A DNA stretch of 64,000 bases from Cellulosimicrobium marinum (GTDB lineage Bacteria; Actinomycetota; Actinomycetes; Actinomycetales; Cellulomonadaceae). The notes beneath the pieces were generated by a model. It did not search any database and was not told the origin of the DNA. It saw only the letters and a list, made by a program, of their open reading frames with translations. The stretch spans positions 51,914 to 115,913 of the forward strand of contig NZ_JAJBZH010000007.1 in the NCBI RefSeq assembly GCF_020551945.1. Reading direction: 5' to 3'. Every line of letters begins with the position of its first letter. The stretch's first letter is position 1. Positions 1-64,000 of this stretch are shown one piece after another. The translations under genes were made by a program, and so were the position numbers.

Positions 1-206
1 CGGGTCTACCATCCGCCGCTCGTGCCTCGCGGCTCCCGCCAGACCCGCCACGACCCGCGACGTCCCGCCCCGCCCCACCCGCTCGTGCCTCGCCGCTCCC
101 GCCAGTCCCGCCACGACCCGCGACGTCCCGCCCCGCCCCACCCGCTCGTGCCTCGCGGCTCCCGCCAGTCCCGCCACGACCCGCGACGTCCCGCCCCGCC
201 CCACGC
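1..206. repeat. Structured repeat element, copy A, with 63-bp tandem partial copies
   Basis: Units beginning GCTCGTGCCTCG recur at 18, 81, 144 and (degenerate) 207, giving a 63-bp period. The first unit is the 3' part of a full element whose 5' stem runs off the window edge: CGGGTC (1-6) can pair with GACCCG (52-57). Between them lie TACCATCC, an inner hairpin GCCGC (15-19)/GCGGC (29-33) with loop TCGTGCCTC, and CTCCCGCCAG. Later units lack the 5' stem and TACCATCC. The same element occurs at 36879-36983 and 60477-60557. The 63-bp period keeps reading frames open on both strands, but no gene is supported here. Confidence 0.9.
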
Positions 207-219
207 GCTCGTCCGCCGT

Positions 220-282
220 GCCGAGGTAGAACCCTGGTTGGTCGAGGTAGAGCTCTGGTCGGTCGAGGGAAAGCGCTGGTCG
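220..282. repeat. Three imperfect 21-bp tandem repeats
   Basis: Three 21-bp units start at 220, 241 and 262, with the core GTCGAGGTAGAGCTCTGGT and substitutions between units. They sit between the structured repeat cluster and lplA. A related 20-bp pair (core GAGGTAGTACCGAGGT) follows the other intergenic structured element at 37095-37135, and a single related copy lies at 9702-9718. Function unknown. Confidence 0.75.
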
Positions 283-323
283 GGTCGGGGCGACGGCGGG
301 GAGGTGCCGTGCGCCGTCGGGCA

Positions 324-329
324 TAGGCT
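324..329 (+). promoter_or_regulatory. -10 box (TAGGCT) for leaderless lplA
   Basis: TAGGCT ends six bases before the GTG start of lplA, too close for a 5' UTR, so transcription probably starts at the start codon. No convincing -35 is visible. Confidence 0.5.
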
Positions 330-335
330 GGGCGG

Positions 336-1385
336 GTGCGCGGAGAGTACAAGGTCCCTGGTGGCAAGCTCGTGGCGGTGGACGTCGAGGTGGAGGCGGG
401 GAGGCTCGCGCGCGTCGCGGTGAGCGGGGACTTCTTCCTCGAGCCCGACGACGCGCTGGAGGACATCGACGGCGCGCTGACCGGGATGCCGGAGACGGCG
501 ACGGTCGCGCAGCTCGCGCACGCGGTGCAGGGTGCGTTGGACGACGACGTGACGATGGTCGGGTTCTCGCCGGAGGCGGTCGCGATCGCGGTGCGTCGGG
601 CGCTGGGGCACGCGACGGGCTGGGGCGACCACGAGTTCCAGGTGGTCCACGAGGGGCCCGAGAGCCCGGCGATGCACCTCGCGCTCGACCAGGTGCTCAC
701 GGAGGAGCTCGACGCGGGCACGCGCGGCCCGACGCTGCGGATCTGGGAGTGGGCGTCGCCGGCCGTGATCATCGGGTCGTTCCAGTCGCTGCGCAACGAG
801 GTCGACGCCGACGGGGCCGAGCGCCACGGCATCACGGTGGTGCGGCGCATCTCGGGCGGGGGAGCGATGTTCGTCGAGCCCGGCAACACGATCACGTACT
901 CGCTGTACGTGCCCGCGTCGCTCGTCGAGGGGTTGAGCTTCGAGCGGTCGTACGCGTTCCTCGACGACTGGGTGCTCGGGGCGCTCGCGGACGTCGGGGT
1001 CGAGGCGACGTACAAGCCGCTCAACGACATCGCGTCCCCGGCGGGCAAGATCGCGGGGGCGGCGCAGAAGCGGCTGCGCGGCGGTGCGGTGCTGCACCAC
1101 GTGACGATGGCGTACGACATCGACGCCGCGAAGATGACCGAGGTGTTGCGGATCGGCCGCGAGAAGCTGTCGGACAAGGGCACGACGAGCGCGAACAAGC
1201 GCGTGGACCCGGTGCGGTCGCAGACGGGCATGGCGCGCGAGGACGTCATCGAGGCGTTCAAGGCCCACTTCCGTGGGCGGTACCGCACGGTCGACGGGTC
1301 GGTCACGCCCGCCGAGCGGGCGCGGGCGGCCGAGCTCGCCCGGACGAAGTTCTCGACGCCGGAGTGGACCGCCCGGGTGCCCTGA
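336..1385 (+). CDS. lplA: Lipoate-protein ligase A family protein
   Basis: Predicted to activate lipoate (or octanoate) with ATP and attach it to lipoyl domains of 2-oxoacid dehydrogenase E2 subunits and GcvH, in the cytoplasm. The 349-residue protein has an N-terminal accessory domain (residues 1-90, MRGEYKVPGGKLV start) fused ahead of the BPL/LplA catalytic domain. That domain shows RRISGGGAMFVEPGNT, the glycine-rich RRxSGGG lipoate-binding motif, and a conserved lysine in ASPAGKIAGAAQ. The accessory domain occurs at the N-terminus or as a separate protein in this family. The GTG start lies six bases after TAGGCT. lpdA, which acts on lipoylated complexes, is in the same window but not linked. 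Biotin ligase activity is unlikely from the motif pattern. Confidence 0.85.
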   Translation: MRGEYKVPGGKLVAVDVEVEAGRLARVAVSGDFFLEPDDALEDIDGALTGMPETATVAQLAHAVQGALDDDVTMVGFSPEAVAIAVRRALGHATGWGDHEFQVVHEGPESPAMHLALDQVLTEELDAGTRGPTLRIWEWASPAVIIGSFQSLRNEVDADGAERHGITVVRRISGGGAMFVEPGNTITYSLYVPASLVEGLSFERSYAFLDDWVLGALADVGVEATYKPLNDIASPAGKIAGAAQKRLRGGAVLHHVTMAYDIDAAKMTEVLRIGREKLSDKGTTSANKRVDPVRSQTGMAREDVIEAFKAHFRGRYRTVDGSVTPAERARAAELARTKFSTPEWTARVP

Positions 1386-1469
1386 CGGCGGGCGGCCACG
1401 GCACGGTTCACCCGGGTGACCTCGCCGGCCGGGTTTCCCTCCACCCAGCCATGGCAGTAATCTTCGCCT

Positions 1470-3179
1470 ATGGGCACAGGAGTGGAAGATAGTTTCAGCA
1501 CGTCGGTCGTCGTCCCCGACGACCTCCTGCGTGCCGTCAACGGCGTCCTCCTGCCGGGGTTCACCGGGGCCGACGTGCCGCCCGCCTGGCTCGAGGACGC
1601 TGCCCGCCACGGGCTCGCGGGCGTCATCTACTTCGGCCACAACACGCCCGACGTCGCCACGACGGCCCGGCTCTCGGCCCGCCTCCGCGCGATCTCGCCC
1701 GACCTCCTCGTCGCGATCGACGAGGAGGGAGGTGACGTCTCGCGCCTCGAGGCGCTCACCGGGTCGGGCCTGCCGGGCAACGGCGCCCTCGGGGTCGTCG
1801 ACGACGTCGAGCTCACCGAGGAGACGGGACGCGCGCTCGGCCGCCTGCTCACCGCGGTCGGCGTCGACCTCGACCTCGCCCCCGACCTCGACGTGAACTC
1901 CGACCCGGACAACCCCGTCATCGGCGCACGCTCGTTCGGTGCCGACCCGGCGCTCGTCGCGCGCCACGGCGCGGCGTTCGTCCGCGGGCTCCACGGCGGG
2001 GGAGCCGGGGCGTGCGGCAAGCACTTCCCGGGCCACGGCGCCACGAACGTCGACTCGCACCTGTCCCTGCCCGTCGTCGACGCCGACACCGCGCTCCTGC
2101 GGGCACGCGACCTGCCGCCCTTCGCCGCGACGACCGGCCCGCGCGTGGACCCGGCGGACCGCCTCGACGCGCTGATGACCGCGCACGTCGTCGTGCCTGC
2201 CCTCGGGTCGTTGCCCGGGACGCTCGAGCCGGCCGTCTCCGCTCTCGCCCGCGAGCTCGGGTTCGACGGTCCCGTCGTCACGGACGCCCTCGACATGGGC
2301 GCACTCTCCGCCTACGCCACGGACGACACCCGGACCACCGCAGACGCCCCGACCACCGCAGACGCCCCGATCGCCGGGGACGTGCACGCCGTCGGCGAGC
2401 TCGCCGTGCGCGCGATCGAGGGCGGCGCCGACCTGCTGTGCCTCGGCACGACCGTCGCGCGCGACGACGAGACGCTGTTCCGCCAGGCGCAGGTCGCGCT
2501 CCTCGCCGCCGTCGGGTCCGGACGCGTGAGCGTCGAGCGCCTCCGCGCCTCCGCCGCGCGGACGACGGCCGCTCTCGCGGCGATCCGCGCGCGCCAGGCG
2601 GCGTCCGGCGTGACCTGCTCGCCCGAGTCCGCGGAGGCCGCCCTCGCCGCGCTGGGCGAGGTGGGCGCCGCCGCGGCGGCACGCGCGGTCCGTCTCGTCC
2701 CGTCCCCGACCACGGACCTCCCCCTGACCACCGCACCCGACGTCGTGGACCTGCGCCTGCGCTTCGACCACGCCGCGGGCCGTGCCGCCCCGCACGTCCA
2801 GCGCGCGTTCGACGCCGCGTTCGGCGAGGGCGAGGTGCGCCACCTGCGCCCGGCGGACCCCGACGCCTGGGCGCAGGCGATGGCGACGGTGGGCGAGTCC
2901 GACCGCCCGCTCGTCGTCCTGACGCGCGAACCCGTCCCCGGGTCGGGGGAGCGGGCGCGCCTCGACGAGCTCCTGGCCGCGCGGCCGGGCCTGGTCGTCG
3001 TGCACACCGGGTTCCCGGGCGCCGTCGGGCACTGGTTCGGCGCGTCGCCCGGCGGGCCCGTGCCGCCCGCGGTGGTCGTCGCGTGCGGGAGCGGCCGGGC
3101 GAACTCCCGGGCCGCCGTCGCACGCCTCGTCGCGGCCCCGGGGAACCCCGACCGCGCGGAGCGGGAGGGCGACCGGTGA
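1470..3179 (+). CDS. nagZ: Beta-N-acetylhexosaminidase, GH3 (NagZ-type)
   Basis: Predicted to remove GlcNAc from GlcNAc-anhydroMurNAc or MurNAc peptides during cell-wall recycling. The 569-residue protein has the GH3 TIM barrel: DEEGG near residue 84, KHFPGHG at 184-190 followed by DSHLSLP, and VTDALDMGAL with the likely nucleophile Asp272. A C-terminal alpha/beta extension of about 200 residues makes it longer than proteobacterial NagZ (about 340), as in Gram-positive NagZ proteins. No signal peptide is visible, which favours a cytoplasmic location. Just after the nucleophile motif an 18-bp direct duplication (2333-2368) encodes TTADAP twice. It is the first gene of a nagZ-anmK-murQ operon and overlaps anmK by 4 bp. 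Alternative in-frame start: GTG at 1482. Confidence 0.88.
   Translation: MGTGVEDSFSTSVVVPDDLLRAVNGVLLPGFTGADVPPAWLEDAARHGLAGVIYFGHNTPDVATTARLSARLRAISPDLLVAIDEEGGDVSRLEALTGSGLPGNGALGVVDDVELTEETGRALGRLLTAVGVDLDLAPDLDVNSDPDNPVIGARSFGADPALVARHGAAFVRGLHGGGAGACGKHFPGHGATNVDSHLSLPVVDADTALLRARDLPPFAATTGPRVDPADRLDALMTAHVVVPALGSLPGTLEPAVSALARELGFDGPVVTDALDMGALSAYATDDTRTTADAPTTADAPIAGDVHAVGELAVRAIEGGADLLCLGTTVARDDETLFRQAQVALLAAVGSGRVSVERLRASAARTTAALAAIRARQAASGVTCSPESAEAALAALGEVGAAAAARAVRLVPSPTTDLPLTTAPDVVDLRLRFDHAAGRAAPHVQRAFDAAFGEGEVRHLRPADPDAWAQAMATVGESDRPLVVLTREPVPGSGERARLDELLAARPGLVVVHTGFPGAVGHWFGASPGGPVPPAVVVACGSGRANSRAAVARLVAAPGNPDRAEREGDR
2333..2368 (+). repeat. 18-bp tandem duplication inside nagZ
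   Basis: GACCACCGCAGACGCCCC occurs twice back to back, encoding a repeated Thr/Ala/Asp/Pro segment in the loop after the catalytic aspartate of NagZ. It keeps frame. Probably a slippage product in a tolerant loop. Confidence 0.85.
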
Positions 3180-4459
3180 TCGTCCTGGGGCTGTCCTCCG
3201 GGACGTCGGTCGACGCGATCGACGCCGCCGCCGCGGACCTCACGCTCGGGCCCGACGGCGTCCTGCGGATGCGCCCCCTGGGGCACACCGAGTACTCGTG
3301 GCCGGCGGCCCTGCGCGAGCGCATCCTCGCGGCGCTGCCCCCCGCCGCCGTCGGCGTGGCCGAGGTCGCCCAGCTCGACACGCTGATCGGGCAGGAGATC
3401 GGCCGCGCGGGCCGCCGCGCGATCGACGACGTCGCGGGCGGCGACGCCGACCTCGTCGCGTCGCACGGCCAGACCCTCTACCACTGGGTCGTCGGCGCGC
3501 GGGCCCGCGGGAGCCTCCAGCTCGGGAACGCGGCGTGGATCGCGGAGCACGTCAAGCGACCCGTGGTGAGCGACTTCCGGGTGGCCGACATCGCGGCGGG
3601 CGGGCACGGCGCGCCGCTCGTCAGCGTGCTCGACGCGCTGTGGCTCGGGCGCGACCCCGACGACGCGGACGCCGGGCTCACGGCGGCGCTCAACGTCGGC
3701 GGCATCGCGAACGTCACGCTCGTCGGCCGGGTCGACGACCCGGTCACGGGCTGGGACACGGGCCCCGGCAACTGCCTGCTCGACGTCGCGGTCACCGCGC
3801 TCACCGACGGGCGGCTCACCTACGACCGTGACGGCGCGCTCGCCGCGCAGGGCACGGTCGACGAGGTCGCGCTCGCCGCCCTGCTCGACGACCCGTACTT
3901 CGCGGCTCCCGCACCGAAGTCGACGGGCCGCGAGCTGTTCGACGCGACCTACGTCGCGCGCCGCCTCGCCGCCGTGCGGCCGGGGCTCGCGGGGCCGGAC
4001 CTCGTCGCCACGCTCACCGAGCTCACCGCGGTGAGCGTCGCCGACGCGCTCGCCGGGCACGGCGTGCGCCGCGTCGTCGTCTCCGGCGGCGGGGCCCGCA
4101 ACCCGGTGCTCCTGGACCGGCTGCGGGTCGCGCTCGACGCGCGGGTCGCGCCGGGCTGCGCGGTGGTCACCGCGGACGACCTCGGGATGCCGGGCGACGC
4201 CAAGGAGGCGTACCTGTTCGCCCTGCTGGGCTTCCTGTCCGCGCACGGCCTGCCCGGGACCGCCGCCGGCGAGCACCGGCGCCGTGCCACGGGCGCGCGC
4301 CGGGCCGCCGTCCTCGGGTCGCTCACCCCGCCCGGGCCCCTGCCGTGGGACGCGCCGACCACCCCGGTGCGCCGCCTCGTCCTCGCCACCACGCCGCCGG
4401 GGGCCGCCCCGCGCGAACCCGGCCCGACCCCGGGGCCGACGAAGGGAAGTGCCCGATGA
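3176..4459 (+). CDS. anmK: Anhydro-N-acetylmuramic acid kinase
   Basis: Converts 1,6-anhydroMurNAc plus ATP to MurNAc-6-phosphate, the step between NagZ and MurQ in peptidoglycan recycling. The GTG start at 3176 overlaps the nagZ stop (GTGA) and gives 427 residues. The N-terminus reads VIVLGLSSGTSVDAIDAA, the family's ATP-binding GxxSGTSxD signature. Further family motifs are SHGQTLYH, AGGHGAPLV, NVGGIANVT, WDTGPGNCLLD and VVSGGGARNP. A proline-rich tail of about 40 residues follows the kinase fold. It overlaps murQ by 4 bp (ATGA), so all three genes should be translationally coupled. The reading frame is open further upstream, but that part is shadow sequence inside nagZ. Confidence 0.93.
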   Translation: MIVLGLSSGTSVDAIDAAAADLTLGPDGVLRMRPLGHTEYSWPAALRERILAALPPAAVGVAEVAQLDTLIGQEIGRAGRRAIDDVAGGDADLVASHGQTLYHWVVGARARGSLQLGNAAWIAEHVKRPVVSDFRVADIAAGGHGAPLVSVLDALWLGRDPDDADAGLTAALNVGGIANVTLVGRVDDPVTGWDTGPGNCLLDVAVTALTDGRLTYDRDGALAAQGTVDEVALAALLDDPYFAAPAPKSTGRELFDATYVARRLAAVRPGLAGPDLVATLTELTAVSVADALAGHGVRRVVVSGGGARNPVLLDRLRVALDARVAPGCAVVTADDLGMPGDAKEAYLFALLGFLSAHGLPGTAAGEHRRRATGARRAAVLGSLTPPGPLPWDAPTTPVRRLVLATTPPGAAPREPGPTPGPTKGSAR

Positions 4460-5397
4460 CCGAACCGTCGACCACCACCGAGGAGTGGCACGACCTGCTG
4501 CGCCTCGCGTCGCCGACCGAGGAGCGCAACCCGCGCACCGCGGACGTCGACCTCCTGCCGACCGCCGACGTCGTGCGCCGCATCACGGACGAGGACACCG
4601 GTGTCGCGACCGCCGTGCGCGCGCAGCGCGACCGGATCGCGGCCGCGGTGGACCTCGCGGTGGAGGCGCTGCGCTCGGGCGGGCGCGTGCACTACGTCGG
4701 CTCGGGCACGTCGGGGCGGCTCGGGGTGCTCGACGCGGTCGAGCTCCTGCCGACGTACGGCGTGGGGGACGAGTGGTTCGTCGCCCACCTCGCGGGCGGC
4801 GTCGGCGCGATGATGCTCGCGGTCGAGGGCGCCGAGGACGACGTCGCGCTGGGCCGGGCGGACGTCGACGCGGTCGGGCCGGACGACGTGGTGGTGGGAC
4901 TGGCCGCGAGCGGCCGCACCCCCTACGTGCGCGGCGCGCTCGACGTCGCGCGCGAGCGCGGCGCACGGACCGTCCTCGTGTCCGCGAACCCCTACGCCCC
5001 GCTCGCGCGGGACGTCGACGTCGCCATCCTCGTGGACACCGGCCCGGAGGTCGTCACCGGGTCGACGCGCATGAAGGCAGCGACGGCGCAGAAGCTCGTG
5101 CTCAACACGTTCTCGACCGCGACGATGATCCGGCTGGGCAAGACGTACTCGAACCTCATGATCGACGTGCGCCCCACGAACCAGAAGCTGCGCGCGCGCA
5201 TCGTGCGCATGCTCGTCCAGGCGACCGGCCTGGAGCCGGAGGCGTGCGAGGACGTGCTGCGGTCCGCGGACGGTGAGGTGCACGTCGCGCTCGTCATGCT
5301 CCTCGGCGGGGTGGACGACGCCGCGGCGCGGGACGCGCTGCGTGGTTCGGGGGTCGCGGGGGTGCGGCAGGCGCTCGCGCGGCTCGGCGTGCGCTGA
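4456..5397 (+). CDS. murQ: N-acetylmuramic acid 6-phosphate etherase
   Basis: Cleaves the lactyl ether of MurNAc-6-phosphate to give GlcNAc-6-phosphate and D-lactate. The 313-residue length matches the family (about 300). Recognised by PTEERNPRTADVD near the N-terminus, the SIS sugar-phosphate domain with YVGSGTSGRLGVLDAVELLPT, VVGLAASGRTPYV, and GPEVVTGSTRMKAATAQK carrying the conserved glutamate and lysine. The ATG at 4456 overlaps the anmK stop and is preceded by GAAGGGAAG. The frame extends upstream to 4345, but that lies within anmK. Last gene of the recycling operon, convergent with the glucose dehydrogenase gene 9 bp away. Confidence 0.95.
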   Translation: MTEPSTTTEEWHDLLRLASPTEERNPRTADVDLLPTADVVRRITDEDTGVATAVRAQRDRIAAAVDLAVEALRSGGRVHYVGSGTSGRLGVLDAVELLPTYGVGDEWFVAHLAGGVGAMMLAVEGAEDDVALGRADVDAVGPDDVVVGLAASGRTPYVRGALDVARERGARTVLVSANPYAPLARDVDVAILVDTGPEVVTGSTRMKAATAQKLVLNTFSTATMIRLGKTYSNLMIDVRPTNQKLRARIVRMLVQATGLEPEACEDVLRSADGEVHVALVMLLGGVDDAAARDALRGSGVAGVRQALARLGVR

Positions 5398-5406
5398 GCG
5401 CGACGG

Positions 5407-6468
5407 TCAGGGCAGGGCGCCGCCGAGGTCGAGCACGACCTTGACGTCGTCGGGCCGGGCGTCGAGCGCGTCGTGCACGTCGTCGAGGTCCACGTGGCGC
5501 GTGAGCAGGGCGGCGAGCCAGTCGCGGTCCGCCTCGGCGAGGACCTGGGCCGCACCGCGGTAGTGGGAGACGTTCGCGTTGACCGAGCCCACGACGACGT
5601 CGTTCTCCAGCACGAGGCCCCGGTTCAGCGCGCCCGCGTCGACCTGGACCCCGTGGCCCGCCGACGACACCCCGGTGAGGCACGTGACGCCGTAGTGCGA
5701 CGTCCGCGACATCGCGTCGACGACCACCTGGCGCGCGCCCGTCGCCTCGACGACCACGTCCGGTGCGAGCTCGTCCATGACGTCGGCGGACGGGCCCGCG
5801 TGGTACGTCGCGCCGAGGCGGCGCACGAGGTCGGGCTTCGGGCCGTCGTCGACCCGGTCGAGGACGTGCACGTCGAGGCCGCGGCGGACCCCGACGAGGG
5901 CGGCGAGCAGGCCGATCGGTCCCGCGCCGGTGACGAGCACGCGCTCCGGCTCGAACCACGCGCGGCCGCCGACCGCGTCGACCTGCTCCCACGCCTTGAC
6001 GACGACGCTCGTCGGCTCCACGAGCACGCCGACCTCGCCGAGGGCGGCGTCGACGCGCACCGCGTAGTCCGCCTCGACGGTCCACCGCTCGCTCGCGTAC
6101 CCATGTCGCCCGGCGATGCCACGCTCGGTGTACAGGCCGTTGCGGCACATGTCGAACTGTCCGCGGGCGCAGGCCCCGCACGGCACCGGGTCGGGTCTGC
6201 GGACCACCCCGGCCACCAGGTCGCCCGGGGAGAACCCGCTGCCGTCCGGCGCGCTGAGCACCCGTCCGAGCGACTCGTGCCCGAGGACGAGGCGGTCCTC
6301 CCCGTCCGGTGCGCGCCCGTGCTCCCCGGCGACGATCTCGCGGTCCGTCCCGCAGATCCCCACGAGCAGCCCCTCGACGAGCAGCTCGCCGGGACCCGCC
6401 TGCGGCTCCGGGACGTCCTGCACCGCGAGCGACCCGGCGTCGCCGGGCACCAGCGTCAGTGCGCGCAT
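5407..6468 (-). CDS. Zinc-dependent glucose 1-dehydrogenase-like enzyme
   Basis: Medium-chain dehydrogenase/reductase of 353 residues, probably oxidising glucose to gluconolactone with NAD(P)+. Visible features are GICGTDREI (catalytic zinc cysteine), GHESLG, a structural-zinc CGACARGQFDMC segment, the Rossmann motif VTGAGPIGLLAALVG, and a C-terminal VGSVNANVSHYR typical of the Glu_dehyd_C group. The ATG at 6468 is preceded by GGAGGGAGAG. It starts 44 bp after the GH15 gene on the same strand, so the glycosidase may supply glucose to it. Substrate is inferred from family and neighbour; another polyol or sugar is possible. Confidence 0.8.
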   Translation of the reverse strand: MRALTLVPGDAGSLAVQDVPEPQAGPGELLVEGLLVGICGTDREIVAGEHGRAPDGEDRLVLGHESLGRVLSAPDGSGFSPGDLVAGVVRRPDPVPCGACARGQFDMCRNGLYTERGIAGRHGYASERWTVEADYAVRVDAALGEVGVLVEPTSVVVKAWEQVDAVGGRAWFEPERVLVTGAGPIGLLAALVGVRRGLDVHVLDRVDDGPKPDLVRRLGATYHAGPSADVMDELAPDVVVEATGARQVVVDAMSRTSHYGVTCLTGVSSAGHGVQVDAGALNRGLVLENDVVVGSVNANVSHYRGAAQVLAEADRDWLAALLTRHVDLDDVHDALDARPDDVKVVLDLGGALP

Positions 6469-6512
6469 CGTGCTCTCCCTCCGTCGTGCGTCCCCGGTCC
6501 GGCCGGGGAGGT

Positions 6513-8342
6513 TCACCGGGTCGACCGCGCGGCGGCCTCCTCGCCGTCCCGCGACGTCGTGCCGTGCCGGCCGGGCCGGGCGCCCGACGCGAGCGTCAGG
6601 GCCGCGTTCACGAGCCCGACGTGGCTGAACGCCTGCGGGACGTTCCCGAGCTGGCGACCCGCGCGGGTGTCGAACTCCTCGGCGAGCAGCCCGAGGTCGT
6701 TGCGCAGTCCGAGCAGGCGCTCGAAGAGGGCCTGCGCCTCGTCGCGCCGCCCGATCCCCGCGAGCGCCTCGACCAGCCAGAACGTGCAGATGAGGAACGC
6801 GCCCTCCTCGCCCGGCAGGCCGTCGACGCGCCCGTCGGCGGCGGTGTCGTAGCGCAGGAGCAGCCCGTCGGCGTCGAGCTCGCGCTGCACGGCGTCCACG
6901 GTGCCGACGACGCGCGGGTCGTCCCAGGGCAGGAAGCCGACGCGCGGCAGGAGGAGGAGCGCCGCGTCGACGCCGCGCGAGCCGTAGAACTGGGTGAACG
7001 TGTTGCGGTCGGGGTCGTAGCCGTGGGCGAGGACGTCGGCGCGGATCTCGTCGCGCAGCGCGCGCCACCGGTCGACCGGCCCGTCGAGGCCGTGCTCGGT
7101 GACGGCCCGGACCGCGCGGTCGACGCCCGCCCATGCGAGCACGCGGGAGTGGACGAACGCGCGCGGCTCGCCACGGATCTCCCACAGGCCGTTGTCGAGG
7201 TCGGTCCAGTGCCCCTCGAGGTAGTCGAGGAGGGCGCGCTGGAGCGCCCACCCGTCCTCGGTCGCCGCGATCCCGGCCTCGCGGCCCAGGTGGAGGGAGT
7301 CGAGGACCTCGCCCCAGACGTCGAGCTGGTGCTGGTCGTAGGCGCCGTTGCCGGTCCGCACGGGGGCGGAGCCCTCGTAGCCGGGGAGCCAGTCGAGGGT
7401 CTGCTCGGTGAGGCGGCGGGAGCCGTCCAGGGCGTACATGATCTGCAGGTCGGCCGGGTCGCCCGCGACGGCGCGCAGCAGCCACTCGCGCCAGCGTCGC
7501 GCCTCGCGCCGGTAGCCGGTGGCGACGAGGGCCTGGAGCGTGAACGTCGCGTCGCGCAGCCACGTGTACCGGTAGTCCCAGTTGCGCACGCCGCCGAGCT
7601 GCTCGGGCAGCGACGTCGTCGCGGCGGCGACGATGCCGCCGGTCGGTTCGTGGGTGAGCGCCTTGAGGGTGACGAGTGAGCGGGTCACGGCGTCTCGCCA
7701 CGGGCCGTCGTAGGTGGACCGTGCGCTCCACGCGCGCCAGAAGTCGAGGGTCCGCGCGAGGGCGTGCCCGGCGTCGAGGGGGCCGCCTGCCGGGGCGTGG
7801 GACGGACGGCGGTCGAGCACGAACGGGACGGGCACGCCGGGCACGGCGTCGAACCGTGCCCGCACGGACCCGTCCTCGACGGTCGTCGCCACCGGGGTGC
7901 GCAGGGTGACAGCCTCCGGACCCGCGACGGCGCTCACCGTCTCGCCGTGGGTGACCCAGGGCACGACGCTGCCGTAGTCGAACCGCAGCCGCAGGTCGGA
8001 CTCCACCGGCACGCGCCCGCCGCGCGCCTCGACGATCCGCACGAGGTCCGGCGCCTCGTCGCGCGGCGGCATGAGGTCCGTGACGGTGAGCTCGCCCTCG
8101 GGGGTGCGCCACGTCGTCTCCAGGACGAGGGTGTCGTCGACGTAGCGCCGCGACGTGCACGCCCCGGCACCCGCCGGGGCGATGCGCCACCGGCCGTGCT
8201 CCTCGGTCCCGAGCAGCGCCGCGAAGCACGCGGGCGAGTCGAACCGTGGCAGGCACAGCCAGTCGACCGAGCCGTCGCGGCCGACGAGCGCCGCCGTCTC
8301 CAGGTCGCCGACGATCCCGTAGTCCTCGATGCGTCCCGCCAT
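6513..8342 (-). CDS. Glycoside hydrolase family 15 protein (glucoamylase/trehalase type)
   Basis: Cytoplasmic 609-residue GH15 enzyme, predicted to release glucose from trehalose or alpha-glucans. It begins MAGRIEDYGIVGDLETAALV, typical of the actinobacterial GH15 trehalase/glucoamylase group. An N-terminal beta-sandwich (about 1-200) is followed by an (alpha/alpha)6 barrel with NWDYRYTWLRDATFTL, LPGYEGSAPVRTGN, GLWEIRGEPRAFVHSR and a second acidic cluster GEEGAFLICTFWLVEAL. No signal peptide. The chosen ATG at 8342 begins the conserved domain. The frame stays open to 8447, but that Arg/Pro-rich extension reads through repeated intergenic sequence. Upstream of, and probably co-transcribed with, the glucose dehydrogenase gene. 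Confidence 0.88.
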   Translation of the reverse strand: MAGRIEDYGIVGDLETAALVGRDGSVDWLCLPRFDSPACFAALLGTEEHGRWRIAPAGAGACTSRRYVDDTLVLETTWRTPEGELTVTDLMPPRDEAPDLVRIVEARGGRVPVESDLRLRFDYGSVVPWVTHGETVSAVAGPEAVTLRTPVATTVEDGSVRARFDAVPGVPVPFVLDRRPSHAPAGGPLDAGHALARTLDFWRAWSARSTYDGPWRDAVTRSLVTLKALTHEPTGGIVAAATTSLPEQLGGVRNWDYRYTWLRDATFTLQALVATGYRREARRWREWLLRAVAGDPADLQIMYALDGSRRLTEQTLDWLPGYEGSAPVRTGNGAYDQHQLDVWGEVLDSLHLGREAGIAATEDGWALQRALLDYLEGHWTDLDNGLWEIRGEPRAFVHSRVLAWAGVDRAVRAVTEHGLDGPVDRWRALRDEIRADVLAHGYDPDRNTFTQFYGSRGVDAALLLLPRVGFLPWDDPRVVGTVDAVQRELDADGLLLRYDTAADGRVDGLPGEEGAFLICTFWLVEALAGIGRRDEAQALFERLLGLRNDLGLLAEEFDTRAGRQLGNVPQAFSHVGLVNAALTLASGARPGRHGTTSRDGEEAAARSTR

Positions 8343-8393
8343 GCGTGCGCGTGCCTCCTGGTCGTCCGGTCGCGTGCGCCCCCGAGTATTCGC

Positions 8394-8450
8394 GCCGGGG
8401 CGCGGCGCCGCACGTCGGGGTCGCGCCGCCGGGGCGCGGCGCCGCACGTC
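8394..8450. repeat. Two 23-bp direct repeats containing GCGGCGCCGC
   Basis: Identical 23-bp copies occupy 8394-8416 and 8428-8450, a 34-bp period. Each carries the 10-bp palindrome GCGGCGCCGC. The second ends two bases into the stop codon of the PLPBP gene. They lie in the PLPBP-GH15 intergenic gap and could be a paired operator for the GH15 gene or a simple duplication. Confidence 0.8.
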
Positions 8451-9186
8451 AGGCCGGGCGCGGCCCGAACACGGCGGTCCCGACCCGGACGACGGTCGCG
8501 CCCTCGGCGACGGCGAGCTCCAGGTCGCCGCTCATTCCCATGGACAGGCCGTGGGCGTCCTCCGTCCCCGGCTCGCCCGACCGCACGACGGCGTCCCGCA
8601 CCTCGCGCAACCGGGCGAACCCCGCGCGGACCAGGGCCTCGTCGGGCGAGTGCGCGCCGATCGTCATGAACCCGGCCAGACGCAGCCCGGGGAGCGCGGC
8701 GACGTCGCGCGCGAGGTGCGGGGCGTCGTCGGGCCCGGTGCCGGACTTCGACGCCTCGGCCGACACGTTGACCTGCACCATGACGTCGAGGACGCGTCCG
8801 TCGCGGGCGCAGCGGGTGGACAGGGCCTGGGCGAGCGCGAGGGAGTCGACGCTCTGGACGCCCGTGGCCGCGGCGAGCACCGGGTTCACCTTGTTGCGCT
8901 GCAGGTGGCCGATCATGTGGACGTCCACGCGGCCCGCGGCGACGAGGTCGGCGACGTCGGGCGCCTTCGCCACGAGCTCCTGGACGCGGTTCTCCCCGAC
9001 GAGGTCCACGCCGGCCTCGACGACGGCCCGCACGGCCTGGGCGGGCTGCGTCTTCGTCGCGACGAGGAGGCGCACGTCGTGGGGGTCGCGCCCGGCCGCG
9101 CGGGCCGCGGCGGCGACGCGCTCGCGTACCCGGGCGACGTTCTCGGAGACGAGCGCGACGAGGTCGGGGGAGGAGGCGGCGGGCAT
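8449..9186 (-). CDS. YggS/PROSC family pyridoxal phosphate-binding protein
   Basis: PLP homeostasis protein (PLPBP), a cytoplasmic alanine-racemase-fold barrel without known catalytic turnover. The 245 residues match the family. The PLP lysine lies in RLLVATKTQPA; ENRVQELVAK, HMIGHLQRNKVNPVLA, QVNVSAEASKSGT, MTIGAHSP and LSMGMSGDLELAVAEGATVVRVGTAVFG are family signatures. The start at 9186 lies six bases downstream of TAGACT, a leaderless arrangement. Family members often sit beside ftsZ or yggT; here the neighbour is an unrelated GH15 gene. Confidence 0.92.
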   Translation of the reverse strand: MPAASSPDLVALVSENVARVRERVAAAARAAGRDPHDVRLLVATKTQPAQAVRAVVEAGVDLVGENRVQELVAKAPDVADLVAAGRVDVHMIGHLQRNKVNPVLAAATGVQSVDSLALAQALSTRCARDGRVLDVMVQVNVSAEASKSGTGPDDAPHLARDVAALPGLRLAGFMTIGAHSPDEALVRAGFARLREVRDAVVRSGEPGTEDAHGLSMGMSGDLELAVAEGATVVRVGTAVFGPRPA

Positions 9187-9192
9187 GGCGCC

Positions 9193-9198
9193 AGTCTA
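9193..9198 (-). promoter_or_regulatory. -10 box (TAGACT) for leaderless PLPBP gene
   Basis: On the minus strand TAGACT is followed by six bases and then the ATG at 9186. No ribosome binding site fits in between. Confidence 0.5.
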
Positions 9199-9281
9199 GG
9201 GACGGCACGGCGGGCGGAGACGCGCGAGGATCAGGGTGCTCCCGGATCCACTTCCGGGCGCCGGTGCGGGACGATGGTGGG

Positions 9282-9680
9282 GTGAAGACCCTGCTCAACA
9301 TCATCTGGCTCGTGCTCGCCGGGTTCTGGCTCGCGCTCGGCTACGTCGCGGCCGGCATCGTCTGCTGCGTTCTTATCGTGACGATCCCGTTCGGCATCGC
9401 GTCGTTCCGCATCGCCGGCTACGCGCTGTGGCCCTTCGGCCGGACCGTCGTGGACAAGCCCACCGCGGGCGCGTGGTCGACGATCGGCAACGTCATCTGG
9501 GTGGTCGTGGCCGGCATCTGGCTCGCGATCGGCCACGTGGTCACCGCGATCCCGCTGTTCGTCTCGATCATCGGCATCCCGCTCGGTATCGCGAACCTCA
9601 AGATGATCCCGATCTCGCTCCTGCCGCTCGGCAAGGACGTCGTGCCGACCGACGCCCCGTTCGCCGCGTACGGCCGCTGA
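9282..9680 (+). CDS. YccF domain-containing inner membrane protein
   Basis: Small integral membrane protein of 132 residues with two copies of the YccF (DUF307) unit, roughly residues 1-60 and 65-125. Each has a hydrophobic NIIWLVLAGFWLALGY or NVIWVVVAGIWLAIGH helix followed by IPFGI/IPLGIA and a WPFG/LPLG turn. Role unknown. The GTG start at 9282 (VKTLLNIIW) begins the conserved domain; an in-frame ATG at 9264 would add six poorly conserved residues. Convergent with ybaK, 27 bp away. Confidence 0.85.
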   Translation: MKTLLNIIWLVLAGFWLALGYVAAGIVCCVLIVTIPFGIASFRIAGYALWPFGRTVVDKPTAGAWSTIGNVIWVVVAGIWLAIGHVVTAIPLFVSIIGIPLGIANLKMIPISLLPLGKDVVPTDAPFAAYGR

Positions 9681-9701
9681 GCGCCAGGGCGTACCGGGGT
9701 G

Positions 9702-9718
9702 CCCGTACTACCTCGCGA
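9702..9718. repeat. Single copy of the GTACTACCTCGCG repeat at the ybaK 3' end
   Basis: The motif CTCGCGAGGTAGTACGGG on the minus strand spans the end of ybaK and supplies its TAG stop codon. Near-identical units occur as a pair at 37095-37135 and degenerately at 220-282. Confidence 0.55.
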
Positions 9719-10223
9719 GGGAGGCCGTCGCGCCGGACGTGAGGCGGAGCAGGTCGGCGGGGGAGAGCCCGACGTCGAGGCCGCGTCGCCCGCCCGAGAC
9801 GTAGACCACGTCGAACGCGAGCGCGCTGTCGTCGAGCACGGTCCGGTGCCGCTGCTTCTGGCCCAGGGGCGAGATGCCGCCGACGACGTAGCCCGTCGCC
9901 CGCTCGGCGGCGGCGGGTTCTGCCATGGTCGCCTTCTTGCCGCCCGCGGCCTGCGCGAGGGCCTTGAGGTCGAGCTGACGGTCCACGGGCACGATCCCGA
10001 CGACGAGCGGACCGCCGTCGACCGACGCGAGCAGGGTCTTGAACACCTGCTCGGGCGCCGCGCCGATCGCCGCCGCGGCCTCCATCCCGTAGCTCAGCGT
10101 GCTCGCGGGGTCGTGCTCGTACGGGTGCAGCGTGAACGCGACGCCCTCGCGCTCGAGGAGCGCGACGGCGGGTGTCCCGGCGGTCTGGCCCGCGCGGCCG
10201 GAGGACTTCGACTTCTTGACCAC
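9708..10223 (-). CDS. ybaK: Cys-tRNA(Pro) deacylase, YbaK/EbsC type
   Basis: Trans-editing factor that hydrolyses Cys mischarged on tRNA-Pro. The 171 residues form one YbaK domain, with TPAVALLEREGVAFTLHPYEHD, YGMEAAAAIG, VFKTLLASVDGG, KKATMAEP carrying the catalytic-region lysine, ATGYVVGGISPLGQK and SGGRRGLDVGLSPADLLRLT. The GTG start at 10223 (VVKKSKSSG) matches family length (about 160). The reading frame stays open upstream, but that part overlaps the divergent GNAT gene. Its TAG stop lies inside a dispersed short repeat. Confidence 0.9.
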   Translation of the reverse strand: MVKKSKSSGRAGQTAGTPAVALLEREGVAFTLHPYEHDPASTLSYGMEAAAAIGAAPEQVFKTLLASVDGGPLVVGIVPVDRQLDLKALAQAAGGKKATMAEPAAAERATGYVVGGISPLGQKQRHRTVLDDSALAFDVVYVSGGRRGLDVGLSPADLLRLTSGATASLAR

Positions 10224-10284
10224 GGCCCGATTGTGCCGCACGACGGCGAGGCGCGGCCCGGGCTCTCGGCGTAGCGTCGGGTGG

Positions 10285-10926
10285 GTGGCGACGTCGGGCG
10301 GGGCGAGGGGTGCGGCCGGGGCGGTCGTGGTGCGGCCCGCCAACGAGGTGTCGTGGGACGACCTCGTGGCGGTCTTCGGCGAGCGCGGGTACCCGGCGGC
10401 GTGCTGGTGCCAGCGGCAGGTGCTCGGCGACCGCGCCTGGTACGCGACGCCGCCCGAGGAGAGGGCGCGGCTCCTGCACGAGCAGACGAGCTGCGACGAC
10501 CCCGACGCGCCCGGGACGAGCGGCCTCGTCGCGACCCTCGACGGCGAGCCGGCAGGCTGGGTCGCCGTGGGTCCGCGGCCGACGTACCGCCGGCTGCGGG
10601 GCAGCCCGGTGCCGTGGAATGGCCGCGGTGACGGCGACGTCCAGGACAAGGACGACCCGGACGTGTGGGCCGTGGCGTGCTTCGTCGTGCGGGCGGGCTT
10701 CCGCGGGCTCGGGCTCACGTACGACCTCGCGCGCGCCGCCGTCGCGTTCGCCCGGGAGCGCGGTGCGCGGGCGGTCGAGGGGTACCCGATCCTCGACCCG
10801 TCCGGTGCGCCGATCACGTGGGGCGAGAACTCCGTCGGCAGCGTGCAGGCGTTCCGGGCAGCGGGGCTCGTCGAGGTGGCCCGCCCGACGACGCGTCGCC
10901 GGGTGATGCGCCTCGACCTGCGCTGA
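10285..10926 (+). CDS. GNAT family N-acetyltransferase
   Basis: Cytoplasmic acetyl-CoA-dependent acetyltransferase of 213 residues; substrate unknown. The acetyl-CoA-binding region is VVRAGFRGLGLTYDLARAAV (motif A, RxxGL). The N-terminus contains YPAACWCQRQVLGDRAWYAT, a Cys/Trp-rich segment shared by an actinobacterial GNAT subgroup. The GTG at 10285 is seven bases after TAGCGT, suggesting a leaderless transcript. It diverges from ybaK with only 61 bp between starts, so the two promoters must overlap. Confidence 0.8.
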   Translation: MATSGGARGAAGAVVVRPANEVSWDDLVAVFGERGYPAACWCQRQVLGDRAWYATPPEERARLLHEQTSCDDPDAPGTSGLVATLDGEPAGWVAVGPRPTYRRLRGSPVPWNGRGDGDVQDKDDPDVWAVACFVVRAGFRGLGLTYDLARAAVAFARERGARAVEGYPILDPSGAPITWGENSVGSVQAFRAAGLVEVARPTTRRRVMRLDLR

Positions 10927-10931
10927 GGGTT

Positions 10932-10972
10932 CCGGCGCCTCGCGGACCGCCTCGACCGTCGCCGGGAGGCGT
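10932..10972. terminator. Possible bidirectional terminator between convergent genes
   Basis: GGCGCCTC (about 10936) and GAGGCGT (about 10966) could form a stem between the convergent GNAT and helicase genes. The loop is long and there is no T-run. Confidence 0.3.
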
Positions 10973-10977
10973 GAGAC

Positions 10978-13686
10978 CTACAGCGGCCCGACCGCGAGCA
11001 CGGTGATCACGGGGGCGCCCGCCTCGTCGCTCGCCGCGAGGTCGACGGTCGCGGTGACCGCCCAGTCGTGGTCCCCGGCCGGGTCGTCGAGCACCTGCCG
11101 GACCAGCCACGTGCCCGCGGGGACCACGCCGCCCGGGGCGTGGGCCGTCGTCGGGCCCTCGTGTCCCGGAGGTACCTCGCCACCGGGCTCCACGACCTGG
11201 AACAGCGCAGCGGCGCGCGCGCTCGGGCCGATGCCGACGGCGTCGTCGCCCTGCGCCTCGAAGAGCGGGTCGAGCGCGTCGCCCCACGCGTCGGCGTCCC
11301 AGCCGCTCGCGCCGTCGAGGGCGCCGAGCCCGCGGTAGTCCTCGCGCCCGGCGAGCTCGACCCGGCGGAACATCGCGTTGCGCACGAGCCGCCGGAACGC
11401 GCGCGGGTTGCCGGTGACCGGACGTGCGGGCGCCTCCTCGCCCGTCCCGGAGAGCGGGCCGTCGCCCACGAGGTCGTCCGCGTCGTCGTCCACCGGGCGG
11501 GACAGCCGCTCCCACTCGTCGAGCAGGGACGAGTCGGTGCCGCGCACGAGCTCGCCCAGCCACTCGACGATCTCGTGCACGTCCTCCGTGCGGTGCTCGT
11601 CGGGGACCACCTGGCGCAGCGCGCGGTAGGCGTCGGCGAGGTAGCGCAGCACGACGCCCTCGGTGCGCTCCAGCCCGTACACGGAGACGAACTCGGCGAA
11701 CGTCATCGCGCGCTCGACCATGTCCCGCACGACCGACTTCGGGGAGAGCTCGGCGTCGGCGACCCACGGGTTCGACCGCTTGTACATGACGAACGCGGGC
11801 TGCAGGAGCTCGTCCAGCGGCTTCGGCCAGGTGATCTCCTCGAGCAGCGCCATGCGCTCCTCGTACTCGTACCCCTCCGCCTTCATCGCCGCGACCGCCT
11901 CGCCCTTCGCGGCGTTCTGCTGCGCGTAGAGCACCTGGCGCGGGTCGTCGAGGGTCGCCTCGATGACGGAGACGACGTCGAGCGCGTGCGTCGGGCTCGC
12001 GACGTCGAGCAGGTCGAGGGCCGCGAGCGCGAACGGGGACAACGGCTGGTTGAGCGCGAAGTCGCGCGGCACGTCGACGGTGAGCCGCACGCTCGGCCGG
12101 TACCCGCCCGGCCGGGAGGCGTCGGGGACGCGCACGCGCTCGACGATGCCGGCGACGCGCAGGGAGCGGTAGACGCGGAAGGTCTGGCGCACGTGCTCGC
12201 GCCGCTGGGTGTCCGAGTCGTGGTTCGCGAGGAGCAGGTGCTGCATCGCGGCGACCGGGTCCTCGCCGCGCTGGGAGCGCGCGAGCACGTTGAGCACCAT
12301 CGCGTGGGTGACGCGGAAGTGGGACGTGAGCGGCTCGGGGTCGGCGTCGCGCAGGCGCTCGAACGTCGCGTCGGTCCAGTTGACCGACCCCTGGGGCGCC
12401 TTCTTGCGGACGATCTTCTTGAGCTTCTTCGGGTCGTCGCCGGCCTTGGCGAGCATCTTGCGGTTCTCGATCACGTGCTCGGGCGCCATGACGAGGACCT
12501 CGCCGACGGTGTCGTACCCGGCGCGTCCGGCGCGCCCGGCGATCTGGTGGAACTCGCGCGCCGTGAGGTGGCGCATGCGCTCTCCGTCGAACTTCACGAG
12601 GCTCGTGAGCAGCACCGTGCGGATCGGGACGTTGATGCCGACGCCGAGCGTGTCCGTGCCGCACACGACCTTGAGCAGACCGGACTGCGTGAGGCGCTCG
12701 ACGAGGCGCCGGTACTTGGGCAGCATGCCCGCGTGGTGCACGCCGACGCCGTGGCGCAGGAACTTGCTCAGGGTCTTGCCGAACCCGGTGCCGAACCGGA
12801 AGTCGCCGAGCTCGGCCGCGATGGCGTCCTTCTCGGCGCGCGACGCGACGTTCATCGACAGCAGCGACTGCGCGCGCTCGACCGCGTCCTTCTGCGTGAA
12901 GTGCACGACGTACACCGGCGCGCGGCGGGTCGTGACGAGCTCCTCGATGACCTCGGTGAGCGGCTCGACGACGTAGGAGAAGTGCAGGGGCACGGGGCGC
13001 TCGGCCGTCGTGACCTCGGCGACGGGGCGGCCGGTGCGCTCGGTGATCTCCTCGACGAAGCGGGTCGTGTCGCCGAGCGTCGCGGACATGAGGAGGAACT
13101 GGGTCCCGGTGAGCTCGAGGAGCGGCACCTGCCAGGCCCAGCCGCGCTGCGGGTCGGCGTAGAAGTGGAACTCGTCCATGACGACCTGGGAGATGGCGTG
13201 CTCGTCGGCGCCGGGCCGGTCGCCGTCGTCCGAGGAGCCGCGCCGGAGCGCCAGGTTCGCGAGGATCTCGGCGGTGCAGCAGATGATCGGCGCGTCGGGG
13301 TTCACGGCGGAGTCGCCGGTCATCATGCCGACGTTCTTCGACCCGAACGCCGCGACGAGCGCGAAGAACTTCTCGCTGACGAGCGCCTTGAGGGGCGCCG
13401 TGTAGTAGGTGCGGCCGCCGCGGCCCGAGCGGTACGACGCGAGCGCCGCGAACTGCGCGCCCATCGCGACGAGCGACTTCCCCGACCCGGTGGGGGTCGC
13501 GAGGATGACGTGCGACCCCGTGACGAGCTCGATGAGCGCCTCGCTCTGGTGGGGGTAGAGGTCGAGGCCCTGCTCGGTGGCCCACGTCGTGAACCCCTCG
13601 TACAGCGCGTCCGGGTCGGGGGCCTTGCCCGTCGGTGCGGGCACGTGCGCGAGGAGAGCCGGGGTGCGGCCGGTGGTCGTGGTCAC
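10978..13686 (-). CDS. DEAD/DEAH-box RNA helicase with DUF3516 domain
   Basis: ATP-dependent Ski2-like helicase of 902 residues, predicted to act on RNA. Walker A is ATPTGSGKS near residue 63, Walker B/motif II is VMDEFHFY, motif III is LMSATLG, and the C-terminal helicase lobe has GVHHAGMLPKYRR, TDTLGVGINVP and HQIAGRAGRAGYD. The C-terminal third carries the DUF3516 region of actinobacterial homologues. The start is a GTG at 13686 (MTTTTGRTPALL). Divergent from the GH92 gene across a 243-bp regulatory region. Confidence 0.9.
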   Translation of the reverse strand: MTTTTGRTPALLAHVPAPTGKAPDPDALYEGFTTWATEQGLDLYPHQSEALIELVTGSHVILATPTGSGKSLVAMGAQFAALASYRSGRGGRTYYTAPLKALVSEKFFALVAAFGSKNVGMMTGDSAVNPDAPIICCTAEILANLALRRGSSDDGDRPGADEHAISQVVMDEFHFYADPQRGWAWQVPLLELTGTQFLLMSATLGDTTRFVEEITERTGRPVAEVTTAERPVPLHFSYVVEPLTEVIEELVTTRRAPVYVVHFTQKDAVERAQSLLSMNVASRAEKDAIAAELGDFRFGTGFGKTLSKFLRHGVGVHHAGMLPKYRRLVERLTQSGLLKVVCGTDTLGVGINVPIRTVLLTSLVKFDGERMRHLTAREFHQIAGRAGRAGYDTVGEVLVMAPEHVIENRKMLAKAGDDPKKLKKIVRKKAPQGSVNWTDATFERLRDADPEPLTSHFRVTHAMVLNVLARSQRGEDPVAAMQHLLLANHDSDTQRREHVRQTFRVYRSLRVAGIVERVRVPDASRPGGYRPSVRLTVDVPRDFALNQPLSPFALAALDLLDVASPTHALDVVSVIEATLDDPRQVLYAQQNAAKGEAVAAMKAEGYEYEERMALLEEITWPKPLDELLQPAFVMYKRSNPWVADAELSPKSVVRDMVERAMTFAEFVSVYGLERTEGVVLRYLADAYRALRQVVPDEHRTEDVHEIVEWLGELVRGTDSSLLDEWERLSRPVDDDADDLVGDGPLSGTGEEAPARPVTGNPRAFRRLVRNAMFRRVELAGREDYRGLGALDGASGWDADAWGDALDPLFEAQGDDAVGIGPSARAAALFQVVEPGGEVPPGHEGPTTAHAPGGVVPAGTWLVRQVLDDPAGDHDWAVTATVDLAASDEAGAPVITVLAVGPL

Positions 13687-13731
13687 GGGAAGAGTCTGTC
13701 AGGTGGACGTCGTCCGGTGCGGCCGACCTCT

Positions 13732-13745
13732 TGATAGCGCTGTCA
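13732..13745. promoter_or_regulatory. LacI-family operator candidate upstream of the GH92 gene
   Basis: TGATAGCGCTGTCA is a near-perfect palindrome with a central AGCGCT, the form bound by many LacI/GalR repressors. It sits 185 bp before the GH92 start and 46 bp from the divergent helicase start, so it could control either gene; glycosidase control is more usual. TTGATA at its left edge could serve as a -35 element. Confidence 0.5.
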
Positions 13746-13766
13746 GAACATGCGAGGCTGTCCGCG

Positions 13767-13788
13767 GTCCCCACGTCGACGTGGGGAC
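13767..13788. promoter_or_regulatory. Perfect 22-bp palindrome in the helicase-GH92 intergenic region
   Basis: The 11-bp arm GTCCCCACGTC is followed directly by its exact reverse complement. It lies downstream of the LacI-type site and 142 bp before the GH92 start. With no loop it is more likely a dimeric-protein binding site than an RNA hairpin. Confidence 0.5.
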
Positions 13789-13929
13789 GAGGGGACGGAG
13801 GTCGCGGCCAGGCTCCGTCCACCGTCCGATCATCTGCGCGTCACCCGCCGCTGCCACAGTGGGCCGCGCGGCGAGTGTCACCGCTGTCACCCGTCCTGCC
13901 CGTCCGACACGTACCACCCCGAGGACACG

Positions 13930-16900
13930 ATGCATCCCAGATCCCAGACCACCCGGCGGCGCGGTCGCCGACTCGTCGCGAGCACCGTCGCCGGTGCGCT
14001 GACCGTCGTGGGGCTCGCGCCCGTCGCTGCCGCGACCGCCGTCCCCGAGCCCGCCGCCGACACCCGGGACTACACGTCCCTCGTCGACGTGTTCGTCGGC
14101 ACCGAGGGCGACTTCGGCAACGACATGCCGGCCGCCCAGGCCCCGAACGGCCTCGCCAAGGTCAACCCGCGCACGACGCCGGGCCGCAACAACACCGGCT
14201 ACGACTACGCCCAGTCGCAGATCTCGGGGTTCACGCACACCAACCTCGACGGCGTCGGCGGCTCGGGCGGCGGTGGTGACCTGCTCGTCGTGCCGACGTC
14301 GGGGTCGTACACCACGCGCCCGGCCACCAGCACGTACGCGCACCCGTTCTCGCACGACGACGAGGAGGCGGGCCCCGGGTACTACGCCGTGTCGCTCGGC
14401 AACGTCGCCGGCACGGACGGCTCGATCGCGGCCGCGGACGGGACGATCGAGGCCGAGGTGACCGCCACGACGCGCTCGGGCGTGCACCGCTACGCGTTCC
14501 CCGAGGGGTCGACGCCGAGCCTCGTGCTCGACCTCTCGACGAACAACACGAGCCGCATCGCGTCGTCCCTCGACGTCTCGACGCTCGACGACGGCCGCGC
14601 CGCGATCAGCGGCAGCTTCACCGGCCACTTCTACAACGCGTCCTACACGATGCACTACTACGCGACGACGACGCAGCCCGTCGCCGACGTGCAGACCTGG
14701 GGCGACGACAAGGCACTGACGGACGCGACGTCGCAGGACGGGCGGGACACCGGCGCGGTGCTGACGTTCGACGCGGCCGACGCGGGCGACGTCGGGCTCG
14801 AGCTCACCCTGTCCCCGGTGAGCGCGGCCCAGGCGAAGGTGGACCAGGCCAACGAGCTGAGCGACCTCGGCTTCGACGAGGTCCGCGAGCGGACCCGGGC
14901 CGAGTGGAACCGTGCGCTCGGCCGGGTCGACGTCGCGGCGTCCGTCGCGACCGACCCGACGGGTGAGCTGGAGCAGCTGTTCTACACGCACCTGTACCGC
15001 ATGTTCGCGATGCCGATGAACGCGACGAGCACGTCGGGGACGTACCGCGGCGTCGACGGTGCGGTGCACCGCGCGCAGGGCTTCACGTACTACGACTCGT
15101 GGGCCACGTGGGACGACTTCCGCAAGTTCTCCGTCCTCGCGTACATCGACCCGTCGATGTACCGCGACATGGTGCAGTCGATGGTCTACCTGTTCGCCGA
15201 CGCGCAGGCGGCGGGCGGCGGCGGTCTCGGCGGGCTCGTGCACACCGTCCCGACGGTGCGCTGGGAGCGGTCCGCCGTCGTCGTCGCCGACGCGATCGCG
15301 AAGGGGTACACGGGGTTGGACCGCCTGGACGAGGCGTACCCTGCGCTGGAGCGGCTCGTCGGGTCCTACAGCGAGGCCGAGCTCGAGCGCGGCTACATCG
15401 CCGGCAACCCCGGCGCGTCGGTCCAGCGCGGCTACGACCAGTGGGGCCTGTCGATCGTCGCCGACGAGATCGGTCTCGCCGACGAGGCGCAGTCGCTGCG
15501 CGAGCAGGCCGCCCTGCCGATCGAGCACCTCATCAAGCCGGGCGCGTGGACCGCGGCCGACGGCACCGAGGTGGGCGTGCTCATGCCGCGCGCCGCGGAC
15601 GGCACCTGGCAGGACGCCGACCCCGAGCGGTTCGAGGCCGCGAGCCTCTACCAGGGCACCCTGTGGCAGTACACCTGGTACGACGCGTACGACATGGACG
15701 CGCTCGTCGGTGCGATGGGCGGCACGGAGGCGGCCCGCCTCGCGATGCGCCACATGTTCGGCGAGGACTCCGACGCGGACGACGGCTCCGGGATGCTCCA
15801 CTCGAACGCGAACGAGATCGACCTGCAGGCGCCGTACCTGTTCAACTACGTGGGCGAGCCGCACCTGACGCAGAAGTGGACGCGCGCGATCTACACGCAG
15901 GAGACCTGGAACCGGTACATCGGCACCGGCTCGACGAGCTTCTTCCCGAGCGGCGGCGGCGAGTTCACGCCGCCCATCAGGACCAAGGTCTACCAGCTCG
16001 ACCCGCGCGGCATGCTCGCCACGATGGACAACGACGCAGGCACGATGTCGACGATGTTCGTCGCCGCCGCCGTCGGGCTCTTCCCCGTCACGGCCGGGTC
16101 GTCGCAGTACCAGATCGGGTCGCCGTTCTTCGACACCGCGACCATCACGTACGACGACGGCACGACGTTCGCGGTGACCGCGGACGGCGTCTCCGAGGAC
16201 GACTTCTACGTCCAGTCGGCCTCGCTCGACGGGGCGTCGTTCGACAACACGTGGCTCGACTACGCGACGGTCGTCGGGGGCGGCGACCTCACGTTCTCGA
16301 TGGGCGACGAGCCCAGCGACTGGGGCACCGACACCGAGCCCGCGTTCTCGATGAGCACCGCGACCGAGGGCGAGGACGACGGCTACCCCGTCACCGCGGA
16401 CCCCGCCACCGTGCGGGCCGACGCCGACGGCACGGTCGACGCGAGTGTGACGCTCACGCTGGGCGGGGGAGCGCGGCTCGCCGCCGACGCCGGCGCCGAC
16501 CTCGTCGCCACCGGCGCTGCCACGGTCGAACGCCCCCCGGCCGGGGTCGAGGCGACCGTCACCGTCGCCTCCGCGACGTCCCTCACGGTCACGGTCCGCG
16601 GCACGACGTCCGACGACGCGCGGTTCTACGTGCGTCTGCGCGACACGGCGCTCGCGGACGGCGTGCCCGCCGCGGCGCTGACCGGTGAGGGCGTCTCCCT
16701 GCGCTCGCCGCTGCGCCTGTCGGTGGCGGGTGCGGAGCGCTCGACGCTCGCCGACCTCGTCGACGACGCGGAGGGCGTGCGCAAGGGCAGTTACTCGTCC
16801 GTGTCGTTCACCCGGTTCTCCGCCGCGCTCGAGCACGCGCAGGACCTGCTCGCCGACGACGCGTCGTCGAGCGTGGACCTGCGGTTCGCCGCGGACCGGC

Positions 16901-18792
16901 TGGAGGCCGCGATCGACGGCCTCGACATCACCGGCGGCGGCCTGCGCGTCCTCGAGGGCGAGAGGTCCGAGGCGTGGTCGGGCGGCGAGCTGTCGAACGA
17001 GGCCAACAGCTCGGCCGGCAACCTCGGCGGCGTGCGCTCCGGGGCGTGGATCCAGTACCACGACATGACGTTCGACGACGCGCTCCCCGGGTACCTCACC
17101 GTCGACTACGCGACGAGCTTCGGCCCGGGTGAGCAGCCGAGCACGGTCGTCGTGCACGGCGGTGACGTCGACGGACCGGTCGTCGCGACCGTCGAGCTCG
17201 CCGGCACCGGCGGGTGGGGCAACTACCGCGAGGTCACGGTCGCGCTCGACGACGCGCAGGCGCTCGCCGACGCCGGGGCCGTGACGTTCGAGTTCCGCAC
17301 CGTCGAGGGCCGCAGCTGGGTGGGGAACTTCGACCGGTTCCGGTTCAGCGTCGAGGACCCGACCACGACGCCCGAGCCGGGCGCGTCGGCCGCGGTGACC
17401 ATCGAGTCGGAGGACTGGACCGAGCACTCCGGCGGCGGCCTGAAGAACGAGTCGTCCACGTGGACCAGCGGACCGGTGACGAACGTCGGCGGGACGGCGG
17501 ACGGCGATTGGCTCGCGTACGGCGAGGTCGACCTGGGCGAGCTTCCCCTCGGGGAGCTGTCCGTGCACTACGTGCACAACGCGAACCGCAGCGGCGACAG
17601 CTCGGCGATCGCGGTGTACCTCGACGAGTTCGACCCGGAGAACCCGGGCGAGCCGTTCGCGACCGTGCCGCTGCCCTCGACCGGCTCGAGCTGGTCGGAG
17701 GACGGCATCGCGACCGTCGCGCTGCCGCAGACCGTCAGCGGGACGCACGAGGTGTTCGTGCGCCTGTCGACCGAGGCGTACGCGAACCACCCGTACGTCG
17801 CGAACCTCGACAGCATGACGTTCGCGCCCGGCGGCCCGACCGACGTCCTCGTCGAGTCGGAGGACTGGACGCAGAGCTCGGGCCGCGGGCTGAAGAACGA
17901 GACGTCGACCTGGGACAGCGGGACCGTGACGAACGTCGGCGGCACCGCGGACGGCGACTGGCTCGCCTACGGCGAGGTCGACCTCGGGTCGGCGGCGCTG
18001 GACCGGCTCTCGGTGCACTACGTCCACAACTCGTCGCGGTGCGGTCGCGACTCGGCGATCGAGGTGTACCTCGACGAGTTCGACCCCGAGGACCCGGGTG
18101 AGCCGTTCGCCCGCGTCCCCCTGCCGTCGACCGGCTCGGGCTGGGCGGACGACGGTGTCGCGACGATCGACCTGCCGACCCCGGTGCGCGGCACGCACGA
18201 GGTGTTCGTGCGGCTCACCACGCAGGCGTACGACGGTCACCCGTACGTCGCGAACCTCGACAGCATGACGTTCTTCACCGACGCGTTCGACGTCGAGGTC
18301 CCGCCGGTCGACACGACGGGCCTCGCGGCGGTCGTGGCGGACGTCGAGCACCTCGCGGACGAGGCCGACCGGTACAACCGGATCGACCACGGCGTGTTCA
18401 CGCGCGAGCTCGCCGCGGCGCGGACGCTGCTCGCGGACGAGGGGGCGACGCAGGCGCAGGTCGACGACCAGGCGCGACGCCTGCGCCTGGCGGCCGCGCA
18501 GCTCGTCCCGGTCGAGGACGTCGAGCTCGTGTCCGTCGAGGTGAGCCCGCGCTGCCTCGCCGGGAAGCCGTACGTCGCCGTCCGTGCGACGAACGTCTCG
18601 GACGCGGCCGTGGACGTCGAGCTGTCGAGCGCGCTCGGCACGCGGGCGTACGACGCCGTCGCGCCCGGCGCGAACGCGTACCAGTCGTTCGCGGCGCGCT
18701 CGGCGACGGGCGAGCTGGACGTCACGGTGACGGCCACGGGGGCGGAGGGGGAGCAGACGGTCGTCGAGACCGTGACGGTCCCGACCTGCTGA
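13930..18792 (+). CDS. Secreted GH92 alpha-mannosidase with CBM6-like modules
   Basis: Exported exo-alpha-mannosidase of 1620 residues, predicted to trim alpha-linked mannose from yeast mannan or N-glycans. The N-terminus MHPRSQTTRRRGRRLVASTV followed by a hydrophobic stretch and AAATAVPEP is a signal peptide. The GH92 core spans about 45-780: DVFVGTEGDFGNDMPAAQAP near the start, YDSWATWDDFRKF, ANEIDLQAPYLFNYVG, and MDNDAGTMSTMFVAAAVGLFP before YQIGSP. After a linker come three CBM6-like modules (about 1000-1140, 1155-1300, 1305-1455); the last two are duplicates sharing KNE(S/T)STW and GGTADGDWLAYGEVDLG. A helical segment and a small beta domain ending in Cys close the protein. GAGG precedes the ATG by 7 bp. 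Flanked upstream by a LacI-type operator. Confidence 0.92.
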   Translation: MHPRSQTTRRRGRRLVASTVAGALTVVGLAPVAAATAVPEPAADTRDYTSLVDVFVGTEGDFGNDMPAAQAPNGLAKVNPRTTPGRNNTGYDYAQSQISGFTHTNLDGVGGSGGGGDLLVVPTSGSYTTRPATSTYAHPFSHDDEEAGPGYYAVSLGNVAGTDGSIAAADGTIEAEVTATTRSGVHRYAFPEGSTPSLVLDLSTNNTSRIASSLDVSTLDDGRAAISGSFTGHFYNASYTMHYYATTTQPVADVQTWGDDKALTDATSQDGRDTGAVLTFDAADAGDVGLELTLSPVSAAQAKVDQANELSDLGFDEVRERTRAEWNRALGRVDVAASVATDPTGELEQLFYTHLYRMFAMPMNATSTSGTYRGVDGAVHRAQGFTYYDSWATWDDFRKFSVLAYIDPSMYRDMVQSMVYLFADAQAAGGGGLGGLVHTVPTVRWERSAVVVADAIAKGYTGLDRLDEAYPALERLVGSYSEAELERGYIAGNPGASVQRGYDQWGLSIVADEIGLADEAQSLREQAALPIEHLIKPGAWTAADGTEVGVLMPRAADGTWQDADPERFEAASLYQGTLWQYTWYDAYDMDALVGAMGGTEAARLAMRHMFGEDSDADDGSGMLHSNANEIDLQAPYLFNYVGEPHLTQKWTRAIYTQETWNRYIGTGSTSFFPSGGGEFTPPIRTKVYQLDPRGMLATMDNDAGTMSTMFVAAAVGLFPVTAGSSQYQIGSPFFDTATITYDDGTTFAVTADGVSEDDFYVQSASLDGASFDNTWLDYATVVGGGDLTFSMGDEPSDWGTDTEPAFSMSTATEGEDDGYPVTADPATVRADADGTVDASVTLTLGGGARLAADAGADLVATGAATVERPPAGVEATVTVASATSLTVTVRGTTSDDARFYVRLRDTALADGVPAAALTGEGVSLRSPLRLSVAGAERSTLADLVDDAEGVRKGSYSSVSFTRFSAALEHAQDLLADDASSSVDLRFAADRLEAAIDGLDITGGGLRVLEGERSEAWSGGELSNEANSSAGNLGGVRSGAWIQYHDMTFDDALPGYLTVDYATSFGPGEQPSTVVVHGGDVDGPVVATVELAGTGGWGNYREVTVALDDAQALADAGAVTFEFRTVEGRSWVGNFDRFRFSVEDPTTTPEPGASAAVTIESEDWTEHSGGGLKNESSTWTSGPVTNVGGTADGDWLAYGEVDLGELPLGELSVHYVHNANRSGDSSAIAVYLDEFDPENPGEPFATVPLPSTGSSWSEDGIATVALPQTVSGTHEVFVRLSTEAYANHPYVANLDSMTFAPGGPTDVLVESEDWTQSSGRGLKNETSTWDSGTVTNVGGTADGDWLAYGEVDLGSAALDRLSVHYVHNSSRCGRDSAIEVYLDEFDPEDPGEPFARVPLPSTGSGWADDGVATIDLPTPVRGTHEVFVRLTTQAYDGHPYVANLDSMTFFTDAFDVEVPPVDTTGLAAVVADVEHLADEADRYNRIDHGVFTRELAAARTLLADEGATQAQVDDQARRLRLAAAQLVPVEDVELVSVEVSPRCLAGKPYVAVRATNVSDAAVDVELSSALGTRAYDAVAPGANAYQSFAARSATGELDVTVTATGAEGEQTVVETVTVPTC
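17400..18290 (+). repeat. Duplicated CBM6-like modules within the GH92 gene
   Basis: The segments at about 17400-17825 and 17845-18275 encode closely similar modules, both containing ESEDWT, LKNE, TNVGGTADGDWLAYGE and YVANLDSMTF. Identity is high also at DNA level, pointing to recent tandem duplication within the gene. Confidence 0.8.
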
Positions 18793-18807
18793 CCGGTCCC
18801 CGACCCA

Positions 18808-18867
18808 GCCGAACCCGGGTCTGCACGTCACGCCGAGCTCTCCGTGACGTTAAGGCCCGGGTTCGGC
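18808..18867 (+). terminator. Two-tier hairpin after the GH92 gene
   Basis: GCCGAACCCGGG (18808-18819) pairs with CCCGGGTTCGGC (18856-18867), and inside it ACGTCACG (18825-18832) pairs with CGTGACGT (18843-18850). It starts 16 bp after the GH92 stop. There is no T-run, as is usual for actinobacterial terminators. Confidence 0.7.
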
Positions 18868-18952
18868 GTTCCCGGTGGGTCGTCGCGGTGGGTCGTCGCG
18901 GGGCGGCCGCGGGGTAGCGTCGAGCACGGACGACGGACCGCGGAGGTGGCCG

Positions 18953-19561
18953 ATGGACCCGACCGACGTCGAGCGCTACCGGGACCGACCCGCGTTCCAC
19001 GCCGCCGACCCGGCCCGGTGGCGCGCGTGGCTCACGGAGCACCACGACGACCCCGAGCCCGGGGTCTGGCTCGTCACCTGGCGTCGCGAGAGCGGGCACG
19101 AGACGTTCGGCTACGAGCCGTGGATCGAGGAAGCCCTCGCGTTCGGGTGGATCGACGGCCAGGCGTCCGTGGTCGACGTCGACCGGCACGCGCTGTGGTT
19201 CACGCGCCGCCGCCGCGGCAGCCGGTGGACGCGGCTCAGCAAGGAGAGGGTCGCGCGCGTCGAGGCAGACGGCCGGATGACCGACGCCGGCCGCGCCGTC
19301 GTGGCCGCCGCGCAGGCCGACGGGTCCTGGACCCGGCACGACGACGCCGAGGCCCTCGTCGTGCCCGACGACCTCGCCGCGGCGCTCGCCGCCCGACCCG
19401 GGGCGCGCGCGGCGTTCGACGCGTTCACCCCCGGCGTGCGCCGGTCGGTCCTCGGCTGGCTGGCCGACGCCCGTCGCGCCGAGACGCGCGAACGCCGCGT
19501 CGCCGAGACGGCGGACCAGGCCGCTCGGGGCGTCGCGGCCCACCAGCTGCGCCGGGGCTGA
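18953..19561 (+). CDS. YdeI/OmpD-associated family protein
   Basis: Cytoplasmic protein of 202 residues in the YdeI family, whose biochemical role is unclear. Diagnostic features are GVWLVTWRRESGHETFGYEPWIEEALAFGWIDG and, later, RRGSRWTRLSKERVARVEADGRMTDAGR. The C-terminal part (FDAFTPGVRRSVLGWLADARRAETRERRV) matches the bacteriocin-protection-like second domain. The ATG at 18953 has a strong GGAGGTGG five bases upstream; the frame stays open further 5', but that reads through the intergenic region. Confidence 0.85.
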   Translation: MDPTDVERYRDRPAFHAADPARWRAWLTEHHDDPEPGVWLVTWRRESGHETFGYEPWIEEALAFGWIDGQASVVDVDRHALWFTRRRRGSRWTRLSKERVARVEADGRMTDAGRAVVAAAQADGSWTRHDDAEALVVPDDLAAALAARPGARAAFDAFTPGVRRSVLGWLADARRAETRERRVAETADQAARGVAAHQLRRG

Positions 19562-19588
19562 GCGCACCCGAGCCCGCGATGGCGGGCG

Positions 19589-19864
19589 TCACCGACCGCC
19601 GGCGCGCTCGTACAAGAAGTCGATCCGGGATGCGAGACGCCCCGTCCCGACGAGCACGAGCAGCAGCCCCAGGCCGCCGAGGGCGTAGCCGAGCGCCACC
19701 GACGACGTGAGGTCGAGCACCGACCACGCCGCTGCGCCGAGCGCGAGGCCCAGGACGAGAGGGAACGCCGTCGACGTCATCGCGGTCGAGGCGGTGGTCG
19801 AGGTGGGAGGTGCCGAGGCGCGGGAGTCGTGCGGCTCGTCGGCACTCGGGGGTGTGTCCGTCAC
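19589..19864 (-). CDS. Small membrane protein, unknown function
   Basis: A 91-residue protein with a Ser/Thr/Pro-rich hydrophilic N-terminus (about 33 residues) and two predicted membrane helices (about 34-52 and 57-75) ending RIDFLYERAGGR. No family recognised. It starts 9 bp after the stop of the 3-methyladenine glycosylase-like gene on the same strand and may be co-transcribed with it. It is convergent with the YdeI gene. Confidence 0.6.
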   Translation of the reverse strand: MTDTPPSADEPHDSRASAPPTSTTASTAMTSTAFPLVLGLALGAAAWSVLDLTSSVALGYALGGLGLLLVLVGTGRLASRIDFLYERAGGR

Positions 19865-19873
19865 GCGGCGAAC

Positions 19874-20881
19874 CTAGACGCCGTGGGCCGGGACGTCCAG
19901 CCTCCCGGCCCCGGCGCCGTCGAGCAGCGCGGTGCAGGCCGCGCGCAGGCGCTCGCGGAGCACCGCACCGCGCTCGGCGAACGCGCGCTGGTGCCGCACG
20001 TACTCGGCCTTCCCCGCGGTCGTCTCGATCGCGACGGGCGCCAGGCCGTAGGCGGAGACGTCGTACGGGGAGGCGCGCATGTCGACCTCCCGCACGTCGT
20101 GGGCGAGGTCGAACGCGTCCAGCAGGACGTCGCCGGGCACGGCCGGGCCGAGCTTGAGGGCCCACTTGTACAGGTCCATGGTCGCGTGCAGGCAGCCGGG
20201 CTGCTCCAGCGCGGGCTGGGTCTCGCGCGTCGGGGTCAGGCGGTTGAGGGGCGCGGCCTCGGGCGTGAAGAACCGGTACGCGTCGAAGTGCGAGCACTGG
20301 ACGGGGTGGGCGTCGACGACGGCGTCCGTCCCTTCGTGCCCGAGGCGCAGCGGGAGCGGGTGGCGGTGGTCGCGCCCCGCGGCGCGGTCGCGGTAGACCA
20401 TGGCCCACTCGTGCAGGCCGAAGCACCCGAACCGGCCGGGCCGGGCGGCGGTCGCGTCGAGCAGCGCCGCGACGTAGCGGACGGTGTCGCCGCGCTCCGC
20501 GAGGTATGCCGCGGCGTCGAGCACGACGCCGCCGGGCTCCGTGCGGTACCAGCGCCAGTCGGCGCGACCGTCGTACGGGTCGGCGGCGTGGCCCTGGCCG
20601 TCGTGGTCGGTCGGGACGCCGGGAGCGAGCGCGACGCCGGCGCCGGGGTGCCAGCGGCGCAGCTGCGCCGGCCGGGTGGGGTAGTAGGTGAAGAGGAAGT
20701 CTTCGATCGCGTGCTTCTCGCCGAGCGGCTTGCGGCGGCGCCAGCCCGCGGTGAGTGCGTCGGCGCGGTCGGCGTGCCGGTCCGCGAGCTCGCGCCACCG
20801 GGCCGCGGGGAGCGTCGCGCGTGCGTGCCCGACGCCGCGTGCGGGTGCGGGCGTCCGGGCGGCGGGCGTGGAGGTGGGCAC
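19874..20881 (-). CDS. Conserved actinobacterial protein annotated as 3-methyladenine DNA glycosylase
   Basis: Cytoplasmic protein of 335 residues. Segments such as KHAIEDFLFTYYPTRPAQLR, CFGLHEWAMVYR, CSHFDAYRFFTPEA, CLHATMDLYKWALKLGP and DVREVDMRASPYDVSAYG are strongly conserved in an actinobacterial family that databases label 3-methyladenine DNA glycosylase. I see no helix-hairpin-helix or AlkA/Tag/AAG motif, so the label may not reflect real activity; the His-rich, Trp/Tyr-rich pattern would also suit a metal-dependent enzyme. The GTG at 20881 is the likely start; an ATG at 20941 would add 20 residues. Confidence 0.7.
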   Translation of the reverse strand: MPTSTPAARTPAPARGVGHARATLPAARWRELADRHADRADALTAGWRRRKPLGEKHAIEDFLFTYYPTRPAQLRRWHPGAGVALAPGVPTDHDGQGHAADPYDGRADWRWYRTEPGGVVLDAAAYLAERGDTVRYVAALLDATAARPGRFGCFGLHEWAMVYRDRAAGRDHRHPLPLRLGHEGTDAVVDAHPVQCSHFDAYRFFTPEAAPLNRLTPTRETQPALEQPGCLHATMDLYKWALKLGPAVPGDVLLDAFDLAHDVREVDMRASPYDVSAYGLAPVAIETTAGKAEYVRHQRAFAERGAVLRERLRAACTALLDGAGAGRLDVPAHGV

Positions 20882-21048
20882 CCGTCCAGGGTACGAGGCG
20901 CGGTGCACCGGACCGGCCGGACCGACGGGACGAAAGATCACCCTGTGGACGATTCGGTCCGCGGCCCCTGATGCCGCGAGAATGGGCGCGACGGTGCGGT
21001 GAGGACGTCCGGCACCACGACGATGCGGCGAGGCCGCGGAGGAGCATC

Positions 21049-21963
21049 ATGACGCAGCCGCCCGGCGGCCCCCAGGACCCGTACCAGTTCGACGCGTACC
21101 GGCCCGGCGGCGCACCCCAGCCCGACCCGGCCGGTTCCTACGGCACGCAGCAGCCCTACGGGACGCAGCCGTACGGCGCGCCCGACCCGGCGCAGCAGGG
21201 GTACGGCGCGCCGCAGCCGTACGGGACGCAGCCGTACGGAGCACCGGACCCCACCCAGCAGGCGCCCTACGGTGCGCCGTACGCGGGCTACAGCACCTAC
21301 GCGCCGCCCGCCCCGACGACGACGAACACGCTCGCGATCGTGGGCTTCGTCCTCGCGGTCGTCGGTGTCCTCGGGTGCTGGGTCCCGGGTTTCAACGTCT
21401 TCGCCGCGCTCCTCGCCCTCACCGGTGTCATCCTGGGCATCGTCGGCCTCGTCCAGGTGAAGAGCGGCAAGTCGGGCAAGGGCTTCGCGATCTCCGCGAT
21501 CATCGTCGGCGCGCTCGCGATCCTCGGGACGATCCTCACCTACGTGCTGCTCTTCGTGTGGGCGGACGCCGTCACGTCGGAGTACGAGGACACCCTCGCG
21601 GAGATCCAGTCCGAGACGCAGAGCGACCTCGACCGCATGTCCGGGGACGCCACCGAGGAGATCCTCGCGACCGACCTGACGGTCGAGTTCGGCACGTTCG
21701 AGGGGAGCGCGGACGAGTACGGCTTCGTCGAGTCCGCCCTGCCGGTGACGCTGACGAACAACGCCTCCGAGGCCATGATGTACGACGTCGAGATCGACGC
21801 CGTCGCGGCGGACGGCACCGTCGTCGAGTCGGACTTCGCCTTCACGTCGACGCTCGACCCGGGCGCGTCCGAGACGGTCGACGTGTTCGAGTACGTCGAC
21901 GAGGAGACCCTCGAGGCGCTCCGGACCGCCACGTTCGAGATCACGTCCGCCAGCCAGTACTGA
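21049..21963 (+). CDS. DUF4190 domain-containing membrane protein
   Basis: Membrane protein of 304 residues. The first 85 residues are a low-complexity cytoplasmic tail with repeated QPYGTQPYGAPDP units. Next come DUF4190-type helices (about 93-125 and 145-175) and an extracytoplasmic domain with an immunoglobulin-like pattern: PVTLTNNASEAMMYDVEIDA and FTSTLDPGASETVDVFEYV. Function unknown; Pro/Tyr/Gly tails of this kind are common on actinobacterial envelope proteins. The ATG at 21049 is preceded by GGAGGAG. Confidence 0.8.
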   Translation: MTQPPGGPQDPYQFDAYRPGGAPQPDPAGSYGTQQPYGTQPYGAPDPAQQGYGAPQPYGTQPYGAPDPTQQAPYGAPYAGYSTYAPPAPTTTNTLAIVGFVLAVVGVLGCWVPGFNVFAALLALTGVILGIVGLVQVKSGKSGKGFAISAIIVGALAILGTILTYVLLFVWADAVTSEYEDTLAEIQSETQSDLDRMSGDATEEILATDLTVEFGTFEGSADEYGFVESALPVTLTNNASEAMMYDVEIDAVAADGTVVESDFAFTSTLDPGASETVDVFEYVDEETLEALRTATFEITSASQY

Positions 21964-21979
21964 CGCGAGGGTCGCGCGC

Positions 21980-22360
21980 TCACTCCGACCCGGCGAGGTA
22001 CTCCCGCGCGAGCCGCTTCGGCGCGCGGGCCAGCCAGGCGTCCTGCACGAGCTCCTCGAGCTCGGGCACGGGCACCCGGTCGAGCCGTGCGAGCACGATC
22101 GCGTACCCGTCGAAGTGCGTCGTCGTGAGGAACGTCGCGGGGTCGTCGCCCAGCAGGGCCTGCTTCTCCCCGTCGTCGGCGACCCAGAAGGCGACCGGGG
22201 CGTCGTCGGGTGCCGCGTCGCCGAGCTCGGCGAGGTCCTTGGGGCGCAACGGCCGCTCCCACACGAACGTCCTGCCGTGCACGCGCCAGTGCCGGGCGCC
22301 GTCGCGCGCCGTGTCCGGCAGCACCGCGGCGACCCGGTCGACGTCGTCCCACGTGGCCAT
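21980..22360 (-). CDS. MmcQ/YjbR family DNA-binding protein
   Basis: 126-residue protein of the MmcQ/YjbR fold, related to double-wing DNA-binding proteins; target unknown. Seen as VDRVAAVLPDTARDGARHWRV, the FVWERPLRPKDLAEL segment, ATFLTTTHFDGYAIVLARLD and the C-terminal VQDAWLARAPKRLAREYL. Length is typical of the family. It follows the HGSNAT-like membrane protein gene on the same strand with 9 bp between them. Confidence 0.88.
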   Translation of the reverse strand: MATWDDVDRVAAVLPDTARDGARHWRVHGRTFVWERPLRPKDLAELGDAAPDDAPVAFWVADDGEKQALLGDDPATFLTTTHFDGYAIVLARLDRVPVPELEELVQDAWLARAPKRLAREYLAGSE

Positions 22361-22369
22361 GGTCCGACG

Positions 22370-23602
22370 TTACTCCCGGGGCGCCGCCGGCGGCTCGGCC
22401 GGTGCGGGGGCGTGGGCCGTCCGTGGTGAGGTGTCCGGCGGGCCGTCCGTGGTGCGGCGGGCGACCGCGGTGAGCAGGCGTTCGAGGGGCCCGCGCCCGA
22501 ACGCCCAGCGCCACGCCGTCGCGACGGCCAGCGTGGCGAGCACGAGCACGAGGAGCGGACCGTTCGTCGTCTGCTCGAACGCCTCCTCGCCCCACGCGTA
22601 CAGGACGACGACCTGCGCGCTGTAGACCGTGAGGGCCATGGAGCCGACGGCCGCCACCGGGGCGAGCACCCAGCGCCCGACGCGACCCGCGAACAGGCAC
22701 GCGCCGAGCACGGCGACGGCGAACCCGCCGGATCCCACGACCTCGGGCCACGTGTCCGTGTGCGGCCCGGCGAGCCAGAGGTACGCGGTCGTCGGCCACG
22801 GGTCCGTCCAGGTGAGCGCGTCGGCCCGGTACGTGCTGGACCAGTCGACCACGGCGTCCTCCACGGCCCACGCCCCGCCGAGCGGTCCGACGACGGCCGC
22901 CGACGCCCCGTAGCCGACGGCCGTGGCGGTGAGGCCGCCCGTGACGAGCAGCACGCGCACGAGCGTCGAACCGAGGTCGAGCCGACCGATGGCCATCCCG
23001 GCGAACACGTACGCCGTCCACACGACGGCGGGGTAGTGGCCGGTGAGGACGAAGTCGGTGAAGGCGCCGGACCCGTCGTCGGGCAGGTGCAGCCCGGCGC
23101 GCTGCAGCGCCTCCGGGCCGTAGTACGCGAGGACCGGTCCGACGAGCCCCACGGTGGCGGCGAGCCCGGCCAGCCGTGCGGGGGACCAGCGCAGGAACGG
23201 CAGCGCGAGGACGAAGTACGTCGCGTAGAAGCCGAGGATGAGCAGCACGCGGGTCCCGAGCAGGTCGAGCAGGCCGACGACGGCGAGCAGCAGCACCGCG
23301 CGGACGAGGATCCGCGTGCGGACCGTCGCGAGCGCCCGGCCCGTGGCAGGCGTCCGGCCGCCGGAGACGAGCGCGAGGGACACCCCGGCGACGAGCGCGA
23401 AGAGGATGGACGAGCGGCCGTTGGCGACGTCGAGGACGGCGGGCACCCCGCCGCCGTCGGGCAGCGTGTACCCCACGTGGGCGGTGAACATGCCGAGCAC
23501 CGCGAGCCCGCGCGCGACGTCGACCCCCGTCACCCGTCCGGCCCCGCCGAGCAGGAGGTCGGTGTGGCGGCGGACGAACCCGGGCGCGGGCGTCGGTGTC
23601 AT
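22370..23602 (-). CDS. HGSNAT-like (heparan-alpha-glucosaminide N-acetyltransferase domain) membrane protein
   Basis: Polytopic membrane protein of 410 residues with about ten hydrophobic helices. The opening GRVTGVDVARGLAVLGMFTAHVGY matches the DUF1624/HGSNAT catalytic-domain signature (DxxRGxxxxxMxxxH), followed by FALVAGVSLALVSGGR. Proteins of this group are thought to acylate a cell-surface molecule; the acceptor is unknown. The tail is Pro/Ala-rich. The ATG at 23602 begins the conserved part, but its ribosome binding site is weak. Confidence 0.78.
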   Translation of the reverse strand: MTPTPAPGFVRRHTDLLLGGAGRVTGVDVARGLAVLGMFTAHVGYTLPDGGGVPAVLDVANGRSSILFALVAGVSLALVSGGRTPATGRALATVRTRILVRAVLLLAVVGLLDLLGTRVLLILGFYATYFVLALPFLRWSPARLAGLAATVGLVGPVLAYYGPEALQRAGLHLPDDGSGAFTDFVLTGHYPAVVWTAYVFAGMAIGRLDLGSTLVRVLLVTGGLTATAVGYGASAAVVGPLGGAWAVEDAVVDWSSTYRADALTWTDPWPTTAYLWLAGPHTDTWPEVVGSGGFAVAVLGACLFAGRVGRWVLAPVAAVGSMALTVYSAQVVVLYAWGEEAFEQTTNGPLLVLVLATLAVATAWRWAFGRGPLERLLTAVARRTTDGPPDTSPRTAHAPAPAEPPAAPRE

Positions 23603-23751
23603 GGGGGAGATTGTCCGTCCTGTCCGCCAGGTGCACCGGCGGGACACGCGCGGCCGGCCGGCGGTCCGCGTCCGGGTCACACGTCGGCGCGCAGCGACCC
23701 GGCGCACGACCAGAGTGTGAGAACGGGGTCGAGAACGACCCGCGTGCGGCC

Positions 23752-23757
23752 TACCGT
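23752..23757 (+). promoter_or_regulatory. -10 box (TACCGT) for leaderless methyltransferase gene
   Basis: TACCGT ends six bases before the ATG at 23764, with no ribosome binding site between. Confidence 0.45.
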
Positions 23758-23763
23758 GCGGGT

Positions 23764-24654
23764 ATGACGGAAACCCCTCTCAGCGGAGCCGACGCCGGCC
23801 CCCGCGGCGACGCCCCCACCGGGGCCGCCGGCTCCAACCCGGCCAAGGAGTCGGAGTCCTACACGCACGGTCACCACGAGTCCGTGCTGCGCTCCCACCG
23901 GTGGCGCACCGCGGAGAACTCCGCAGGGTTCCTCCTGCCGCACCTGCGTGAGGGCATGAGCCTGCTCGACGTCGGGTGCGGGCCCGCGACGGTCACCGTC
24001 GACCTCGCCGCGCGCGTCGGCGACGGGCGGGTCGTCGGCGTCGACGCGTCGGCCGCCGTGCTCGACAGCGCGCGCGACCTCGCCTCCCGGCGCGGCGCCA
24101 CGAACCTCACGTTCGAGCAGGCCAACGCCTACGAGCTCCCGTTCGCCGACGACACGTTCGACGTCGTCTACGCCCACCAGCTCCTGCAGCACCTGTCCGA
24201 CCCGGTCGCCGCGCTGCGCGAGATGCGCCGCGTCGCGAAGCCCGGCGGGCTCGTCGCGGTCCGCGACGCCGACTACGCCGCGATGACGTGGTACCCCGCG
24301 TCGCCCGGTCTCACCGAGTGGAACACGCTCTACCACGAGGTGACGCACGCCTACGGGTTCGAGGCCGACGCCGGGCGCCGCCTCTTCGCCTGGGTCCAGG
24401 ACGCCGGGTTCGCCGTCGACCGGATCGAGCCCAGCGCCAGCACGTGGTGCTACGCGACCCCCGAGGACCGCACGTGGTGGGGCGGGCTGTGGGCCGAGCG
24501 CTGCGTCGCGTCGAACTTCGCCGTCCAGGCCAAGGAGTCGGCGCTCGCGGACGACGTCGCGCTGGAGCAGCTGGCGCAGGACTGGCTGCGCTGGGCCGAG
24601 GAGCCCGCGGGGTGGTTCGCCGTGCTCAACGGCGAGGTGCTCGCCCGGGCCTGA
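23764..24654 (+). CDS. Class I SAM-dependent methyltransferase
   Basis: 296-residue methyltransferase of the UbiE-like type. Motif I is SLLDVGCGPATVTVDLAARV, the acidic residue binding the ribose is in VVGVDASA, and motif II/III segments are FDVVYAHQLLQHLSDPVAAL and VAKPGGLVAVRD. The long C-terminal part (WYPASPGLTEWNTLYHEVTH onward) is typical of actinobacterial small-molecule methyltransferases. Acceptor unknown. A hydrophilic N-terminus of about 40 residues precedes the domain. Leaderless arrangement with TACCGT upstream. Confidence 0.85.
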   Translation: MTETPLSGADAGPRGDAPTGAAGSNPAKESESYTHGHHESVLRSHRWRTAENSAGFLLPHLREGMSLLDVGCGPATVTVDLAARVGDGRVVGVDASAAVLDSARDLASRRGATNLTFEQANAYELPFADDTFDVVYAHQLLQHLSDPVAALREMRRVAKPGGLVAVRDADYAAMTWYPASPGLTEWNTLYHEVTHAYGFEADAGRRLFAWVQDAGFAVDRIEPSASTWCYATPEDRTWWGGLWAERCVASNFAVQAKESALADDVALEQLAQDWLRWAEEPAGWFAVLNGEVLARA

Positions 24655-24685
24655 CGCGCCGTCGGGCACGACGCCGCGCGGCCGC

Positions 24686-24691
24686 TAGCCT
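24686..24691 (+). promoter_or_regulatory. -10 box (TAGCCT) for leaderless FAH-family gene
   Basis: TAGCCT, six bases, then the GTG start at 24698. Confidence 0.45.
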
Positions 24692-24697
24692 GGGCCT

Positions 24698-25480
24698 GTG
24701 CGCATCGCGAGATTCACCACCGGAGACGACCCCCGCTACGCCCTCGTCCAGCACGAGGGGGACCGCACGTACCTCGCGGTCCTCACGGGCGACCCGCTCT
24801 ACATGCCCGTGACGCCGACGGGGGAGCGGATCGAGCTGGGTGACGGCGTGCGGCTGCTCGCGCCCGTGATCCCGCGCTCGAAGGTCGTCGCGGTGGGACG
24901 CAACTACGCGGACCACGCGCGCGAGATGGGCAACGAGGTGCCCACGCGCCCGCTGCTGTTCCTCAAGCCCAACACGTCGGTCGTCGGGCCGGACGACCCG
25001 ATCGTCCTGCCCGACTTCTCGCAGGAGGTGTCCTACGAGGCCGAGCTCGCCGTCGTCATCGGGCGGCTCGCGAAGGACGTGTCGCCCGAGGCGGCGCCCG
25101 CGTACGTCCTCGGCTACACCGTGGCGAACGACGTCACGGCGCGCGACGCGCAGCGCACCGACGGGCAGTGGGCGCGCGCGAAGGGGTTCGACTCCGCGTG
25201 CCCCCTCGGTCCGTGGATCGACACCGACCTCGACCCCGAGGGCGTCGGCGTGCGCAGCCGCGTCAACGGCGAGACGAAGCAGGACGGCCGCACGAGCGAC
25301 ATGGTGTTCGACGTCGCCCACCTCGTGTCGTACGTGTCCGAGGCCATGACGCTCCTTCCCGGGGACGTCCTGCTCACCGGCACGCCCGCGGGCGTCGGCC
25401 TGATCGACGCGGGCGACCGCGTCGAGTGCGAGGTCGAGGGCGTCGGCGTGCTGAGCAACCCCGTGGTGCGCCGGGACTGA
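24698..25480 (+). CDS. Fumarylacetoacetate hydrolase family protein
   Basis: 260-residue FAH-superfamily enzyme; members hydrolyse, decarboxylate or isomerise 2-oxo acids such as acylpyruvates or oxaloacetate using a divalent metal. Seen are [42 protein letters not shown] (metal-binding EaE), [27 protein letters not shown] and [16 protein letters not shown]. Substrate cannot be told from sequence. It lies 26 bp upstream of gltX on the same strand, but gltX has its own -10 box. Confidence 0.88.
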
Positions 25481-25493
25481 GACGTCGGGGAAC

Positions 25494-25499
25494 TAGGCT
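25494..25499 (+). promoter_or_regulatory. -10 box (TAGGCT) for leaderless gltX
   Basis: TAGGCT lies seven bases before the GTG start of gltX. Confidence 0.45.
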
Positions 25500-25506
25500 G
25501 GGGGCC

Positions 25507-27009
25507 GTGATCCCCGCACCTGGTTCCTCGCCCGTCCGTGTCCGCTTCTGCCCGTCCCCGACCGGGACGCCGCACGTCGGGCTGATCCGCACCGCGCTGT
25601 TCAACTGGGCGTGGGCACGGCACGTGGGCGGCACGTTCGTGTTCCGCATCGAGGACACCGACGCCGCGCGCGACAGCGAGGAGAGCTACACCCAGCTCCT
25701 CGACGCGCTGCGCTGGCTCGGCCTGGACTGGGACGAGGGCGTCGAGGTGGGCGGCCCGCACGAGCCGTACCGGCAGTCGCAGCGCGCCGACCTGTACCAG
25801 GACGTGATCCGCCGGCTCGTCGAGGGCGGCTACGTCTACGAGTCGTACTCGACCCCCGAGGAGGTCGACGCGCGCAACGCCGCGGCCGGCATCAAGACCA
25901 AGGGCTACGACAACTTCGACCGCACCCTCACCGAGGAGCAGCGGGCCGCGTTCCGCGCCGAGGGGCGCGAGCCGGTGCTGCGCCTGCGGATGCCCGACGA
26001 GGACATCACCTTCACGGACCTCGTGCGCGGCGAGATCACGTTCCAGGCGGGCTCGGTGCCCGACTACGCGATCGTGCGCGCCAACGGCCAGCCGCTGTAC
26101 ACGCTCGTCAACCCGGTCGACGACGCGCTCATGGGCATCACGCACGTGCTGCGCGGCGAGGACCTGCTCTCCTCCACCCCGCGCCAGATCGCGCTCTACC
26201 GGGCGCTGCTGGAGATCGGCGTCGCGCAGGTGGTGCCGGAGTTCGGCCACCTGCCCTACGTCATGGGGGAGGGCAACAAGAAGCTCTCGAAGCGCGACCC
26301 CGAGTCCAACCTGTTCCTGCACCGCGAGCGCGGGTTCACCCCCGAGGGCCTGCTCAACTACCTCGCGCTGCTCGGCTGGTCCATCGCGCCCGACAACGAC
26401 ATCTTCTCCGTCGAGGAGATGGTGGCCGCGTTCGACGTGCACGACGTCCTGCCCAACCCGGCGCGCTTCGACCTCAAGAAGGCCGAGGCGATCAACGCGA
26501 CGCACGTGCGGATGCTCGCCCCCCAGGACTTCCGCGACCGCCTCGTGCCGTACCTGCACGCCGGTGGCCTCGTGCCCGCGGACTCGTTCGCCGACCTCGA
26601 GCCGCGGCACCGCGACCTGCTCACCGCCGCCGCGCCGCTCGTCCAGGAGCGCATGGTCCTGCTCGGCGAGTCCGTCGGGATGCTCGGGTTCCTCTTCACC
26701 GCCGACGACGCGGTCGTCGTCGAGGACGACGCGCGCGCCGCCCTGCGCGACGACGCCGCCGAGATCCTCGCGGCGGCCACCACCGCGCTCGACGCGCTGG
26801 CGGACGACGCGTTCGCCACCGCCGCGATCGAGCAGGCCCTGCGCGACGCGATCGTCGAGGGCATGGGCGTCAAGCCCCGCTTCGCGTTCACCCCGCTGCG
26901 CGTCGCGCTCACCGGCCGTCGCGTGTCCCCGCCGCTCTTCGAGTCGATGGAGCTGCTCGGCAAGGCGTCGACGCTCGCGCGCCTCGCGCGCCTCCGGGCG
27001 TCGCTGTGA
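25507..27009 (+). CDS. gltX: Glutamyl-tRNA synthetase
   Basis: Class Ic aminoacyl-tRNA synthetase charging tRNA-Glu (and tRNA-Gln in organisms using the amidotransferase route). 500 residues. The HIGH-type signature is [20 protein letters not shown], then [16 protein letters not shown]; the KMSKS equivalent is [14 protein letters not shown]. The C-terminal anticodon-binding region has FVTAAIE-type helices ending in [16 protein letters not shown]. The GTG at 25507 follows TAGGCT by seven bases; the frame is open further upstream inside the FAH gene. It overlaps the HAD gene by 4 bp. Confidence 0.97.
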
Positions 27010-27782
27010 CGGGCGCGCCCGCTCGTGTCGAGGGCGTCCTTTTCGACGTCGACGACACGCTCGTCGACACGCGCGCCGCGTTCGCGCAGGCGATCGCCGC
27101 GGCGTCGCGCGTGTGGCTGCCGCACCTGCCCGAGGACCGGTACGACGAGGTCCTCGCGCTGTGGCGCGCCGACCCGAACGGCCACTACCGCGCGTACACG
27201 CGCGGCGAGGTCGACTTCGACGCCCAGCGCATGGCCCGCGCCAACGAGCTCCAGGCGACGTTCGGGGGAGAGCTCCTCGACGACGCGGGGTACGTCGAGT
27301 GGAAGGACGTGTTCTGGGGCACGTTCGAGGCGTCGTGGTCGGCGTTCGACGACGCGCGGGCCGCGGTCGACGGGCTCGTCGCGGCGGGCGTGAAGGTCGG
27401 CTCGCTCACCAACGCGCGCGTCGAGCTGCAGACCCGCAAGCTCGCCGCCGCCGGCCTCTCGGACGTCCCCCTGCTCGTCGGCGTCGACACGCTCGGCTTC
27501 GGCAAGCCCGACCCGCGCGTGTTCGCCGAGGCGTGCCGCCTGCTCGGCACGGACCCGGCCCGCACGGCGTACGTCGGCGACGAGCTCGACGTCGACGCGC
27601 GCGGGGCGCTCGCGGCCGGGCTCGTCGGCGTCTGGCTCGACCGCCCCGGGACGCGCCGCGGCGGACCGCACCCGGAGGACCCGGCCGCGGCCCGCGCGTC
27701 GGGCGTGCACGTCCTGCACGGCCTCGCCGATCTGCCCACCGTCGTCGGACCCGGCCCTCGCGCCGAGGCAGGGCTCCGATAG
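27006..27782 (+). CDS. HAD family hydrolase
   Basis: 258-residue haloacid dehalogenase-like phosphatase. Motif I is [17 protein letters not shown], motif [16 protein letters not shown], motif [27 protein letters not shown] and [19 protein letters not shown]. The helical cap between motifs I and II is of the C1 type. Substrate unknown. Its GTG overlaps the gltX stop (GTGA), so it is probably translated from the gltX message. A strong hairpin terminator follows the stop codon. Confidence 0.87.
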
Positions 27783-27784
27783 AG

Positions 27785-27818
27785 CGAAGGAGAACCGCGG
27801 GACCACGGTTCTCCTTCG
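27785..27818. terminator. Bidirectional hairpin terminator
   Basis: CGAAGGAGAACCG (27785-27797) is exactly complementary to CGGTTCTCCTTCG (27806-27818) with an 8-nt loop. It separates the convergent HAD and yeiH genes. Confidence 0.85.
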
Positions 27819-27844
27819 GCAGACGGGCGTTCCCCCTCGTGGGC

Positions 27845-28960
27845 TCAGCCGAGGAGCAGGACCCCGGCCAGGGACGTCGTCGTGACGACGAGCGCCGAGA
27901 GCGCACCGAGGACCAGCGGGCGGCGACCGGTGCGGACGAGGCGCGGCACGTCGACGCCGAGGCCGAGCGCGAACATCGCGGCGACGAAGGCGACGGTCGT
28001 CAGGACCTGCGCCACCTCCAGCACCGGCGCCGGCACGACCCCCGCGCTGCGCACCGCCACGGCGACGAGGAACCCCACGACGAACCACGGGACGGGGACG
28101 ACACGCCCGGTCCCCGCGTCGCCGCCTCGTGCCGCGACGATCCCGGCGCCGGTGACGACGGGCGCGAGGAGCGCGACCCGGGCGAGCTTGGCGACGGTCG
28201 CCGTCGCGAGCGCCGCGGCGGACACGGTCCCTGCCGCCGTGACGACCTGGGCGACCTCCTGCACGCTCGCCCCGATCCACAGGCCGGTCTGCGCGTCGTC
28301 GAGCCGCAGGAGGCCGGCGAGCCACGGCAGCACGACGATCGCGAGCGTGCCGTAGACGGTGACGAGGGTGAGCGCGGTCGCGACCGCGTCGTCGTCCTCT
28401 CGGACCTGCGCGGGGGTCCGGCCGGGACGGGCGACGACGCCCTGCATGGCCGAGACGGCGGCGGCGCCGCAGATCGAGAAGCCGGTCGCGACGAGCAGGG
28501 CGGTGGCGCGTGGCACGCGCAGCAGCCGGCCGAGGGCCAGGGTGCCCGCGAAGGTGACCGCGAGCGTCGTCGTGACGACGACGAGCCCTCGCCACCCGAG
28601 CGCCAGGACCTCGGGGACGGACAGCTGGAGACCGAGGAGCACGACGCCGACCCGCAGGACGACGGAGGACGTCCACCCGATGCCGGGCCGCAGCGCCGCG
28701 ACGCGCCGGGCGGCGGCCGGCCGGCGGGCGCGCCCGAGGACCGTCGAGCCGACGAGCGCGCCGACCGTGAGGGCGGTGACGAGCGGCGAGACGGTGGGCA
28801 GCAGGCGGGAGCCGGCGAGCACGAGCACGGTCGCGAGCGCCACGACGGCGAGGCCGGGGGCTGCCGCTCGGGCTGCCGGGCGGGCCGCCGGTCCGCCCGA
28901 CGGGCGGGCTGTTGCCGGTCGGGCCTCCGGTCGGGTCGCCGGGGGTCGGGTGTCGGTCAC
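27845..28960 (-). CDS. YeiH family putative sulfate/sulfonate exporter
   Basis: Polytopic membrane protein of 371 residues (about ten helices), family Cons_hypoth698/YeiH (UPF0324). Seen are RPGIGWTSSVVLRVGVVLLG, the conserved TGFSICGAAAVSAMQG segment and WIGASVQEVAQVVTAAG. E. coli YeiH sits beside the LysR regulator YeiE, which responds to sulfite; here a LysR gene diverges directly, the same arrangement. The start GTG at 28960 precedes an Ala/Arg/Pro-rich cytoplasmic tail of about 35 residues. The frame remains open upstream across the LysR gene but is not coding there. Confidence 0.85.
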   Translation of the reverse strand: MTDTRPPATRPEARPATARPSGGPAARPAARAAAPGLAVVALATVLVLAGSRLLPTVSPLVTALTVGALVGSTVLGRARRPAAARRVAALRPGIGWTSSVVLRVGVVLLGLQLSVPEVLALGWRGLVVVTTTLAVTFAGTLALGRLLRVPRATALLVATGFSICGAAAVSAMQGVVARPGRTPAQVREDDDAVATALTLVTVYGTLAIVVLPWLAGLLRLDDAQTGLWIGASVQEVAQVVTAAGTVSAAALATATVAKLARVALLAPVVTGAGIVAARGGDAGTGRVVPVPWFVVGFLVAVAVRSAGVVPAPVLEVAQVLTTVAFVAAMFALGLGVDVPRLVRTGRRPLVLGALSALVVTTTSLAGVLLLG

Positions 28961-29015
28961 GCTTCCAGGGTCGGGCGCCCCGGGGCGCGGCGGAAGGCCG
29001 ACCTCATCACCGACC

Positions 29016-29032
29016 CATAGAGTGGACCTATG
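29016..29032. promoter_or_regulatory. LysR-type box overlapping the LysR start and -10
   Basis: CATAG-N7-CTATG is a palindrome containing T-N11-A (29018-29030), the LysR-family core. It contains TAGAGT, the presumed -10 of the LysR gene six bases before its ATG, and ends in the start codon itself. It fits negative autoregulation plus control of divergent yeiH 56 bp away. Confidence 0.55.
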
Positions 29033-29986
29033 AGCACGCCGCCGCACGACTCCCCGGGACGGGCGGGCCCGCCCCCGCGCGGGGCGCGCACGACGCTCGG
29101 CGCGCTCGAGCTGCTCGTCGCGACCGACTCGCACGGCTCGATCAGCGCCGCGGCCCGCGTCCTGGGGATCACCCAGCCCACCGCGTCTGCGGGTCTGCGC
29201 GCGCTCGAGCGCGGCCTGGGCCTGGAGCTCCTCGACCGCACGACGCGCGGAGCCCGCCTCACCGAGACGGGGCGGGCCACCGCGGCGTGGGCGCGCGAGG
29301 TGATCGACGCCTCGGACCGCTTCGAGACGTCCGTCGCGTCGCTGCGGGAGCGGCCCGCCGAGCGCGTGCGGGTCGCCGCGAGCCTCACGGTCGCGGAGTA
29401 CCTCGCCCCGCGCTGGCTCGCGCGCCTCGCGCTCACCGAGCCCGCCGGGGCGCCGCACGTCGAGCTCGTCGTCCGCAACTCCGCGGAGGTGACGACGCTC
29501 GTCCTCGCGGGAGAGGTCGAGCTCGGGTTCGTCGAGAGCGCGACGCTGCGCCGCGGGCTGCGGAGCCGGACCGTCGCGCACGACGAGCTGGTCGTCGTCG
29601 TGGGGCCGGCCCACCGGTGGGCGCGGCGCAGCGCGCTGCGCGTCGACGAGCTGCTCACGGGCGGGCTGGTGGTGCGCGAGAGCGGGTCGGGCACGCGGGA
29701 GACGCTGGAGCGCGGGCTCGCCGCCCACGGCTCCGCGCTCCCGGAGCACCTGCCGCACCTGGGGTCCACCGCCGCGCTCAAGACGGCCGTCCAGCACGGG
29801 GGAGCGGTGGCCGTGCTGTCGAGCCTGGCCGTCTCCGACGACGTCGCGCGGGGCGCCCTCGTGCGGGTCGCCGTCCCCGGCCTCGAGCTGGACCGCCGGC
29901 TGCGGATGGTGTGGAAGGACGGGACCGCGCTGTCCGCGGCGGCACGGCGGATCGCCGGGGCCGCCGTGGCGACGGGCGTGCCCTGA
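29030..29986 (+). CDS. LysR family transcriptional regulator, divergent from yeiH
   Basis: 318-residue LysR regulator. The winged helix-turn-helix is at about residues 20-80 (LELLVATDSHGSISAAARVL followed by ITQPTASAGLRALERGLGLELLDR). The periplasmic-binding-like effector domain spans 100-310 with VRVAASLTVAEYLAPRWLARL, LVLAGEVELGFVES and HGGAVAVLSSLAV. By position it is the counterpart of YeiE, which senses sulfite; the ligand here is inference. The start is leaderless and lies in a LysR-type palindrome. Confidence 0.9.
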   Translation: MSTPPHDSPGRAGPPPRGARTTLGALELLVATDSHGSISAAARVLGITQPTASAGLRALERGLGLELLDRTTRGARLTETGRATAAWAREVIDASDRFETSVASLRERPAERVRVAASLTVAEYLAPRWLARLALTEPAGAPHVELVVRNSAEVTTLVLAGEVELGFVESATLRRGLRSRTVAHDELVVVVGPAHRWARRSALRVDELLTGGLVVRESGSGTRETLERGLAAHGSALPEHLPHLGSTAALKTAVQHGGAVAVLSSLAVSDDVARGALVRVAVPGLELDRRLRMVWKDGTALSAAARRIAGAAVATGVP

Positions 29987-29994
29987 CCCGGACG

Positions 29995-30618
29995 TCAGCG
30001 CACCGACGCGTCCCAGCGCCACCGGGTGCGGCGCGGCCGTCCCTCGAGCTCCCCGCGGCCGGTCGCCCACAGCAGGACGGCGTCCGGGTCCTCGCCCGGG
30101 GCGGGCGCCGCGACGTCGGGGAACAGGCGGTCGAGAGTGCGGGCGGCGAGCCCCGGAGGGAACGCGCGGTCGCGCGCGTCGAGCCCCACGAGCACGTCGT
30201 GGCCGTGCACGAGCACCTCCACCACACCCATGGCGGCGAACCCCGCGGGGTCGGAGAAGCCGTACGGGTGGTAGGCGCGGGCCTCCGAGGGGCGCGTGTC
30301 GACGAGCGTGGCGAGCAGCTCGCCGCCCCCGACCAGGGCCTCGACCAGTCCCGCGGTGCCGGCCGACCGGTCGACGTGCACGATCTCGTCCTCCCCGCGC
30401 GGCCCGACGAGCGGCACGTAGGCCAGCCGGGGGAGCGCGGCGAGCTGCAGGGCGTACGCCACGAGGTCGTCGACGACGTGCTCCGCGGTCGCCCAGCACG
30501 TCCACCGCACCGGGCCCGCCTGTCCGTCGAGCGCGGCCGCCGGGCGACCGTCCAGGTGGGTGACGAGCCAGCGGACGGCGTCGCGCACGTCGGCTCCCGT
30601 CACGGGCGCGGCGCTCAC
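29995..30618 (-). CDS. Mycothiol-dependent maleylpyruvate isomerase/DinB-like family protein
   Basis: 207-residue protein of the mycothiol maleylpyruvate isomerase N-terminal (DinB-like four-helix) fold. Seen are VRWTCWATAEHVVDDLVAYALQL and VEVLVHGHDVLVGL, which supply candidate metal-ligand histidines. Enzymatic role unproven; many actinobacterial paralogues are uncharacterised. The GTG at 30618 overlaps the stop of the upstream methyltransferase gene (GTGA), so the pair is translationally coupled. Convergent with the LysR gene, 8 bp away. Confidence 0.75.
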   Translation of the reverse strand: MSAAPVTGADVRDAVRWLVTHLDGRPAAALDGQAGPVRWTCWATAEHVVDDLVAYALQLAALPRLAYVPLVGPRGEDEIVHVDRSAGTAGLVEALVGGGELLATLVDTRPSEARAYHPYGFSDPAGFAAMGVVEVLVHGHDVLVGLDARDRAFPPGLAARTLDRLFPDVAAPAPGEDPDAVLLWATGRGELEGRPRRTRWRWDASVR

Positions 30619-31391
30619 GACGCCAGGCGTTCCGCGCGCCAGCACCGCGCCACGTACGGGAGGTCGACCTCCGTGCGCCCCGCGAGGTCGGGGTGCGTGG
30701 ACGCGAGGTCGTCGACCTCGGCCAGGAGGGCGTCACGACGGTCCGGCGGCAGTGTGAGCAGGTAGCTGCGCGAGGCCGCGAGCGGGCGCAGGGAGTCGGT
30801 GCGGACCCTGTCGTGCCAGCCGAAGGGCTGGTGCTCCGGCACGCCGAACGCCGGGCCGAGCTCCGGCACGCGGTGGCTCGTCTCGAGGCTGTCGCCGCGG
30901 TGGATGATCTCCGTGAAGCGGGAGACCCAGTCGGTCCTCTCGTCGCGGACGTTCCACACGATGCCGAGACGCCCGTCGGGGCGCAGGACGCGCGCGATCT
31001 CGGCCGGGGCCGCGGGGGAGAACCAGTGCCAGGCCTGCGCGACGAGCACGGCGTCGACGCTCGCGTCGGGCAGCGGGATCGCCTCGGCCGTGCCGGGCAG
31101 CGCGCGCGCCCCCGGAGCCGTGACGGCGAGCTCGGCCCGCATCGCGTCGGAGGGCTCCACCGCGACGACGTCGAGGTCGCGGGCGAGGAGCCGTTCGGTG
31201 AGCTTGCCGGTGCCCGCCGCGAGGTCGAGGACCGTGCGGGCCCCCGGGGGCACGAGCCAGTCGACGGCCGCGTCCGGGTAGGACGGGCGCGTCGCGGCGT
31301 ACTGGCGCGCGCCGTGGTCGAACGACGCGGCGCGGGCGTGCACGGACCCGGGGTCGGGTGCGGGCTCGGCCGCAGGCGGCGGTGTGCTCAT
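30615..31391 (-). CDS. Class I SAM-dependent methyltransferase
   Basis: 258-residue methyltransferase with motif I TVLDLAAGTGKLTERLLARD, VVAVEPSDAMRAEL, and LVAQAWHWFSP followed by EIARVLRPDGRLGIVWNVRD. The FDHGARQYAATRPSYPDAAVDWL start places it in a common actinobacterial group related to trans-aconitate-type methyltransferases. Acceptor unknown. ATG at 31391 is preferred; the frame stays open to 31565 but that portion overlaps the tRNA promoter region. Coupled by a 4-bp overlap to the MDMPI-like gene. Confidence 0.85.
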   Translation of the reverse strand: MSTPPPAAEPAPDPGSVHARAASFDHGARQYAATRPSYPDAAVDWLVPPGARTVLDLAAGTGKLTERLLARDLDVVAVEPSDAMRAELAVTAPGARALPGTAEAIPLPDASVDAVLVAQAWHWFSPAAPAEIARVLRPDGRLGIVWNVRDERTDWVSRFTEIIHRGDSLETSHRVPELGPAFGVPEHQPFGWHDRVRTDSLRPLAASRSYLLTLPPDRRDALLAEVDDLASTHPDLAGRTEVDLPYVARCWRAERLAS

Positions 31392-31454
31392 GGGACCGAC
31401 GCTGCCAGGTCGGGGGGGCTTCCGTCGACCTCCCGGGCCGTGCACGCGGCGCAT

Positions 31455-31483
31455 TTGGCCCACGTCCCGGAGTCCGGTAATGT
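31455..31483 (+). promoter_or_regulatory. Promoter for the tRNA-Gln gene
   Basis: TTGGCC (31455-31460), a 17-bp spacer and TAATGT (31478-31483) form the best sigma-70-type promoter in the window, about 90 bp upstream of tRNA-Gln. Confidence 0.6.
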
Positions 31484-31572
31484 TCTCGGCCGGTGAGACC
31501 TCCACGGGAGGGAAGCGCGGGACAGGTGTCAGTCCGTCCGAGCGGCCCGAACGAACCGGTCTCATACCACCA

Positions 31573-31644
31573 TGGGGTATGGTGTAATTGGCAGCACGAG
31601 TGATTCTGGTTCACTTAGTCTAGGTTCGAGTCCTGGTACCCCAG
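31573..31644 (+). tRNA. tRNA-Gln (anticodon CTG)
   Basis: A 72-nt cloverleaf. The acceptor arm TGGGGTA pairs with TACCCCA with discriminator G. The D arm is followed by an anticodon loop TTCTGGT with anticodon CTG, and the T loop is GGTTCGAGTCC. The gene does not encode the 3' CCA. Transcribed with, or just upstream of, tRNA-Glu. Confidence 0.95.
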
Positions 31645-31744
31645 CGACGAGCTCCGGCTCTGGATCGAGCGGTCAGAACCGCTCGGAACATGAGGTAGAG
31701 TTCTCACCGGTGAAACGGTCCGGGAACGGAACGAAGAACCGCAG

Positions 31745-31817
31745 GCCCCCATCGTCTAGCGGCCTAGGACGTCGCCCTCTCACGGCGGTAACACGGGTTC
31801 AAATCCCGTTGGGGGTA
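31745..31817 (+). tRNA. tRNA-Glu (anticodon CTC)
   Basis: A 73-nt cloverleaf. The acceptor arm GCCCCCA pairs with TGGGGGT (terminal G-T wobble), discriminator A. The anticodon loop CTCTCAC has anticodon CTC. The T arm is ACGGGTTCAAATCCCGT. CCA is not encoded. A hairpin terminator follows 7 bp downstream. tRNA-Gln precedes it by 100 bp. Confidence 0.95.
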
Positions 31818-31824
31818 CATCGGG

Positions 31825-31863
31825 AAGGCCCGGTCATCACACGATGACCGGGCCTTTCGCGTT
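31825..31863 (+). terminator. Rho-independent terminator after the tRNA genes
   Basis: AAGGCCCGGTCATC (31825-31838) pairs with GATGACCGGGCCTT (31843-31856) around an ACAC loop, followed by a T-containing tail TTCGCGTTTC. Confidence 0.92.
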
Positions 31864-31950
31864 TCTCTGAACGGAACACCCGGAACGACCGAGGGTGCCC
31901 TGCGCCGAGGTGCCCGGGACCTTCCCCGCGCCGGGTGTGACGTGCGTCGC

Positions 31951-31956
31951 TATGCT
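31951..31956 (+). promoter_or_regulatory. -10 box (TATGCT) for leaderless holin-like gene
   Basis: TATGCT, six bases, then the ATG at 31963. Confidence 0.5.
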
Positions 31957-31962
31957 CGCCGC

Positions 31963-32376
31963 ATGATCCGGTTCCTCATCCGCACGGCCATCCTCCTCGC
32001 GTCCGTCGCGCTCGGCCTGCTCGTGGCCGACTGGGTCGTCGACGGCGTCGAGCTCACGGTCACCGGCTTCGTCGTCGCGGTCGTCGTCTTCACCGTCGCC
32101 CAGGCCGTCCTCTCCCCGTTCATCGCCAAGATGGCGGCGCGGTACGCCCCCGCGTTCCTCGGGGGGATCGGCCTCGTGTCGACGTTCGTCGCCCTGCTCA
32201 TCGCGTCCGCCGTCGGCGACGGGCTGAGCATCGACGGCGGGTTCGTGCCCTGGCTGCTCACGACCCTCGTCGTGTGGCTCGTCACCGCGCTCGCGACGTT
32301 CCTCCTGCCGATGTTCTTCCTCAAGGAGAAGGCGGAGGAGCGCAAGCAGGACGGCGCGGGCCCCGCCGGACGCTGA
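31963..32376 (+). CDS. Phage-holin-family (4-TM) membrane protein
   Basis: 137-residue membrane protein with four hydrophobic helices (about 3-24, 30-55, 63-85, 92-118) and a charged C-terminal tail LKEKAEERKQDGAGPAGR. It belongs to the actinobacterial group assigned to phage holin superfamily IV, but no phage genes are nearby, so a lysis function is unlikely. The ATG follows TATGCT by six bases. Convergent with the PH-domain gene. Confidence 0.72.
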   Translation: MIRFLIRTAILLASVALGLLVADWVVDGVELTVTGFVVAVVVFTVAQAVLSPFIAKMAARYAPAFLGGIGLVSTFVALLIASAVGDGLSIDGGFVPWLLTTLVVWLVTALATFLLPMFFLKEKAEERKQDGAGPAGR

Positions 32377-32410
32377 CGTCACGGCCGGGTGGCGACGCAG
32401 GGGGCCTGAC

Positions 32411-33427
32411 TCAGGGGGCCGGAGGGCGCCCAGGCCCTGGCTCGTACGGCCGGGGGACCGGCGGTGACGTCGGCCGCGGGTGCACGACGGGCACGTACGT
32501 GGCCCGGTGCTCGCCGGAGACCGCCCAGCCTGGTTCGTCGTCCTCCGGGACGCCCTGGCCGTCCGTGTCGTGCGCGGGCGTGCGCCCGCGGCCGGCGCCG
32601 TCGAGAGGCAGGGGCTGCGTCGGGCCGCTCGCCGGGCCGTCGCGCAGGACCTCGGCGCGTCCCGTCACCACGATCGGCTCGTCGCGCCGCGGTGGGGCCG
32701 GGACCGGGGGCGCGGCGGGGGCCGACGGCGTGGCGGGGACGGGGCTGTGCCCGTCCCAGGCGGGGGCCGGGAGGACCGTCCGAGGTTCGTCGGCGCCGTC
32801 GCCCGCGTGGCCCGGACGACGGCGCGGCCACCCCGGGGAGCGAGGGGCCGCCGTCGGCTGCGGCGGGGGCACGACGGAGGGGGCGGGAGCGGCCGGCTTG
32901 GCACCGGGCCGCCCCGCGCTGCCGCCGGGTCCGAAGAGGGTGTCGCAGATGCGGCGGTACGTGGCCTCCGGGTGACCGACCCAGTCGACCTGGCGCAGCG
33001 CCTGGTCCTGCCCGGCGGACTCCAGGACGAACTGCCCGTACCCGAGCGCGCGACCCACCACGGACCGGCCGTAGTTGAGGTCGGTGACCTTGGTGAGCGG
33101 CATCATCGCCACCTTGTGCGTGATGAGCCCGTAGAGCAGGAGCAGGCGCTTGTCGGTCGCGACGAACCACTCGTTGCGCCACTCGAGCACCTTCCACGCG
33201 AGGCGCGCCGCGAGGATCAGCCAGAGCCACCAGACGACGAGGATCCCGTCGCCCACGGACGGTCCCGCCTGGACGACGAGCCAGGAGACGACGAAGAGAC
33301 CTGCCGTCGTCGTGGCCACCGGTTCGAGCAGCATCGCCCAGTGGTGGCGCGTCGCGACCACCACCCGCTCGCCCGTGAGGACGTAGCGGTCGATGACCCG
33401 GCTCCGGGGCCGGCCGCCCTGGGGCAC
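32411..33427 (-). CDS. PH (bPH2-like) domain membrane protein with proline-rich tail
   Basis: 338-residue protein. Two membrane helices (about 32-55 and 58-80) precede a bacterial PH-like domain with [23 protein letters not shown] and [20 protein letters not shown]. The C-terminal half (about 175-338) is a disordered Pro/Ala/Arg-rich cytoplasmic tail. Function unknown. The GTG at 33427 begins 2 bp after the stop of the 55-residue membrane protein gene, so the two are probably one operon. Confidence 0.78.
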
Positions 33428-33429
33428 GG

Positions 33430-33597
33430 CTAGTCCAGGAGGGAGCTGAAGAACTGGCCGATGCTGCGGAAGGCGCCGAGGATCACGTCCCAGATCCCCT
33501 CGAGAATGTCGGCAGCCCGTTCGGGGCTCGTGACGATCGCGTAGAGCGCGAAGATCACCAGCGTCCAGATGAGGATCGCCTTCACCTTCGGATGCAT
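33430..33597 (-). CDS. Small single-pass membrane protein
   Basis: A 55-residue protein starting [20 protein letters not shown], one membrane helix, then a short amphipathic segment ending [11 protein letters not shown]. The ATG at 33597 has GGGGAGGAG eight bases upstream, which supports a real gene; the frame remains open to 33711 but without a site. Adjacent to and upstream of the PH-domain gene, which suggests a partner protein. No family recognised. Confidence 0.65.
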
Positions 33598-33792
33598 CGG
33601 GACTCCTCCCCGGTCGGGGGTCGGTCGGACAGGACGTGCGCCCCCCTGCGGGGACCGTGCCGGGACGGCCCGCACAGCATGACAGCAGACGGTGACATTT
33701 TGACAGGGCATGTCCCGTTCGTGTCCCGCGGCACGCCGGGAGCGGGTGGGTCCGGCTCCCGGTTCTCGCCTACTCGCCCGCGCGGCTCCCGC

Positions 33793-34512
33793 TCACTCGC
33801 CCGCGCGGCGCAGGACCTCCGTGAGGCGGTTCGCGGCGGCGACGACCGATCCGGAGTGGAGGCGGCCCGGCTGGCGCGACAGGCGCTCGACGGGCCCGGA
33901 GATCGAGACGGCCGCGACCACGCGCCCGGACGGGCTGCGGACGGGCGCGGAGACCGACGCGACCCCGAGCTCGCGCTCCGAGACCGACTGGGCCCACCCC
34001 CGGCGTCGGACACCCGAGAGGATCGTGGCGGTGAAGACGGCCTCGCGCAGCCCGCGGTGCAGGCGGTCGGGCTCCTCCCAGGCCAGGAGGATCTGGGCCG
34101 CGGAGCCCGCGTTCATCGTGAGTGTCGCGCCCACGGGGATCGAGTCGCGCAGGCCGACGGGCCGCTCGGCCGCGGCGACGCAGATGCGGTGGTCTCCCTG
34201 GCGGCGGTAGAGCTGAGCGCTCTCGCCGGTGTGGTCGCGCAGCGCGGTGAGCACCGGGTTCGCGGCGGCCAGCAGGCGGTCCTCGCCCGCGGCCGTGGCG
34301 AGCTCGTTGAGCCGCGGCCCGAGGACGAACCGCCCCTGCATGTCGCGGGCGACCATGCGGTGGTGCTCGAGGGCGACGGCGAGGCGGTGCGCCGTCGGGC
34401 GGGCGAGGCCGGTGGCGGTGACGAGCTGGGCGAGGGTGGCCGGGCCCGACTCCAGGGCGCCGAGAACCGAGGCCGCCTTGTCCAGGACGCCGACTCCGCT
34501 AGTATTGTCCAT
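33793..34512 (-). CDS. IclR family regulator, NdgR/AreB type
   Basis: 239-residue IclR regulator divergent from leuCD. The N-terminus [20 protein letters not shown], then [17 protein letters not shown] (recognition helix), closely resembles Streptomyces NdgR/AreB, which control leuCD and amino-acid-dependent growth. The effector domain runs from about 75 to 235 with [19 protein letters not shown] and [17 protein letters not shown]. The ATG at 34512 is 162 bp from the leuC start, with a palindrome in between. The leucine-biosynthesis role is inferred from this arrangement. Confidence 0.9.
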
Positions 34513-34527
34513 AGGTCGATATTGGCG

Positions 34528-34542
34528 TCTCATGCACTGAGA
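34528..34542. promoter_or_regulatory. Candidate IclR operator between the regulator and leuC
   Basis: TCTCATGCACTGAGA is a perfect palindrome (TCTCA-N5-TGAGA), 15 bp upstream of the IclR start and 132 bp upstream of leuC. Its position suits shared control of both divergent promoters. Confidence 0.55.
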
Positions 34543-34674
34543 TGCAAGTCGGCGGGAGATGTTCCACCCGCTGGACGTTCTCCCCGGCATGCTGCCGGAC
34601 GGCGGACCATCGACCCAGACGGCCCCCCGTGCCCCCGCGGGGACGCCGTGACAGACGACGAGGAGATGAGCAGC

Positions 34675-36156
34675 ATGGCCGGCACGCTGGCGGAGAAGGT
34701 CTGGGACGCGCACCTGGTGCGACGCGGCACGAACGGGTCGCCCGACCTCCTCTACATCGACCTCCACCTCGTCCACGAGGTGACGAGCCCGCAGGCCTTC
34801 GAAGGGCTGCGCCTCGCCGGCCGCCCCGTGCGACGCCCGGACCTCACCATCGCGACCGAGGACCACAACACGCCCACGCTCGACATCGACCTGCCCATCG
34901 CGGACCTCACCAGCCGCACGCAGATCGACACGCTGCGCAACAACGCGCGCGAGTTCGGCGTCCGCATCCACTCCCTCGGCGACGCCGACCAGGGCATCGT
35001 CCACCAGGTCGGCCCGCAGCTCGGCCTCACCATGCCCGGCCTCACCGTCGTGTGCGGCGACTCGCACACCTCCACGCACGGCGCGTTCGGCGCGCTCGCG
35101 TTCGGCATCGGCACGTCCGAGGTCGAGCACGTCCTCGCCACCCAGACGCTGCCCCTCGCACCCTTCAAGACCATGGCGATCAACGTCGACGGCGCGCTGC
35201 CCCCGGGCGCGACGAGCAAGGACATCATCCTCGCGATCATCGCCAAGATCGGCACCGGCGGCGGCCAGGGCTACGTCCTGGAGTACCGCGGCGAGGCCAT
35301 CCGTAACCTCTCCATGGAGGCGCGGATGACGATCTGCAACATGTCGATCGAGGCCGGCGCCCGCGCCGGCATGATCGCCCCCGACGACACGACCTTCGAG
35401 TACCTCAAGGGCCGCCCGCACGCGCCCGAGGGCGTCGACTGGGACGCCGCCGTCGAGTACTGGCGCACCCTGCGCTCCGACGACGACGCGGTCTTCGACA
35501 CCGAGGTCACGCTCCGCGCGTCCGACCTCGAGCCGTTCGTCACCTGGGGCACCAACCCCGGCCAGGGCCTGCCCATCTCCGCGACCGTCCCCGTCCCCGA
35601 GGAGATCGCCGACGAGAACGAGCGCGTCGCCGCCGAGCGGGCCATCGAGTACATGGGTCTGACCCCCGGCCAGCCCCTGCGCGAGATCCCCGTCGACACG
35701 GTGTTCATCGGGTCGTGCACCAACGGCCGAATCGAGGACCTGCGCTCCGTCGCCAAGGTCGTCCAGGGCAAGAAGAAGGCCGACGGCGTCCGCGTCCTCG
35801 TCGTCCCCGCGTCGGCCCGCGTGCGCCTCCAGGCCGAGGCCGAGGGCCTCGACAAGATCTTCCTCGACTTCGGTGCCGAGTGGCGCAACGCCGGCTGCTC
35901 CATGTGCCTCGGCATGAACCCCGACCAGCTCACCCCCGGCGAGCGCGCGGCGTCGACCTCCAACCGCAACTTCGAGGGCCGCCAGGGCAAGGGGGGCCGC
36001 ACGCACCTCGTGTCGCCGCTCGTCGCCGCCGCCACCGCGCTGCGCGGGACGCTGTCCTCCCTCACGGACCTCGACCTGCCCGAGGGCACCGACATCACCT
36101 CGTTCGACGGCACGCCGCTCGCGCCGCTCGACCCGCGCGTCCTCGTGCAGGTCTGA
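34675..36156 (+). CDS. leuC: 3-isopropylmalate dehydratase large subunit
   Basis: Isomerises 2-isopropylmalate to 3-isopropylmalate with LeuD in leucine synthesis; cytoplasmic [4Fe-4S] aconitase-type protein, 493 residues. Cluster cysteines are visible in [14 protein letters not shown] and [29 protein letters not shown] and [18 protein letters not shown] are family signatures. The ATG at 34675 has GAGGAG at nine bases spacing; in-frame ATG 34666 and GTG 34648 are less well placed. leuD follows after 62 bp. Confidence 0.96.
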
Positions 36157-36218
36157 GCGTCCCCGCGCCGAGCGCCGCCACCCACCCGTCGCCCCGAAGA
36201 CTCGAAGAAGGTCCCGCC

Positions 36219-36854
36219 ATGGAGAAGTTCACGACCCACACCGGCGTCGGCGTCCCGCTGCGCCGCAGCAACGTCGACACCGACCAGATCATCCCCGCCG
36301 TCTACCTCAAGCGCGTCACCCGCACCGGGTTCGAGGACGCCCTGTTCGCCGCCTGGCGCGGCGACCCCACCTTCGTCCTCAACCAGGACGCCTACCGCGC
36401 CGGGTCCGTGCTCGTCGCCGGCCCCGACTTTGGCACCGGCTCCTCGCGCGAGCACGCCGTGTGGGCGCTCAAGGACTACGGCTTCCGCGTCGTCCTCGCC
36501 TCCCGGTTCGCCGACATCTTCCGCGGCAACTCCGGCAAGCAGGGCCTCGTCGCCGGGATCGTCGCGCAGGAGGACATCGAACTCCTCTGGAAGATCCTCG
36601 AGACCAGCCCCGGCACCGAGGTGACCGTCGACCTCGTCGCGCGCACCGCGTCCGCGCAGGACGTCACCGTGCCGTTCCAGATCGACGACTACACGCGCTG
36701 GCGCCTCATGGAGGGTCTCGACGACATCGGTCTGACGCTCCAGCACGAGGACGAGATCGCCGCGTTCGAGGCGACGCGCGCGTCGTGGCGGCCGAAGACC
36801 CTGCCGGCGAAGACGCTCCCGAAGGTCGAGATCGAGGCGGCGCGGCCCGTCTGA
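36219..36854 (+). CDS. leuD: 3-isopropylmalate dehydratase small subunit
   Basis: Swivel-domain partner of LeuC, 211 residues. Starts [20 protein letters not shown] and carries [35 protein letters not shown] and [15 protein letters not shown], all strongly conserved in LeuD. The ATG at 36219 follows GAAGAAGG. The frame extends upstream into leuC as shadow sequence. A large structured repeat element begins 24 bp after the stop and may end the transcript. Confidence 0.97.
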
Positions 36855-36878
36855 GGCTGCGTGCCACTGGGCCCGGGG

Positions 36879-36983
36879 GCGGGTCCTGCGGAGGTGAGGA
36901 CGGGTCTACCATCCGCGGGGCTCGTCCCGCGCCCCGCTCCCGCCAGTCCCACCACGACCCGTCCTCACCTCCGCAGGACCCGC
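36879..36983. repeat. Structured repeat element, copy B
   Basis: A 28-bp perfect outer stem (36879-36906 with 36956-36983) closes a 49-nt loop. The loop starts TACCATCC. It contains an inner 7-bp hairpin GCGGGGC (36915-36921)/GCCCCGC (36931-36937) with loop TCGTCCCGC. It then has CTCCCGCCAGTCCC and ends CCAC. Copies A and C share the unpaired segments, while both stems mostly differ in sequence but stay paired. Located between the convergent leuD and LLM genes, where it could also terminate transcription. Confidence 0.92.
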
Positions 36984-37094
36984 CCGTGACGGGGTCGCCG
37001 ACAGCGGGGTGCTGCGCGGATCAGGTCCGACGGCGGTCCTCGCCGTGGGCGTCCGGCGCTCGCCCACGGGCGGGCGAGGTGCCGCACCAGGCTG

Positions 37095-37135
37095 CGCGAG
37101 GTAGTACCGAGGTCGCGCGGGGTAGTACCGGGGTT
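37095..37135. repeat. Pair of 20-bp GAGGTAGTACCG repeats
   Basis: Two adjacent 20-bp units read GCGAGGTAGTACCGAGGTCG and, with a few changes, GCGGGGTAGTACCGGGGT. They abut the stop codon of the LLM oxidoreductase gene (minus strand). A related copy abuts the ybaK stop, and a diverged triplet lies at 220-282. Confidence 0.75.
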
Positions 37136-38028
37136 CAGGGGCGGGGCGGGCCCTGGCGGATCGTGTCGAGGAGGGCCGTCGGGGTGGCGGTGTCGGGGTT
37201 CCAGCGGGACTCGACCCACCAGGTGGCGCCCGCCTCGGCGAGGTCGGCGAGCTGTTCGGTCGCGGCCGCGCGGTCGGCGGGGAGCTCGCCCTGGAGCACG
37301 ACGTCGAACGGGCGGTCCGCGGGCAGGCCCAGCTCGGCGCGGCGTGCGGTGAGCCAGGAGACGAGGGCGGAGACGTCGTCGGGCGTGGGGACGTCGAAAC
37401 CGCGCTCGCCCCGGAGCTGGAGCACGGTCCCGTCGGCGCGCAGCGCGCGGTCGAGCGAGCGGCGCGGCGGTCGGGCGGCGTCCCACACGCCCACCGGCCA
37501 CACCGGCACGCGGTGCCCGGTCCCGGGGCGGTCGACGGGGCGGGGGAGGAACTGCATCTCGCCCGTCTTTAGGCGCGTCCCGGCGAACGCGAACGGCTCG
37601 CCCGTCCAGGCGCGGTCGAGGAACGCGAGGGCGTCGTCGAGCTGCTCCGCCCGGGCGCGCAGCTCCTGAGGCTGGTCGGGGACGGCGGAGAACCCGCCGT
37701 CGTCGAGCACCCCCACCCCGACGGGCAGGACGAGCCGACCGCCCGACAGGTGGTCCACCGTGAGCGCCTGCCGCGCGACCTCCCACGGGCGGCGTCGGGG
37801 CAGGGCGAAGACCATCGCGCCGAGCGTGACGCGCTCCGTGCGGACGGCGGCGGCGGCGAGCATGGCCCACGGGTCGAACGTGTCGACCGCCATCACGCTG
37901 ATGCCGTCCCACGAGAAGAACCCGTCCCAGCCGTGCTCCTCGGCGGCCACGGCCATCTCGACGACCTGCGTGGCGGAGCCGAAGCTCCCGACCACCCCGA
38001 CCTTCATCCCCACGTCCGGTGCGCTCAT
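37135..38028 (-). CDS. LLM class flavin-dependent oxidoreductase
   Basis: 297-residue bacterial-luciferase-like enzyme, probably using F420 or FMN. Seen are MKVGVVGSFGSATQVVEMAV, AEEHGWDGFFSWDGISVMA, DPWAMLAAAAVRTERVTLGAMV and RRRPWEVARQALTVDHLSGG, the typical LLM start through the third barrel strand. Substrate unknown. The ATG at 38028 (MSAPDVGMK) is preferred over an in-frame ATG at 38055. A long hairpin lies between corC and this gene. Confidence 0.85.
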   Translation of the reverse strand: MSAPDVGMKVGVVGSFGSATQVVEMAVAAEEHGWDGFFSWDGISVMAVDTFDPWAMLAAAAVRTERVTLGAMVFALPRRRPWEVARQALTVDHLSGGRLVLPVGVGVLDDGGFSAVPDQPQELRARAEQLDDALAFLDRAWTGEPFAFAGTRLKTGEMQFLPRPVDRPGTGHRVPVWPVGVWDAARPPRRSLDRALRADGTVLQLRGERGFDVPTPDDVSALVSWLTARRAELGLPADRPFDVVLQGELPADRAAATEQLADLAEAGATWWVESRWNPDTATPTALLDTIRQGPPRP

Positions 38029-38063
38029 CCCTCCACGGTAGGCGGACCCACCCACGCCGTTGG

Positions 38064-38114
38064 GTGCGGGGGATCTGTCGTCGCCGGACGGTCCGGACGA
38101 CAGATACCCCGCAC
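38064..38114 (-). terminator. Long hairpin between corC and the LLM oxidoreductase gene
   Basis: A 19-bp stem with one mismatch pairs 38064-38082 (GTGCGGGG...TGTCGTC) with 38096-38114 (GACGACA...CCCCGCAC), around GCCGGACGGTCCG, which can pair further. It begins 14 bp after the corC stop on the minus strand. Most likely the corC terminator; a 5' leader role for the LLM gene is possible. Confidence 0.75.
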
Positions 38115-38128
38115 TCAGCGGGGCGGGG

Positions 38129-39439
38129 TCAGCGGGGCGCGGGGGAGACGTCGAGGCGCGTGATGCGGCGGTGGGACACCTCGGTCACGGTGAGCCGACG
38201 GTCGCCGACCTCCACGTGGTCGCCCACGACCGCGAGCCGGCCGAGCTCGGCGAGGACGAAGCCCGCGACGGTCTCGTAGGGGCCGTCGGGCAGCTCGACA
38301 CCGGTGCGGCGCGCGAGCTCCTCGATGGTCTGCCCAGCATCGACGCTCGTGGTGCCGCCGTCCTCGCGCGCGGCGGACGGCTCGTCCGGGTCGTACTCGT
38401 CGCGGATGTCGCCGACGAGCTCCTCGACCAGGTCCTCCAGCGTGACGATCCCGTCGGTACCGCCGTACTCGTCGACCACGACGGCGATGTGCACGCCCTC
38501 GCTGCGCATGCGCGCCATCGCGGGCAGCACCGTGTTCGTCGCGGGCAGCTCGAGGATGGGCCGGACGACGTCGCGCACGAGCACCGGGCGCCCGGTCGTC
38601 GGGTCGGTCTCGGGGTGGTCGGGGCAGTCGCGGCCGAGCAGGTCGCGCACGTGGAGGAACCCGACGACGTCGTCGAAGTCCTCACCGGTCACGGGGTAGC
38701 GGGAGTAGGGCGCGGCGGCGACGGTGCGGGCCGCCTCGGCGAGGGGCGTGTCGCCGGCCATGAACGACACCTCGCCTCGCGGCGTCATGGCCTCGGCGAG
38801 CGACCGGTCGCCGGCGGCGAACACGTCGTCGAGGATCTGCCGCTCGTCCTCGGGGATGTCCTCGTGCGCGAGGACGAGCTCGCGCAGCTCCTCCTCGCTC
38901 ATCTCCTCCCCGCGCGCGGACGGGTTGCCGCCGAGCAGCCGCACGACGGCGTCGGTCGAGCGCGACAGCAGCCAGATGACGGGGCGCATGAGGGTCGCGA
39001 ACCGGTCGAGCGGCGGGGCGACGGCGAGCGCGACCGACGCCGAGCGCTGCAGCGCGATGCGCTTGGGGACGAGCTCGCCGAGCACGAGCGACAGGTAGGC
39101 GACGAGGAGCGTGAGCGCCACGAGGGCGACGGTGTCCGCGAGCCCGGGCGGGAGCCCCAGCCCTTCGAGGACCGGGGCGAGGTCGGGGGCCAGGGTCGAC
39201 GCGCCGTAGGCGGCCGAGAAGAACCCCGCGACGGTCACGCCGATCTGGACGGCGGCGAGGAACCGGTTGGGGTCGCGCGCGACGGCCGCGACCCGTGCCC
39301 CGCGCGCGGACTGCTTCTCGAGCTGCGCGACCTGGCTCTCGCGCAGCGACACGAGCGCGATCTCCGTGCCGGCGAACACCCCGCCGACGAGGACGAAGAG
39401 CAGCACGAGAGCGATGTTGGTCCAGGTGCCGGAGTCCAT
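38129..39439 (-). CDS. CNNM/CorC-type (HlyC/CorC) transport protein
   Basis: 436-residue membrane protein linked to Mg2+ or Co2+ handling. The N-terminal CNNM (DUF21) domain has about four helices (1-190) with GGVFAGTEIALVSLRESQVAQL and VLGELVPKRIALQRS. A CBS pair spans about 205-330 (MTPRGEVSFMAG; VDEYGGTDGIVTLEDLVEEL), and the C-terminal transporter-associated domain (345-425) has YETVAGFVLAELGRLAVVGD. Architecture and length match the family. Upstream by 127 bp is the DUF808 gene on the same strand; the gap holds a 16-bp direct repeat (39513 and 39537). Confidence 0.92.
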   Translation of the reverse strand: MDSGTWTNIALVLLFVLVGGVFAGTEIALVSLRESQVAQLEKQSARGARVAAVARDPNRFLAAVQIGVTVAGFFSAAYGASTLAPDLAPVLEGLGLPPGLADTVALVALTLLVAYLSLVLGELVPKRIALQRSASVALAVAPPLDRFATLMRPVIWLLSRSTDAVVRLLGGNPSARGEEMSEEELRELVLAHEDIPEDERQILDDVFAAGDRSLAEAMTPRGEVSFMAGDTPLAEAARTVAAAPYSRYPVTGEDFDDVVGFLHVRDLLGRDCPDHPETDPTTGRPVLVRDVVRPILELPATNTVLPAMARMRSEGVHIAVVVDEYGGTDGIVTLEDLVEELVGDIRDEYDPDEPSAAREDGGTTSVDAGQTIEELARRTGVELPDGPYETVAGFVLAELGRLAVVGDHVEVGDRRLTVTEVSHRRITRLDVSPAPR

Positions 39440-39566
39440 CGCCCCATCCCATCAGACGTGGCGGTTCTATGAGAGCCGGGACGGCGGCACCTGGCCGGGC
39501 GTCGGTCGGGGAGCCGCGTCCGAGGTCGCGTCGGCCGCCGCGTCCGAGGTCGAGTGAGGTGTCGCG

Positions 39567-40559
39567 TCAGGCGTCGGTGGGTGCGGTGGGCTCCGGGCCG
39601 GCGGGCGTCTGCTCGTGGCCCGCGGGCTCGCGGTGCTTGCGGCGGGGGATCAGGTGGACGACGAGGACGACGAGCCCGCCGACGAGCACGCCGACCACGG
39701 CGGAGCACGCCGTGTTGACGAGCCAGGCGAGGAAGCCGCCGACGCCCGCGACGCCCTCGACCGCGTGCTCGAGGTGGTGCACGACGTCGTACGGGCCGTG
39801 CCAGCCGAGGTCGTAGGCGCCCTGGAGGAGGATGTGCCCGCCGACCCACAGCATCGCGACGATCCCGACGAACGAGATCACCGACATGACCTTGGGCATC
39901 GCGCCGACGAGCCCGACGCCGAACCGCTGCACCCACCCGGTGCGGCGCCCGGCGAGGTGGAGACCGATGTCGTCCATCTTCACGATGAGCGCGACGACCC
40001 CGTACACGACCGCGGTGATGAGGAACGCGACGATCACGAGGATGATCAGGCGCGACCAGAACCCCTCGGACGCGACCTCGTTGAGCGCGATGACCATGAT
40101 CTCGGCGCTGAGGATGAAGTCGGTGCGGATCGCGCTCGACACGACGGTGTCCTCGTCGACGGCCTTCTTCTCGGCCTTGTCCTCGACCTCGGCGTGGTGC
40201 GATCCGGAGACGAGCTCCCACACCTTCTCCGCGCCCTCGAACGCGAGGTACAGGCCGCCGACCATGAGCAGCGGCGTGAGCAGGAACGGCAGGAACTGGC
40301 TGAGCAGCAGGATCGCCGGGAGGATGAACAGCAGCTTGTTGCGCAGGGAGCCCGTGGCGATGCGCTTGATGACGGGCAGCTCGCGCTTCGCCGCCAGGCC
40401 CTCGACGTACCGGGGGGTCACGGCGGTGTCGTCGATGACGACGCCCGTCGCCTTGGCGCTCGCGCGGCCCGCGGCGGCGGCGACGTCGTCGACCGACGCC
40501 GCCGCGAGCTTGGCGAACGCCGCGATGTCGTCGAGGAGGGCGGCAAGTCCGACGGCCAT
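39567..40559 (-). CDS. DUF808 family (YedI-like) membrane protein
   Basis: 330-residue membrane protein with about seven helices. The start MAVGLAALLDDIAAFAKLAA followed by DDVAAAAGRASAKATGVVIDD is characteristic of DUF808, as are KRELPVIKRIATGSLRNKL and YLAFEGAEKVWEL. Function unknown. The ATG at 40559 begins the conserved domain; the frame is open to 40652 without conserved residues. A polar tail of about 20 residues ends the protein. Confidence 0.88.
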   Translation of the reverse strand: MAVGLAALLDDIAAFAKLAAASVDDVAAAAGRASAKATGVVIDDTAVTPRYVEGLAAKRELPVIKRIATGSLRNKLLFILPAILLLSQFLPFLLTPLLMVGGLYLAFEGAEKVWELVSGSHHAEVEDKAEKKAVDEDTVVSSAIRTDFILSAEIMVIALNEVASEGFWSRLIILVIVAFLITAVVYGVVALIVKMDDIGLHLAGRRTGWVQRFGVGLVGAMPKVMSVISFVGIVAMLWVGGHILLQGAYDLGWHGPYDVVHHLEHAVEGVAGVGGFLAWLVNTACSAVVGVLVGGLVVLVVHLIPRRKHREPAGHEQTPAGPEPTAPTDA

Positions 40560-40671
40560 GAGGTCTCCGTACGCGGGCCCGGTGCGCCGCGGGCGGGTCC
40601 GCCGGTCGTGTCGGGTGCGGCCGCAGCATCGTAGCGGCCGCTCGCGGCGCACGGGCGGCTGCGTCCGGCGC

Positions 40672-43197
40672 TCAGCCGCCCGGCGCGCGCGTCACGACGT
40701 TGACGAGCCGCGGCGGGCGCACGACGACGCGCACCACCTCCCGCTCCCGTGTCGCCCGGTCCACGCCCGGGACGGCCAGCGCGTGGGCGCGCAGCGTCGC
40801 CTCGTCGACGTCGGCGGGCACGACGACGCGCCCGCGCACCTTCCCGTCGACCTGCACGACGGCCTCGACGGTGTCGTCGACGAGCAGCGCCGGGTCGACC
40901 ACCGGCCACGCCGCGTCCGCGACCGACGGCGCGTGCCCGAGCCGCTCCCACGCCTCCTCGGCCGTGTACGGGGCGAAGAGCCCGAGCAGCACGGCGACCA
41001 CCTCGGCGGCCTCGCGCACCGCGCCGGCGTGCGCCGCCGCGTCCTCGTCGGGCGCCGGTCCCTCCGACGCCGCCCGACGCGCCGCCGTCACGAGCTCCAT
41101 GAGCCGTGCGACGACGACGTTGAACCGCGAGCGGTCCAGCAGGCCCGCGGCGTCGTCGACCGTGCGGTGCGTGACCCGCCGCAGCGCGTGGGCGCGCGTG
41201 CCGGGGTGCGCGAGCGGCGCGACGGCGCCGGGCGGGGCGACCGGTGGGCCGACCGCACCACCCACGCCCGCGACGTCGTCCACGAGCCGCAGCACCCGCT
41301 CGCAGAACCGGCGCATCGCCGCGGGGTCGACGTCCGCCCAGTCCACGTCGTCCTCCGGCGGCCCCGAGAACACGAGCGCGAGCCGCACCGCGTCCACGCC
41401 CCACCGGTCGAGCTGCGCGCCCAGCTCGACGCCGTTGCCCAGCGACTTGCTCATCGCCCGTCCGCCGTTCAGCACCTTCCCCTGGTTGAGCAGCGTCGCG
41501 AACGGCTCCGTGACGTCCACCCACCCCAGGTCGTGCAGCACCTTCGTCACGAACCGGCTGTACAGCAGGTGCAGGATCGCGTGCTCGACGCCGCCCACGT
41601 ATTGCGCGGCCGGCATCCACCGCCGCGCGTCCCCAGGCCGGAACGGGACGTCCTCCGGGGCGCCGGACGCCCCGAGCGAGCAGTAGCGCAGGAAATACCA
41701 CGACGAGTCGACGAACGTGTCGAGCGTGTCCGGGTCGCGCTCCGCGTCCGCGCCGCACCGCGGGCACGGCACGCGGCGCCACGCGTCCGCGGCGGGCGAC
41801 GCCAGCGGCGAGCGGCCGCGCGGGAGCAGGTCGTCACCCGCGAGGTCGGGCAGCCGCACCGGCAGCGCGTCGTCCGGCACGGGCACGACGCCGCACGCCC
41901 CGCAGTGCACGACCGGCACCGGCGCGCCCCAGTAGCGCTGACGCGACACCAGCCAGTCCCGCAGCCGGTACGACGTCGCGCGCTCGCCCGCGCCCGCCGC
42001 CTCCAGCCGGTCGGTCGCGTCCTCGACCGACGGCCACGTCTCGCCCGACCCCGTCGGCAGGCCGCGCGCGGCGGCGAACCGGGCGTCCCTCTCGTCGTGG
42101 GCCGGGACGCCCATGACGACGCCCGTCCCGTACCCCGGCAGCACGTGCTCCGCCGCCCACACCGGCAGCCGCTCGCCCGACACCGGGTGCCGCACCCACG
42201 CGCCGAGGAACACGCCGCGGGCGCTCGCGGACGCGGACGACCGCGCGATGTCTCCGGCGTCCTGCGCCGCGCGGCGCAGGACGGCCAGCGCGTCCGCGTG
42301 CTCCGGCGCGCACAGCGCCGCCGCGACCGGGCTCTCCGGCGCGACGGCCAGGAACGTCACCCCGGGCACGGTGTCCGGGCGGGTCGTGAACGCCTCGACC
42401 ACGACGGGCGAGGGCACCGCCCGGCCCGACGGCGCGGCGTCGGGCACGACGTCGAAGCGCACCCGGGCGCCGTGGCTGCGCCCGACCCAGTTCCGCTGCA
42501 TCGTCAGCACCCGGTCGGGCCACGCGCCCTCCAGGGCGGTCATGTCGTCGAGCAGCCGGTCCGCGTACGCCGTGACGCGCACGAACCACTGCGTGAGCTC
42601 GCGCTGGACCACGGGCGTGCCGCAGCGCTCGCACCGACCGCCGACGACCTGCTCGTTGGCCAGGACCGTCGCGTCCGTCGGGCACCAGTTGACCGGCGCC
42701 GTCGCGCGGTACGCGAGGTCGTGCTCCAGCAGGCGCAGGAACAGCCACTGCGTCCAGCGGGAGTACTCGGGGCGGTGCGTCTCCAGGCGGCGCGACCAGT
42801 CGAACGAGACGCCGTAGCGCCGGGCCGTGGCGGCCTGGGTCGCGATGTTCGTCTCCGTGAAGACGGCAGGGTTCTCGCCGCGGCGGATCGCCGCGTTCTC
42901 CGCGGGCAGGCCGAACGAGTCCCAGCCGATCGGGTTGAGCACGTCGAACCCGCGCAGCCGCCAGGACCGCGCCACGACGTCCTCCAGCGCGAACACCTCC
43001 GCGTGACCCATGTGCAGGTCGCCGGACGGGTAGGGGAACATCGTCAGCAGGTAGCGGCGGGGGCGCGCGCCGTCGTCGCGCGCACGGAACGTGCCGTGCT
43101 CGTCCCAGAAGCGCTGCCAGCGCTCCTCGACGTCGGCGGTGGTGGAGCGGCGGGGCGCAGGGTCGGCTGCAGGGGGTGCGGGACGCGGGGTGACCAC
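40672..43197 (-). CDS. leuS: Leucyl-tRNA synthetase, compact type
   Basis: Charges tRNA-Leu. 841 residues. HIGH motif in PYPSGDLHMGHAEVF; then GFDVLNPIGWDSFGLPAENA and NWCPTDATVLANEQVV. The CP1 editing domain has TTRPDTVPGVTFL and GVVMGVPAHDERD, with the editing aspartate retained. Next are YRLRDWLVSRQRYWGAP, and KMSKS as RAMSKSLGNG. The linker after CP1 is very short, so it is smaller than usual actinobacterial LeuRS (about 950, with HPLGYDAFGLPAEQ). This resembles the proteobacterial-type sequence and suggests a second, inducible LeuRS. Start GTG at 43197 with GAGGAG upstream; preceded by a Leu-rich leader ORF and hairpin. Confidence 0.93.
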   Translation of the reverse strand: MVTPRPAPPAADPAPRRSTTADVEERWQRFWDEHGTFRARDDGARPRRYLLTMFPYPSGDLHMGHAEVFALEDVVARSWRLRGFDVLNPIGWDSFGLPAENAAIRRGENPAVFTETNIATQAATARRYGVSFDWSRRLETHRPEYSRWTQWLFLRLLEHDLAYRATAPVNWCPTDATVLANEQVVGGRCERCGTPVVQRELTQWFVRVTAYADRLLDDMTALEGAWPDRVLTMQRNWVGRSHGARVRFDVVPDAAPSGRAVPSPVVVEAFTTRPDTVPGVTFLAVAPESPVAAALCAPEHADALAVLRRAAQDAGDIARSSASASARGVFLGAWVRHPVSGERLPVWAAEHVLPGYGTGVVMGVPAHDERDARFAAARGLPTGSGETWPSVEDATDRLEAAGAGERATSYRLRDWLVSRQRYWGAPVPVVHCGACGVVPVPDDALPVRLPDLAGDDLLPRGRSPLASPAADAWRRVPCPRCGADAERDPDTLDTFVDSSWYFLRYCSLGASGAPEDVPFRPGDARRWMPAAQYVGGVEHAILHLLYSRFVTKVLHDLGWVDVTEPFATLLNQGKVLNGGRAMSKSLGNGVELGAQLDRWGVDAVRLALVFSGPPEDDVDWADVDPAAMRRFCERVLRLVDDVAGVGGAVGPPVAPPGAVAPLAHPGTRAHALRRVTHRTVDDAAGLLDRSRFNVVVARLMELVTAARRAASEGPAPDEDAAAHAGAVREAAEVVAVLLGLFAPYTAEEAWERLGHAPSVADAAWPVVDPALLVDDTVEAVVQVDGKVRGRVVVPADVDEATLRAHALAVPGVDRATREREVVRVVVRPPRLVNVVTRAPGG

Positions 43198-43268
43198 GGT
43201 GAGGCTCCTCGAGAAGGTGGGCGTCGTCGTCGGGCACTCACCTGGGACCGTGGGGACGCGCAGGCACC

Positions 43269-43307
43269 GCCGCGCTGAGCGTGCCCGCCCGGCGGGCTCA
43301 GCGCGGC
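43269..43307 (-). promoter_or_regulatory. Attenuator hairpin in the leuS leader
   Basis: On the minus strand GCCGCGCTGAGC (43307-43296) pairs perfectly with GCTCAGCGCGGC (43280-43269), 12 bp, with an inner CCGCC/GGCGG. The 5' arm contains the leader-peptide stop codon TGA. A ribosome finishing the leader would cover this arm, while one stalled at the Leu codons would leave it differently exposed. No T-run follows, so it may act at translation or by an actinobacterial-type terminator. Confidence 0.7.
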
Positions 43308-43345
43308 CGGCGAAGGAGGAGCTGCACGGGTCGCATCCCGGACAT
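43298..43345 (-). CDS. Leucine-rich leader peptide upstream of leuS
   Basis: A 15-codon ORF encoding MSGMRPVQLLLRRPR, with three consecutive Leu codons (CTC CTC CTT), ends in a TGA inside the hairpin 5' arm. Translation could start at either in-frame ATG (43345 or 43336). TTGACG (43373-43368) lies upstream as a possible -35. This is the layout of Leu-responsive attenuators known for amino-acid genes in Actinobacteria. The leuS start lies 100 bp downstream of its stop. Regulation by leucine is inference from this layout. Confidence 0.65.
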   Translation of the reverse strand: MSGMRPVQLLLRRPR

Positions 43346-43463
43346 CGTCACCCGCGTCGCCGGTCCCCGTCAACGACTGGACCGGTCCCGTGGGCCGCGC
43401 GCGGGCGTGCGGAGTGTGGCGGACGTCGCCCGCCCCGGCGGTCCGGCGCCGTTCCGCCGCCAG

Positions 43464-43469
43464 TAGGCT
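43464..43469 (+). promoter_or_regulatory. -10 box (TAGGCT) for leaderless lpdA
   Basis: TAGGCT, six bases, then the ATG at 43476; no ribosome binding site fits. Confidence 0.5.
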
Positions 43470-43475
43470 TGCCGT

Positions 43476-44882
43476 ATGGCATCCCACTACGACGTCGTCG
43501 TCCTCGGTGCAGGCCCCGGTGGTTACGTGGCCGCGATCCGTGCAGCCCAGCTGGGCCTGCAGGTCGCGGTCGTGGAGGAGAAGTACTGGGGTGGGGTGTG
43601 CCTCAACGTGGGCTGCATCCCGTCCAAGGCGCTCCTGCGCAACGCCGAGCTCGCGCACCTCTTCACGCACGACGCGAAGACCTTCGGCATGTCCGGCGAG
43701 GTGACCTTCGACTTCGGCGCGGCGTTCGACCGCTCGCGCACCGTCGCCGAGGGGCGCGTCAAGGGCGTGCACTTCCTCATGAAGAAGAACAAGATCACCG
43801 AGTACGACGGCCGCGGCACGTTCCGCGACGCGAACACGCTCGACGTGAAGCTCGCCGACGGCTCGACGGACCAGGTCACGTTCGACAACGTCATCATCGC
43901 GACCGGCTCGAAGGTGCGCCTGCTCCCGGGCGTCGAGCTGTCCGAGAACGTCGTCACGTACGAGAAGCAGATCCTCACGCGCGAGCTGCCGAAGTCCATC
44001 GCCATCGTCGGCGCCGGCGCCATCGGCATGGAGTTCGGCTACGTCCTCAAGAACTACGGCGTGGACGTCACCATCATCGAGTTCCTCGACCGCGCCCTGC
44101 CCAACGAGGACGCCGACGTCTCCAAGGAGATCGCCAAGCAGTACAAGAAGCTCGGCGTGAAGCTGCTGACGTCGACGGCGGTCCAGACGGTCACCGACAA
44201 CGGCACCGACGGCGTCAAGGTCACCTACAAGGGCGTCAAGGACGACAAGCCGGACGAGCTCGTCGTCGACAAGGTCCTCATGGCCGTCGGCTTCGCCCCC
44301 AACGTCGAAGGCTTCGGCCTCGAGAACACCGGCGTCCAGCTCACCGAGCGCGGCGCCATCGCCATCGACGACGTCATGCGCACCAACGTCGACCACATCT
44401 ACGCCATCGGCGACGTCACCGCCAAGCTCATGCTCGCCCACGTCGCCGAAGCACAGGGCGTCGTCGCCGCCGAGACCATCGGCGGCGCCGAGACCCTCAC
44501 CCTCGGCGACTACCGCATGATGCCCCGCGCCACCTTCTGCCAGCCGCAGGTCGCCAGCTTCGGCCTCACCGAGCAGCAGGCCAAGGACGAGGGCTACGAG
44601 GTCAAGGTCGCCACCTTCCCCTTCATGGCCAACGGCAAGGCCCACGGCCTCGGCGACCCCGTCGGATTCGTCAAGCTCATCTCCGACGAGACCTACGGCG
44701 AGCTCCTCGGCGGCCACCTCATCGGCCCCGACGTCTCAGAGATGCTGCCCGAGCTCACCCTCGCGCAGAAGTGGGACCTCACCGTCAACGAGCTCTCGCG
44801 CAACGTGCACACGCACCCGACGCTGTCCGAGGCCGTCCAGGAGTCCATCCACGGCCTCGCGGGGCACATGATCAACTTCTAG
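43476..44882 (+). CDS. lpdA: Dihydrolipoyl dehydrogenase
   Basis: FAD-dependent E3 component of 2-oxoacid dehydrogenase and glycine cleavage complexes, reoxidising dihydrolipoyl groups with NAD+. 468 residues. FAD site [20 protein letters not shown]; redox disulfide [19 protein letters not shown] site [28 protein letters not shown]-terminal interface with [20 protein letters not shown], holding the catalytic His-Glu pair. The start is leaderless. A strong terminator follows, and the accessory island begins directly after it. Confidence 0.97.
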
Positions 44883-44921
44883 TAAGTAGGTCAAATCGGA
44901 CATCGTCCGATCACCTGGTCG

Positions 44922-44965
44922 GAGGCCCGGGTCTGCGAGTTTTCGCAGGTCCGGGCCTCTTTCCT
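44922..44965 (+). terminator. Rho-independent terminator after lpdA
   Basis: GAGGCCCGGGTCTGCGA (44922-44938) pairs with TCGCAGGTCCGGGCCTC (44943-44959) with one bulge-like mismatch, followed by TTTCCTGT. It marks the left edge of the accessory island. A smaller palindrome TCGGACATCGTCCGA lies just upstream at 44897-44911. Confidence 0.9.
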
Positions 44966-45073
44966 GTCTCGGGGAGGCCTGGACACCGGGAGGCAGAAGG
45001 ACCCGGATGTTAAGTCCTTGGCCGGGTGAAAGTGGGTCAGGAAGCGCGCTGACGCCGGGAGGACGCCTGTACC

Positions 45074-45913
45074 GTGAGCGCCGTGGTCGTGACGTTCGAA
45101 AGGTTGCGGGACGCGGAAGCGGCCGTGCCCGCCTGCGCCGGGTACAGCACAACGGCTGGGGTGGTTGACGCGACGTTAAGGGCAGTCTTCGGCGCGGACG
45201 TCGCGGGGACGTTGCGCGCGGTCAACCAGCCGCTGGAGACGGTGGCGGCAGCCAAGGCGATGAGGGCCGACATCGGCGGGCTCGAATGCACGGTCTACGC
45301 CGACCCCCAGGGCGTGAATGTGCTCACCCCTGGCACTCGCGCGGAGCGCCACCTCCGTGCCCATGCGCGGCCTGGGAGCGAGGTTCGCGCTGATCGGCGG
45401 GGCGATACCGCGTATGCCATGGTCGGCTATGCCTGGGACGATCTTGCTGAGCTCGTGGACGTCGTCGACGCCGAAGCGCTGGCCGACGCAGTTGCGGGAC
45501 GGACGCCGCGTCGAGCCCTGATCACCTCGGCTGCTGACCGCCGCGCGATCGAGGAGCGTGCCGTGGGCGTGGCGACGGAGCATTTTGAGGCGATCGGATA
45601 TCAGGTGGCGAACGTCGGGGCGACGGCGTCGTACGACCTCGACTGCCGTCGCGGTGACGAGCACTTGTACGTCGAGGTGAAGGGGACCACGACCGGCGGG
45701 GAAGCCGTCATCCTCACGAGGAACGAGGTGGAGCTGCACCGCGCGACGTACCCGCGCAACGCACTGGCGCTCGTGCGACGCATCCGCCTCGATCGGTCGT
45801 GCGAACCGCCCGCAGCGACGGACGGCGAGCTGCTCCTCACGCAACCGTGGCAGATCGACGACGAGTCCCTGACCGCACTGAGCTACCGATTCGCCACGGG
45901 CGTCGACGGCTGA
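45074..45913 (+). CDS. DUF3883 domain-containing protein
   Basis: 279-residue protein. The N-terminal 150 residues match no family I recognise. The C-terminal part (about 155-245) is DUF3883: DRRAIEERAVGVATEHFEAI, then ASYDLDCRRGDEHLYVEVKG, and VILTRNEVELHRATYPRNA. The pattern D...EVKG recalls restriction-endonuclease-like folds, and DUF3883 occurs in defence and DNA-processing proteins. GTG start at 45074. Codon use and GC are less extreme than in flanking genes (for example ATTTTG and GGATAT near 45590), indicating acquisition. Its partner may be the DUF262 gene downstream on the other strand. Confidence 0.72.
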   Translation: MSAVVVTFERLRDAEAAVPACAGYSTTAGVVDATLRAVFGADVAGTLRAVNQPLETVAAAKAMRADIGGLECTVYADPQGVNVLTPGTRAERHLRAHARPGSEVRADRRGDTAYAMVGYAWDDLAELVDVVDAEALADAVAGRTPRRALITSAADRRAIEERAVGVATEHFEAIGYQVANVGATASYDLDCRRGDEHLYVEVKGTTTGGEAVILTRNEVELHRATYPRNALALVRRIRLDRSCEPPAATDGELLLTQPWQIDDESLTALSYRFATGVDG

Positions 45914-46093
45914 AGCGACCCTACGCATCAGAGCGTGTGCCGCACATCCTCCATGCCCGTCACGGCACGGGTGGGCGCCGACAGACGTCAGCGCTCGGTG
46001 ATGCCTCCGTAGCGCTCGATCGCCTCGGGGTGGCGTTTGCGAGGCGGGCGACTGCCGAGGTGGCTGCCCCGTCGAGCGGCTGGAGTGCAGCAG

Positions 46094-46300
46094 TCACGCC
46101 GCCCGGGATCTCGCTCGGTGGCTCTCGACGAAATCGCGCACCGCGCGGGCCGGCACGTCCTTCTTCGACGCGCCCAGGAAGTGAGCGGTCTGTGTTCGGG
46201 GCAGCTCGGTGGGCGATGCCCGGCGGGCACTACGGACTCTCCGGGCGCGCTGAGGGGCTCGTTCCGGCGCAAGAGACCGGTAAGTTCGTATGAGGTCATG
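46094..46300 (-). pseudogene. Likely gene remnant in the accessory island
   Basis: The 395-bp gap 45914-46308 has no intact gene. On the minus strand one frame reads HFLGASKKDVPARAVRDFVE and ends SHRARSRAA at the stop 46094-46096, a natural-looking C-terminus without a credible start before the DUF262 stop. A short ORF with GTG at 46097 (VTAALQPLDGAATSAVARLA, 45 residues, ending 45960) overlaps that stop as GTGA. Another frame ends HPEAIERYGGITER at about 45990. These look like degraded 3' ends of older genes. Family unknown. Confidence 0.35.
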
Positions 46301-46308
46301 GATGCTCG

Positions 46309-48129
46309 TTAGAGCGCCCGGTAGTAGGCGCGGATCGACTGCGCCATCAGCATGCGGCGCTCGGCGAGGAACTCCTGGTAGTTGCCCGCGGTGACCTCAC
46401 CGAGTTTCGCGGGCACGGCGTTCTCCACGAGGTTCCGGGCGAGGTCATGGGCGTCGGTGATCTCCCCGAGCGTCAGGATGCTGCTCGTGATCTGACCGTC
46501 CATCTCGGCCATGTAGACGGCCGGAGGCTTGTTGCTGATGGAGATGTTGATCGAGGTCTCGGTGAGCGCAAAGTTGGCGACCTGGTTGTAGTCGCCGCGG
46601 TCGGGGAAGCCGTTCTTCTGAAGGTAGTCCTTCGGCACGATGTGGTGGATGTCGCCCGACTGCTGGTGCATGGCGGCCACCGTGACGCCCTTGGAGAGGA
46701 ACCCGCGGGCGCGGGCCGCGACCTGGGATGCGAGGAACGTCTGGAAGTAGGGGCTCGCCGTGCTGGTGGTCATTAGGTTCTGCGGGAGCCGCGCGTTCCA
46801 GTAGGCGTCCGACAGCTCGGACTCCTCGATCTGCTTCAGGTAGTTCTCCGCCCCCTGCTCGCCGATACGGCGGATGTCCTGCTCCCAGGTGGACTCGAAG
46901 CTTCCCGAGTGGCGTGAGGTGAGCATCGACATGACGAACCACCGCTTGACGATCCGCTTGCAGTCACCCTCTGACATGTCCCCGTCCTGCCGGAGACGTA
47001 GGTAGAGGGCGTATGCGAAGTTGAGGGCGTTCTTCGAGCCCACCATGCCCGAGGCGATGAAGCCAGCGGACTTGATGAGCAGGAGGAAGTTCTCAAACGG
47101 GTACTTGCTGACGATGTCCAGCAGGGCCCGCTCGAGCTTGTCGTAGGCCACGGGAATGCGTGCCTCGTCGACGGTCCTGGTTTCGGGATCACGTCCCGAC
47201 AGCTCGCTGACAATGCTCGAGGCCTTGCCGCGATTGAATCCGAGGAGGCCGGCGACGCGGATCAGGTCGCCGTACGCCGGGTCGTAGAGGTCCTCCGAGT
47301 CGTCCTTGAGCCACGAGATCTTCTGCAGAAACGGCGTGGCGGCGAACTCGGTGTCGTTGTCCCGGATGTCGGCGTAGGCATGGGGCGCGACGGCGAGGTG
47401 GCAGAAGTAGTCGATGAGCTTGCGAAGGTTCCTTCCTCGGTCGCCGTAGGTGGCGATCTTGCTCATGGCGAAGTCGGCGCTGCTCAGGGGCACGCCCTTG
47501 GAGTTGATGCGGATGAAGATCTCCGACACGGTCTCGACGTCGAGGTCGTCTGCGAGGCCGATAATGCCGATCTGGGCGTTCTTGATCCCCTCGAGGCGTG
47601 CGAGGTTGCTCTCGAAGACCTCGCCGTCGACGCCGGGGTTGCGTTCGAGATACCGGCGGGCGAAGGACAGTGGAGAGGCCGAGTTGAAGTACTCGCTGAT
47701 GTCCGCGATCCACTGCGGATTCTTGCGGATCACCGGGGTCGCCGTGGCGAACTCCTCGGAGATCGGGTTGAACGCGATGACTATGCGGACCGATTGGTAC
47801 CGCTTGTTCACCACCGGCAGCCCGGCAACCGCGGCTCGCAGCGCCGTGATCCGCTGCTGACCATCGATCAGGATCTGCTGGTGCGCGGCGATCTGACCGC
47901 CCTTCAGCTTCGCGCCGACCGACTGCCACGTGATCAGGTATCCGACGGGGTAGCCCTTGTAGAGGGAGTCCATGAGGTCGCGGACCTTGATGCTGTCCCA
48001 GACGAACGGACGCTGGAGTTCGGGGATCGCGATTTTGTCGCCCTTGACGTCAGCCAGCAGTTGCGTCACTGCCGACTGCGTCACCTGGTACTTCGCCACG
48101 CCTACCCCCATAATCCGACGACGAGTCAT
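46309..48129 (-). CDS. DUF262/HNH (GmrSD-like) protein
   Basis: 606-residue protein with the GmrS-like DUF262 domain at about 10-260: KIAIPELQRPFVWDSIKVRD, YPVGYLITWQ and ILIDGQQRITALRA (the DGQQR nucleotide-hydrolysis motif). FIRINSKGVPLSSADF follows. The C-terminus (about 500-570) has SGDIHHIVPKDYLQKNG and NQVANFALTETSIN, the HNH/DUF1524-type nuclease site of GmrD. Single-chain proteins of this type include Type IV restriction enzymes acting on modified phage DNA; activity here is inference. Start candidates are ATG 48129, ATG 48111 and GTG 48102 (VAKYQVTQS). GC is clearly lower than in neighbours. Confidence 0.82.
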   Translation of the reverse strand: MTRRRIMGVGVAKYQVTQSAVTQLLADVKGDKIAIPELQRPFVWDSIKVRDLMDSLYKGYPVGYLITWQSVGAKLKGGQIAAHQQILIDGQQRITALRAAVAGLPVVNKRYQSVRIVIAFNPISEEFATATPVIRKNPQWIADISEYFNSASPLSFARRYLERNPGVDGEVFESNLARLEGIKNAQIGIIGLADDLDVETVSEIFIRINSKGVPLSSADFAMSKIATYGDRGRNLRKLIDYFCHLAVAPHAYADIRDNDTEFAATPFLQKISWLKDDSEDLYDPAYGDLIRVAGLLGFNRGKASSIVSELSGRDPETRTVDEARIPVAYDKLERALLDIVSKYPFENFLLLIKSAGFIASGMVGSKNALNFAYALYLRLRQDGDMSEGDCKRIVKRWFVMSMLTSRHSGSFESTWEQDIRRIGEQGAENYLKQIEESELSDAYWNARLPQNLMTTSTASPYFQTFLASQVAARARGFLSKGVTVAAMHQQSGDIHHIVPKDYLQKNGFPDRGDYNQVANFALTETSINISISNKPPAVYMAEMDGQITSSILTLGEITDAHDLARNLVENAVPAKLGEVTAGNYQEFLAERRMLMAQSIRAYYRAL

Positions 48130-48267
48130 GGCGAGGTTACGCCCACCGACCTTGCCGGGGTAGGCCGAGAGACCAAGTCAAGTCGCACATCGTTGCGGAC
48201 CGGTAGCTCGAGCAATCGAAAGCCAATCGTGCTTGCATGACCTGGAGGTCGACGCGAGGGAGGGCGC

Positions 48268-48440
48268 GTGCTCCGCACAGTCGACACGTCGTACGGTGCG
48301 CCGGCTCTGGACCGCCTGCAGTCGGCGATGTCGGAGTTGAAGCAGCACTACCCGATGAGGCAGGTCGTGGTGGTGACACCCACGCACCTGGCGGGTACGG
48401 TCGCCCGCCGCCACCTCGCACGCCATGGCATCGACCGCCC
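48268..48440 (+). pseudogene. N-terminal fragment of a PD-(D/E)XK nuclease/helicase-type protein
   Basis: From GTG 48268 (with GAGGGAGGGCGC upstream) the frame encodes MLRTVDTSYGAPALDRLQSA and QVVVVTPTHLAGTVARRHLA, resembling the first ~55 residues of actinobacterial AddB-like PD-(D/E)XK nuclease-superfamily proteins (GAPAL and VVVP...ARR pattern). After about 48440 the sequence turns into low-complexity shadow of the opposite-strand fragment. Only the start of the gene survives, so it is a truncated remnant. Confidence 0.5.
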
Positions 48441-48445
48441 CGGCG

Positions 48446-48573
48446 CCGACCCTGCGACGTCCGCGCGGGGCGATCGCTCGTCCCGGCCGGTCCGAGGTCG
48501 GGTTCCGCACCTGGTCCAGGACGTAGTCGAGGTCGGCGAACTCGCGCTTCCGCCCGACGAAGCCGGTCACCAT
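48446..48573 (-). pseudogene. N-terminal fragment of an AAA/STAND-like ATPase
   Basis: From ATG 48573, with GGAAGGTAGCG upstream, the frame reads MVTGFVGRKREFADLDYVLD and later RAIAPRGRRRVG, the start of ATPases with an FVGRxxE box and a GRRRVGKS Walker A. The Walker lysine and everything after it are missing: the frame continues GAGAVDAMACEVAAG, which is shadow of the facing fragment. A junction at about 48440-48450 therefore joins two N-terminal fragments. An inverted-repeat operator lies just upstream. Confidence 0.55.
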
Positions 48574-48584
48574 CGCTACCTTCC

Positions 48585-48613
48585 ATGTAGGTCGCACCAA
48601 ATGTTACCTACAT
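48585..48613. promoter_or_regulatory. Inverted repeat ATGTAGGT-N13-ACCTACAT upstream of the ATPase fragment
   Basis: Perfect 8-bp arms at 48585-48592 and 48606-48613, in an AT-richer stretch that also holds TAACAT and TATCAT on the minus strand. It begins 12 bp upstream of the ATPase-fragment start, so it looks like a repressor site over its promoter, left behind after the gene was truncated. Confidence 0.6.
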
Positions 48614-48839
48614 CGGATGATACGTACATCGTGCCACGTGGTTCGGTGTCCAGCGAGCACCCGCCGCAGAGCCGTACGGAAACGGCGTGGCGGGCGGCCT
48701 GACGTGGCGACCGGACGAGCGGCGCTGGACCGACTGACGACCGTCCGTACCCGATGGCGCCCCCTACCGACGCAGGGTGCGCCGCGCCGTCGGGCAGGGA
48801 GAGGATGGGCGGGACGTCACCGACCCGAGGAGGAGACCC

Positions 48840-49880
48840 ATGCCGCTGCCTGCCACGCCGACGCGCGAGTTCGTGACCGGCCTGCCGAAGGCCGAGCTGC
48901 ACGTGCACCTGGAGGGCACGTTGGAGCCGGAGCTGAAGCTGCGCCTCGCGGAGCGCAACGGGGTCGACATCGGCCAGTCGACGGTGGAGGAGGTGCGTGC
49001 GACGTACGCGTTCGACTCGCTCGCGAGCTTCCTGGCCGTGTACTACCCGGCGATGGAGGTGCTGCGGACCGCGGACGACTTCTACGAGCTCGCCGACGCG
49101 TACCTGGCGCGCGCGGCGGCGGACGGCGTGAAGCACGTGGAGATGTTCTTCGACCCGCAGGCGCACACGTCGCGCGGGGTGCCGTTCGAGGAGGTCGTGA
49201 CCGGGTACCACCGCGCGGCCGCGGAGGCGCCCGCGAAGCATGGCGTGGACGCGCACCTCGTCCTGTGCTTCCTGCGCGACATGTCGGCCGAGAGCGCGGC
49301 GGAGACGCTCGAGGCGTCGGTGCCGTTCCGGGACAGGATCCTCGGCGTGGGGCTCGACTCGGACGAGCGCGGCAACCCGCCGGAGAAGTTCGCCGCGGTG
49401 TTCGCGCGGGCGCGCGAGCTCGGCTACCGCCTGACGATGCACTGCGACATCGACCAGGAGGGCAGCATCGACAACATCCGCACGGTGCTCGACGAGATCG
49501 GCGTGGACCGCGTGGACCACGGCACGAACGTCGTGGAGGACCCGGCGCTCGTCGAGGTCGTGCGCGAGCGGGGCCTCGGGCTCACGTGCTGCCCGGTCTC
49601 CAACTCGTTCGTCACCGACGACATGAAGGCCGCCGAGATCGCGGGCCTGCTGCGCGACGGCGTGCGCGTCACGGTGAACTCCGACGACCCGGCGTACTTC
49701 GGCGGGTACGTGGTGGACAACTACGTGGCGCTCGCCGAGGCGGCGGACCTCACGTCGGCTGAGGTCGTGCAGCTCGCGCGCAACTCGTTCGAGGCGTCGT
49801 GGCTGGGGTCCGCGCAGCGCGCCGCGTACCTCGCGGAGGTCGACGGGTACGTCGCGGCGTTCGAGGCGCGCCCGGCCTGA
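48840..49880 (+). CDS. Adenine/adenosine deaminase family protein with altered catalytic motif
   Basis: 346-residue amidohydrolase of the ADA superfamily, most like adenine deaminases. The first metal site is LPKAELHVHLEGTLEPEL, then YAFDSLASFLAVYY, FFDPQAHTSRGVPFEEV and the adenine-deaminase hallmark VNSDDPAYFGGYV; IDRVDHG-type DRVDHGTNVVEDP is present. The usual HAGE proton-donor motif is replaced by HCDIDQ (His201-Gln206), so the catalytic glutamate is absent and specificity may differ. GAGGAGGAG precedes the ATG. Alone on the strand between the accessory island and murA. Confidence 0.82.
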   Translation: MPLPATPTREFVTGLPKAELHVHLEGTLEPELKLRLAERNGVDIGQSTVEEVRATYAFDSLASFLAVYYPAMEVLRTADDFYELADAYLARAAADGVKHVEMFFDPQAHTSRGVPFEEVVTGYHRAAAEAPAKHGVDAHLVLCFLRDMSAESAAETLEASVPFRDRILGVGLDSDERGNPPEKFAAVFARARELGYRLTMHCDIDQEGSIDNIRTVLDEIGVDRVDHGTNVVEDPALVEVVRERGLGLTCCPVSNSFVTDDMKAAEIAGLLRDGVRVTVNSDDPAYFGGYVVDNYVALAEAADLTSAEVVQLARNSFEASWLGSAQRAAYLAEVDGYVAAFEARPA

Positions 49881-49887
49881 GCGTGCC

Positions 49888-49906
49888 GGACGCCCGACCG
49901 GCGTCC
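49888..49906 (+). terminator. Hairpin after the deaminase gene
   Basis: GGACGCC-CGACC-GGCGTCC forms a 7-bp stem 8 bp after the stop, followed by TGTC. The remaining gap to murA (49907-50166) holds no gene; GAATAATCC near 50078 could be part of the murA promoter. Confidence 0.6.
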
Positions 49907-50166
49907 TGTCAGCCGGACCGCGCGGTCTCACCCAGTGGTCGGCCCCGGCGTGTCCGCGACGGCCGTCACAGTGCCACCACGACGGCCACGGCCTGCGAGG
50001 ACGCCCGGGCGGCCACGGGGCCGACGCAACCTCCACGGGACCTCCACGGCGGAGGGGGCGTGCGAGGCCCGCGGGGTGAATAATCCTCGGGTGCCCCGCG
50101 TTGGGCGCAGCAGGCCCGCGAACCGGGCCGCCGGACCATCCGCAGTCGAGAGGGCGACCAGAGCTG

Positions 50167-51483
50167 ATGAACGACGTGCTGTACGTGAACGGGGGCACCC
50201 CCCTGGACGGGACCATCACGGTCCGTGGAGCGAAGAACTTCGTGTCCAAGGCGATGGTGGCGTCGCTGCTGGGGGAGTCGCCGAGCGTGCTGCGCAACGT
50301 GCCGCAGATCCGCGACGTCGGTGTCGTGACGGGACTGCTGGAGCTGCACGGCGTCACGGTGAAGGCGGACCCGGACGCGGGGATCCTCGACCTCGACCCG
50401 TCGAACGTGGAGTCGGCGCACGTCGCGGACATCGACGCGCACGCGGGGTCGAGCCGCATCCCGATCCTCTTCTGCGGGCCGCTGCTGCACCGTCTGGGCG
50501 AGGCGTTCATCCCGGACCTGGGCGGGTGCCGCATCGGCGACCGGCCGATCAACTACCACCTGGACATCCTGCGCCAGTTCGGCGCCGTGGTGGACAAGCG
50601 GGAGAACGGCATCCACATCCGCGCGCCGCGCCGCCTGCAGGGCACGAAGATCGCACTGCCCTACCCATCGGTGGGCGCGACGGAGCAGACGCTGCTCACG
50701 GCCGTGCGGGCCGAGGGCATCACCGAGCTCGCGAACGCCGCGATCGAGCCCGAGATCATGGACCTCATCGCCGTCCTGCAGAAGATGGGCGCGGTCATCT
50801 CCGTGGACACCGACCGCGTCATCCGCATCGAGGGCGTCGACCGCCTCGACGGGTACACGCACACCGCGCTCGGCGACCGCATCGAGGCGGCCTCGTGGGC
50901 GTCGGCGGCGCTCGCGACGGGCGGCGACATCACCGTCAAGGGTGCGACGCAGCCCGAGATGATGACGTTCCTCAACACGTTCCGGAAGGTCGGCGGCCGG
51001 TTCGACGTCCAGGACGACGGCATCCGGTTCTGGCACCCGGGCGGCGACCTCACGCCGATCGTGCTGGAGACGGACGTGCACCCCGGCTTCATGACGGACT
51101 GGCAGCAGCCGCTCGTCGTCGCGCTCACGCAGGCCAAGGGCCTGTCGATCGTCCACGAGACGGTGTACGAGAACCGGTTCGGCTTCACCGACGCGCTGCG
51201 CGGCATGGGCGCGACCATCCAGGTCTACAAGGAGTGCCTGGGCGGGCGCGACTGCCGGTTCGGGCAGCGCAACTTCCACCACTCCGCCGTGGTCTCCGGC
51301 CCGACGCCGCTCGCCGCCGCGGACATCGAGGTCCCCGACCTGCGCGGCGGCTTCTCCCACCTCATCGCCGCCCTCGCGGCGAAGGGCACGTCGACGGTGC
51401 GGGGCATCAGCCTGATCGACCGCGGGTACGAGAACTTCCAGGACAAGCTCGTCGCGCTCGGGGCGGACGTCTCGCGCGACTGA
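50167..51483 (+). CDS. murA: UDP-N-acetylglucosamine 1-carboxyvinyltransferase
   Basis: Transfers enolpyruvate from PEP to UDP-GlcNAc, the first committed step of peptidoglycan synthesis. 438 residues, two inside-out alpha/beta domains. Seen are VRGAKNFVSKAMVASLLGES (active-site Lys/Asn), LGGCRIGDRPINYHL with the catalytic, fosfomycin-sensitive Cys121, SVGATEQTLLTAVRAEG and DLRGGFSHLIAALAAKGTS. Because the cysteine is retained the enzyme should be fosfomycin-sensitive. The ATG at 50167 is preceded by GAGAGGGCG. Confidence 0.95.
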   Translation: MNDVLYVNGGTPLDGTITVRGAKNFVSKAMVASLLGESPSVLRNVPQIRDVGVVTGLLELHGVTVKADPDAGILDLDPSNVESAHVADIDAHAGSSRIPILFCGPLLHRLGEAFIPDLGGCRIGDRPINYHLDILRQFGAVVDKRENGIHIRAPRRLQGTKIALPYPSVGATEQTLLTAVRAEGITELANAAIEPEIMDLIAVLQKMGAVISVDTDRVIRIEGVDRLDGYTHTALGDRIEAASWASAALATGGDITVKGATQPEMMTFLNTFRKVGGRFDVQDDGIRFWHPGGDLTPIVLETDVHPGFMTDWQQPLVVALTQAKGLSIVHETVYENRFGFTDALRGMGATIQVYKECLGGRDCRFGQRNFHHSAVVSGPTPLAAADIEVPDLRGGFSHLIAALAAKGTSTVRGISLIDRGYENFQDKLVALGADVSRD

Positions 51484-51531
51484 CGCCGCAGGTCATGACG
51501 CCTGTCACGGCGGTCGGGCGCGCCGCCGTGA

Positions 51532-51537
51532 CAGGCT
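51532..51537 (+). promoter_or_regulatory. -10-like box (CAGGCT) for the histidine kinase gene
   Basis: CAGGCT is followed by six bases and the GTG at 51544, matching the leaderless spacing seen at other genes here. Confidence 0.4.
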
Positions 51538-51543
51538 GAGGCC

Positions 51544-52830
51544 GTGGGATCCTCACGCACCTTCCTCGAGTCGTGGACGCGCCGTTCGGCGCCGGCGCGG
51601 TTCGACATGTACACGCGCTGGTCGCTGTACCTGCTCTCGGCGGGGGAGCCGTTCGTCGCGCTCTTCGTCCTCGCCTCCGACCCCGGCTTCTCCCCGACGA
51701 CGGTCGTGCCGTGGCTGCTCGTCGCCGTCGCCCACACCGTCGCGTGCCTGCTGGTGCTCCGCGGCGGCATCGACCAGTTCCTCGGCGGCCCCCACGTGCC
51801 GCGGTGGCGGCTCGTGGCCCTCGGGATCCTCTCCGTCGCCCTCGTCATGCTCGCCCTGGTCACGTTCCCCGTCGACGGGCCGGACGGCGTGGCGGGCAGC
51901 GGCCGCTTCTGGGCCCTGCTGCTCGGGCCCGGGTTCGGCGTGCTCGCCGTCACGCCGCTCGTCGCGTACCGCCGGCTCGCGCTCGTCGCGCTCCTGCTCG
52001 CCGTGGGGCTGGGCTGCTCCGTGTGGATCGGCACCGGGCCCGTCACGGCGACGACCGCGGGCATGGCCGTGGGTCTCGGCCTGTCCTTCCTCGTCATGCT
52101 GCTCGCGCTGTTCGCCTCGTACCGCGCGTCGATCTGGATGCTCGGCGTGGTGTGGGAGCAGGAGCGCAACCGCGTGCTGCACGCGCGTCTCGCCGTCGCG
52201 GAGGAGCGGCTGCGCTTCTCCCGCGACCTGCACGACGTCTTCGGCCGCACCCTGTCCGTCGTCGCGGTGAAGAGCGAGCTCGCCGCCGAGCTCGCCGCCC
52301 GCGGCCGACCCGGCGCCGAGGAGCAGATGCTCGACGTGCGACGGATCGCGCAGGACGCCCTGCGCGAGGTGCGCGCCGTCGTCGCCGGGTACCGCACGGC
52401 CGACCTCGCGGCCGAGCTCGCGGGCGCCCGGTCGGTGCTGCGCTCCGCCGGGGTCGCCACCACCGTCCACGGCGACGAGACGCCCGTGGGCGACGCCGCG
52501 CAGGAGGCCCTCGCCTGGGCGGTGCGGGAGAGCGTGACGAACGTCGTGCGGCACTCGGCCGCGACGTCGTGCACCATCACCCTCCACCACGACGGCGGCG
52601 CGAGCGTCCTCGAGGTCGTCAACGACGGCGTCCCGCCCGGCACGCGCGCGGGCCGGGGCTCCGGCCTCCTCGGCCTCGCGGAACGCCTCGACGGGACGGG
52701 CGGGTCGCTCGACACGTGGACCGACGACGGCCGGTTCGGTCTCGTGGCCCGCGTGCCCGACGCCGGCCCGCGCGCCCGCACCGGACCGACACCTCCCGCC
52801 CGCACGACCGAGAAGAGCCCCCGCGCGTGA
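51544..52830 (+). CDS. Sensor histidine kinase, DesK/NarL-class
   Basis: 428-residue membrane kinase with five to six N-terminal helices (about 25-205) and almost no extracytoplasmic domain, so it may sense the membrane itself. The HisKA_3 phospho-acceptor is in RFSRDLHDVFGRTLSVVAVK; the HATPase_c domain has AWAVRESVTNVVRHSAATSC and GRGSGLLGLAERLDGTGG. Its TGA overlaps the regulator start (GTGA). Located just upstream of plsC and gpsA, consistent with a DesK-like role in membrane lipid state, though that is inference. Confidence 0.9.
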   Translation: MGSSRTFLESWTRRSAPARFDMYTRWSLYLLSAGEPFVALFVLASDPGFSPTTVVPWLLVAVAHTVACLLVLRGGIDQFLGGPHVPRWRLVALGILSVALVMLALVTFPVDGPDGVAGSGRFWALLLGPGFGVLAVTPLVAYRRLALVALLLAVGLGCSVWIGTGPVTATTAGMAVGLGLSFLVMLLALFASYRASIWMLGVVWEQERNRVLHARLAVAEERLRFSRDLHDVFGRTLSVVAVKSELAAELAARGRPGAEEQMLDVRRIAQDALREVRAVVAGYRTADLAAELAGARSVLRSAGVATTVHGDETPVGDAAQEALAWAVRESVTNVVRHSAATSCTITLHHDGGASVLEVVNDGVPPGTRAGRGSGLLGLAERLDGTGGSLDTWTDDGRFGLVARVPDAGPRARTGPTPPARTTEKSPRA

Positions 52831-53432
52831 TCCGCATCCTCCTCGCCGACGACGAGAACCTCATCCGCGACGCCGTCGCGTCCCTGCTGTCCCTCGAGGA
52901 CGACCTGGAGGTCGTCGTGCAGGCCGCGTCCGGCACGGAGGCCGTCGCGGCCGCCCTCAAGCTGCGGCCCGACGTCGCCGTCCTCGACCTGCAGATGCCC
53001 GGCCTCGACGGCGTCGAGGTGGCCGAGCGTCTCGCCGCCGACCTCCCGACCTGCGGGGTCGTCGTCGTGACGAGCCACGGGCGGCCCGGCTACCTCAAGC
53101 GCGCGCTGGAGGCCGGTGCGCGCGGGTTCCTGCCGAAGACCGTCTCGTCGCGCGTCCTCGCCGACGTCGTGCGCCAGGTCCACGCGGGAGGGCGCTACGT
53201 CGACCCGGAGCTCGCCGCCGAGGCCATCACCGCCGGGGCGAGCCCCCTCACCGCACGCGAGGCCGACGTCCTGGAGCTCGCCGCCGACGGCGCACCCGTC
53301 GAGGAGATCGCGACCCGCGCCCACCTCGCGCCCGGCACGGTGCGCAACTACCTGTCGTCGGCGGCCGCCAAGCTCGGCGCGGCGAACCGGCACGAGGCCG
53401 CGCACGTCGCGCGCCGCCACGGCTGGATCTGA
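52827..53432 (+). CDS. NarL/LuxR family response regulator
   Basis: 201-residue DNA-binding regulator paired with the preceding kinase. Receiver domain 1-120: RILLADDENLIRDAVASLLS (acidic pocket), phospho-acceptor Asp in VAVLDLQMPGLDG, TSHG switch and KTVS lysine. The LuxR-type helix-turn-helix spans about 140-195: SPLTAREADVLELAADGAPV followed by EIATRAHLAPGTVRNYLSSA. Translationally coupled to the kinase by GTGA. The lipid genes plsC-gpsA follow 61 bp later and are possible targets. Confidence 0.92.
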   Translation: MIRILLADDENLIRDAVASLLSLEDDLEVVVQAASGTEAVAAALKLRPDVAVLDLQMPGLDGVEVAERLAADLPTCGVVVVTSHGRPGYLKRALEAGARGFLPKTVSSRVLADVVRQVHAGGRYVDPELAAEAITAGASPLTAREADVLELAADGAPVEEIATRAHLAPGTVRNYLSSAAAKLGAANRHEAAHVARRHGWI

Positions 53433-53479
53433 CCCCCCGCCGCCCGGCCCAGGGGACAGGGCGGCGCCCGGGGTCCGGG

Positions 53480-53485
53480 TAGGCT
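53480..53485 (+). promoter_or_regulatory. -10 box (TAGGCT) for plsC
   Basis: TAGGCT lies eight bases before the GTG at 53494, giving plsC-gpsA a promoter separate from the two-component genes. Confidence 0.45.
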
Positions 53486-53493
53486 CGGTGCTC

Positions 53494-54219
53494 GTGCCGA
53501 GCCTGCCACCGACCCCCCGTGCGTACCGTGTCCTCGCGTCCGTCCTGCGCCCGATCCTCTTCGCGATCACGCGCCGCGACTGGCAGGGCGCCGAGCACCT
53601 GCCCCCGACCGGCGTCATCGTCGCCGCGAACCACGTCACCGAGGTCGACCCGGTCACGCTCGCCCACTTCCTCTACGACCAGGGACGCGCCCCCAAGATC
53701 ACGGCCAAGGCGTCCCTGTGGAAGGTGCCGGTCGTCGGGCCCGTCCTGCGCCGCACCGGCATGATCCCCGTCCACCGCGGCACCTCCGGTGCCGCGCAGG
53801 CGCTCGTCGACTCCACCGCCCAGCTCGACGGCGGCGAGTGCGTCGTGTTCTTCCCCGAGGGCACCCTGACACGCGACCCCGACGGGTGGCCCATGCAGGG
53901 CAAGACCGGTGTCGCGCGCCTCGCGCTGACCAGCCGCGCGCCCGTCGTCCCCGTCGGCCAGTGGGGCGCCCACCGCCTCCTCGCGCCGTACGGCAAGCTC
54001 TTCAAGCCGATCCCGCCCAAGCACGTCGCCGTGCACGCCGGGCCGCCCGTCGACCTGAGCGACCTGTACGACCGCCCCCTCGACGCCGCCACGCTGCGCG
54101 AGGCAACCGACCGCATCATGGCCGCGATCACCGTGCAGGTCGAGCAGATCCGCGGCGAGAAGGCGCCCGCGGAACGGTTCGACATGCGCAAGAACCCGGG
54201 CTCGGAGCGCCGCCGGTGA
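53494..54219 (+). CDS. 1-acyl-sn-glycerol-3-phosphate acyltransferase (PlsC-like)
   Basis: 241-residue membrane-associated acyltransferase of phospholipid synthesis. Motif I is VAANHVTEVDPVTLAHFLYD (NHxxxxD), motif II MIPVHRGTSGAAQA, motif III VVFFPEGTLTRDPDG, and motif IV TSRAPVVPVGQWGAH. It precedes and overlaps gpsA by 4 bp, so acyl transfer and glycerol-3-phosphate supply are coupled. GTG 53488 is an alternative start. The C-terminus is cationic. Confidence 0.9.
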   Translation: MPSLPPTPRAYRVLASVLRPILFAITRRDWQGAEHLPPTGVIVAANHVTEVDPVTLAHFLYDQGRAPKITAKASLWKVPVVGPVLRRTGMIPVHRGTSGAAQALVDSTAQLDGGECVVFFPEGTLTRDPDGWPMQGKTGVARLALTSRAPVVPVGQWGAHRLLAPYGKLFKPIPPKHVAVHAGPPVDLSDLYDRPLDAATLREATDRIMAAITVQVEQIRGEKAPAERFDMRKNPGSERRR

Positions 54220-55265
54220 GCGCCGCGCAGGCGCCCGCCACGACGGGCGAGCGCGTCGTCGCCGCGGTCCTCGGGTCCGGCAGCTGGGGGACGACCTTCG
54301 CCGCCGTCCTCGCCGACGCCGGGTGCGAGGTCCGTCTGTGGGGCCGCGACCCCGAGGTCGCGCAGCAGGTCAGCTCCGCCCGGCGCAACGAGAAGCGACT
54401 GCCCGGCATCGACCTGCCCCACGGGATCACCGCGACCACCGACGCCGCGCAGGCGCTCGCGGGCGCGGGTCTCGTCGTCGCGGCGATCCCGTCGCACGTC
54501 GCGCGCGCCACGCTCACCGAGCTGCGGCCCCTCGTCGAGCCCGGCGCCGTCGCGGTGTCGCTCATGAAGGGCGTCGAGCTGAGCACGGACCGGCGCATGA
54601 GCGAGGTCGTCGCCGAGGCGCTCGACCTGCCCGCCGAGCGCGTCGCCGTCGTCTCCGGCCCCAACCTCGCGCGCGAGATCGCGCACCGCCAGCCCACCGC
54701 GACCGTCGTGTCGTGCGTCGACGAGGACGTGGCCCGGTACGTCGCGCGGGCGTGCTCGTCGTCGTACTTCCGGCCCTACACCAACCGCGACGTCGTCGGC
54801 GTCGAGGTGTCCGGGGCGGCGAAGAACGTCATCGCGCTCGCCGTGGGCATCGCGCAGGGGCGCGGGCTCGGGTACAACACCACGGCGACGATCATCACGC
54901 GCGGCCTCGTGGAGATCACGCGCCTCGGGCTCGCGCGCGGCGCGGAGGCGGAGACCTTCGCCGGGCTCGCGGGCATGGGCGACCTGGTCGCCACGTGCTC
55001 GTCGCCCCTGTCGCGCAACCACACGCTCGGCAAGCACATCGGCCAGGGCATGTCGCTCGACGAGGCGATCACCGCCACCGGCGGCACCGCCGAGGGCGTG
55101 AAGTCGTGCCGCTCGATCCTCGAGCTCGCGGAGAAGGCCGGCGTGGAGATGCCGATCACCGCGGGCGTCGTCGCCGTCCTGCACGAGGGCATGCCCGTCG
55201 AGGAGATGGCGAGAGGGCTGCTCTCGCGCCCGCAGAAGGCCGAGGGCGTCACCGCGGAGCGCTGA
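54216..55265 (+). CDS. gpsA: NAD(P)+-dependent glycerol-3-phosphate dehydrogenase
   Basis: Reduces dihydroxyacetone phosphate to sn-glycerol 3-phosphate for phospholipids. 349 residues. The Rossmann motif is AAVLGSGSWGTTFAAVLAD; LWGRDPEVAQQV, VSLMKGVELS, VSGPNLAREIA and GVEVSGAAKNVIALAVGI (catalytic lysine) are family motifs, then GLAGMGDLVATCSSPLSRN. The GTG start overlaps the plsC stop. Confidence 0.96.
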   Translation: MSAAQAPATTGERVVAAVLGSGSWGTTFAAVLADAGCEVRLWGRDPEVAQQVSSARRNEKRLPGIDLPHGITATTDAAQALAGAGLVVAAIPSHVARATLTELRPLVEPGAVAVSLMKGVELSTDRRMSEVVAEALDLPAERVAVVSGPNLAREIAHRQPTATVVSCVDEDVARYVARACSSSYFRPYTNRDVVGVEVSGAAKNVIALAVGIAQGRGLGYNTTATIITRGLVEITRLGLARGAEAETFAGLAGMGDLVATCSSPLSRNHTLGKHIGQGMSLDEAITATGGTAEGVKSCRSILELAEKAGVEMPITAGVVAVLHEGMPVEEMARGLLSRPQKAEGVTAER

Positions 55266-55278
55266 CGCCCGATGGGGC

Positions 55279-55992
55279 TCAGCCGTCGTCGCGCACGTCC
55301 ACGACGACGCGCGCCGGGTCCTCCAGCGCGAACGCGCGGAACGGCCGTCGCTCGTCGTCGACACCCACGAACGCCTGCGTGTACCCCTCGAACACGCCGC
55401 GCAGCAGCACCTCCTCGATCTCGCCGTCCTCGGGCCCGGGGACCGGGGTCGACGTGTCGAACTCCTCGACGCCCGTGTCGAACGGGTACCCGGAGCCGGA
55501 GATCATCACCTGCAGGTAGGCGTCGCCGTCGACGTCGACCGCGTTGCCGCTGCCGTCGTCGCGCGGCTCGTCGACGTACTCCACGCGCCAGCCCGGCGCA
55601 CCCGTGCCGCCCAGCTCGAGCACGACGCGGTCGTAGCCGTCGTGGTGGCCCACGCGGACGTCCGTAACCGTGAGCATCGCGTCCGCGGACGGGTCCTGCG
55701 TGTCCGGGTCGGTGTTCGCCGGGAACGGCACCGGTGCGTCGTCGGCCTCGTCGGCCGGGGTCGAGGGCTCGTCGGTCGGGTCGCCCGTCGCGTCGTCCGA
55801 GGGGTCGTCGGTGGAGTCGTCGGTGGGGGACTCGCCCGACGTCGGCGTCCCCGTGCCCGACGGGCTCGCCGTCGTGCTCGACGCGTCGGTCGGGTCGTCG
55901 TCCCCGCCGCCCGCGGTGCACGCCGCGAGCGTCAGGGCCAGCGTGGCGGCCGCGACCCCCCGCGCCGTCCGGTTCGTGCGTCTCGTGTCCAT
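55279..55992 (-). CDS. AMIN-like domain lipoprotein
   Basis: 237-residue exported lipoprotein. The signal peptide ends LALTLAAC with the lipobox cysteine at residue 25; a linker rich in Asp, Thr, Ser and Pro runs to about 95. The folded C-terminal domain (about 100-237) contains DVRVGHHDGYDRVVLELGG, WRVEYVDEP, YLQVMISGSGYP and ALEDPARVVVDVRDDG, an AMIN-like pattern found in peptidoglycan-associated proteins. Ligand unknown. Convergent with gpsA. Confidence 0.82.
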   Translation of the reverse strand: MDTRRTNRTARGVAAATLALTLAACTAGGGDDDPTDASSTTASPSGTGTPTSGESPTDDSTDDPSDDATGDPTDEPSTPADEADDAPVPFPANTDPDTQDPSADAMLTVTDVRVGHHDGYDRVVLELGGTGAPGWRVEYVDEPRDDGSGNAVDVDGDAYLQVMISGSGYPFDTGVEEFDTSTPVPGPEDGEIEEVLLRGVFEGYTQAFVGVDDERRPFRAFALEDPARVVVDVRDDG

Positions 55993-56055
55993 GCCCCCGA
56001 GCGTAGGAACGCGCGGTCACGTTCGCGCGGCGGCCAGGGCACGGTTCGGTGTCGC

Positions 56056-56061
56056 TACGCT
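56056..56061 (+). promoter_or_regulatory. -10 box (TACGCT) for the 109-residue membrane protein gene
   Basis: TACGCT, six bases, then ATG 56068. Confidence 0.45.
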
Positions 56062-56067
56062 GGCGGC

Positions 56068-56397
56068 ATGGTCGAGGCCGCAGGGGTGTTCGTCACGCTC
56101 GTCGTGCTGGTGCTGCTCGTCGTGGGCATCGAGCGCTTCACGTCGGGCAAGGAGGCCCGTGCCCGCCGCGCGGCCGAGCACGGCGAGAGCGCGGGGTCAG
56201 GGATGTTCGGCGAGATCGTGGAGATCTTCCAGCCCAGCCGCACGCACGTCACCGAGGAGAAGGAACGGCAGCGGCTCGACGTCGTGCAGCGGCCCGCGGA
56301 GGGGCGCCCGTTCGACGTCGACCTCGACACGGGCGTGTTCTTCGTGCCCGGAGAGGGTCGGACGCCGTCCCCGGGCGGCGACGCGTCAGCGCGCTGA
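56068..56397 (+). CDS. Small single-pass membrane protein, possibly DUF6191
   Basis: 109-residue protein with one N-terminal helix (about 6-22) and a conserved cytoplasmic segment: GEIVEIFQPSRTHVTEEKER followed by RPFDVDLDTGVFFVP. The segment recalls actinobacterial DUF6191 proteins, but I recognise it only loosely. Function unknown. Its 3' end overlaps the end of the convergent trans-sulfuration gene by 12 bp. Confidence 0.65.
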   Translation: MVEAAGVFVTLVVLVLLVVGIERFTSGKEARARRAAEHGESAGSGMFGEIVEIFQPSRTHVTEEKERQRLDVVQRPAEGRPFDVDLDTGVFFVPGEGRTPSPGGDASAR

Positions 56398-57555
56398 GCC
56401 CGCCGACGACCGCAGGGCCCGGTCGAGGTCGGCCCACAGGTCCTCCACGTCCTCGATGCCGACGGACAGGCGCAGCAGGTCCTCGGGAACCGTGGCCGAC
56501 TCCGTGGCGAACCGGCGCCGGCGTTCCAGGCTCGACTCGACGCCGCCGAGGCTCGTGGCCGGGACCCACAGCCGCACGGCGGCGACGACGGCGTCCGCCG
56601 CGGGAGCACCGCCCGCGGGACGCAGCCCGAGGATCGCGCCGAACCCCGTCATGAGGCGGGCGGCGCGCTCGTGGCCCGGGTCGTCGGGCAGGCTCGGGTG
56701 GCGCACCTCGACGACGTGGGGGTGGGTCGCGAGGCGGCGCGCGAGCTCGGCGGCGCTCGCCTGCGACCGCTCGACGCGCAGCGCGAGCGTGCGCAGCCCG
56801 CGCAGGGCGAGCCACACCTCGAACGGGCCGGGGATCGCGCCGTGCAGCGTGCGGTACGCGCGCACCTGCTGCGCGAGCGCGTCGGTCGACGCGACGACCG
56901 CACCGAGCACGACGTCGGAGTGCCCGGCGAGGTACTTCGTCACCGAGTGCACCACGAGGTCGGCGCCGTGCGCGAGCGGCTGCTGCCCGAGCGGCGTGGC
57001 GAACGTGTTGTCCACGGCCGTGAGCACGCCCCGCTCGCGCGCCGCGGCGAGCAGCACCGGCAGGTCGGCGACCTCGAGCATCGGGTTGGTCGGCGACTCC
57101 AGGAGCAGGAGCGAGGCGCCGTCGAGCGTCGCGACGACCTGGTCGGTGTCGGCGACGTCGACCCGTCGCACGGTCACGCCCGCGCGGGCGGCGAGGTCGT
57201 CGGCGAACCCGAGGGTCACCTGGTAGGCGTGCCGCGGGACGACGACGGTCCCGCCCGCGGGCACGAACGCGAAGACCGCCGCGATGGCCGCCATGCCGGA
57301 CGAGAACACCACCCCGGGGCGGTCGGCGCCCTCCAGCGCCGCGAGCGCCTCCTCGAACGGGTGCCACGTCTCGGTGTCCATGCGGGCGTAGAGCAGCTCG
57401 CCGGGCTGCTGCACGCCCTGAGAGACGTAGGTCGAGGACAGCACGAGCGGCGGGTTCACCGGGGCGCCCTGAGCACGCTCGGGCCGTCCCGCGGCGACGA
57501 CGAGGGTCGCGGGGGCGAGGTGCGGGGCGGCGTCGGGCGCGGGGTGCTGCGTCAT
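56386..57555 (-). CDS. Cys/Met metabolism PLP-dependent enzyme (cystathionine gamma-synthase/lyase type)
   Basis: 389-residue fold-type I PLP enzyme of trans-sulfuration. Seen are PVNPPLVLSSTYVSQG, FSSGMAAIAAVFAFVPAGG, the LLLESPTNPMLEVADL and AVDNTFATP segments, and the PLP lysine in VVHSVTKYLAGHSDVVLG. PEDLLRLSVGIEDVEDLWAD closes the domain. Whether it makes or cleaves cystathionine, or acts on another thiol, cannot be decided here. It lies 74 bp downstream of the acyl-CoA dehydrogenase-like gene on the same strand. Confidence 0.88.
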   Translation of the reverse strand: MTQHPAPDAAPHLAPATLVVAAGRPERAQGAPVNPPLVLSSTYVSQGVQQPGELLYARMDTETWHPFEEALAALEGADRPGVVFSSGMAAIAAVFAFVPAGGTVVVPRHAYQVTLGFADDLAARAGVTVRRVDVADTDQVVATLDGASLLLLESPTNPMLEVADLPVLLAAARERGVLTAVDNTFATPLGQQPLAHGADLVVHSVTKYLAGHSDVVLGAVVASTDALAQQVRAYRTLHGAIPGPFEVWLALRGLRTLALRVERSQASAAELARRLATHPHVVEVRHPSLPDDPGHERAARLMTGFGAILGLRPAGGAPAADAVVAAVRLWVPATSLGGVESSLERRRRFATESATVPEDLLRLSVGIEDVEDLWADLDRALRSSAGSAR

Positions 57556-57629
57556 GGCGGCAGGCTACGCCGTCCCGCGACACGGGTGCCCCGGGCGACC
57601 ACCGCATGGTCGGCGCGGGGCGGGGTCGG

Positions 57630-58817
57630 CTACTCGAGGGGGCCGAGCAGCGACTGCGCGACCGTCGAGTGCGCGGACTCGTCGTCGGACGGGTGGAAGA
57701 GCCCGGCGAGCACGTCCCGGTACAGCCGCCCGAGCTCGTTGCCGGAGAAGTAGCTCGACCCGCCCGCGACGCGCACGGCCTGCTCGACGACGTCCTTCGC
57801 CGTCTCCGTCGCGCGCACCTTGAGCCCCGCCGTCGCGCGGAACCAGCCCGCCCCGCGGTCGACGAGCGCGTCGAGCTCGCCCGCGACCGCGTCGATCTGC
57901 GGCCACACGCCGTCGAGCGCGAGCGCCGCGTCCGCGAGGCGCCACCGGACGTCGGGGTCCTGGGCCAGGGACGCGCCGTCGTTCTTCATCGACGTCCGAC
58001 GCCGCGCGGCCGCCACCGCGAGATCGAGCGCCCGGTCCGCGATCCCTGTGTACACGGCGGCCAGCAGCGTCTCGAACGTCGTGAAGATGCCGACGACGAG
58101 GGGGTCGAGCGTCGGACCGGGCGGGATGCGGCGGACCACGCGCTCGGCGGGCGCGTGCGCGCCGTCGAGCACCGTGGAGCGCGACTGCGACGCCCGCATG
58201 CCCATCGTGTCCCAGTCGTCGAGGATCTCCACCCCGCCGCCCTCGCGGGTGACGAACGCGTGCACGAGGTGCGGGCCGTCGTCGGGCCTGTCGCCGGAGC
58301 CCGGGTCGAGCCCCAGGACCCCGAGACGCGTCCAGCCGGGGGAGTTCGACGTGAAGATCTTGCGGCCGTGGAACGTGTAGCCGCCCGCGCCGTCCGGCCG
58401 GGCCTCGGTGCGCGATCCCAGCAGGACGAGGTCGTTGCCCGCCTCGCTGTACCCGAACCCGAAGACCTCGCCGCGACCGGCCTCGTCGAGCAACCAGTCG
58501 AGCGACGAGTCGCCACGTTCGTGCAGGGAGCGGGCGACCCCGGTCCACACGTGGTGCATGTTCACCGCGAGCGCCGTGGCGGGCGCGGCGCCCGCCAGGC
58601 GAGCCTGCTCGCGCGCGGTCTCGCGCAGCCCGAGGCCCGCCCCGCCGAACGACTCGGGCACGAGCGCACGCAGGTAGCCCGCCGCGGCGAGGTCGTCCAT
58701 GTCCTCGGCGAACCACGCGTTGTCGCGGTCGTACCCGGCGGCTCGCGAGCGCACGGCCTCCAGCAGGTCGTCCGGCAGCAACGTGCGGGGAGCGGGGAAC
58801 GGTGCGGGTGCGGGCAT
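57630..58817 (-). CDS. Acyl-CoA dehydrogenase family flavoprotein
   Basis: 395-residue protein with the acyl-CoA dehydrogenase fold: helical N-terminus with LAAAGYLRALVPESFGGAGL, middle beta domain GFGYSEAGNDLVLLGSRTEA and GGYTFHGRKIFTSNSPGW, and helical C-terminus. The usual C-terminal EGT catalytic segment is replaced by RDVLAGLFHPSDDESAHSTV, so no canonical catalytic glutamate is seen. That pattern is shared with DszC/SfnC-like flavin monooxygenases, some of which scavenge sulfur. The trans-sulfuration gene downstream makes a sulfur role attractive but unproven. The ATG at 58817 starts the conserved protein. Confidence 0.8.
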   Translation of the reverse strand: MPAPAPFPAPRTLLPDDLLEAVRSRAAGYDRDNAWFAEDMDDLAAAGYLRALVPESFGGAGLGLRETAREQARLAGAAPATALAVNMHHVWTGVARSLHERGDSSLDWLLDEAGRGEVFGFGYSEAGNDLVLLGSRTEARPDGAGGYTFHGRKIFTSNSPGWTRLGVLGLDPGSGDRPDDGPHLVHAFVTREGGGVEILDDWDTMGMRASQSRSTVLDGAHAPAERVVRRIPPGPTLDPLVVGIFTTFETLLAAVYTGIADRALDLAVAAARRRTSMKNDGASLAQDPDVRWRLADAALALDGVWPQIDAVAGELDALVDRGAGWFRATAGLKVRATETAKDVVEQAVRVAGGSSYFSGNELGRLYRDVLAGLFHPSDDESAHSTVAQSLLGPLE

Positions 58818-58918
58818 GGCTGGGGGCGGCCTCTCGGGTGGCGGACGCGGGCAGGGCCCCGGCGACGTGTCGCCGAGGCCCTCCCACCGTACGCCGACGG
58901 CGCGTCCTACCCCACGCC

Positions 58919-59701
58919 TCAGCTCCGGGGGCTCGCGGCGTGCTCGCCTGGTCGCCCGCCCAGGTACAGCTCGGAGAGCTGCGGGTCGGCGAGCAGCTCG
59001 GGCGCCGGGCCCGAGATGTGCACCCGGCCGAGGTCGAGCACGCAGCCGATGTCCGCGGTCTCGAGCGCGCGTCGCGCGTTCTGCTCGACGAGCAGCACCG
59101 CGACCCCGGCGTCGCGCATGCGCACGACCTGCTCGAACACGGTCGCCGTCGTCTTGGGGTCCAGCCCCATGGAGGGCTCGTCGAGGAGGACCACGCGCGG
59201 GCTCACCATGAGCGACCGCGCGAACTCGACCTGCTTCTGCTGCCCGCCGGACAGCAGGCCGGCGAGCTGCTTCCACCGCTCGCCGACGATCGGGAACAGC
59301 TCCTGGACGAACCGGACGCGCTCGGCGACCTGCTGCTTGTCGCGCAGCGTGTACGCACCGAGCAGCACGTTCTCCGCGACGGTCATCTCGCGGAACACGC
59401 TGTGCCCCTGGAGCACGTGCGCCAGGCCGGACGACAGCATCTCCTGCGGCCCCTGACCGGTGACGTCCTTCCCGTCGACGAGGATCCGGCCGGAGCGGGG
59501 CCGGAGCAGCCCCGACGCGACCTTGAGCACGGTCGACTTCCCCGCGCCGTTCGGCCCGACGAGGCACACGACCGTCGAGGCCGGGACCTTGATCGTCAGC
59601 CCGCGCAGGACCATGGCCGCCCGGCCGTACCCGGCCTGCACGTCGTCCAGCTCGAGCAGGTACTCCCGCGGCGCTCCCGCGTCGGGGGTCTGGTCAGACA
59701 C
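58919..59701 (-). CDS. livF: Branched-chain amino acid-type ABC transporter ATP-binding protein
   Basis: 260-residue ATPase of the HAAT family. Walker A CLVGPNGAGKSTVLK, Q-loop HVLQGHSVF, signature LLSGGQQKQVEFARSL, Walker B VVLLDEPSMGLDP. The GTG start at 59701 overlaps the livG stop by 8 bp; TTG 59704 is less likely. Last gene of the livJHMGF set. Confidence 0.93.
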   Translation of the reverse strand: MSDQTPDAGAPREYLLELDDVQAGYGRAAMVLRGLTIKVPASTVVCLVGPNGAGKSTVLKVASGLLRPRSGRILVDGKDVTGQGPQEMLSSGLAHVLQGHSVFREMTVAENVLLGAYTLRDKQQVAERVRFVQELFPIVGERWKQLAGLLSGGQQKQVEFARSLMVSPRVVLLDEPSMGLDPKTTATVFEQVVRMRDAGVAVLLVEQNARRALETADIGCVLDLGRVHISGPAPELLADPQLSELYLGGRPGEHAASPRS

Positions 59702-60452
59702 CAAGGTAGGCCTCCAGGACTCGGGGGTCGGACTGGACCGCGGACGGCGGGCCCTCCGCGATGGGCCGGCCCCGGTCGAACACGATGACGTGGTCGGACA
59801 GGCTCATGACCATGTCCATGTTGTGCTCGACGACGAGGAACGTGCGCCCCTCGGCGTTGAGCTCCTGCACGAGCGTCCCGATCCGCCCGATGAGGGCAGG
59901 GTTCACGCCGCCCGCCGGCTCGTCGAGCATGATCGTGTCCGGGTCGCCCATGAGCACGCCCGCCAGCTCGAGCAGCTTCTGCTGCCCGTAGGACAGGTTG
60001 CGCGCCTCGGCGTTCTCCAGGTGGTCGATGCCGACGCGCACGAGCAGCGCGCGCGCCTTGTCGATCTCCTCCGGGTTGCGCGCGCCGCCGAGCAGGTCGC
60101 GCAGCCGCGGGGGCCGCACGGCCACGAGCATGTTCTCGAGCACGGTCATGCGCGGGAAGATGCGGCACAGCTGGAAGCTGCGCCCGATCCCGGCCCGCGC
60201 GATCGTGTGCGGGGCCTTGCGCGTGATGTCGTGGCCGCGGAACGTGACCGTGCCCGAGTCCGGCTTGATCATGCCCGTGACGCAGTTGAAGAACGTCGTC
60301 TTGCCCGAGCCGTTCGGGCCGATGAGCGCGTTGATCTTGCCGTGCTGGAACGTCACCGTCGCGTCGCGCACGGCGTGGACGCCGCCGAACGACTTGGTGA
60401 GACCGACGGTCTCGAGGTTGCGCGTCCTCTGCTCGGTCGCGGTGGTCGTCAT
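59694..60452 (-). CDS. livG: Branched-chain amino acid-type ABC transporter ATP-binding protein
   Basis: 252-residue ATPase. Walker A LIGPNGSGKTTFFNCVTG, Q-loop FQLCRIFPRMT, signature NLSYGQQKLLELAGVL, Walker B TIMLDEPAGGVNP, and the LivG-type tail AEGPPSAVQSDPRVLEAYLG. The ATG at 60452 overlaps the livM stop (ATGA), and GAGGAG upstream lies within the livM 3' end. Forms the ATPase pair with LivF. Confidence 0.94.
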   Translation of the reverse strand: MTTTATEQRTRNLETVGLTKSFGGVHAVRDATVTFQHGKINALIGPNGSGKTTFFNCVTGMIKPDSGTVTFRGHDITRKAPHTIARAGIGRSFQLCRIFPRMTVLENMLVAVRPPRLRDLLGGARNPEEIDKARALLVRVGIDHLENAEARNLSYGQQKLLELAGVLMGDPDTIMLDEPAGGVNPALIGRIGTLVQELNAEGRTFLVVEHNMDMVMSLSDHVIVFDRGRPIAEGPPSAVQSDPRVLEAYLGV

Positions 60453-61786
60453 CGTTCCTCCTCCGGGCCCGTCCGGGGACGTGGGGCCGCGTCTTCCATC
60501 CGCTCGCTCGTCCCTCGCGAACTCCCGCCAGGCCCGCCACGACGCGGCCCCACGTCCTCTCCCGTGCCCTCGGTGGGCGTCGCACCGCCGCGTCGTTCGA
60601 GGTGGCCGACGGCGGTCGTCCCCTCGGCGGTCGTTCCGCCGGCCGCGGCGGTGCGGTTGTGCTCGAGCAGCTCGGCCGCGGTCATCTCGCGGATCGAGGA
60701 GTCCTGGGGGCCGAAGCGGCGCACGAGGGACTGCACGGCGGGGATGATCCCGTCGGGCATGAACAGCACGACGACGCCGAGCAGGATCGCGGTCGCGACC
60801 AGGTGGAACTGGGTGTCGCCGAACTCGAGCTTGAAGTACTCGAGGCCCGTGCCGACGACGAGGGCGCCGAGCAGAGGTCCGAACAGGTGCCGCACGCCGC
60901 CGAAGAGGGCCATGAGCACCATGTAGGAGCCGAGCATGATCGAGAACTGGAAGATCGGGTCGAGATCGCCGAACCACAGTGCGTACATGCCGCCGGCGAG
61001 GCCGGTGAAGGTGGCCGAGACGACGTAGGCGACGAGCTTGTAGTTGCGCGTCGGGACGCCCAGGGCCTGGGCCTTGTCCTCGTCCTCGCGCACCGCCTTG
61101 AGGCCGGTGCCGAAGCGCGAACGGTCGATCGCCCACCAGACGAGCAGCATGACCGCGAGCAGCGCCGCGAACAGGTAGAAGAACACGCGGTGGTGCTCCG
61201 GCCGCAGGAGGTCCGGGAACGGGCGCGGGACGACCAGGCCGTCCGAGCCGCCCGTGAACGAGCCCCACGCCTGGAAGACGAGCAGCAGGATGAGCACGAA
61301 CGCGATGGACACGATGACGAACGACGCCCCGCGCACGCGCAGCGCCGCGATGCCGAGCGGGATCGTGATGACGAGGACGATCGCGCCGGCGAGGAGCCAG
61401 GCGACGAAGCTCGGCAGGCCCAGGTCGCGGATGAGGATGCCGGTGCCGTACGCGCCCAGGCCGAAGAAGGCGGCGTGGCCGAGCGAGACGTACCCCGTGA
61501 AGCCGCCCATGAAGTTCCAGGCGGTCGCGGTGCAGGCATAGCTCGCGACGACGATGCCGGCCGAGAGGATGTACGCGTTGGGCGCCATCGTCGGGAACGC
61601 GAGGACGAGCGCGACCCCCACCGCGAGCGCGGCGAGCCGGGCGACGCGCACCCATGGGCGCCGGGCTCCGGGGGACGGGGGAGCGGTGGTCGCCCGGGCG
61701 CCGTCGGAGTCGTCCCGTGGCGACGTCGTGCCCGTGGGACGACCCGTGGGACCGACCGCAGGACGGGTGTCAGAAGCGTTGCGCAA
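60449..61786 (-). CDS. livM: Branched-chain amino acid-type ABC transporter permease
   Basis: 445-residue permease with about ten helices between residues 47 and 360. Family segments are TATAWNFMGGFTGYVSLGHA, RVRGASFVIVSIAFVLILLL, GLKAVREDEDKAQALGVPTR and FGGVRHLFGPLLGALVVG. The C-terminal ~75 residues are an unusual polar tail. Its last ~35 residues (EDVGPRRGG to TSERMEDAAPRP) are encoded by structured repeat copy C, so the element has extended the protein. It overlaps livG by 4 bp and livH by 17 bp. Confidence 0.93.
   Translation of the reverse strand: MRNASDTRPAVGPTGRPTGTTSPRDDSDGARATTAPPSPGARRPWVRVARLAALAVGVALVLAFPTMAPNAYILSAGIVVASYACTATAWNFMGGFTGYVSLGHAAFFGLGAYGTGILIRDLGLPSFVAWLLAGAIVLVITIPLGIAALRVRGASFVIVSIAFVLILLLVFQAWGSFTGGSDGLVVPRPFPDLLRPEHHRVFFYLFAALLAVMLLVWWAIDRSRFGTGLKAVREDEDKAQALGVPTRNYKLVAYVVSATFTGLAGGMYALWFGDLDPIFQFSIMLGSYMVLMALFGGVRHLFGPLLGALVVGTGLEYFKLEFGDTQFHLVATAILLGVVVLFMPDGIIPAVQSLVRRFGPQDSSIREMTAAELLEHNRTAAAGGTTAEGTTAVGHLERRGGATPTEGTGEDVGPRRGGPGGSSRGTSERMEDAAPRPRTGPEEER
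60477..60557. repeat. Structured repeat element, copy C, inside the livM 3' end
   Basis: GGACGTGGGGCCGCGTC (60477-60493) pairs perfectly with 60541-60557 (17 bp). The 47-nt loop starts TTCCATCC, has an inner TCGC (60504-60507)/GCGA (60517-60520) hairpin with loop TCGTCCCTC, then CTCCCGCCAGGCCC, and ends CCAC. Stem sequences differ from copies A and B, but the loop segments match. It is wholly inside the livM coding region. Confidence 0.92.
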
Positions 61787-62654
61787 GACGACCTCCGAAG
61801 AATCCCTGGGGCCGCAGCATCAGCGTCGCGAACAGCGCGACGTAGAAGATGGTCTGCGCCCACGTCGTGCCGAGCGGCACCTGGAGCAGGCTCTGCCCGA
61901 CGCCGAGGACGAGCGCCGCGACGGCGGCCCCCGGGATCGAGCCCAGGCCGCCGACGACGATGATCGCCATGAGGGGGCCGATCCAGTGCCAGTGCAGCGA
62001 CGGGTAGATCGTGGCATCGAGCGACAGGGCCGTCCCGCCGATCGCGGCGGTCGCGAGGCCGAGGCCGAACCCGAACCCGGCGACGCGGTCGGTCTTGATG
62101 CCGACGAGCTGCGCTGCCTCGCGGTGCTGGATCGTCGCCCGCAGGGCCTGGCCGAACCGGCTGTGCTTCATGAGCACGTACAGCAGCGCGAGCGACAGGG
62201 CCGCGAGCGCGAAGGCCACGAGCTTGACGACCGCGATCCGGGCGCCGAGGAGCTCCACACTCGCGCCCGAGTACGGCAGCTGGATGCGCCGCTGGGTGCC
62301 GCTCCAGACGAAGCCGATCATCCCCTCGATGAAGAGGGCGATCGCGAAGGTCAGGAGGACCGACATCATCGTGAGCGTCGCGGGCCGCAGGCGCGTGATG
62401 AGCAGGCGCTGCATGCCGACGCCCACGGCGAAGAACAGCGGCACCGTGACGACGAGCGACAGGAGCGGGTCCATCCCGGTCTGCTGGTTGAAGTACCACG
62501 CGAGGTACGCGGCGAGGATGAGGAACGCCGAGTGGGCGATCATCACCACGCGCATGACCCCGAAGTACAGGGTGAGGCCCGCTGCCAGGAGGGCGTAGAG
62601 CCCTCCCAGCAGCACGCCGAGCACGAGGCTCTGGAAGAGGAGCGTCACCGTCAC
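61770..62654 (-). CDS. livH: Branched-chain amino acid-type ABC transporter permease
   Basis: 294-residue permease with about eight helices. Seen are LLGGLYALLAAGLTLYFGVM, HSAFLILAAYLAWYF, KHSRFGQALRATIQHREAAQ, VGIKTDRVAGFGFGLGLATA and VVGGLGSIPGAAVAAL, the LivH loops that contact the ATPases. GTG start 7 bp after the livJ stop. The 3' end overlaps livM by 17 bp. Confidence 0.94.
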   Translation of the reverse strand: MTVTLLFQSLVLGVLLGGLYALLAAGLTLYFGVMRVVMIAHSAFLILAAYLAWYFNQQTGMDPLLSLVVTVPLFFAVGVGMQRLLITRLRPATLTMMSVLLTFAIALFIEGMIGFVWSGTQRRIQLPYSGASVELLGARIAVVKLVAFALAALSLALLYVLMKHSRFGQALRATIQHREAAQLVGIKTDRVAGFGFGLGLATAAIGGTALSLDATIYPSLHWHWIGPLMAIIVVGGLGSIPGAAVAALVLGVGQSLLQVPLGTTWAQTIFYVALFATLMLRPQGFFGGRLAQRF

Positions 62655-62661
62655 GGACGGA

Positions 62662-63915
62662 TCACCACGCCGGCTTCGGGAAGATCAGCTCGGCCTCCTG
62701 GGCGTCCTCGGGCAGCACGATCTGGATCTCGCCGTCCACGTACTGCTGGATGAGGTGGGCGCCCTGCGGCTTGCCGGTCTCGTCCCAGGTGAGCGGACCG
62801 ACGACCGTCTCGACCTCGTTGTCGCGGAGCCAGTCGACGAGGTCCTGCTGGCACTCGCCCTGCTCGGCGCACCCGACCGCCTCGACGGCCGCGGCGACGA
62901 CCTGGCCGGTCGTGTAGGCGTTCGCCTCGTCCTCGCCGGGAGGGTTGCCGTGGAGCTCGGTGTACCGCTCGACGAAGTCGACGTTGGACGGCCAGCTCGC
63001 GGTCTCGGTGTACCCGGTCGGCGAGAGGATGCCCTCCGTCTTCGCGCCGATCGCCGCGGAGAACTCGGGGTTGGTCGGGGCCGTCGAGAACGCGGCCATC
63101 TCGGGCTGGTAGTTCAGCTGCTGCAGCGCCACGATGAGGTTGACCGCGTCCTGGTACTGGGTGCCGCCGATGACCATGTCGGCTCCGGAGTCGGCGATCT
63201 TCGCCGCGATCGGCGAGAAGTCGGTGGTGTTGGGCGGGTAGACCTCGTCGACCACGATCTCGAGCCCGGCGTCGGCCAGCTTGTCACGCAGGCCGTACGC
63301 GGTCCCCTGGGCGAACGGGTCGTCCATGGACGCCACGGCCACCGTCTCCGGACGCTCGCCGTCGGGCATCGCGACGATGTAGTCCGCGAGGTAGTTGTAG
63401 TGGTCGTCCGCCACCGCCGGAGCCGCGTAGAAGAGGTTCTCGAAACCCTGCTCGAAGACCTCGTTCGCCGCGCCGGCGGGCTCGACGAAGAGCATCCCGT
63501 ACTCCTCGGCGACGCGGGCGCTCGGCACCACGAGGCGCGTCGAGAAGGGGCCGAAGACGAGGTCGACCTCGTCCTGCGCGATGAGTGCCTCGTAGTCCTG
63601 CACGACTCGGTCGGCGTTCGACTGGTCGTCGAGGATCTTCAGCTCGACCTGCCTGCCGAGGAGGCCCCCGTCCTCGTTGACGAACTGCGCCCACGCCTCG
63701 TAGCCGCGCTGGACGCCCTTGCCCGGCTCGGAGAAGTCGCCGGTGAGCGGGAGGGAGATGCCGACGACGATCGGGTCGTCGCCGCCGCCCTCTCCTCCTC
63801 CGTCACCGTCGGATCCGCCGGAGCACGCGGCGAGGACGAGCGCCGTCGCGGAGAGCCCGGCGGCCGCGGCGAGGGCGCGACGACGGGGTGTGCGTGGGGT
63901 CGAACGTGGGGACAT
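62662..63915 (-). CDS. livJ: ABC transporter substrate-binding lipoprotein, LivJ type
   Basis: 417-residue type I periplasmic-binding protein anchored by a lipid: signal with TALVLAAC lipobox (cysteine near residue 31), then a Gly/Asp-rich linker. The folded part opens IVVGISLPLTGDFSEPGKGV, then GGLLGRQVELKILDDQSNAD and DLVFGPFSTRLVVPSARVAE, standard HAAT ligand-binding-protein features. Ligand not predictable; amino acids, amides or aromatic acids are all known for the family. Tandem LacI-type operators upstream would be unusual for amino acid uptake. GGGAGAG precedes the ATG. Confidence 0.92.
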   Translation of the reverse strand: MSPRSTPRTPRRRALAAAAGLSATALVLAACSGGSDGDGGGEGGGDDPIVVGISLPLTGDFSEPGKGVQRGYEAWAQFVNEDGGLLGRQVELKILDDQSNADRVVQDYEALIAQDEVDLVFGPFSTRLVVPSARVAEEYGMLFVEPAGAANEVFEQGFENLFYAAPAVADDHYNYLADYIVAMPDGERPETVAVASMDDPFAQGTAYGLRDKLADAGLEIVVDEVYPPNTTDFSPIAAKIADSGADMVIGGTQYQDAVNLIVALQQLNYQPEMAAFSTAPTNPEFSAAIGAKTEGILSPTGYTETASWPSNVDFVERYTELHGNPPGEDEANAYTTGQVVAAAVEAVGCAEQGECQQDLVDWLRDNEVETVVGPLTWDETGKPQGAHLIQQYVDGEIQIVLPEDAQEAELIFPKPAW

Positions 63916-63952
63916 GGGGGAACTCTCCCTACTTCGTCGTAGTGAGGACGTG

Positions 63953-63970
63953 CCGTACCGCGATGTACGG
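63953..63970. promoter_or_regulatory. Palindrome CCGTAC-N6-GTACGG upstream of livJ
   Basis: Perfect 6-bp arms with a 6-bp spacer, 38 bp upstream of the livJ start and directly adjoining the LacI-type sites. It may be a second regulator's site. Confidence 0.45.
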
Positions 63971-63993
63971 AAGCGCTTTCGTAAGCGCTTTCG
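63971..63993. promoter_or_regulatory. Tandem LacI/GalR-type operators upstream of livJ
   Basis: AAGCGCTT occurs at 63971-63978 and 63983-63990, each within (G)AAGCGCTTTCG, spaced 12 bp apart. This is the core of LacI-family (cre-like) operators. The window ends 10 bp later, so the full promoter and any adjacent regulator gene are not visible. Confidence 0.65.
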
Positions 63994-64000
63994 CTAGAGT

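Follow-up and report, generated by a model that had tools for sequence, protein, structure and literature searches.

Palindromic elements with conserved loops and locus-specific stems dispersed in Cellulosimicrobium and related actinobacteria

Three loci in the analysed window, a 64,000-nucleotide stretch of Cellulosimicrobium marinum DNA, belong to a family of dispersed palindromic elements of about 80–110 bp whose unpaired letters are conserved and whose stems differ from locus to locus. Pairing in these elements is maintained on the complementary strand, which carries a G-rich loop, and not on the printed strand. The structure, the strand asymmetry, the dispersal and the presence/absence polymorphism at orthologous sites are observed directly. 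The family is apparently undescribed, and it probably represents small non-autonomous mobile palindromes whose recognition depends on how one strand folds.

The sequence-only reading had placed copies at 1-57, 36879-36983 and 60477-60557, and all three are present there (Table 1). The outer stems of 28 bp, 17 bp and, in copy 1, 6 visible bp that it described match the sequence; a 10-N assembly gap lies immediately before the window start, next to copy 1, which takes away most of the left arm of this copy and leaves no more than 6 bp of the outer stem visible. Copy 2 combines a perfect 28-bp outer stem with the 7-bp inner stem originally described, whereas the inner stem of copy 3, given as TCGC/GCGA, is in fact 6 bp long with one C.A mismatch, a pair that is intact in the closest relative (G123). 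The DNA folds in the printed orientation are far better than those of shuffled sequence, with z-scores of -10.2 for 36879-36983 and -4.8 for 60477-60557. A covariance model matches copy 2 at 36891-36971(-) with 93 bits and copy 3 at 60478-60556(-) with 84.9 bits, both copies having themselves gone into building the model; the incomplete copy 1 scores 66.4 bits. The element is a frequent point of breakage in contigs and scaffolds (contig ends in G116, G249 and G000, gaps at L027 and L046, the latter with a poly-G run and 10 N directly before copy 1), probably because of the repeats and the strong hairpins.

Table 1. Coordinates of element copies and associated repeats in the window.
Feature	Position	Strand	Basis
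Copy 1, core intact, left arm cut by the assembly gap just before the window	1..57	-	sequence, model match
3' half of copy 1 repeated in tandem, 3.1 copies with a period of 63	16..212	.	repeat analysis
Three 21-bp repeats CGAGGTAGAACCCTGGTCGGT adjoining copy 1	222..283	+	repeat analysis
Copy 2, outer-stem arm, 28 bp, perfect	36879..36906	-	sequence and DNA fold
Copy 2, first conserved strand of the internal loop, TACCATCC (reads GGATGGTA on the presumed structural strand)	36907..36914	-	sequence, alignment column conservation
Copy 2, inner hairpin GCGGGGC-TCGTCCCGC-GCCCCGC	36915..36937	-	sequence, alignment, covariation
Copy 2, second conserved strand of the internal loop, TCCCGCCAGTCCCACCAC (reads GTGGTGGGACTGGCGGGA on the presumed structural strand)	36938..36955	-	sequence, alignment
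Copy 2, second outer-stem arm, 28 bp	36956..36983	-	sequence and DNA fold
Extra motif GTCGnCTC(G/A)CC, approximate copy, after the outer stem of copy 2	36988..36999	-	motif search
Pair of 21-bp repeats GGTAGNNCCNNGGT, a repeat that accompanies element copies	37100..37134	+	sequence comparison
Copy 3, outer-stem arm, 17 bp	60477..60493	-	sequence; covariance-model match
Copy 3, core: TTCCATCC, inner hairpin GCTCGC-TCGTCCCTC-GCGAAC, TCCCGCCAGGCCCGCCAC	60494..60540	-	sequence, alignment
Copy 3, second outer-stem arm, 17 bp	60541..60557	-	sequence and fold

The core pattern CCATCCGC-N(4-30)-CTCCCGCCAGNCC has 53 exact matches in the 3.83-Mb genome, against 0 for a backwards-pattern control. In the printed orientation, the consensus begins with an outer arm, commonly 14–40 bp long and different at every locus, followed by T-N-CCATCC, an inner stem of 5–7 bp that begins with GC and ends with GC, the apical loop TCGTNCCTC, the strand TCCCGCCAGRCCCRCCAC and the second outer arm. 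On the structural strand the unpaired signature reads GTGGYGGGYCTGGCGGGA, apical GAGGNACGA and GGATGGTA. In many copies the outer stem is followed, at an almost constant spacing, by the motif GTCGnCTC(G/A)CC. Actinomyces, Isoptericola and Cellulosimicrobium share a second subtype of outer stem, which contains a small internal loop (GGTGCTCGGGC ... GCCCTTCGCATCC and variants). Two distant members (L363, L364) keep both internal-loop strands without the apical loop, which marks the wide internal loop as the most conserved part of the element. A 21-bp repeat, CGAGGTAGAACCNTGGTCNG, often in tandem, accompanies hairpin copies (222-283 and 37100-37134 in the window, and the flanks of many others); around 54 copies it was counted 30 times at distances of up to 350 bp and 6 times beyond that distance in the same loci. 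Some elements form inverted pairs, one on the printed strand followed by one on the opposite strand about 60–240 bp away (L003 in ligD, L027, L037 and L311/L312), an arrangement that recalls REPIN doublets.

The covariation of stems around constant loops, first noticed in the three copies of the window, extends to 54 copies from several genera. Paired cells make up 83.5% of the stem alignment, against 60.7% after shuffling, and the covariation score of 0.459 compares with 0.131 for shuffled alignments and was reached by none of 500 shuffles. When stem partners are slid by 1–3 columns, the score falls to 0.08–0.13. Changes on both sides are seen in 20 of the 23 stem pairs. This covariation supports the original proposal of selection on, or formation through, secondary structure.

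Mismatches in the outer stems reveal which strand keeps its fold. A fold can accommodate G.T pairs but not A.C pairs, so the strand whose fold matters is expected to show G.T. Across 119 non-redundant copies, the printed orientation displays 77 A.C against 21 G.T mismatches, with more A.C at 47 loci and more G.T at 11. The excess persists when each locus of this genome is represented by one copy (33 to 9 in favour of A.C, P = 0.0003) and in the other genera alone (16 against 5 in the same direction, P = 0.027). It follows that the fold is kept on the complementary strand and not on the printed strand used in the sequence-only reading, on which A.C is about four times as frequent as G.T. The asymmetry holds in the main classes of neighbour-gene orientation, including ++ tandem copies (24 A.C against 9 G.T on the printed strand), and among in-gene copies for which the printed strand is also the coding strand the count is 22 A.C against 2 G.T, orthologues included. 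Being the same whatever the direction of nearby genes, it is not a by-product of their transcription. It is also present in distal arms. Replication-strand bias was rejected as its cause: 13 copies in the complete genome G114 have the printed strand as leading strand and 9 have it as lagging strand, on the assumption that the contig starts at the origin.

The element occurs in all 17 sampled Cellulosimicrobium genomes, every sampled species of the genus included, and in five genera of the family, with a few copies to dozens in those other than Cellulosimicrobium. It also reaches other families, that of Actinomyces among them. At the level of the order, a covariance-model search found the element in at least 15 of the 110 sampled genera, as judged from the best 11 or fewer candidates scored per genome. 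Named hosts include Luteimicrobium, Isoptericola, Antribacter, Pseudactinotalea, several Actinomyces and one Jatrophihabitans metagenome bin. The copies found so far are confined to Actinomycetota. The phage, plasmid and viral-contig collections searched contain no match, and an origin in phages or plasmids was set aside on this ground.

Orthologous sites in the 17 Cellulosimicrobium genomes are found in a range of states: intact, lacking the inner hairpin, reduced to one arm, represented by a plain palindrome, or without any trace. Some empty sites retain a plain hairpin, and in ligD of G126 a palindrome persists without the element. Sites with the left arm only occur in the biotin carboxylase gene and at the 60477 locus, and several of them retain element-proximal stem letters, which makes them look like deletion products. 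The comparison of orthologous sites revealed no clean insertion boundary or target-site duplication. Some orthologous intergenic sites carry different subfamilies in different species. An apparent flipping of the element in ligD is instead explained by two ancestral copies, of which lineages have retained one or the other. In orthologous copies both arms change together, which needs selection in place, template switching or replacement. Some species contain dozens of near-identical 71-bp copies within a unit of about 220 bp, as seen in G114/G115, pointing to recent amplification in those species.

Across the family, palindromic elements of unrelated kinds recur in both linkers of the HrpA helicase gene, which are hotspots for them. 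A second palindrome family (L377, L379, L380, L384-L395, all in Isoptericola), with the core GTCAAGCCGTAGCGGAGGGCCCCCTGGGGCCCGTGAGCGA and site-specific arms of up to 32 perfect bp, is found in both hrpA linkers and has the same layout as the present element, a conserved core between arms that vary between sites. Among 18 Isoptericola, hrpA linker 1 holds the present element in G143 and a degenerate copy of it in G148, a palindrome with the GTCAAGCCGTAGCGGAGGGCCCCCTGGGGCCCGTGAGCGA core in three genomes, a third kind in three more, and no palindrome in the remaining ten. The third type, GAGTTGTCAG...CTGACAACTC, was observed in the Isoptericola hrpA linker (L369, L371, L373) and twice near copA (L071).

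Copies are inserted in either orientation, both between and inside genes. With neighbourhoods taken from a simple codon-usage gene caller, 19 copies in this genome lie between convergent genes, 24 between tandem genes and 8 inside long ORFs. Divergent promoters are avoided (0 of 43 intergenic copies in this genome, 5 of about 133 in other genomes), and many copies lie 15–100 nt downstream of stop codons. Among the tandem copies of this genome, 16 have their G-rich-loop strand antisense to the two flanking genes and 8 have it sense. Genes that host copies include hrpA, ligD, copA and biotin carboxylase, with insertion in inter-domain linkers; relative to Pfam domains, the copies in copA separate the HMA domain from the ATPase domain, those in the biotin carboxylase gene follow the biotin carboxylase C domain, and those in hrpA fall within the DUF3418 region. 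A typical core leaves five of the six reading frames without a stop codon, and a peptide of the form ...KGVAGLAGAxRGTSGADGSP... recurs from G-rich-loop-strand copies in copA, an ABC ATPase, hrpA and an Actinomyces gene. No coding claim is made for copy 3 and L033, where the reading frame of the overlapping ORF is doubtful. The same genes are struck at different sites or in different orientations in different genera, and the copy in hrpA linker 2 is constant in position and orientation across several genera. In some species the right arm and the downstream motif are tandemly duplicated within the coding linker of the biotin carboxylase gene (L332, L334, L335).

A mobile palindrome without a gene of its own is the best reading of these observations: it explains the fixed loops and free stems, the strand asymmetry, the two orientations, the coding insertions, the patchy spread and the recent bursts. 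Of the three options offered by the sequence-only reading, a structured RNA, a protein-recognised hairpin and a mobile hairpin, the last fits best, given the insertion in either orientation and inside genes and the sites that are empty in relatives. A trans-acting enzyme might recognise the G-rich-loop strand in its folded state, either as single-stranded DNA or in the form of an RNA intermediate, and copy or insert that strand. If recognition needs only the shape and the loop letters, the arms would be free to drift by paired changes over successive rounds, and G.T pairs on the G-rich-loop strand would be tolerated and inherited through rounds of movement, where A.C would not. After insertion, template switching during replication probably helps to keep the arms matched, and the avoidance of promoters together with five open frames out of six may let inserted copies persist. 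A search of this genome for Y1_Tnp/RAYT (PF01797) gave 0 matches while detecting its positive controls, and no transposase-like gene recurs next to the copies. A shared neighbour gene as the mobiliser was rejected, the recurrent neighbours being housekeeping genes (ABC transporters, hrpA, copA, gyrBA, ilvD). We suggest, tentatively, that the elements may form a new class of mobile hairpins, to which one or more further families built alike and sharing the hotspot would belong, moved by a non-RAYT enzyme that would read the shape of single-stranded DNA (or RNA) and leave the stems free; such shape-addressed elements would have spread through the order that includes Cellulosimicrobium and Actinomyces.

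Against mobility, some sites are old, such as hrpA linker 2, which also fits a conserved function in place. With such sites conserved between genera, the main rival is a functional structured RNA, acting in trans or in cis from the G-rich-loop strand, with each copy under selection. It would account for the strong covariation and the conserved unpaired letters across genera, for the strand asymmetry of mismatches, for the recurrence of some copies at one gene across several genera and for the further motif just beyond the outer stem. It is nevertheless rather unlikely, as the copies have no consistent gene orientation (16 antisense to 8 sense among tandem copies), reside within coding linkers on either strand, are frequently lost in related species and match no Rfam family, and an RNA of this kind would not normally be expected in dozens of copies per genome. 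Conservation for stopping transcription, as intrinsic terminators or hairpins at mRNA 3' ends, agrees with the many copies past stop codons and between convergent genes, with the lack of copies between divergent genes in this genome and with the plain hairpins retained at some empty sites. The fold kept on the G-rich-loop strand argues against it, since ++ tandem copies are constrained on the strand opposite to the mRNA of the upstream gene. Together with the copies inside genes, this stem constraint largely refutes the terminator reading; neither the conserved loop letters nor the wide internal loop is needed for termination, and the explanation is highly improbable.

The remaining alternatives concern the origin of matched arms. 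The sequence-only reading had suggested that a hairpin enters beside a native arm and copies this flanking DNA into a new inverted repeat. The outer arms are indeed locus-specific and perfect over up to 28–32 bp, also in the second family at the same hotspot, and some relatives without the element retain one arm only. These one-arm sites keep element-proximal stem letters, however, and thus look like deletions, and the asymmetry in the distal arms is unexpected if arms were born perfect and then drifted neutrally; such fold-back insertion appears quite improbable. Alternatively, the elements might be passive palindromes, old insertions without present function or mobility whose arms are kept complementary mainly by template switching. 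Two studies document that template switching homogenises the arms of inverted repeats, coding genes included, and creates compensatory changes (PMC8604942, PMC8794818), and the element-less palindrome in ligD of G126 is consistent with such persistence. Passive maintenance leaves unexplained the conservation of loop letters between bacterial families, the strand asymmetry and the recent amplification, and is improbable as the main explanation.

The original reading knew of no described family with this layout, and the searches made here agree with it. No Rfam covariance model scores above its gathering threshold, the only hits being long-stem miRNA artefacts far below it; the Actinomyces-1 RNA motif gave no match; and a search of the open-access literature found no paper describing the family. 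The covariance model explains long GC-rich hairpins otherwise annotated as terminators, along with some assembly breaks. With natural copies in the hundreds, and occupied as well as vacant sites among close relatives, the way in which the elements move, the retention of one strand's fold and the tolerance of insertions in linkers become testable.

In integron attC sites, one folded strand is recognised by its shape and a few unpaired letters, and the stems are variable. The likeness to the present elements is one of principle only, as no attC consensus, cassette arrays or integron context is seen here, and membership is not claimed. Bacterial MITEs such as ERIC, RUP and Correia are short non-autonomous repeats with terminal inverted repeats, usually without genes (PMC2229807). 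The present elements are likewise short and non-autonomous and have no gene of their own. MITE copies share the letters of their terminal repeats, whereas the outer arms here differ between loci and are shared only in the recently amplified unit of G114/G115. REP, BIME and REPIN sequences are extragenic palindromes, sometimes in inverted pairs, with compensatory changes in their hairpins and a proposed recognition of single-stranded DNA hairpins (PMC3116915). Compensatory hairpin changes are shared with REPINs; unlike REP/REPIN sequences, the present elements occur in a genome without a Y1_Tnp/RAYT gene, are larger, possess a wide asymmetric internal loop and stems unique to each locus, insert inside genes and are mostly single, with a few inverted pairs 190–240 bp apart (L027, L037). 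The palindromic elements of Rickettsia (RPE) and Wolbachia are dispersed palindromes of about 100–150 bp, with several families per genome; they are inserted between genes and also, in frame, within genes for conserved proteins (PMC2229807, PMC10969869). As with RPE, the palindromes described here are dispersed between genes and in-frame within them; compared by layout, they differ from the Rickettsia and Wolbachia elements in belonging to a different phylum, in having locus-specific arms and a conserved unpaired core, and in keeping their pairing on one strand. Palindromes that code for protein have been known chiefly in Rickettsia and Wolbachia, and the present family provides a shape-conserved counterpart in free-living and host-associated actinobacteria.

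What the first reader, a model, noticed from the sequence alone, without database searches (positions are those of the whole stretch)
43269..43373. Leucine attenuator-like leader in front of leuS
A 15-codon ORF (MSGMRPVQLLLRRPR) has three adjacent Leu codons, and its stop lies within the 5' arm of a 12-bp perfect hairpin. TTGACG stands upstream as a possible -35. Attenuation by leader peptides is established for amino-acid genes in Actinobacteria, but here the target is a tRNA synthetase gene, where T-boxes are more usual.
Basis: partly seen in the sequence, partly recalled or inferred. Interest (0 to 1): 0.75.

Follow-up and report, generated by a model that had tools for sequence, protein, structure and literature searches.

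The report
Leucine-sensing leader before second leuS
A 12-codon leader peptide with three leucine codons sits in front of a second leucyl-tRNA synthetase gene in Cellulosimicrobium; it belongs to a leucine-sensing leader family already known in actinobacteria, but in this genus the usual transcription terminator is gone, so it probably works in a different way.

Summary
On the minus strand, the ORF, three Leu codons, stop codon inside the 5' arm of a 12-bp perfect hairpin, and TTGACG are all present. The first ATG (43345) overlaps the -10 box, so the probable start is the second ATG (43336), giving a leaderless 12-codon peptide, MRPVQLLLRRPR. Promoter, Leu codons and hairpin are conserved in all 15 Cellulosimicrobium leuS orthologues examined; one further genome keeps the leader after losing leuS. 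The leader is therefore under selection.

The kind is known. leuS attenuators were predicted in Streptomyces in 2005, and RNA-seq of S. lividans shows the leaderless homologue MRAVRLLLSEPR. A covariance model finds the terminator-bearing form in 124 of 296 genomes of the class.

Two things differ here. The gene is a second LeuRS; the long housekeeping leuS of the same genome has no such leader. In this genus the terminator is missing; instead the Leu codons match the leuS Shine-Dalgarno over 7-8 bases, as in the leuA LEU element. I favour translational control, but the support is modest: no covariation, pseudoknot pairing not better than chance, weak computed switch. Rho-dependent termination remains open. 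Nothing was tested experimentally.

The parts
43368..43373 (-). -35 hexamer TTGACG (TTGACC in the other species)
   Evidence: TTGAC invariant in 15 Cellulosimicrobium sequences; coordinates
43344..43349 (-). -10 hexamer GACGAT (CACGAT, CACAAT in relatives), 18 nt after the -35, 7 nt before the leader ATG
   Evidence: relatives' leaders start about 6 nt after a TANNNT box
43298..43336 (-). leader ORF ATG-TGA, MRPVQLLLRRPR*, probably leaderless
   Evidence: RNA-seq leaderless homologue MRAVRLLLSEPR in S. lividans (PMC8079986)
43313..43321 (-). three Leu codons CTC CTC CTT; with the preceding G complementary to the leuS SD (GCUCCUC/GAGGAGC)
   Evidence: identical in 15 of 15 genomes; complementarity
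43296..43307 (-). hairpin P1, 5' arm GCCGCGCTGAGC, containing the leader stop codon
   Evidence: invariant; equivalent helix covaries in 21 terminator-type leuS leaders
43281..43295 (-). P1 loop CCGCCGGGCGGGCAC; CGGGCAC could pair with GUGCCCG at 43237-43231
   Evidence: invariant; pairing p 0.1-0.3 by shuffling, not significant
43269..43280 (-). hairpin P1, 3' arm GCTCAGCGCGGC
43231..43237 (-). GTGCCCG within a conserved block (GAGTGCCCGACGACGA) downstream of a linker of variable length
   Evidence: conserved in 15 of 15 genomes
43203..43210 (-). leuS Shine-Dalgarno region GAGGAGCC
   Evidence: GAGGAGCC in 13 of 14 leaders tested, complementary over 7-8 nt to the Leu-codon region; 5 nt in L010
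40672..43197 (-). leuS, second (short, 841-aa) bacterial leucyl-tRNA synthetase
   Evidence: TIGR00396 775 bits against cut-off 548; long leuS elsewhere in the genome, G000:C1:509660
43476..44882 (+). divergent neighbour, dihydrolipoyl dehydrogenase (lpdA)
   Evidence: TIGR01350 558 bits

Best explanation
This is a leuL-type leader: a leaderless 12-codon peptide whose CTC CTC CTT run senses charged leucyl-tRNA and sets the expression of a second LeuRS. When leucyl-tRNA is scarce, ribosomes stall on the Leu codons. I think it most likely that in this genus the output is translation initiation rather than transcription termination: when leucyl-tRNA is plentiful the Leu-codon stretch (G)GCUCCUC pairs with the leuS Shine-Dalgarno GAGGAGC(C), held near it by hairpin P1, and a stalled ribosome prevents this pairing and frees the site. 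Supported by comparison: leader, Leu codons, promoter and P1 under strong constraint; homology to leuS attenuators; absence of a terminator; a second leuS in the genome. Inferred: leaderless start, leucine sensing, SD sequestration. My estimates: leucine-sensing leader for leuS 0.8; output by SD sequestration, given that, about 0.5.
For: Leader and hairpin in 16 of 17 genus genomes. A 54-nt core is on average 98.7% identical while fourfold sites of leuS are 71% identical. Model R1 of terminator-type leuS leaders finds it as a full-length match from ATG 43336 (20 bits, E 0.0037; L010 25.9 bits). R1 matches occur in 93 of 297 order genomes and 124 of 296 class genomes, and 25 of 30 inspected matches lie before a leuS. 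S. lividans leuS has the leaderless leader MRAVRLLLSEPR. For the SD mode: no U-tract terminator; Leu region/SD complementarity 7-8 nt in 13 of 14 genus leaders against 3-6 nt in 19 terminator-type leaders; the LEU-element model R2 matches the genus leaders at the right place, 13-26 bits, but gives no clear match at terminator-type leaders; leuA LEU elements have the same order of parts.
Against: The pairing segments hardly vary, so there is no compensatory change in the genus; the loop/GUGCCCG pairing is no better than chance (p 0.1-0.3). SDs complement CUC-rich stretches by nature, so part of the 7-8 nt match is expected; L010 keeps only 5 nt. In nested folding, blocking the Leu codons lowers the cost of opening the SD by at most 1.9 kcal/mol, and not at all in some species. 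All genus sequences represent one evolutionary event. Whole-genome scans with strict filters miss the window's own element. Half the sequences in R2 come from this genus. For S. coelicolor leuA, Leu-codon mutations did not behave as classical attenuation predicts (cited in PMC1262725).
Confidence: 0.45

Rival explanations
1. Leader-peptide attenuation with Rho-dependent termination: in leucine-rich cells the ribosome leaves at the stop codon and Rho terminates in the C-rich linker between hairpin and leuS; a stalled ribosome or P1 prevents this.
For: No intrinsic terminator in the intergenic region; the region before the SD is C-rich. PMC1262725 proposes Rho for terminator-less Cys leaders in Mycobacterium.
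Against: The linker varies in length and sequence between species; no defined rut site was or could be tested; does not explain the extended Leu-codon/SD match.
Confidence: 0.25
2. Classical transcription attenuation as in relatives, with a terminator that is divergent or lacks a U-tract.
For: Homology to terminator-type leaders; L010 has GGACG/CGUCC at the terminator position.
Against: No terminator-like site; no U-run in 15 species. If P1 itself were the terminator the logic would be reversed, since a ribosome at the stop codon would block it.
Confidence: 0.1
3. Vestige: the attenuator decayed when the terminator was lost and leuS is now constitutive.
For: Terminator lost; leuS itself is dispensable (absent in G006 and G008).
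Against: Leader and hairpin are far more conserved than synonymous sites; the leader frame, Leu codons and promoter are intact in all species.
Confidence: 0.1
4. The short leader RNA or peptide acts by itself (in trans), apart from leuS.
For: G006 has lost leuS but keeps promoter, leader and hairpin with a 100% identical 72-nt core.
Against: One genome only; the loss may be recent; no target known.
Confidence: 0.05

Closest known systems
leuS attenuator of Streptomyces (Seliverstov et al. 2005, PMC1262725; LeuL2 of S. lividans, PMC8079986)
   Same: Short leader before leuS with a Leu run and ending in PR* (MRAVRLLLSEPR / MRPVQLLLRRPR), leaderless start, hairpin after the Leu run
   Different: Streptomyces has a terminator with U-tract; here none. 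Here the gene is a second leuS.
LEU element of actinobacterial leuA (PMC1262725; LeuL1 of S. lividans)
   Same: Leaderless Leu-run leader, hairpin, no terminator, Leu codons complementary to the SD, candidate loop-downstream pseudoknot
   Different: Different gene; different hairpin sequence; stop codon in the stem here; the pseudoknot pairing is not statistically supported here.
Attenuated auxiliary trpS/TrpRS1 of Streptomyces (indolmycin-resistant; from memory of Vecchione and Sello 2009, 2010; the resistant second TrpRS is cited in PMC9437257)
   Same: Second aminoacyl-tRNA synthetase copy under a leader peptide rich in its own amino acid
   Different: Leucine; no resistance role known or tested; no terminator
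T-box leaders of aminoacyl-tRNA synthetase genes
   Same: Sense tRNA charging before a synthetase gene
   Different: Bind tRNA directly; no T-box or other Rfam family matched here

Membership tests
Actinobacterial leuS attenuator (leuL2 type) | Located before a leuS gene | tested here: met
   TIGR00396; 15 orthologues
Actinobacterial leuS attenuator (leuL2 type) | Short leader ORF with a Leu-codon run near its stop | tested here: met
Actinobacterial leuS attenuator (leuL2 type) | Hairpin beginning at the end of the leader ORF | tested here: met
Actinobacterial leuS attenuator (leuL2 type) | Sequence/structure homology (model R1, genus not in the training set) | tested here: met
   Full-length match, 20 bits, E 0.0037 in 139 kb; below threshold in filtered whole-genome scans
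Actinobacterial leuS attenuator (leuL2 type) | Intrinsic terminator with U-tract after the hairpin | tested here: not met
   hence a variant or derived relative, not a classical attenuator
Actinobacterial leuS attenuator (leuL2 type) | Leaderless transcription of the leader | tested here: inconclusive
   -10 box 7 nt before the ATG; no transcript data
LEU element of leuA | Leu codons pair with the SD of the downstream gene | tested here: inconclusive
   7-8 nt perfect complement in 13 of 14; no covariation; folding effect weak
LEU element of leuA | Pseudoknot between hairpin loop and downstream strand | tested here: inconclusive
   7-nt complement conserved but p 0.1-0.3
LEU element of leuA | Located before leuA | tested here: not met
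   before leuS; leuA has its own element
T-box | T-box covariance model match | tested here: not met
   No Rfam match up to E 5 except two microRNA chance hits elsewhere

The most novel reading that the evidence does not exclude
In one genus a transcription attenuator of leuS lost its terminator and was turned into a translational, LEU-element-like switch by extending the complementarity of its Leu codons to the leuS Shine-Dalgarno, on a duplicated leuS whose housekeeping partner carries no such leader.
Probability: 0.35. Interest if true: 0.55.

Novelty: new variant of a known kind. Interest (0 to 1): 0.4.

Why it matters
It gives a natural series, from terminator-bearing to terminator-less leuS leaders and leuA LEU elements, in which to test how leader-peptide control moves between transcription and translation. 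The mechanism of the leuA LEU element was left open in 2005 and I found no later resolution in the papers searched; a leuS relative with an extended Leu-codon/SD match offers a second test case. It also suggests that this genus keeps a leader-free housekeeping LeuRS and a leucine-responsive spare, as streptomycetes do for TrpRS.

Tried and rejected
T-box or other known RNA family: no Rfam match. Unusual folding energy as evidence: z -0.13 and -0.82, rejected. P1 as terminator: rejected on logic (stop codon in its 5' arm) and lack of U-tract. Alternative hairpin GGCAC/GUGCC after P1: looked at by eye, broken in L010, dropped. Pseudoknot as proof of a LEU element: complementarity not significant. 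Covariation in the genus: uninformative, too invariant; in leuA elements (A1) covariation also did not clearly exceed shuffles. A coding test (dN/dS) of the leader was not attempted, too few changes.

Full report
What is there. The leader lies on the minus strand in the 278-bp gap between leuS (40672-43197, minus) and the divergent lpdA (43476-44882, plus). The ORF, the three Leu codons, the 12-bp hairpin with the stop codon in its 5' arm and TTGACG are all as described. In a scan of the window this is the only short LLL ORF with a long hairpin over its stop, and 40 shuffles gave none. Folding energy is not exceptional for such GC-rich DNA.

Start of the leader. The second ATG (43336) lies 7 nt after the box, the usual place for a leaderless start. 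Terminator-type leuS leaders in related genera nearly all show a TANNNT box about 6 nt before the leader start codon, the model built from them aligns its start codon to 43336, and the S. lividans leuS leader was found leaderless by RNA-seq. So the peptide is probably MRPVQLLLRRPR. No transcript data exist for this genus here.

Conservation. The genus is Cellulosimicrobium (contig G002:C16 has the same length as the C. funkei JCM 14302 contig; inference). The leader is in 16 of 17 genomes. In 15 orthologues the promoter, Leu codons and hairpin, loop included, are almost unchanged, followed by a linker of variable length and a second conserved block before the SD. A 54-nt core averages 98.7% identity (minimum 94.4%) against 71% at fourfold sites of leuS. 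G006 has lost leuS but keeps the leader; no same-strand gene clearly follows it.

The gene. The window's leuS is complete (TIGR00396) and is a second copy: a long leuS at G000:C1:509660 is only about 45% identical over the matched N-terminal segment. The short type is in 15 of 17 genus genomes and, as a strong match, in only two of the other 20 family genomes tested (G018, G022). The long leuS of this genus shows no such leader (L031, L032, L035).

The family. Seliverstov et al. 2005 (PMC1262725) predicted leader-peptide attenuators before leuS in Streptomyces; PMC8079986 reports by RNA-seq the leader MRAVRLLLSEPR before leuS in S. lividans. I aligned 21 terminator-type leuS leaders; both helices, the first hairpin and the terminator, show covariation well above the shuffled and slid controls. 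The model R1 finds such elements in 93 of 297 genomes of the order and 124 of 296 of the class; of 30 loci inspected 25 have leuS next to the match (some are training members). It matches all Cellulosimicrobium sources searched as weak but top-ranking full-length hits, 18-26 bits; with strict whole-genome filters it misses the window's genome.

What differs. Terminator-type relatives have CCCCTC...GAGGGG and a T-run after the hairpin; this genus has neither. Instead the Leu-codon region is complementary over 7-8 nt to the leuS SD in 13 of 14 leaders, against 3-6 nt in 19 terminator-type leaders with a roughly assigned start. This is the arrangement of the leuA LEU element, which I recovered in the same genomes. 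A model of the leuA elements (R2) also hits the genus leuS leaders in place (13-26 bits) but not, clearly, the terminator-type ones. Limits: R2 includes six Cellulosimicrobium leuA sequences; the loop/downstream pairing is at chance level; nothing covaries; computed opening of the SD changes by 0-1.9 kcal/mol when the Leu codons are blocked.

Mechanism. Sensing of leucyl-tRNA by ribosome stalling at the Leu run follows from the family and from constraint on the codons (0.8). The output step is open: SD sequestration is my first choice, Rho-dependent termination second.

Novelty. A member by descent of a known leader family, in a variant without terminator, on a duplicated leuS. Not categorically new.

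Noticed in passing
window 43414-43427 (-): GACGTCCGCCACAC, invariant in 15 lpdA-leuS gaps, resembles GGACGTCCGCGACGCAC just before the leuA leader promoter of the same genome; the one-mismatch pattern occurs 26 times in the genome against 2 for the reversed control. Possibly a shared regulator site.
   Followed up: partly
window 43463-43478 (+): lpdA also looks leaderless: TAGGCT, 6 nt, ATG.
   Followed up: no
L075 (G006:C44), around 3303-3374: Orphan leuS leader: promoter, leader ORF and hairpin kept with a 100% identical core although leuS is gone.
   Followed up: partly
L190 and L191 (G253): A genome of the same order with both short and long leuS, each preceded by a match to the terminator-type attenuator model.
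   Followed up: partly
L039 (G029): Terminator-type leuS attenuator before the long leuS in a family member that lacks a strong match to the short one; its hairpin resembles that before the short leuS of G022.
   Followed up: no
L168 (G009:C1:2503195-2504826): A second leuA-like gene with one in-frame TGA.
   Followed up: no

Follow-up and report, generated by a model that had tools for sequence, protein, structure and literature searches.

Two short reading frames that face each other in the genome of Cellulosimicrobium marinum are very probably the two halves of a deletion scar, in which the stumps of two genes were joined by illegitimate recombination. The window, by which we mean the whole stretch of DNA analysed, covers 64,000 nt of contig NZ_JAJBZH010000007.1 (positions 51914-115913; G000:C12) in a 3.83 Mb draft genome of 14 contigs. 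What is directly observed is a homology on each side of a sharp join, the absence of both gene bodies from the genome, a convergent arrangement of the two intact genes in G174, a genome of another genus, and a variable interval between lpd and add around the join. From these we infer that the loss was a single event, and also its mechanism, size and cargo. The deletion is an ordinary kind of event. It is well resolved here, a fossil of island loss for which one can still see the flanks, the two stumps and, in a relative, the arrangement without the deletion, and annotators should treat the two short frames as stumps, not as genes. The features of the interval, in positions of the window, are:

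43476-44882, plus strand: lpd, dihydrolipoamide dehydrogenase, the left edge of the interval; present in 17/17 congeneric genomes
45074-45913, plus strand: NO VEIN C-terminal (NOV_C) domain protein (PF13020, E 1.2e-07)
46309-48129, minus strand: GmrSD-like protein, apparently intact (PF03235, E 3.8e-27; PADLOC HEC-05, E 4.4e-29)
48228-48267, plus strand: DNA just ahead of the nuclease start, also conserved in G174; the blastn match begins at 48228
48268-48440, plus strand: 5' stump of an AddB-like PD-(D/E)XK nuclease gene, 58 codons, GTG start at 48268; 91.6% DNA identity to the intact gene of G174
48441-48444, no strand: junction, four bases that belong to neither side in the comparison with G174 and G117 (identity bins)
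48445-48597, minus strand: 5' stump of an ATPase/DUF234 gene, 51 codons, start at ATG 48573 or GTG 48597; 84-88% DNA identity to four intact genes
48585-48613, no strand: perfect inverted repeat ATGTAGGT-N13-ACCTACAT, overlapping the ATPase start; present in all four close intact orthologues
48840-49880, plus strand: add, adenosine deaminase, the right edge of the interval; beside lpd in 17/17 congeneric genomes

We take the two edge genes to be lpd and add from their sequence, not from a family scan.

The sequence-only reading had proposed that a plus-strand nuclease-like start and a minus-strand ATPase start, the latter cut just before the Walker lysine, meet at about 48440-48450, and the comparison with intact genes bears this out in each part. 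The nuclease stump and its upstream region match the intact PD-(D/E)XK nuclease gene of G174 over 48228-48440 (91.6% DNA identity, E 1.8e-82, blastn), and the ATPase stump matches the intact genes of G116, G117, G166 and G174 from 48445 to 48626-48630 at 84-88% DNA identity (E 5.5e-51 to 7.7e-62). In bins of 15 nt, the identity of the nuclease side to G174 runs at 12-15/15 up to 48432, is 11 in the junction bin, and then drops to 1-6/15; coming from the other direction, the identity of the ATPase side to G117 runs at 10-15/15 down to 48448 and then drops to 1-8/15. The loss of homology at 48440/48445 is thus sharp from both sides, with identity at chance level beyond. The four bases between, 48441-48444, are identical to those at the matching place of a further nuclease gene, in G160, and may themselves be nuclease sequence, in which case the junction would lie at 48444/48445.

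What is left of each gene is only its beginning. The ATPase stump ends at RGRRRVG, and the next codon in the relatives is the Walker A lysine; a complete Walker A motif, the ATPase core and DUF234 are all missing from the stump, which has no Pfam match above cut-off. The nuclease stump retains 58 of 1033 codons and lacks the C-terminal PD-(D/E)XK domain. The bodies are not elsewhere in the source genome, where full-length queries for the two genes return the stumps only, each in a single copy. On the same ground, an inversion or a relocation of the gene bodies by translocation is disfavoured.

The intact relatives show what the two genes were. Counted from the matching GTG, the G174 nuclease gene has 1033 codons, and it encodes a PDDEXK_1 domain (E 1.6e-24); the stump protein is 85% identical to it over residues 4-58. 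An AddA-like gene lies directly downstream of the nuclease in 4/4 intact loci, the copy in G174 having UvrD-helicase and PDDEXK_1 domains, and we take such a pair of AddB-like nuclease and AddA-like helicase to belong to the AddAB/AdnAB type of helicase-nucleases. Compared with this pair, the window lacks both the helicase partner (a search for an AddA-like gene in the window gave no match) and the nuclease domain. The intact ATPase genes of G116, G117, G166 and G174 have about 476 codons. The G117 protein, to which the 51-residue stump protein is 82% identical, has both AAA_14 (E 2.8e-07) and C-terminal DUF234 (PF03008, E 1.4e-10) above the Pfam cut-off and matches the PADLOC candidate PDC-S27 (E 1.2e-24); the stump stops ahead of both regions.

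Full-length homologues that end naturally at this point would have been at odds with a truncation, and they were not found. A query with 43 residues of the ATPase stump gave 54 matches in 47 of the 221 genomes of the family, and 52 of these sit in open frames of at least 350 codons; the two exceptions are the window itself (141 codons) and a match starting 451 bases from a contig end (195 codons). The full-length nuclease query gave seven matches in the 221 genomes at a cut-off of E 1e-15. Four are near full length (G174, G146, G045 and G060, 59-100% identity), two are N-terminal remnants (the window and G160), and the seventh, in G198, is a distant relative at 28% identity. Weak matches in G190 and G076 (E 0.005 and 0.008) were dropped, as the full-length query missed both at E 1e-15.

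The expectation that full-length homologues would occur as convergent neighbours is realized in one genome. In G174, the nuclease and the ATPase are both intact, convergent and on one contig, the matching breakpoints being 52.9 kb apart, and the nuclease gene begins about 200 bp past lpd. Together with the sharp join and the missing bodies, this upholds the proposal that a deletion removed the 3' parts of two convergent genes. The history is limited in that the expected convergent pair occurs in G174 alone, which is from another genus; within the species itself, neither an intermediate nor an undeleted strain turned up. The direct ancestor is not seen, because the nuclease is present in 0/16 other congeneric genomes, whether intact or partial.

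The ancestor would have had the order lpd, AddB-like nuclease on the plus strand as the first gene of an AddB/AddA-like pair, cargo, ATPase/DUF234 on the minus strand, and add. One deletion, reaching from about 58 codons into the nuclease to about 51 codons into the ATPase, would then have taken all the intervening DNA and brought the two 5' ends together, head to head. Because homology or filler at the join amounts to a few bases at the most, an illegitimate route such as end joining is likely, and end joining in particular would be possible since the source genome encodes Ku (E 1.9e-53). A join mediated by repeats in the remaining interval was rejected, as no repeat pair there spans both breakpoints; the deleted DNA itself is not visible.

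The same product could have come from a history in two steps, in which an incoming island with an already shortened nuclease replaced the body of a resident ATPase downstream of lpd. In support of such a history, the ATPase can sit near lpd without a nuclease, as it does in G116, G117 and G166, and in G160 just the N-terminal part of the nuclease remains and the 40 kb examined has no ATPase match, so truncation of the nuclease does occur alone. However, no more than four unassigned bases lie between the two sides of the join, so that two independent breakpoints would have had to fall at one point; moreover, G174 has a nuclease-bearing island beside an intact ATPase. We consider two independent truncations quite unlikely.

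The single deletion thus being preferred, the next question is how much was lost. The minimum is the bodies of both genes. The AddA-like partner was very probably lost as well, since it adjoins the nuclease in every intact locus. The sequence-only reading went further and held that the island once contained a larger system; this stands only for the nuclease gene and, as a probability, for the AddA-like gene. To judge from gene neighbourhoods, the nuclease and the ATPase belong to different modules rather than to one system, because the other three intact nuclease loci have no ATPase within the 20 kb examined and the ATPase genes of G116, G117 and G166 have no nuclease.

The DNA between the two genes in G174 is an example of possible cargo and no proof of what the ancestor of the window carried. 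It includes the AddA-like gene, genes labelled ZacA, ZacB and ZacC, a type-2-like BREX set (PglW, PglX, BrxC/PglY, PglZ, BrxD, BrxHI), two transposase genes and an integrase-like fragment (phrog_1, E 1e-14). BREX type 2 is not found at the locus in the window: PglW, PglX, BrxD and BrxHI were sought across the window and no set was present, the sole BREX-type match being a BrxHI-like stretch at 12523-13560, with 27% identity and far from the locus. In G174, moreover, a copy of the lpd 3' end that includes the hairpin lies about 46 kb away beside the integrase-like fragment (131 columns, 88%; L029:7235-7365 and L031:13451-13579). By its placement, the copy suggests use of the lpd 3' end as an attachment or integration site in that related genus.

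If the stumps are leftovers of a deletion, they may be expected to decay. Counting codons that are changed in the window only, the ATPase stump has six nonsynonymous and one synonymous change and the nuclease stump has seven and one, or 13 versus 2 for both together. The nonsynonymous to synonymous counts for the unique codons of the intact orthologues are 9 to 16 for the ATPase (G117, G166, G174) and 35 to 35 for the nuclease (G174, G146, G060, G045), in total 44 to 51. One-sided Fisher tests gave p 0.027 for the ATPase, 0.046 for the nuclease and 0.003 jointly, on small counts and differing branch lengths; the synonymous counts of the comparators are inflated because their branches are longer. 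G160 served as a comparator for the nuclease codons, but was kept off the intact side of the test because its nuclease is itself truncated. The changes in the ATPase stump include a leucine-to-proline just ahead of Walker A, and the stump has 88.9% similarity to G117, compared with 94.9% for lpd. By these signs, the stumps are non-functional and drifting, the excess of amino-acid change being as expected of dead sequence.

One may still ask whether the remaining DNA has a function, either as a small plus-strand protein of 144 codons (48268-48702) or as an orphan regulatory region with a regulator-bound inverted repeat. Both short reading frames are indeed open, and the repeat is intact and shared by all the close orthologues. 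Yet the plus-strand frame matches no Pfam or NCBIfam family at E 1, the junction has no Rfam match at E 0.1 that would indicate an RNA gene, no promoter-like site was found in a scan for the sigma-70 consensus only, and the excess of nonsynonymous change argues against a function for either. Taken together, functional stumps are highly improbable.

The inverted repeat ATGTAGGT-N13-ACCTACAT deserves some attention of its own. It occurs in 4/4 close intact ATPase orthologues, where its arms differ from those in the window by one base at most; 15 more distant ATPase loci lack it at that place, and one of them has an unrelated match elsewhere. The idea that it is shared with other promoters of the genome was rejected, as it is a single site in the source genome at up to two mismatches. 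As a guess, it could be a self-regulating operator, now orphaned by the loss of the ATPase.

The surroundings of the scar bear on the soundness of the assembly. The source is a draft in 14 contigs and we worked with the assembly sequence alone, so the contig could in principle join unrelated pieces at 48440-48445. Against such a chimera, the left flank (lpd) and the right flank (add, murA) adjoin each other in congeneric genomes, the source genome has one copy of each stump, and the join falls within a contig of 170 kb. Because lpd and add flank the interval in 17/17 congeneric genomes, a chimeric assembly is extremely improbable, and we return to the deletion as the origin of the join.

In a separate place, the same nuclease gene has been cut down again. 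G160 holds a second, separate N-terminal remnant of it (L036:7440-7665), and 3.8 kb after this stump lies a fragment of a DUF6361 gene (L036:11473-11858). The DUF6361 gene of G174 is also downstream of the nuclease, with the PADLOC label ZacA. Since the nuclease stump followed by the DUF6361 fragment mirrors the order in G174, the same kind of island has apparently been eroded separately in G160. One could go further and see the lpd end as a recurrent, cross-genus landing site for large defence islands, which are repeatedly lost by deletions starting in their AddB-like first gene and leave 5' stumps, such as those in the window and in G160, as fossils. This is a long shot. If it were true, the kept 5' ends and the ATPase inverted repeat could still help to anchor the next island, through regulation or recombination.

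A more modest statement can be made about the interval itself: lpd-add is a variable, partly defence-bearing locus in this genus. Its size in the 17 congeneric genomes ranges from 676 to 9741 bp and its content varies; in the window it holds the NOV_C protein, the GmrSD-like protein and the two stumps. The ATPase of G116 and G117 is convergent with lpd, about 275 bp after it. In G166, which belongs to the same family as the genus of the window, the ATPase is again downstream of lpd and convergent, coming after a small pair that includes a ribbon-helix-helix protein. In Pseudomonas aeruginosa, variable defence loci between conserved core genes have been described as core defence hotspots (PMC10250203). 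The lpd-add interval resembles these hotspots in its conserved flanks, its variable content and the presence, here and there, of defence genes (AbiE in G122 and, shortened, in G125; BREX in G174), but differs in that much of the content in this genus is non-defence, such as an LPMO, a dehydrogenase and a two-component system. The titles and abstract openings returned by a literature search held nothing specific to this locus, which does not prove that such work is absent.

Several minor observations concern the other contents of the interval. The NOV_C protein at 45074-45913 shares the interval with the GmrSD-like gene, and its N-terminal part matches no Pfam family. A frame of 1248 codons in the interval of G121 (L063:1882-5628) has no Pfam or PADLOC match at E 0.001. 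The interval of G122 holds an AbiEi/AbiEii pair; in G125, AbiEi is shortened and a small AbiEii-like piece accompanies it (L068:1703-2844), apparently also through erosion.
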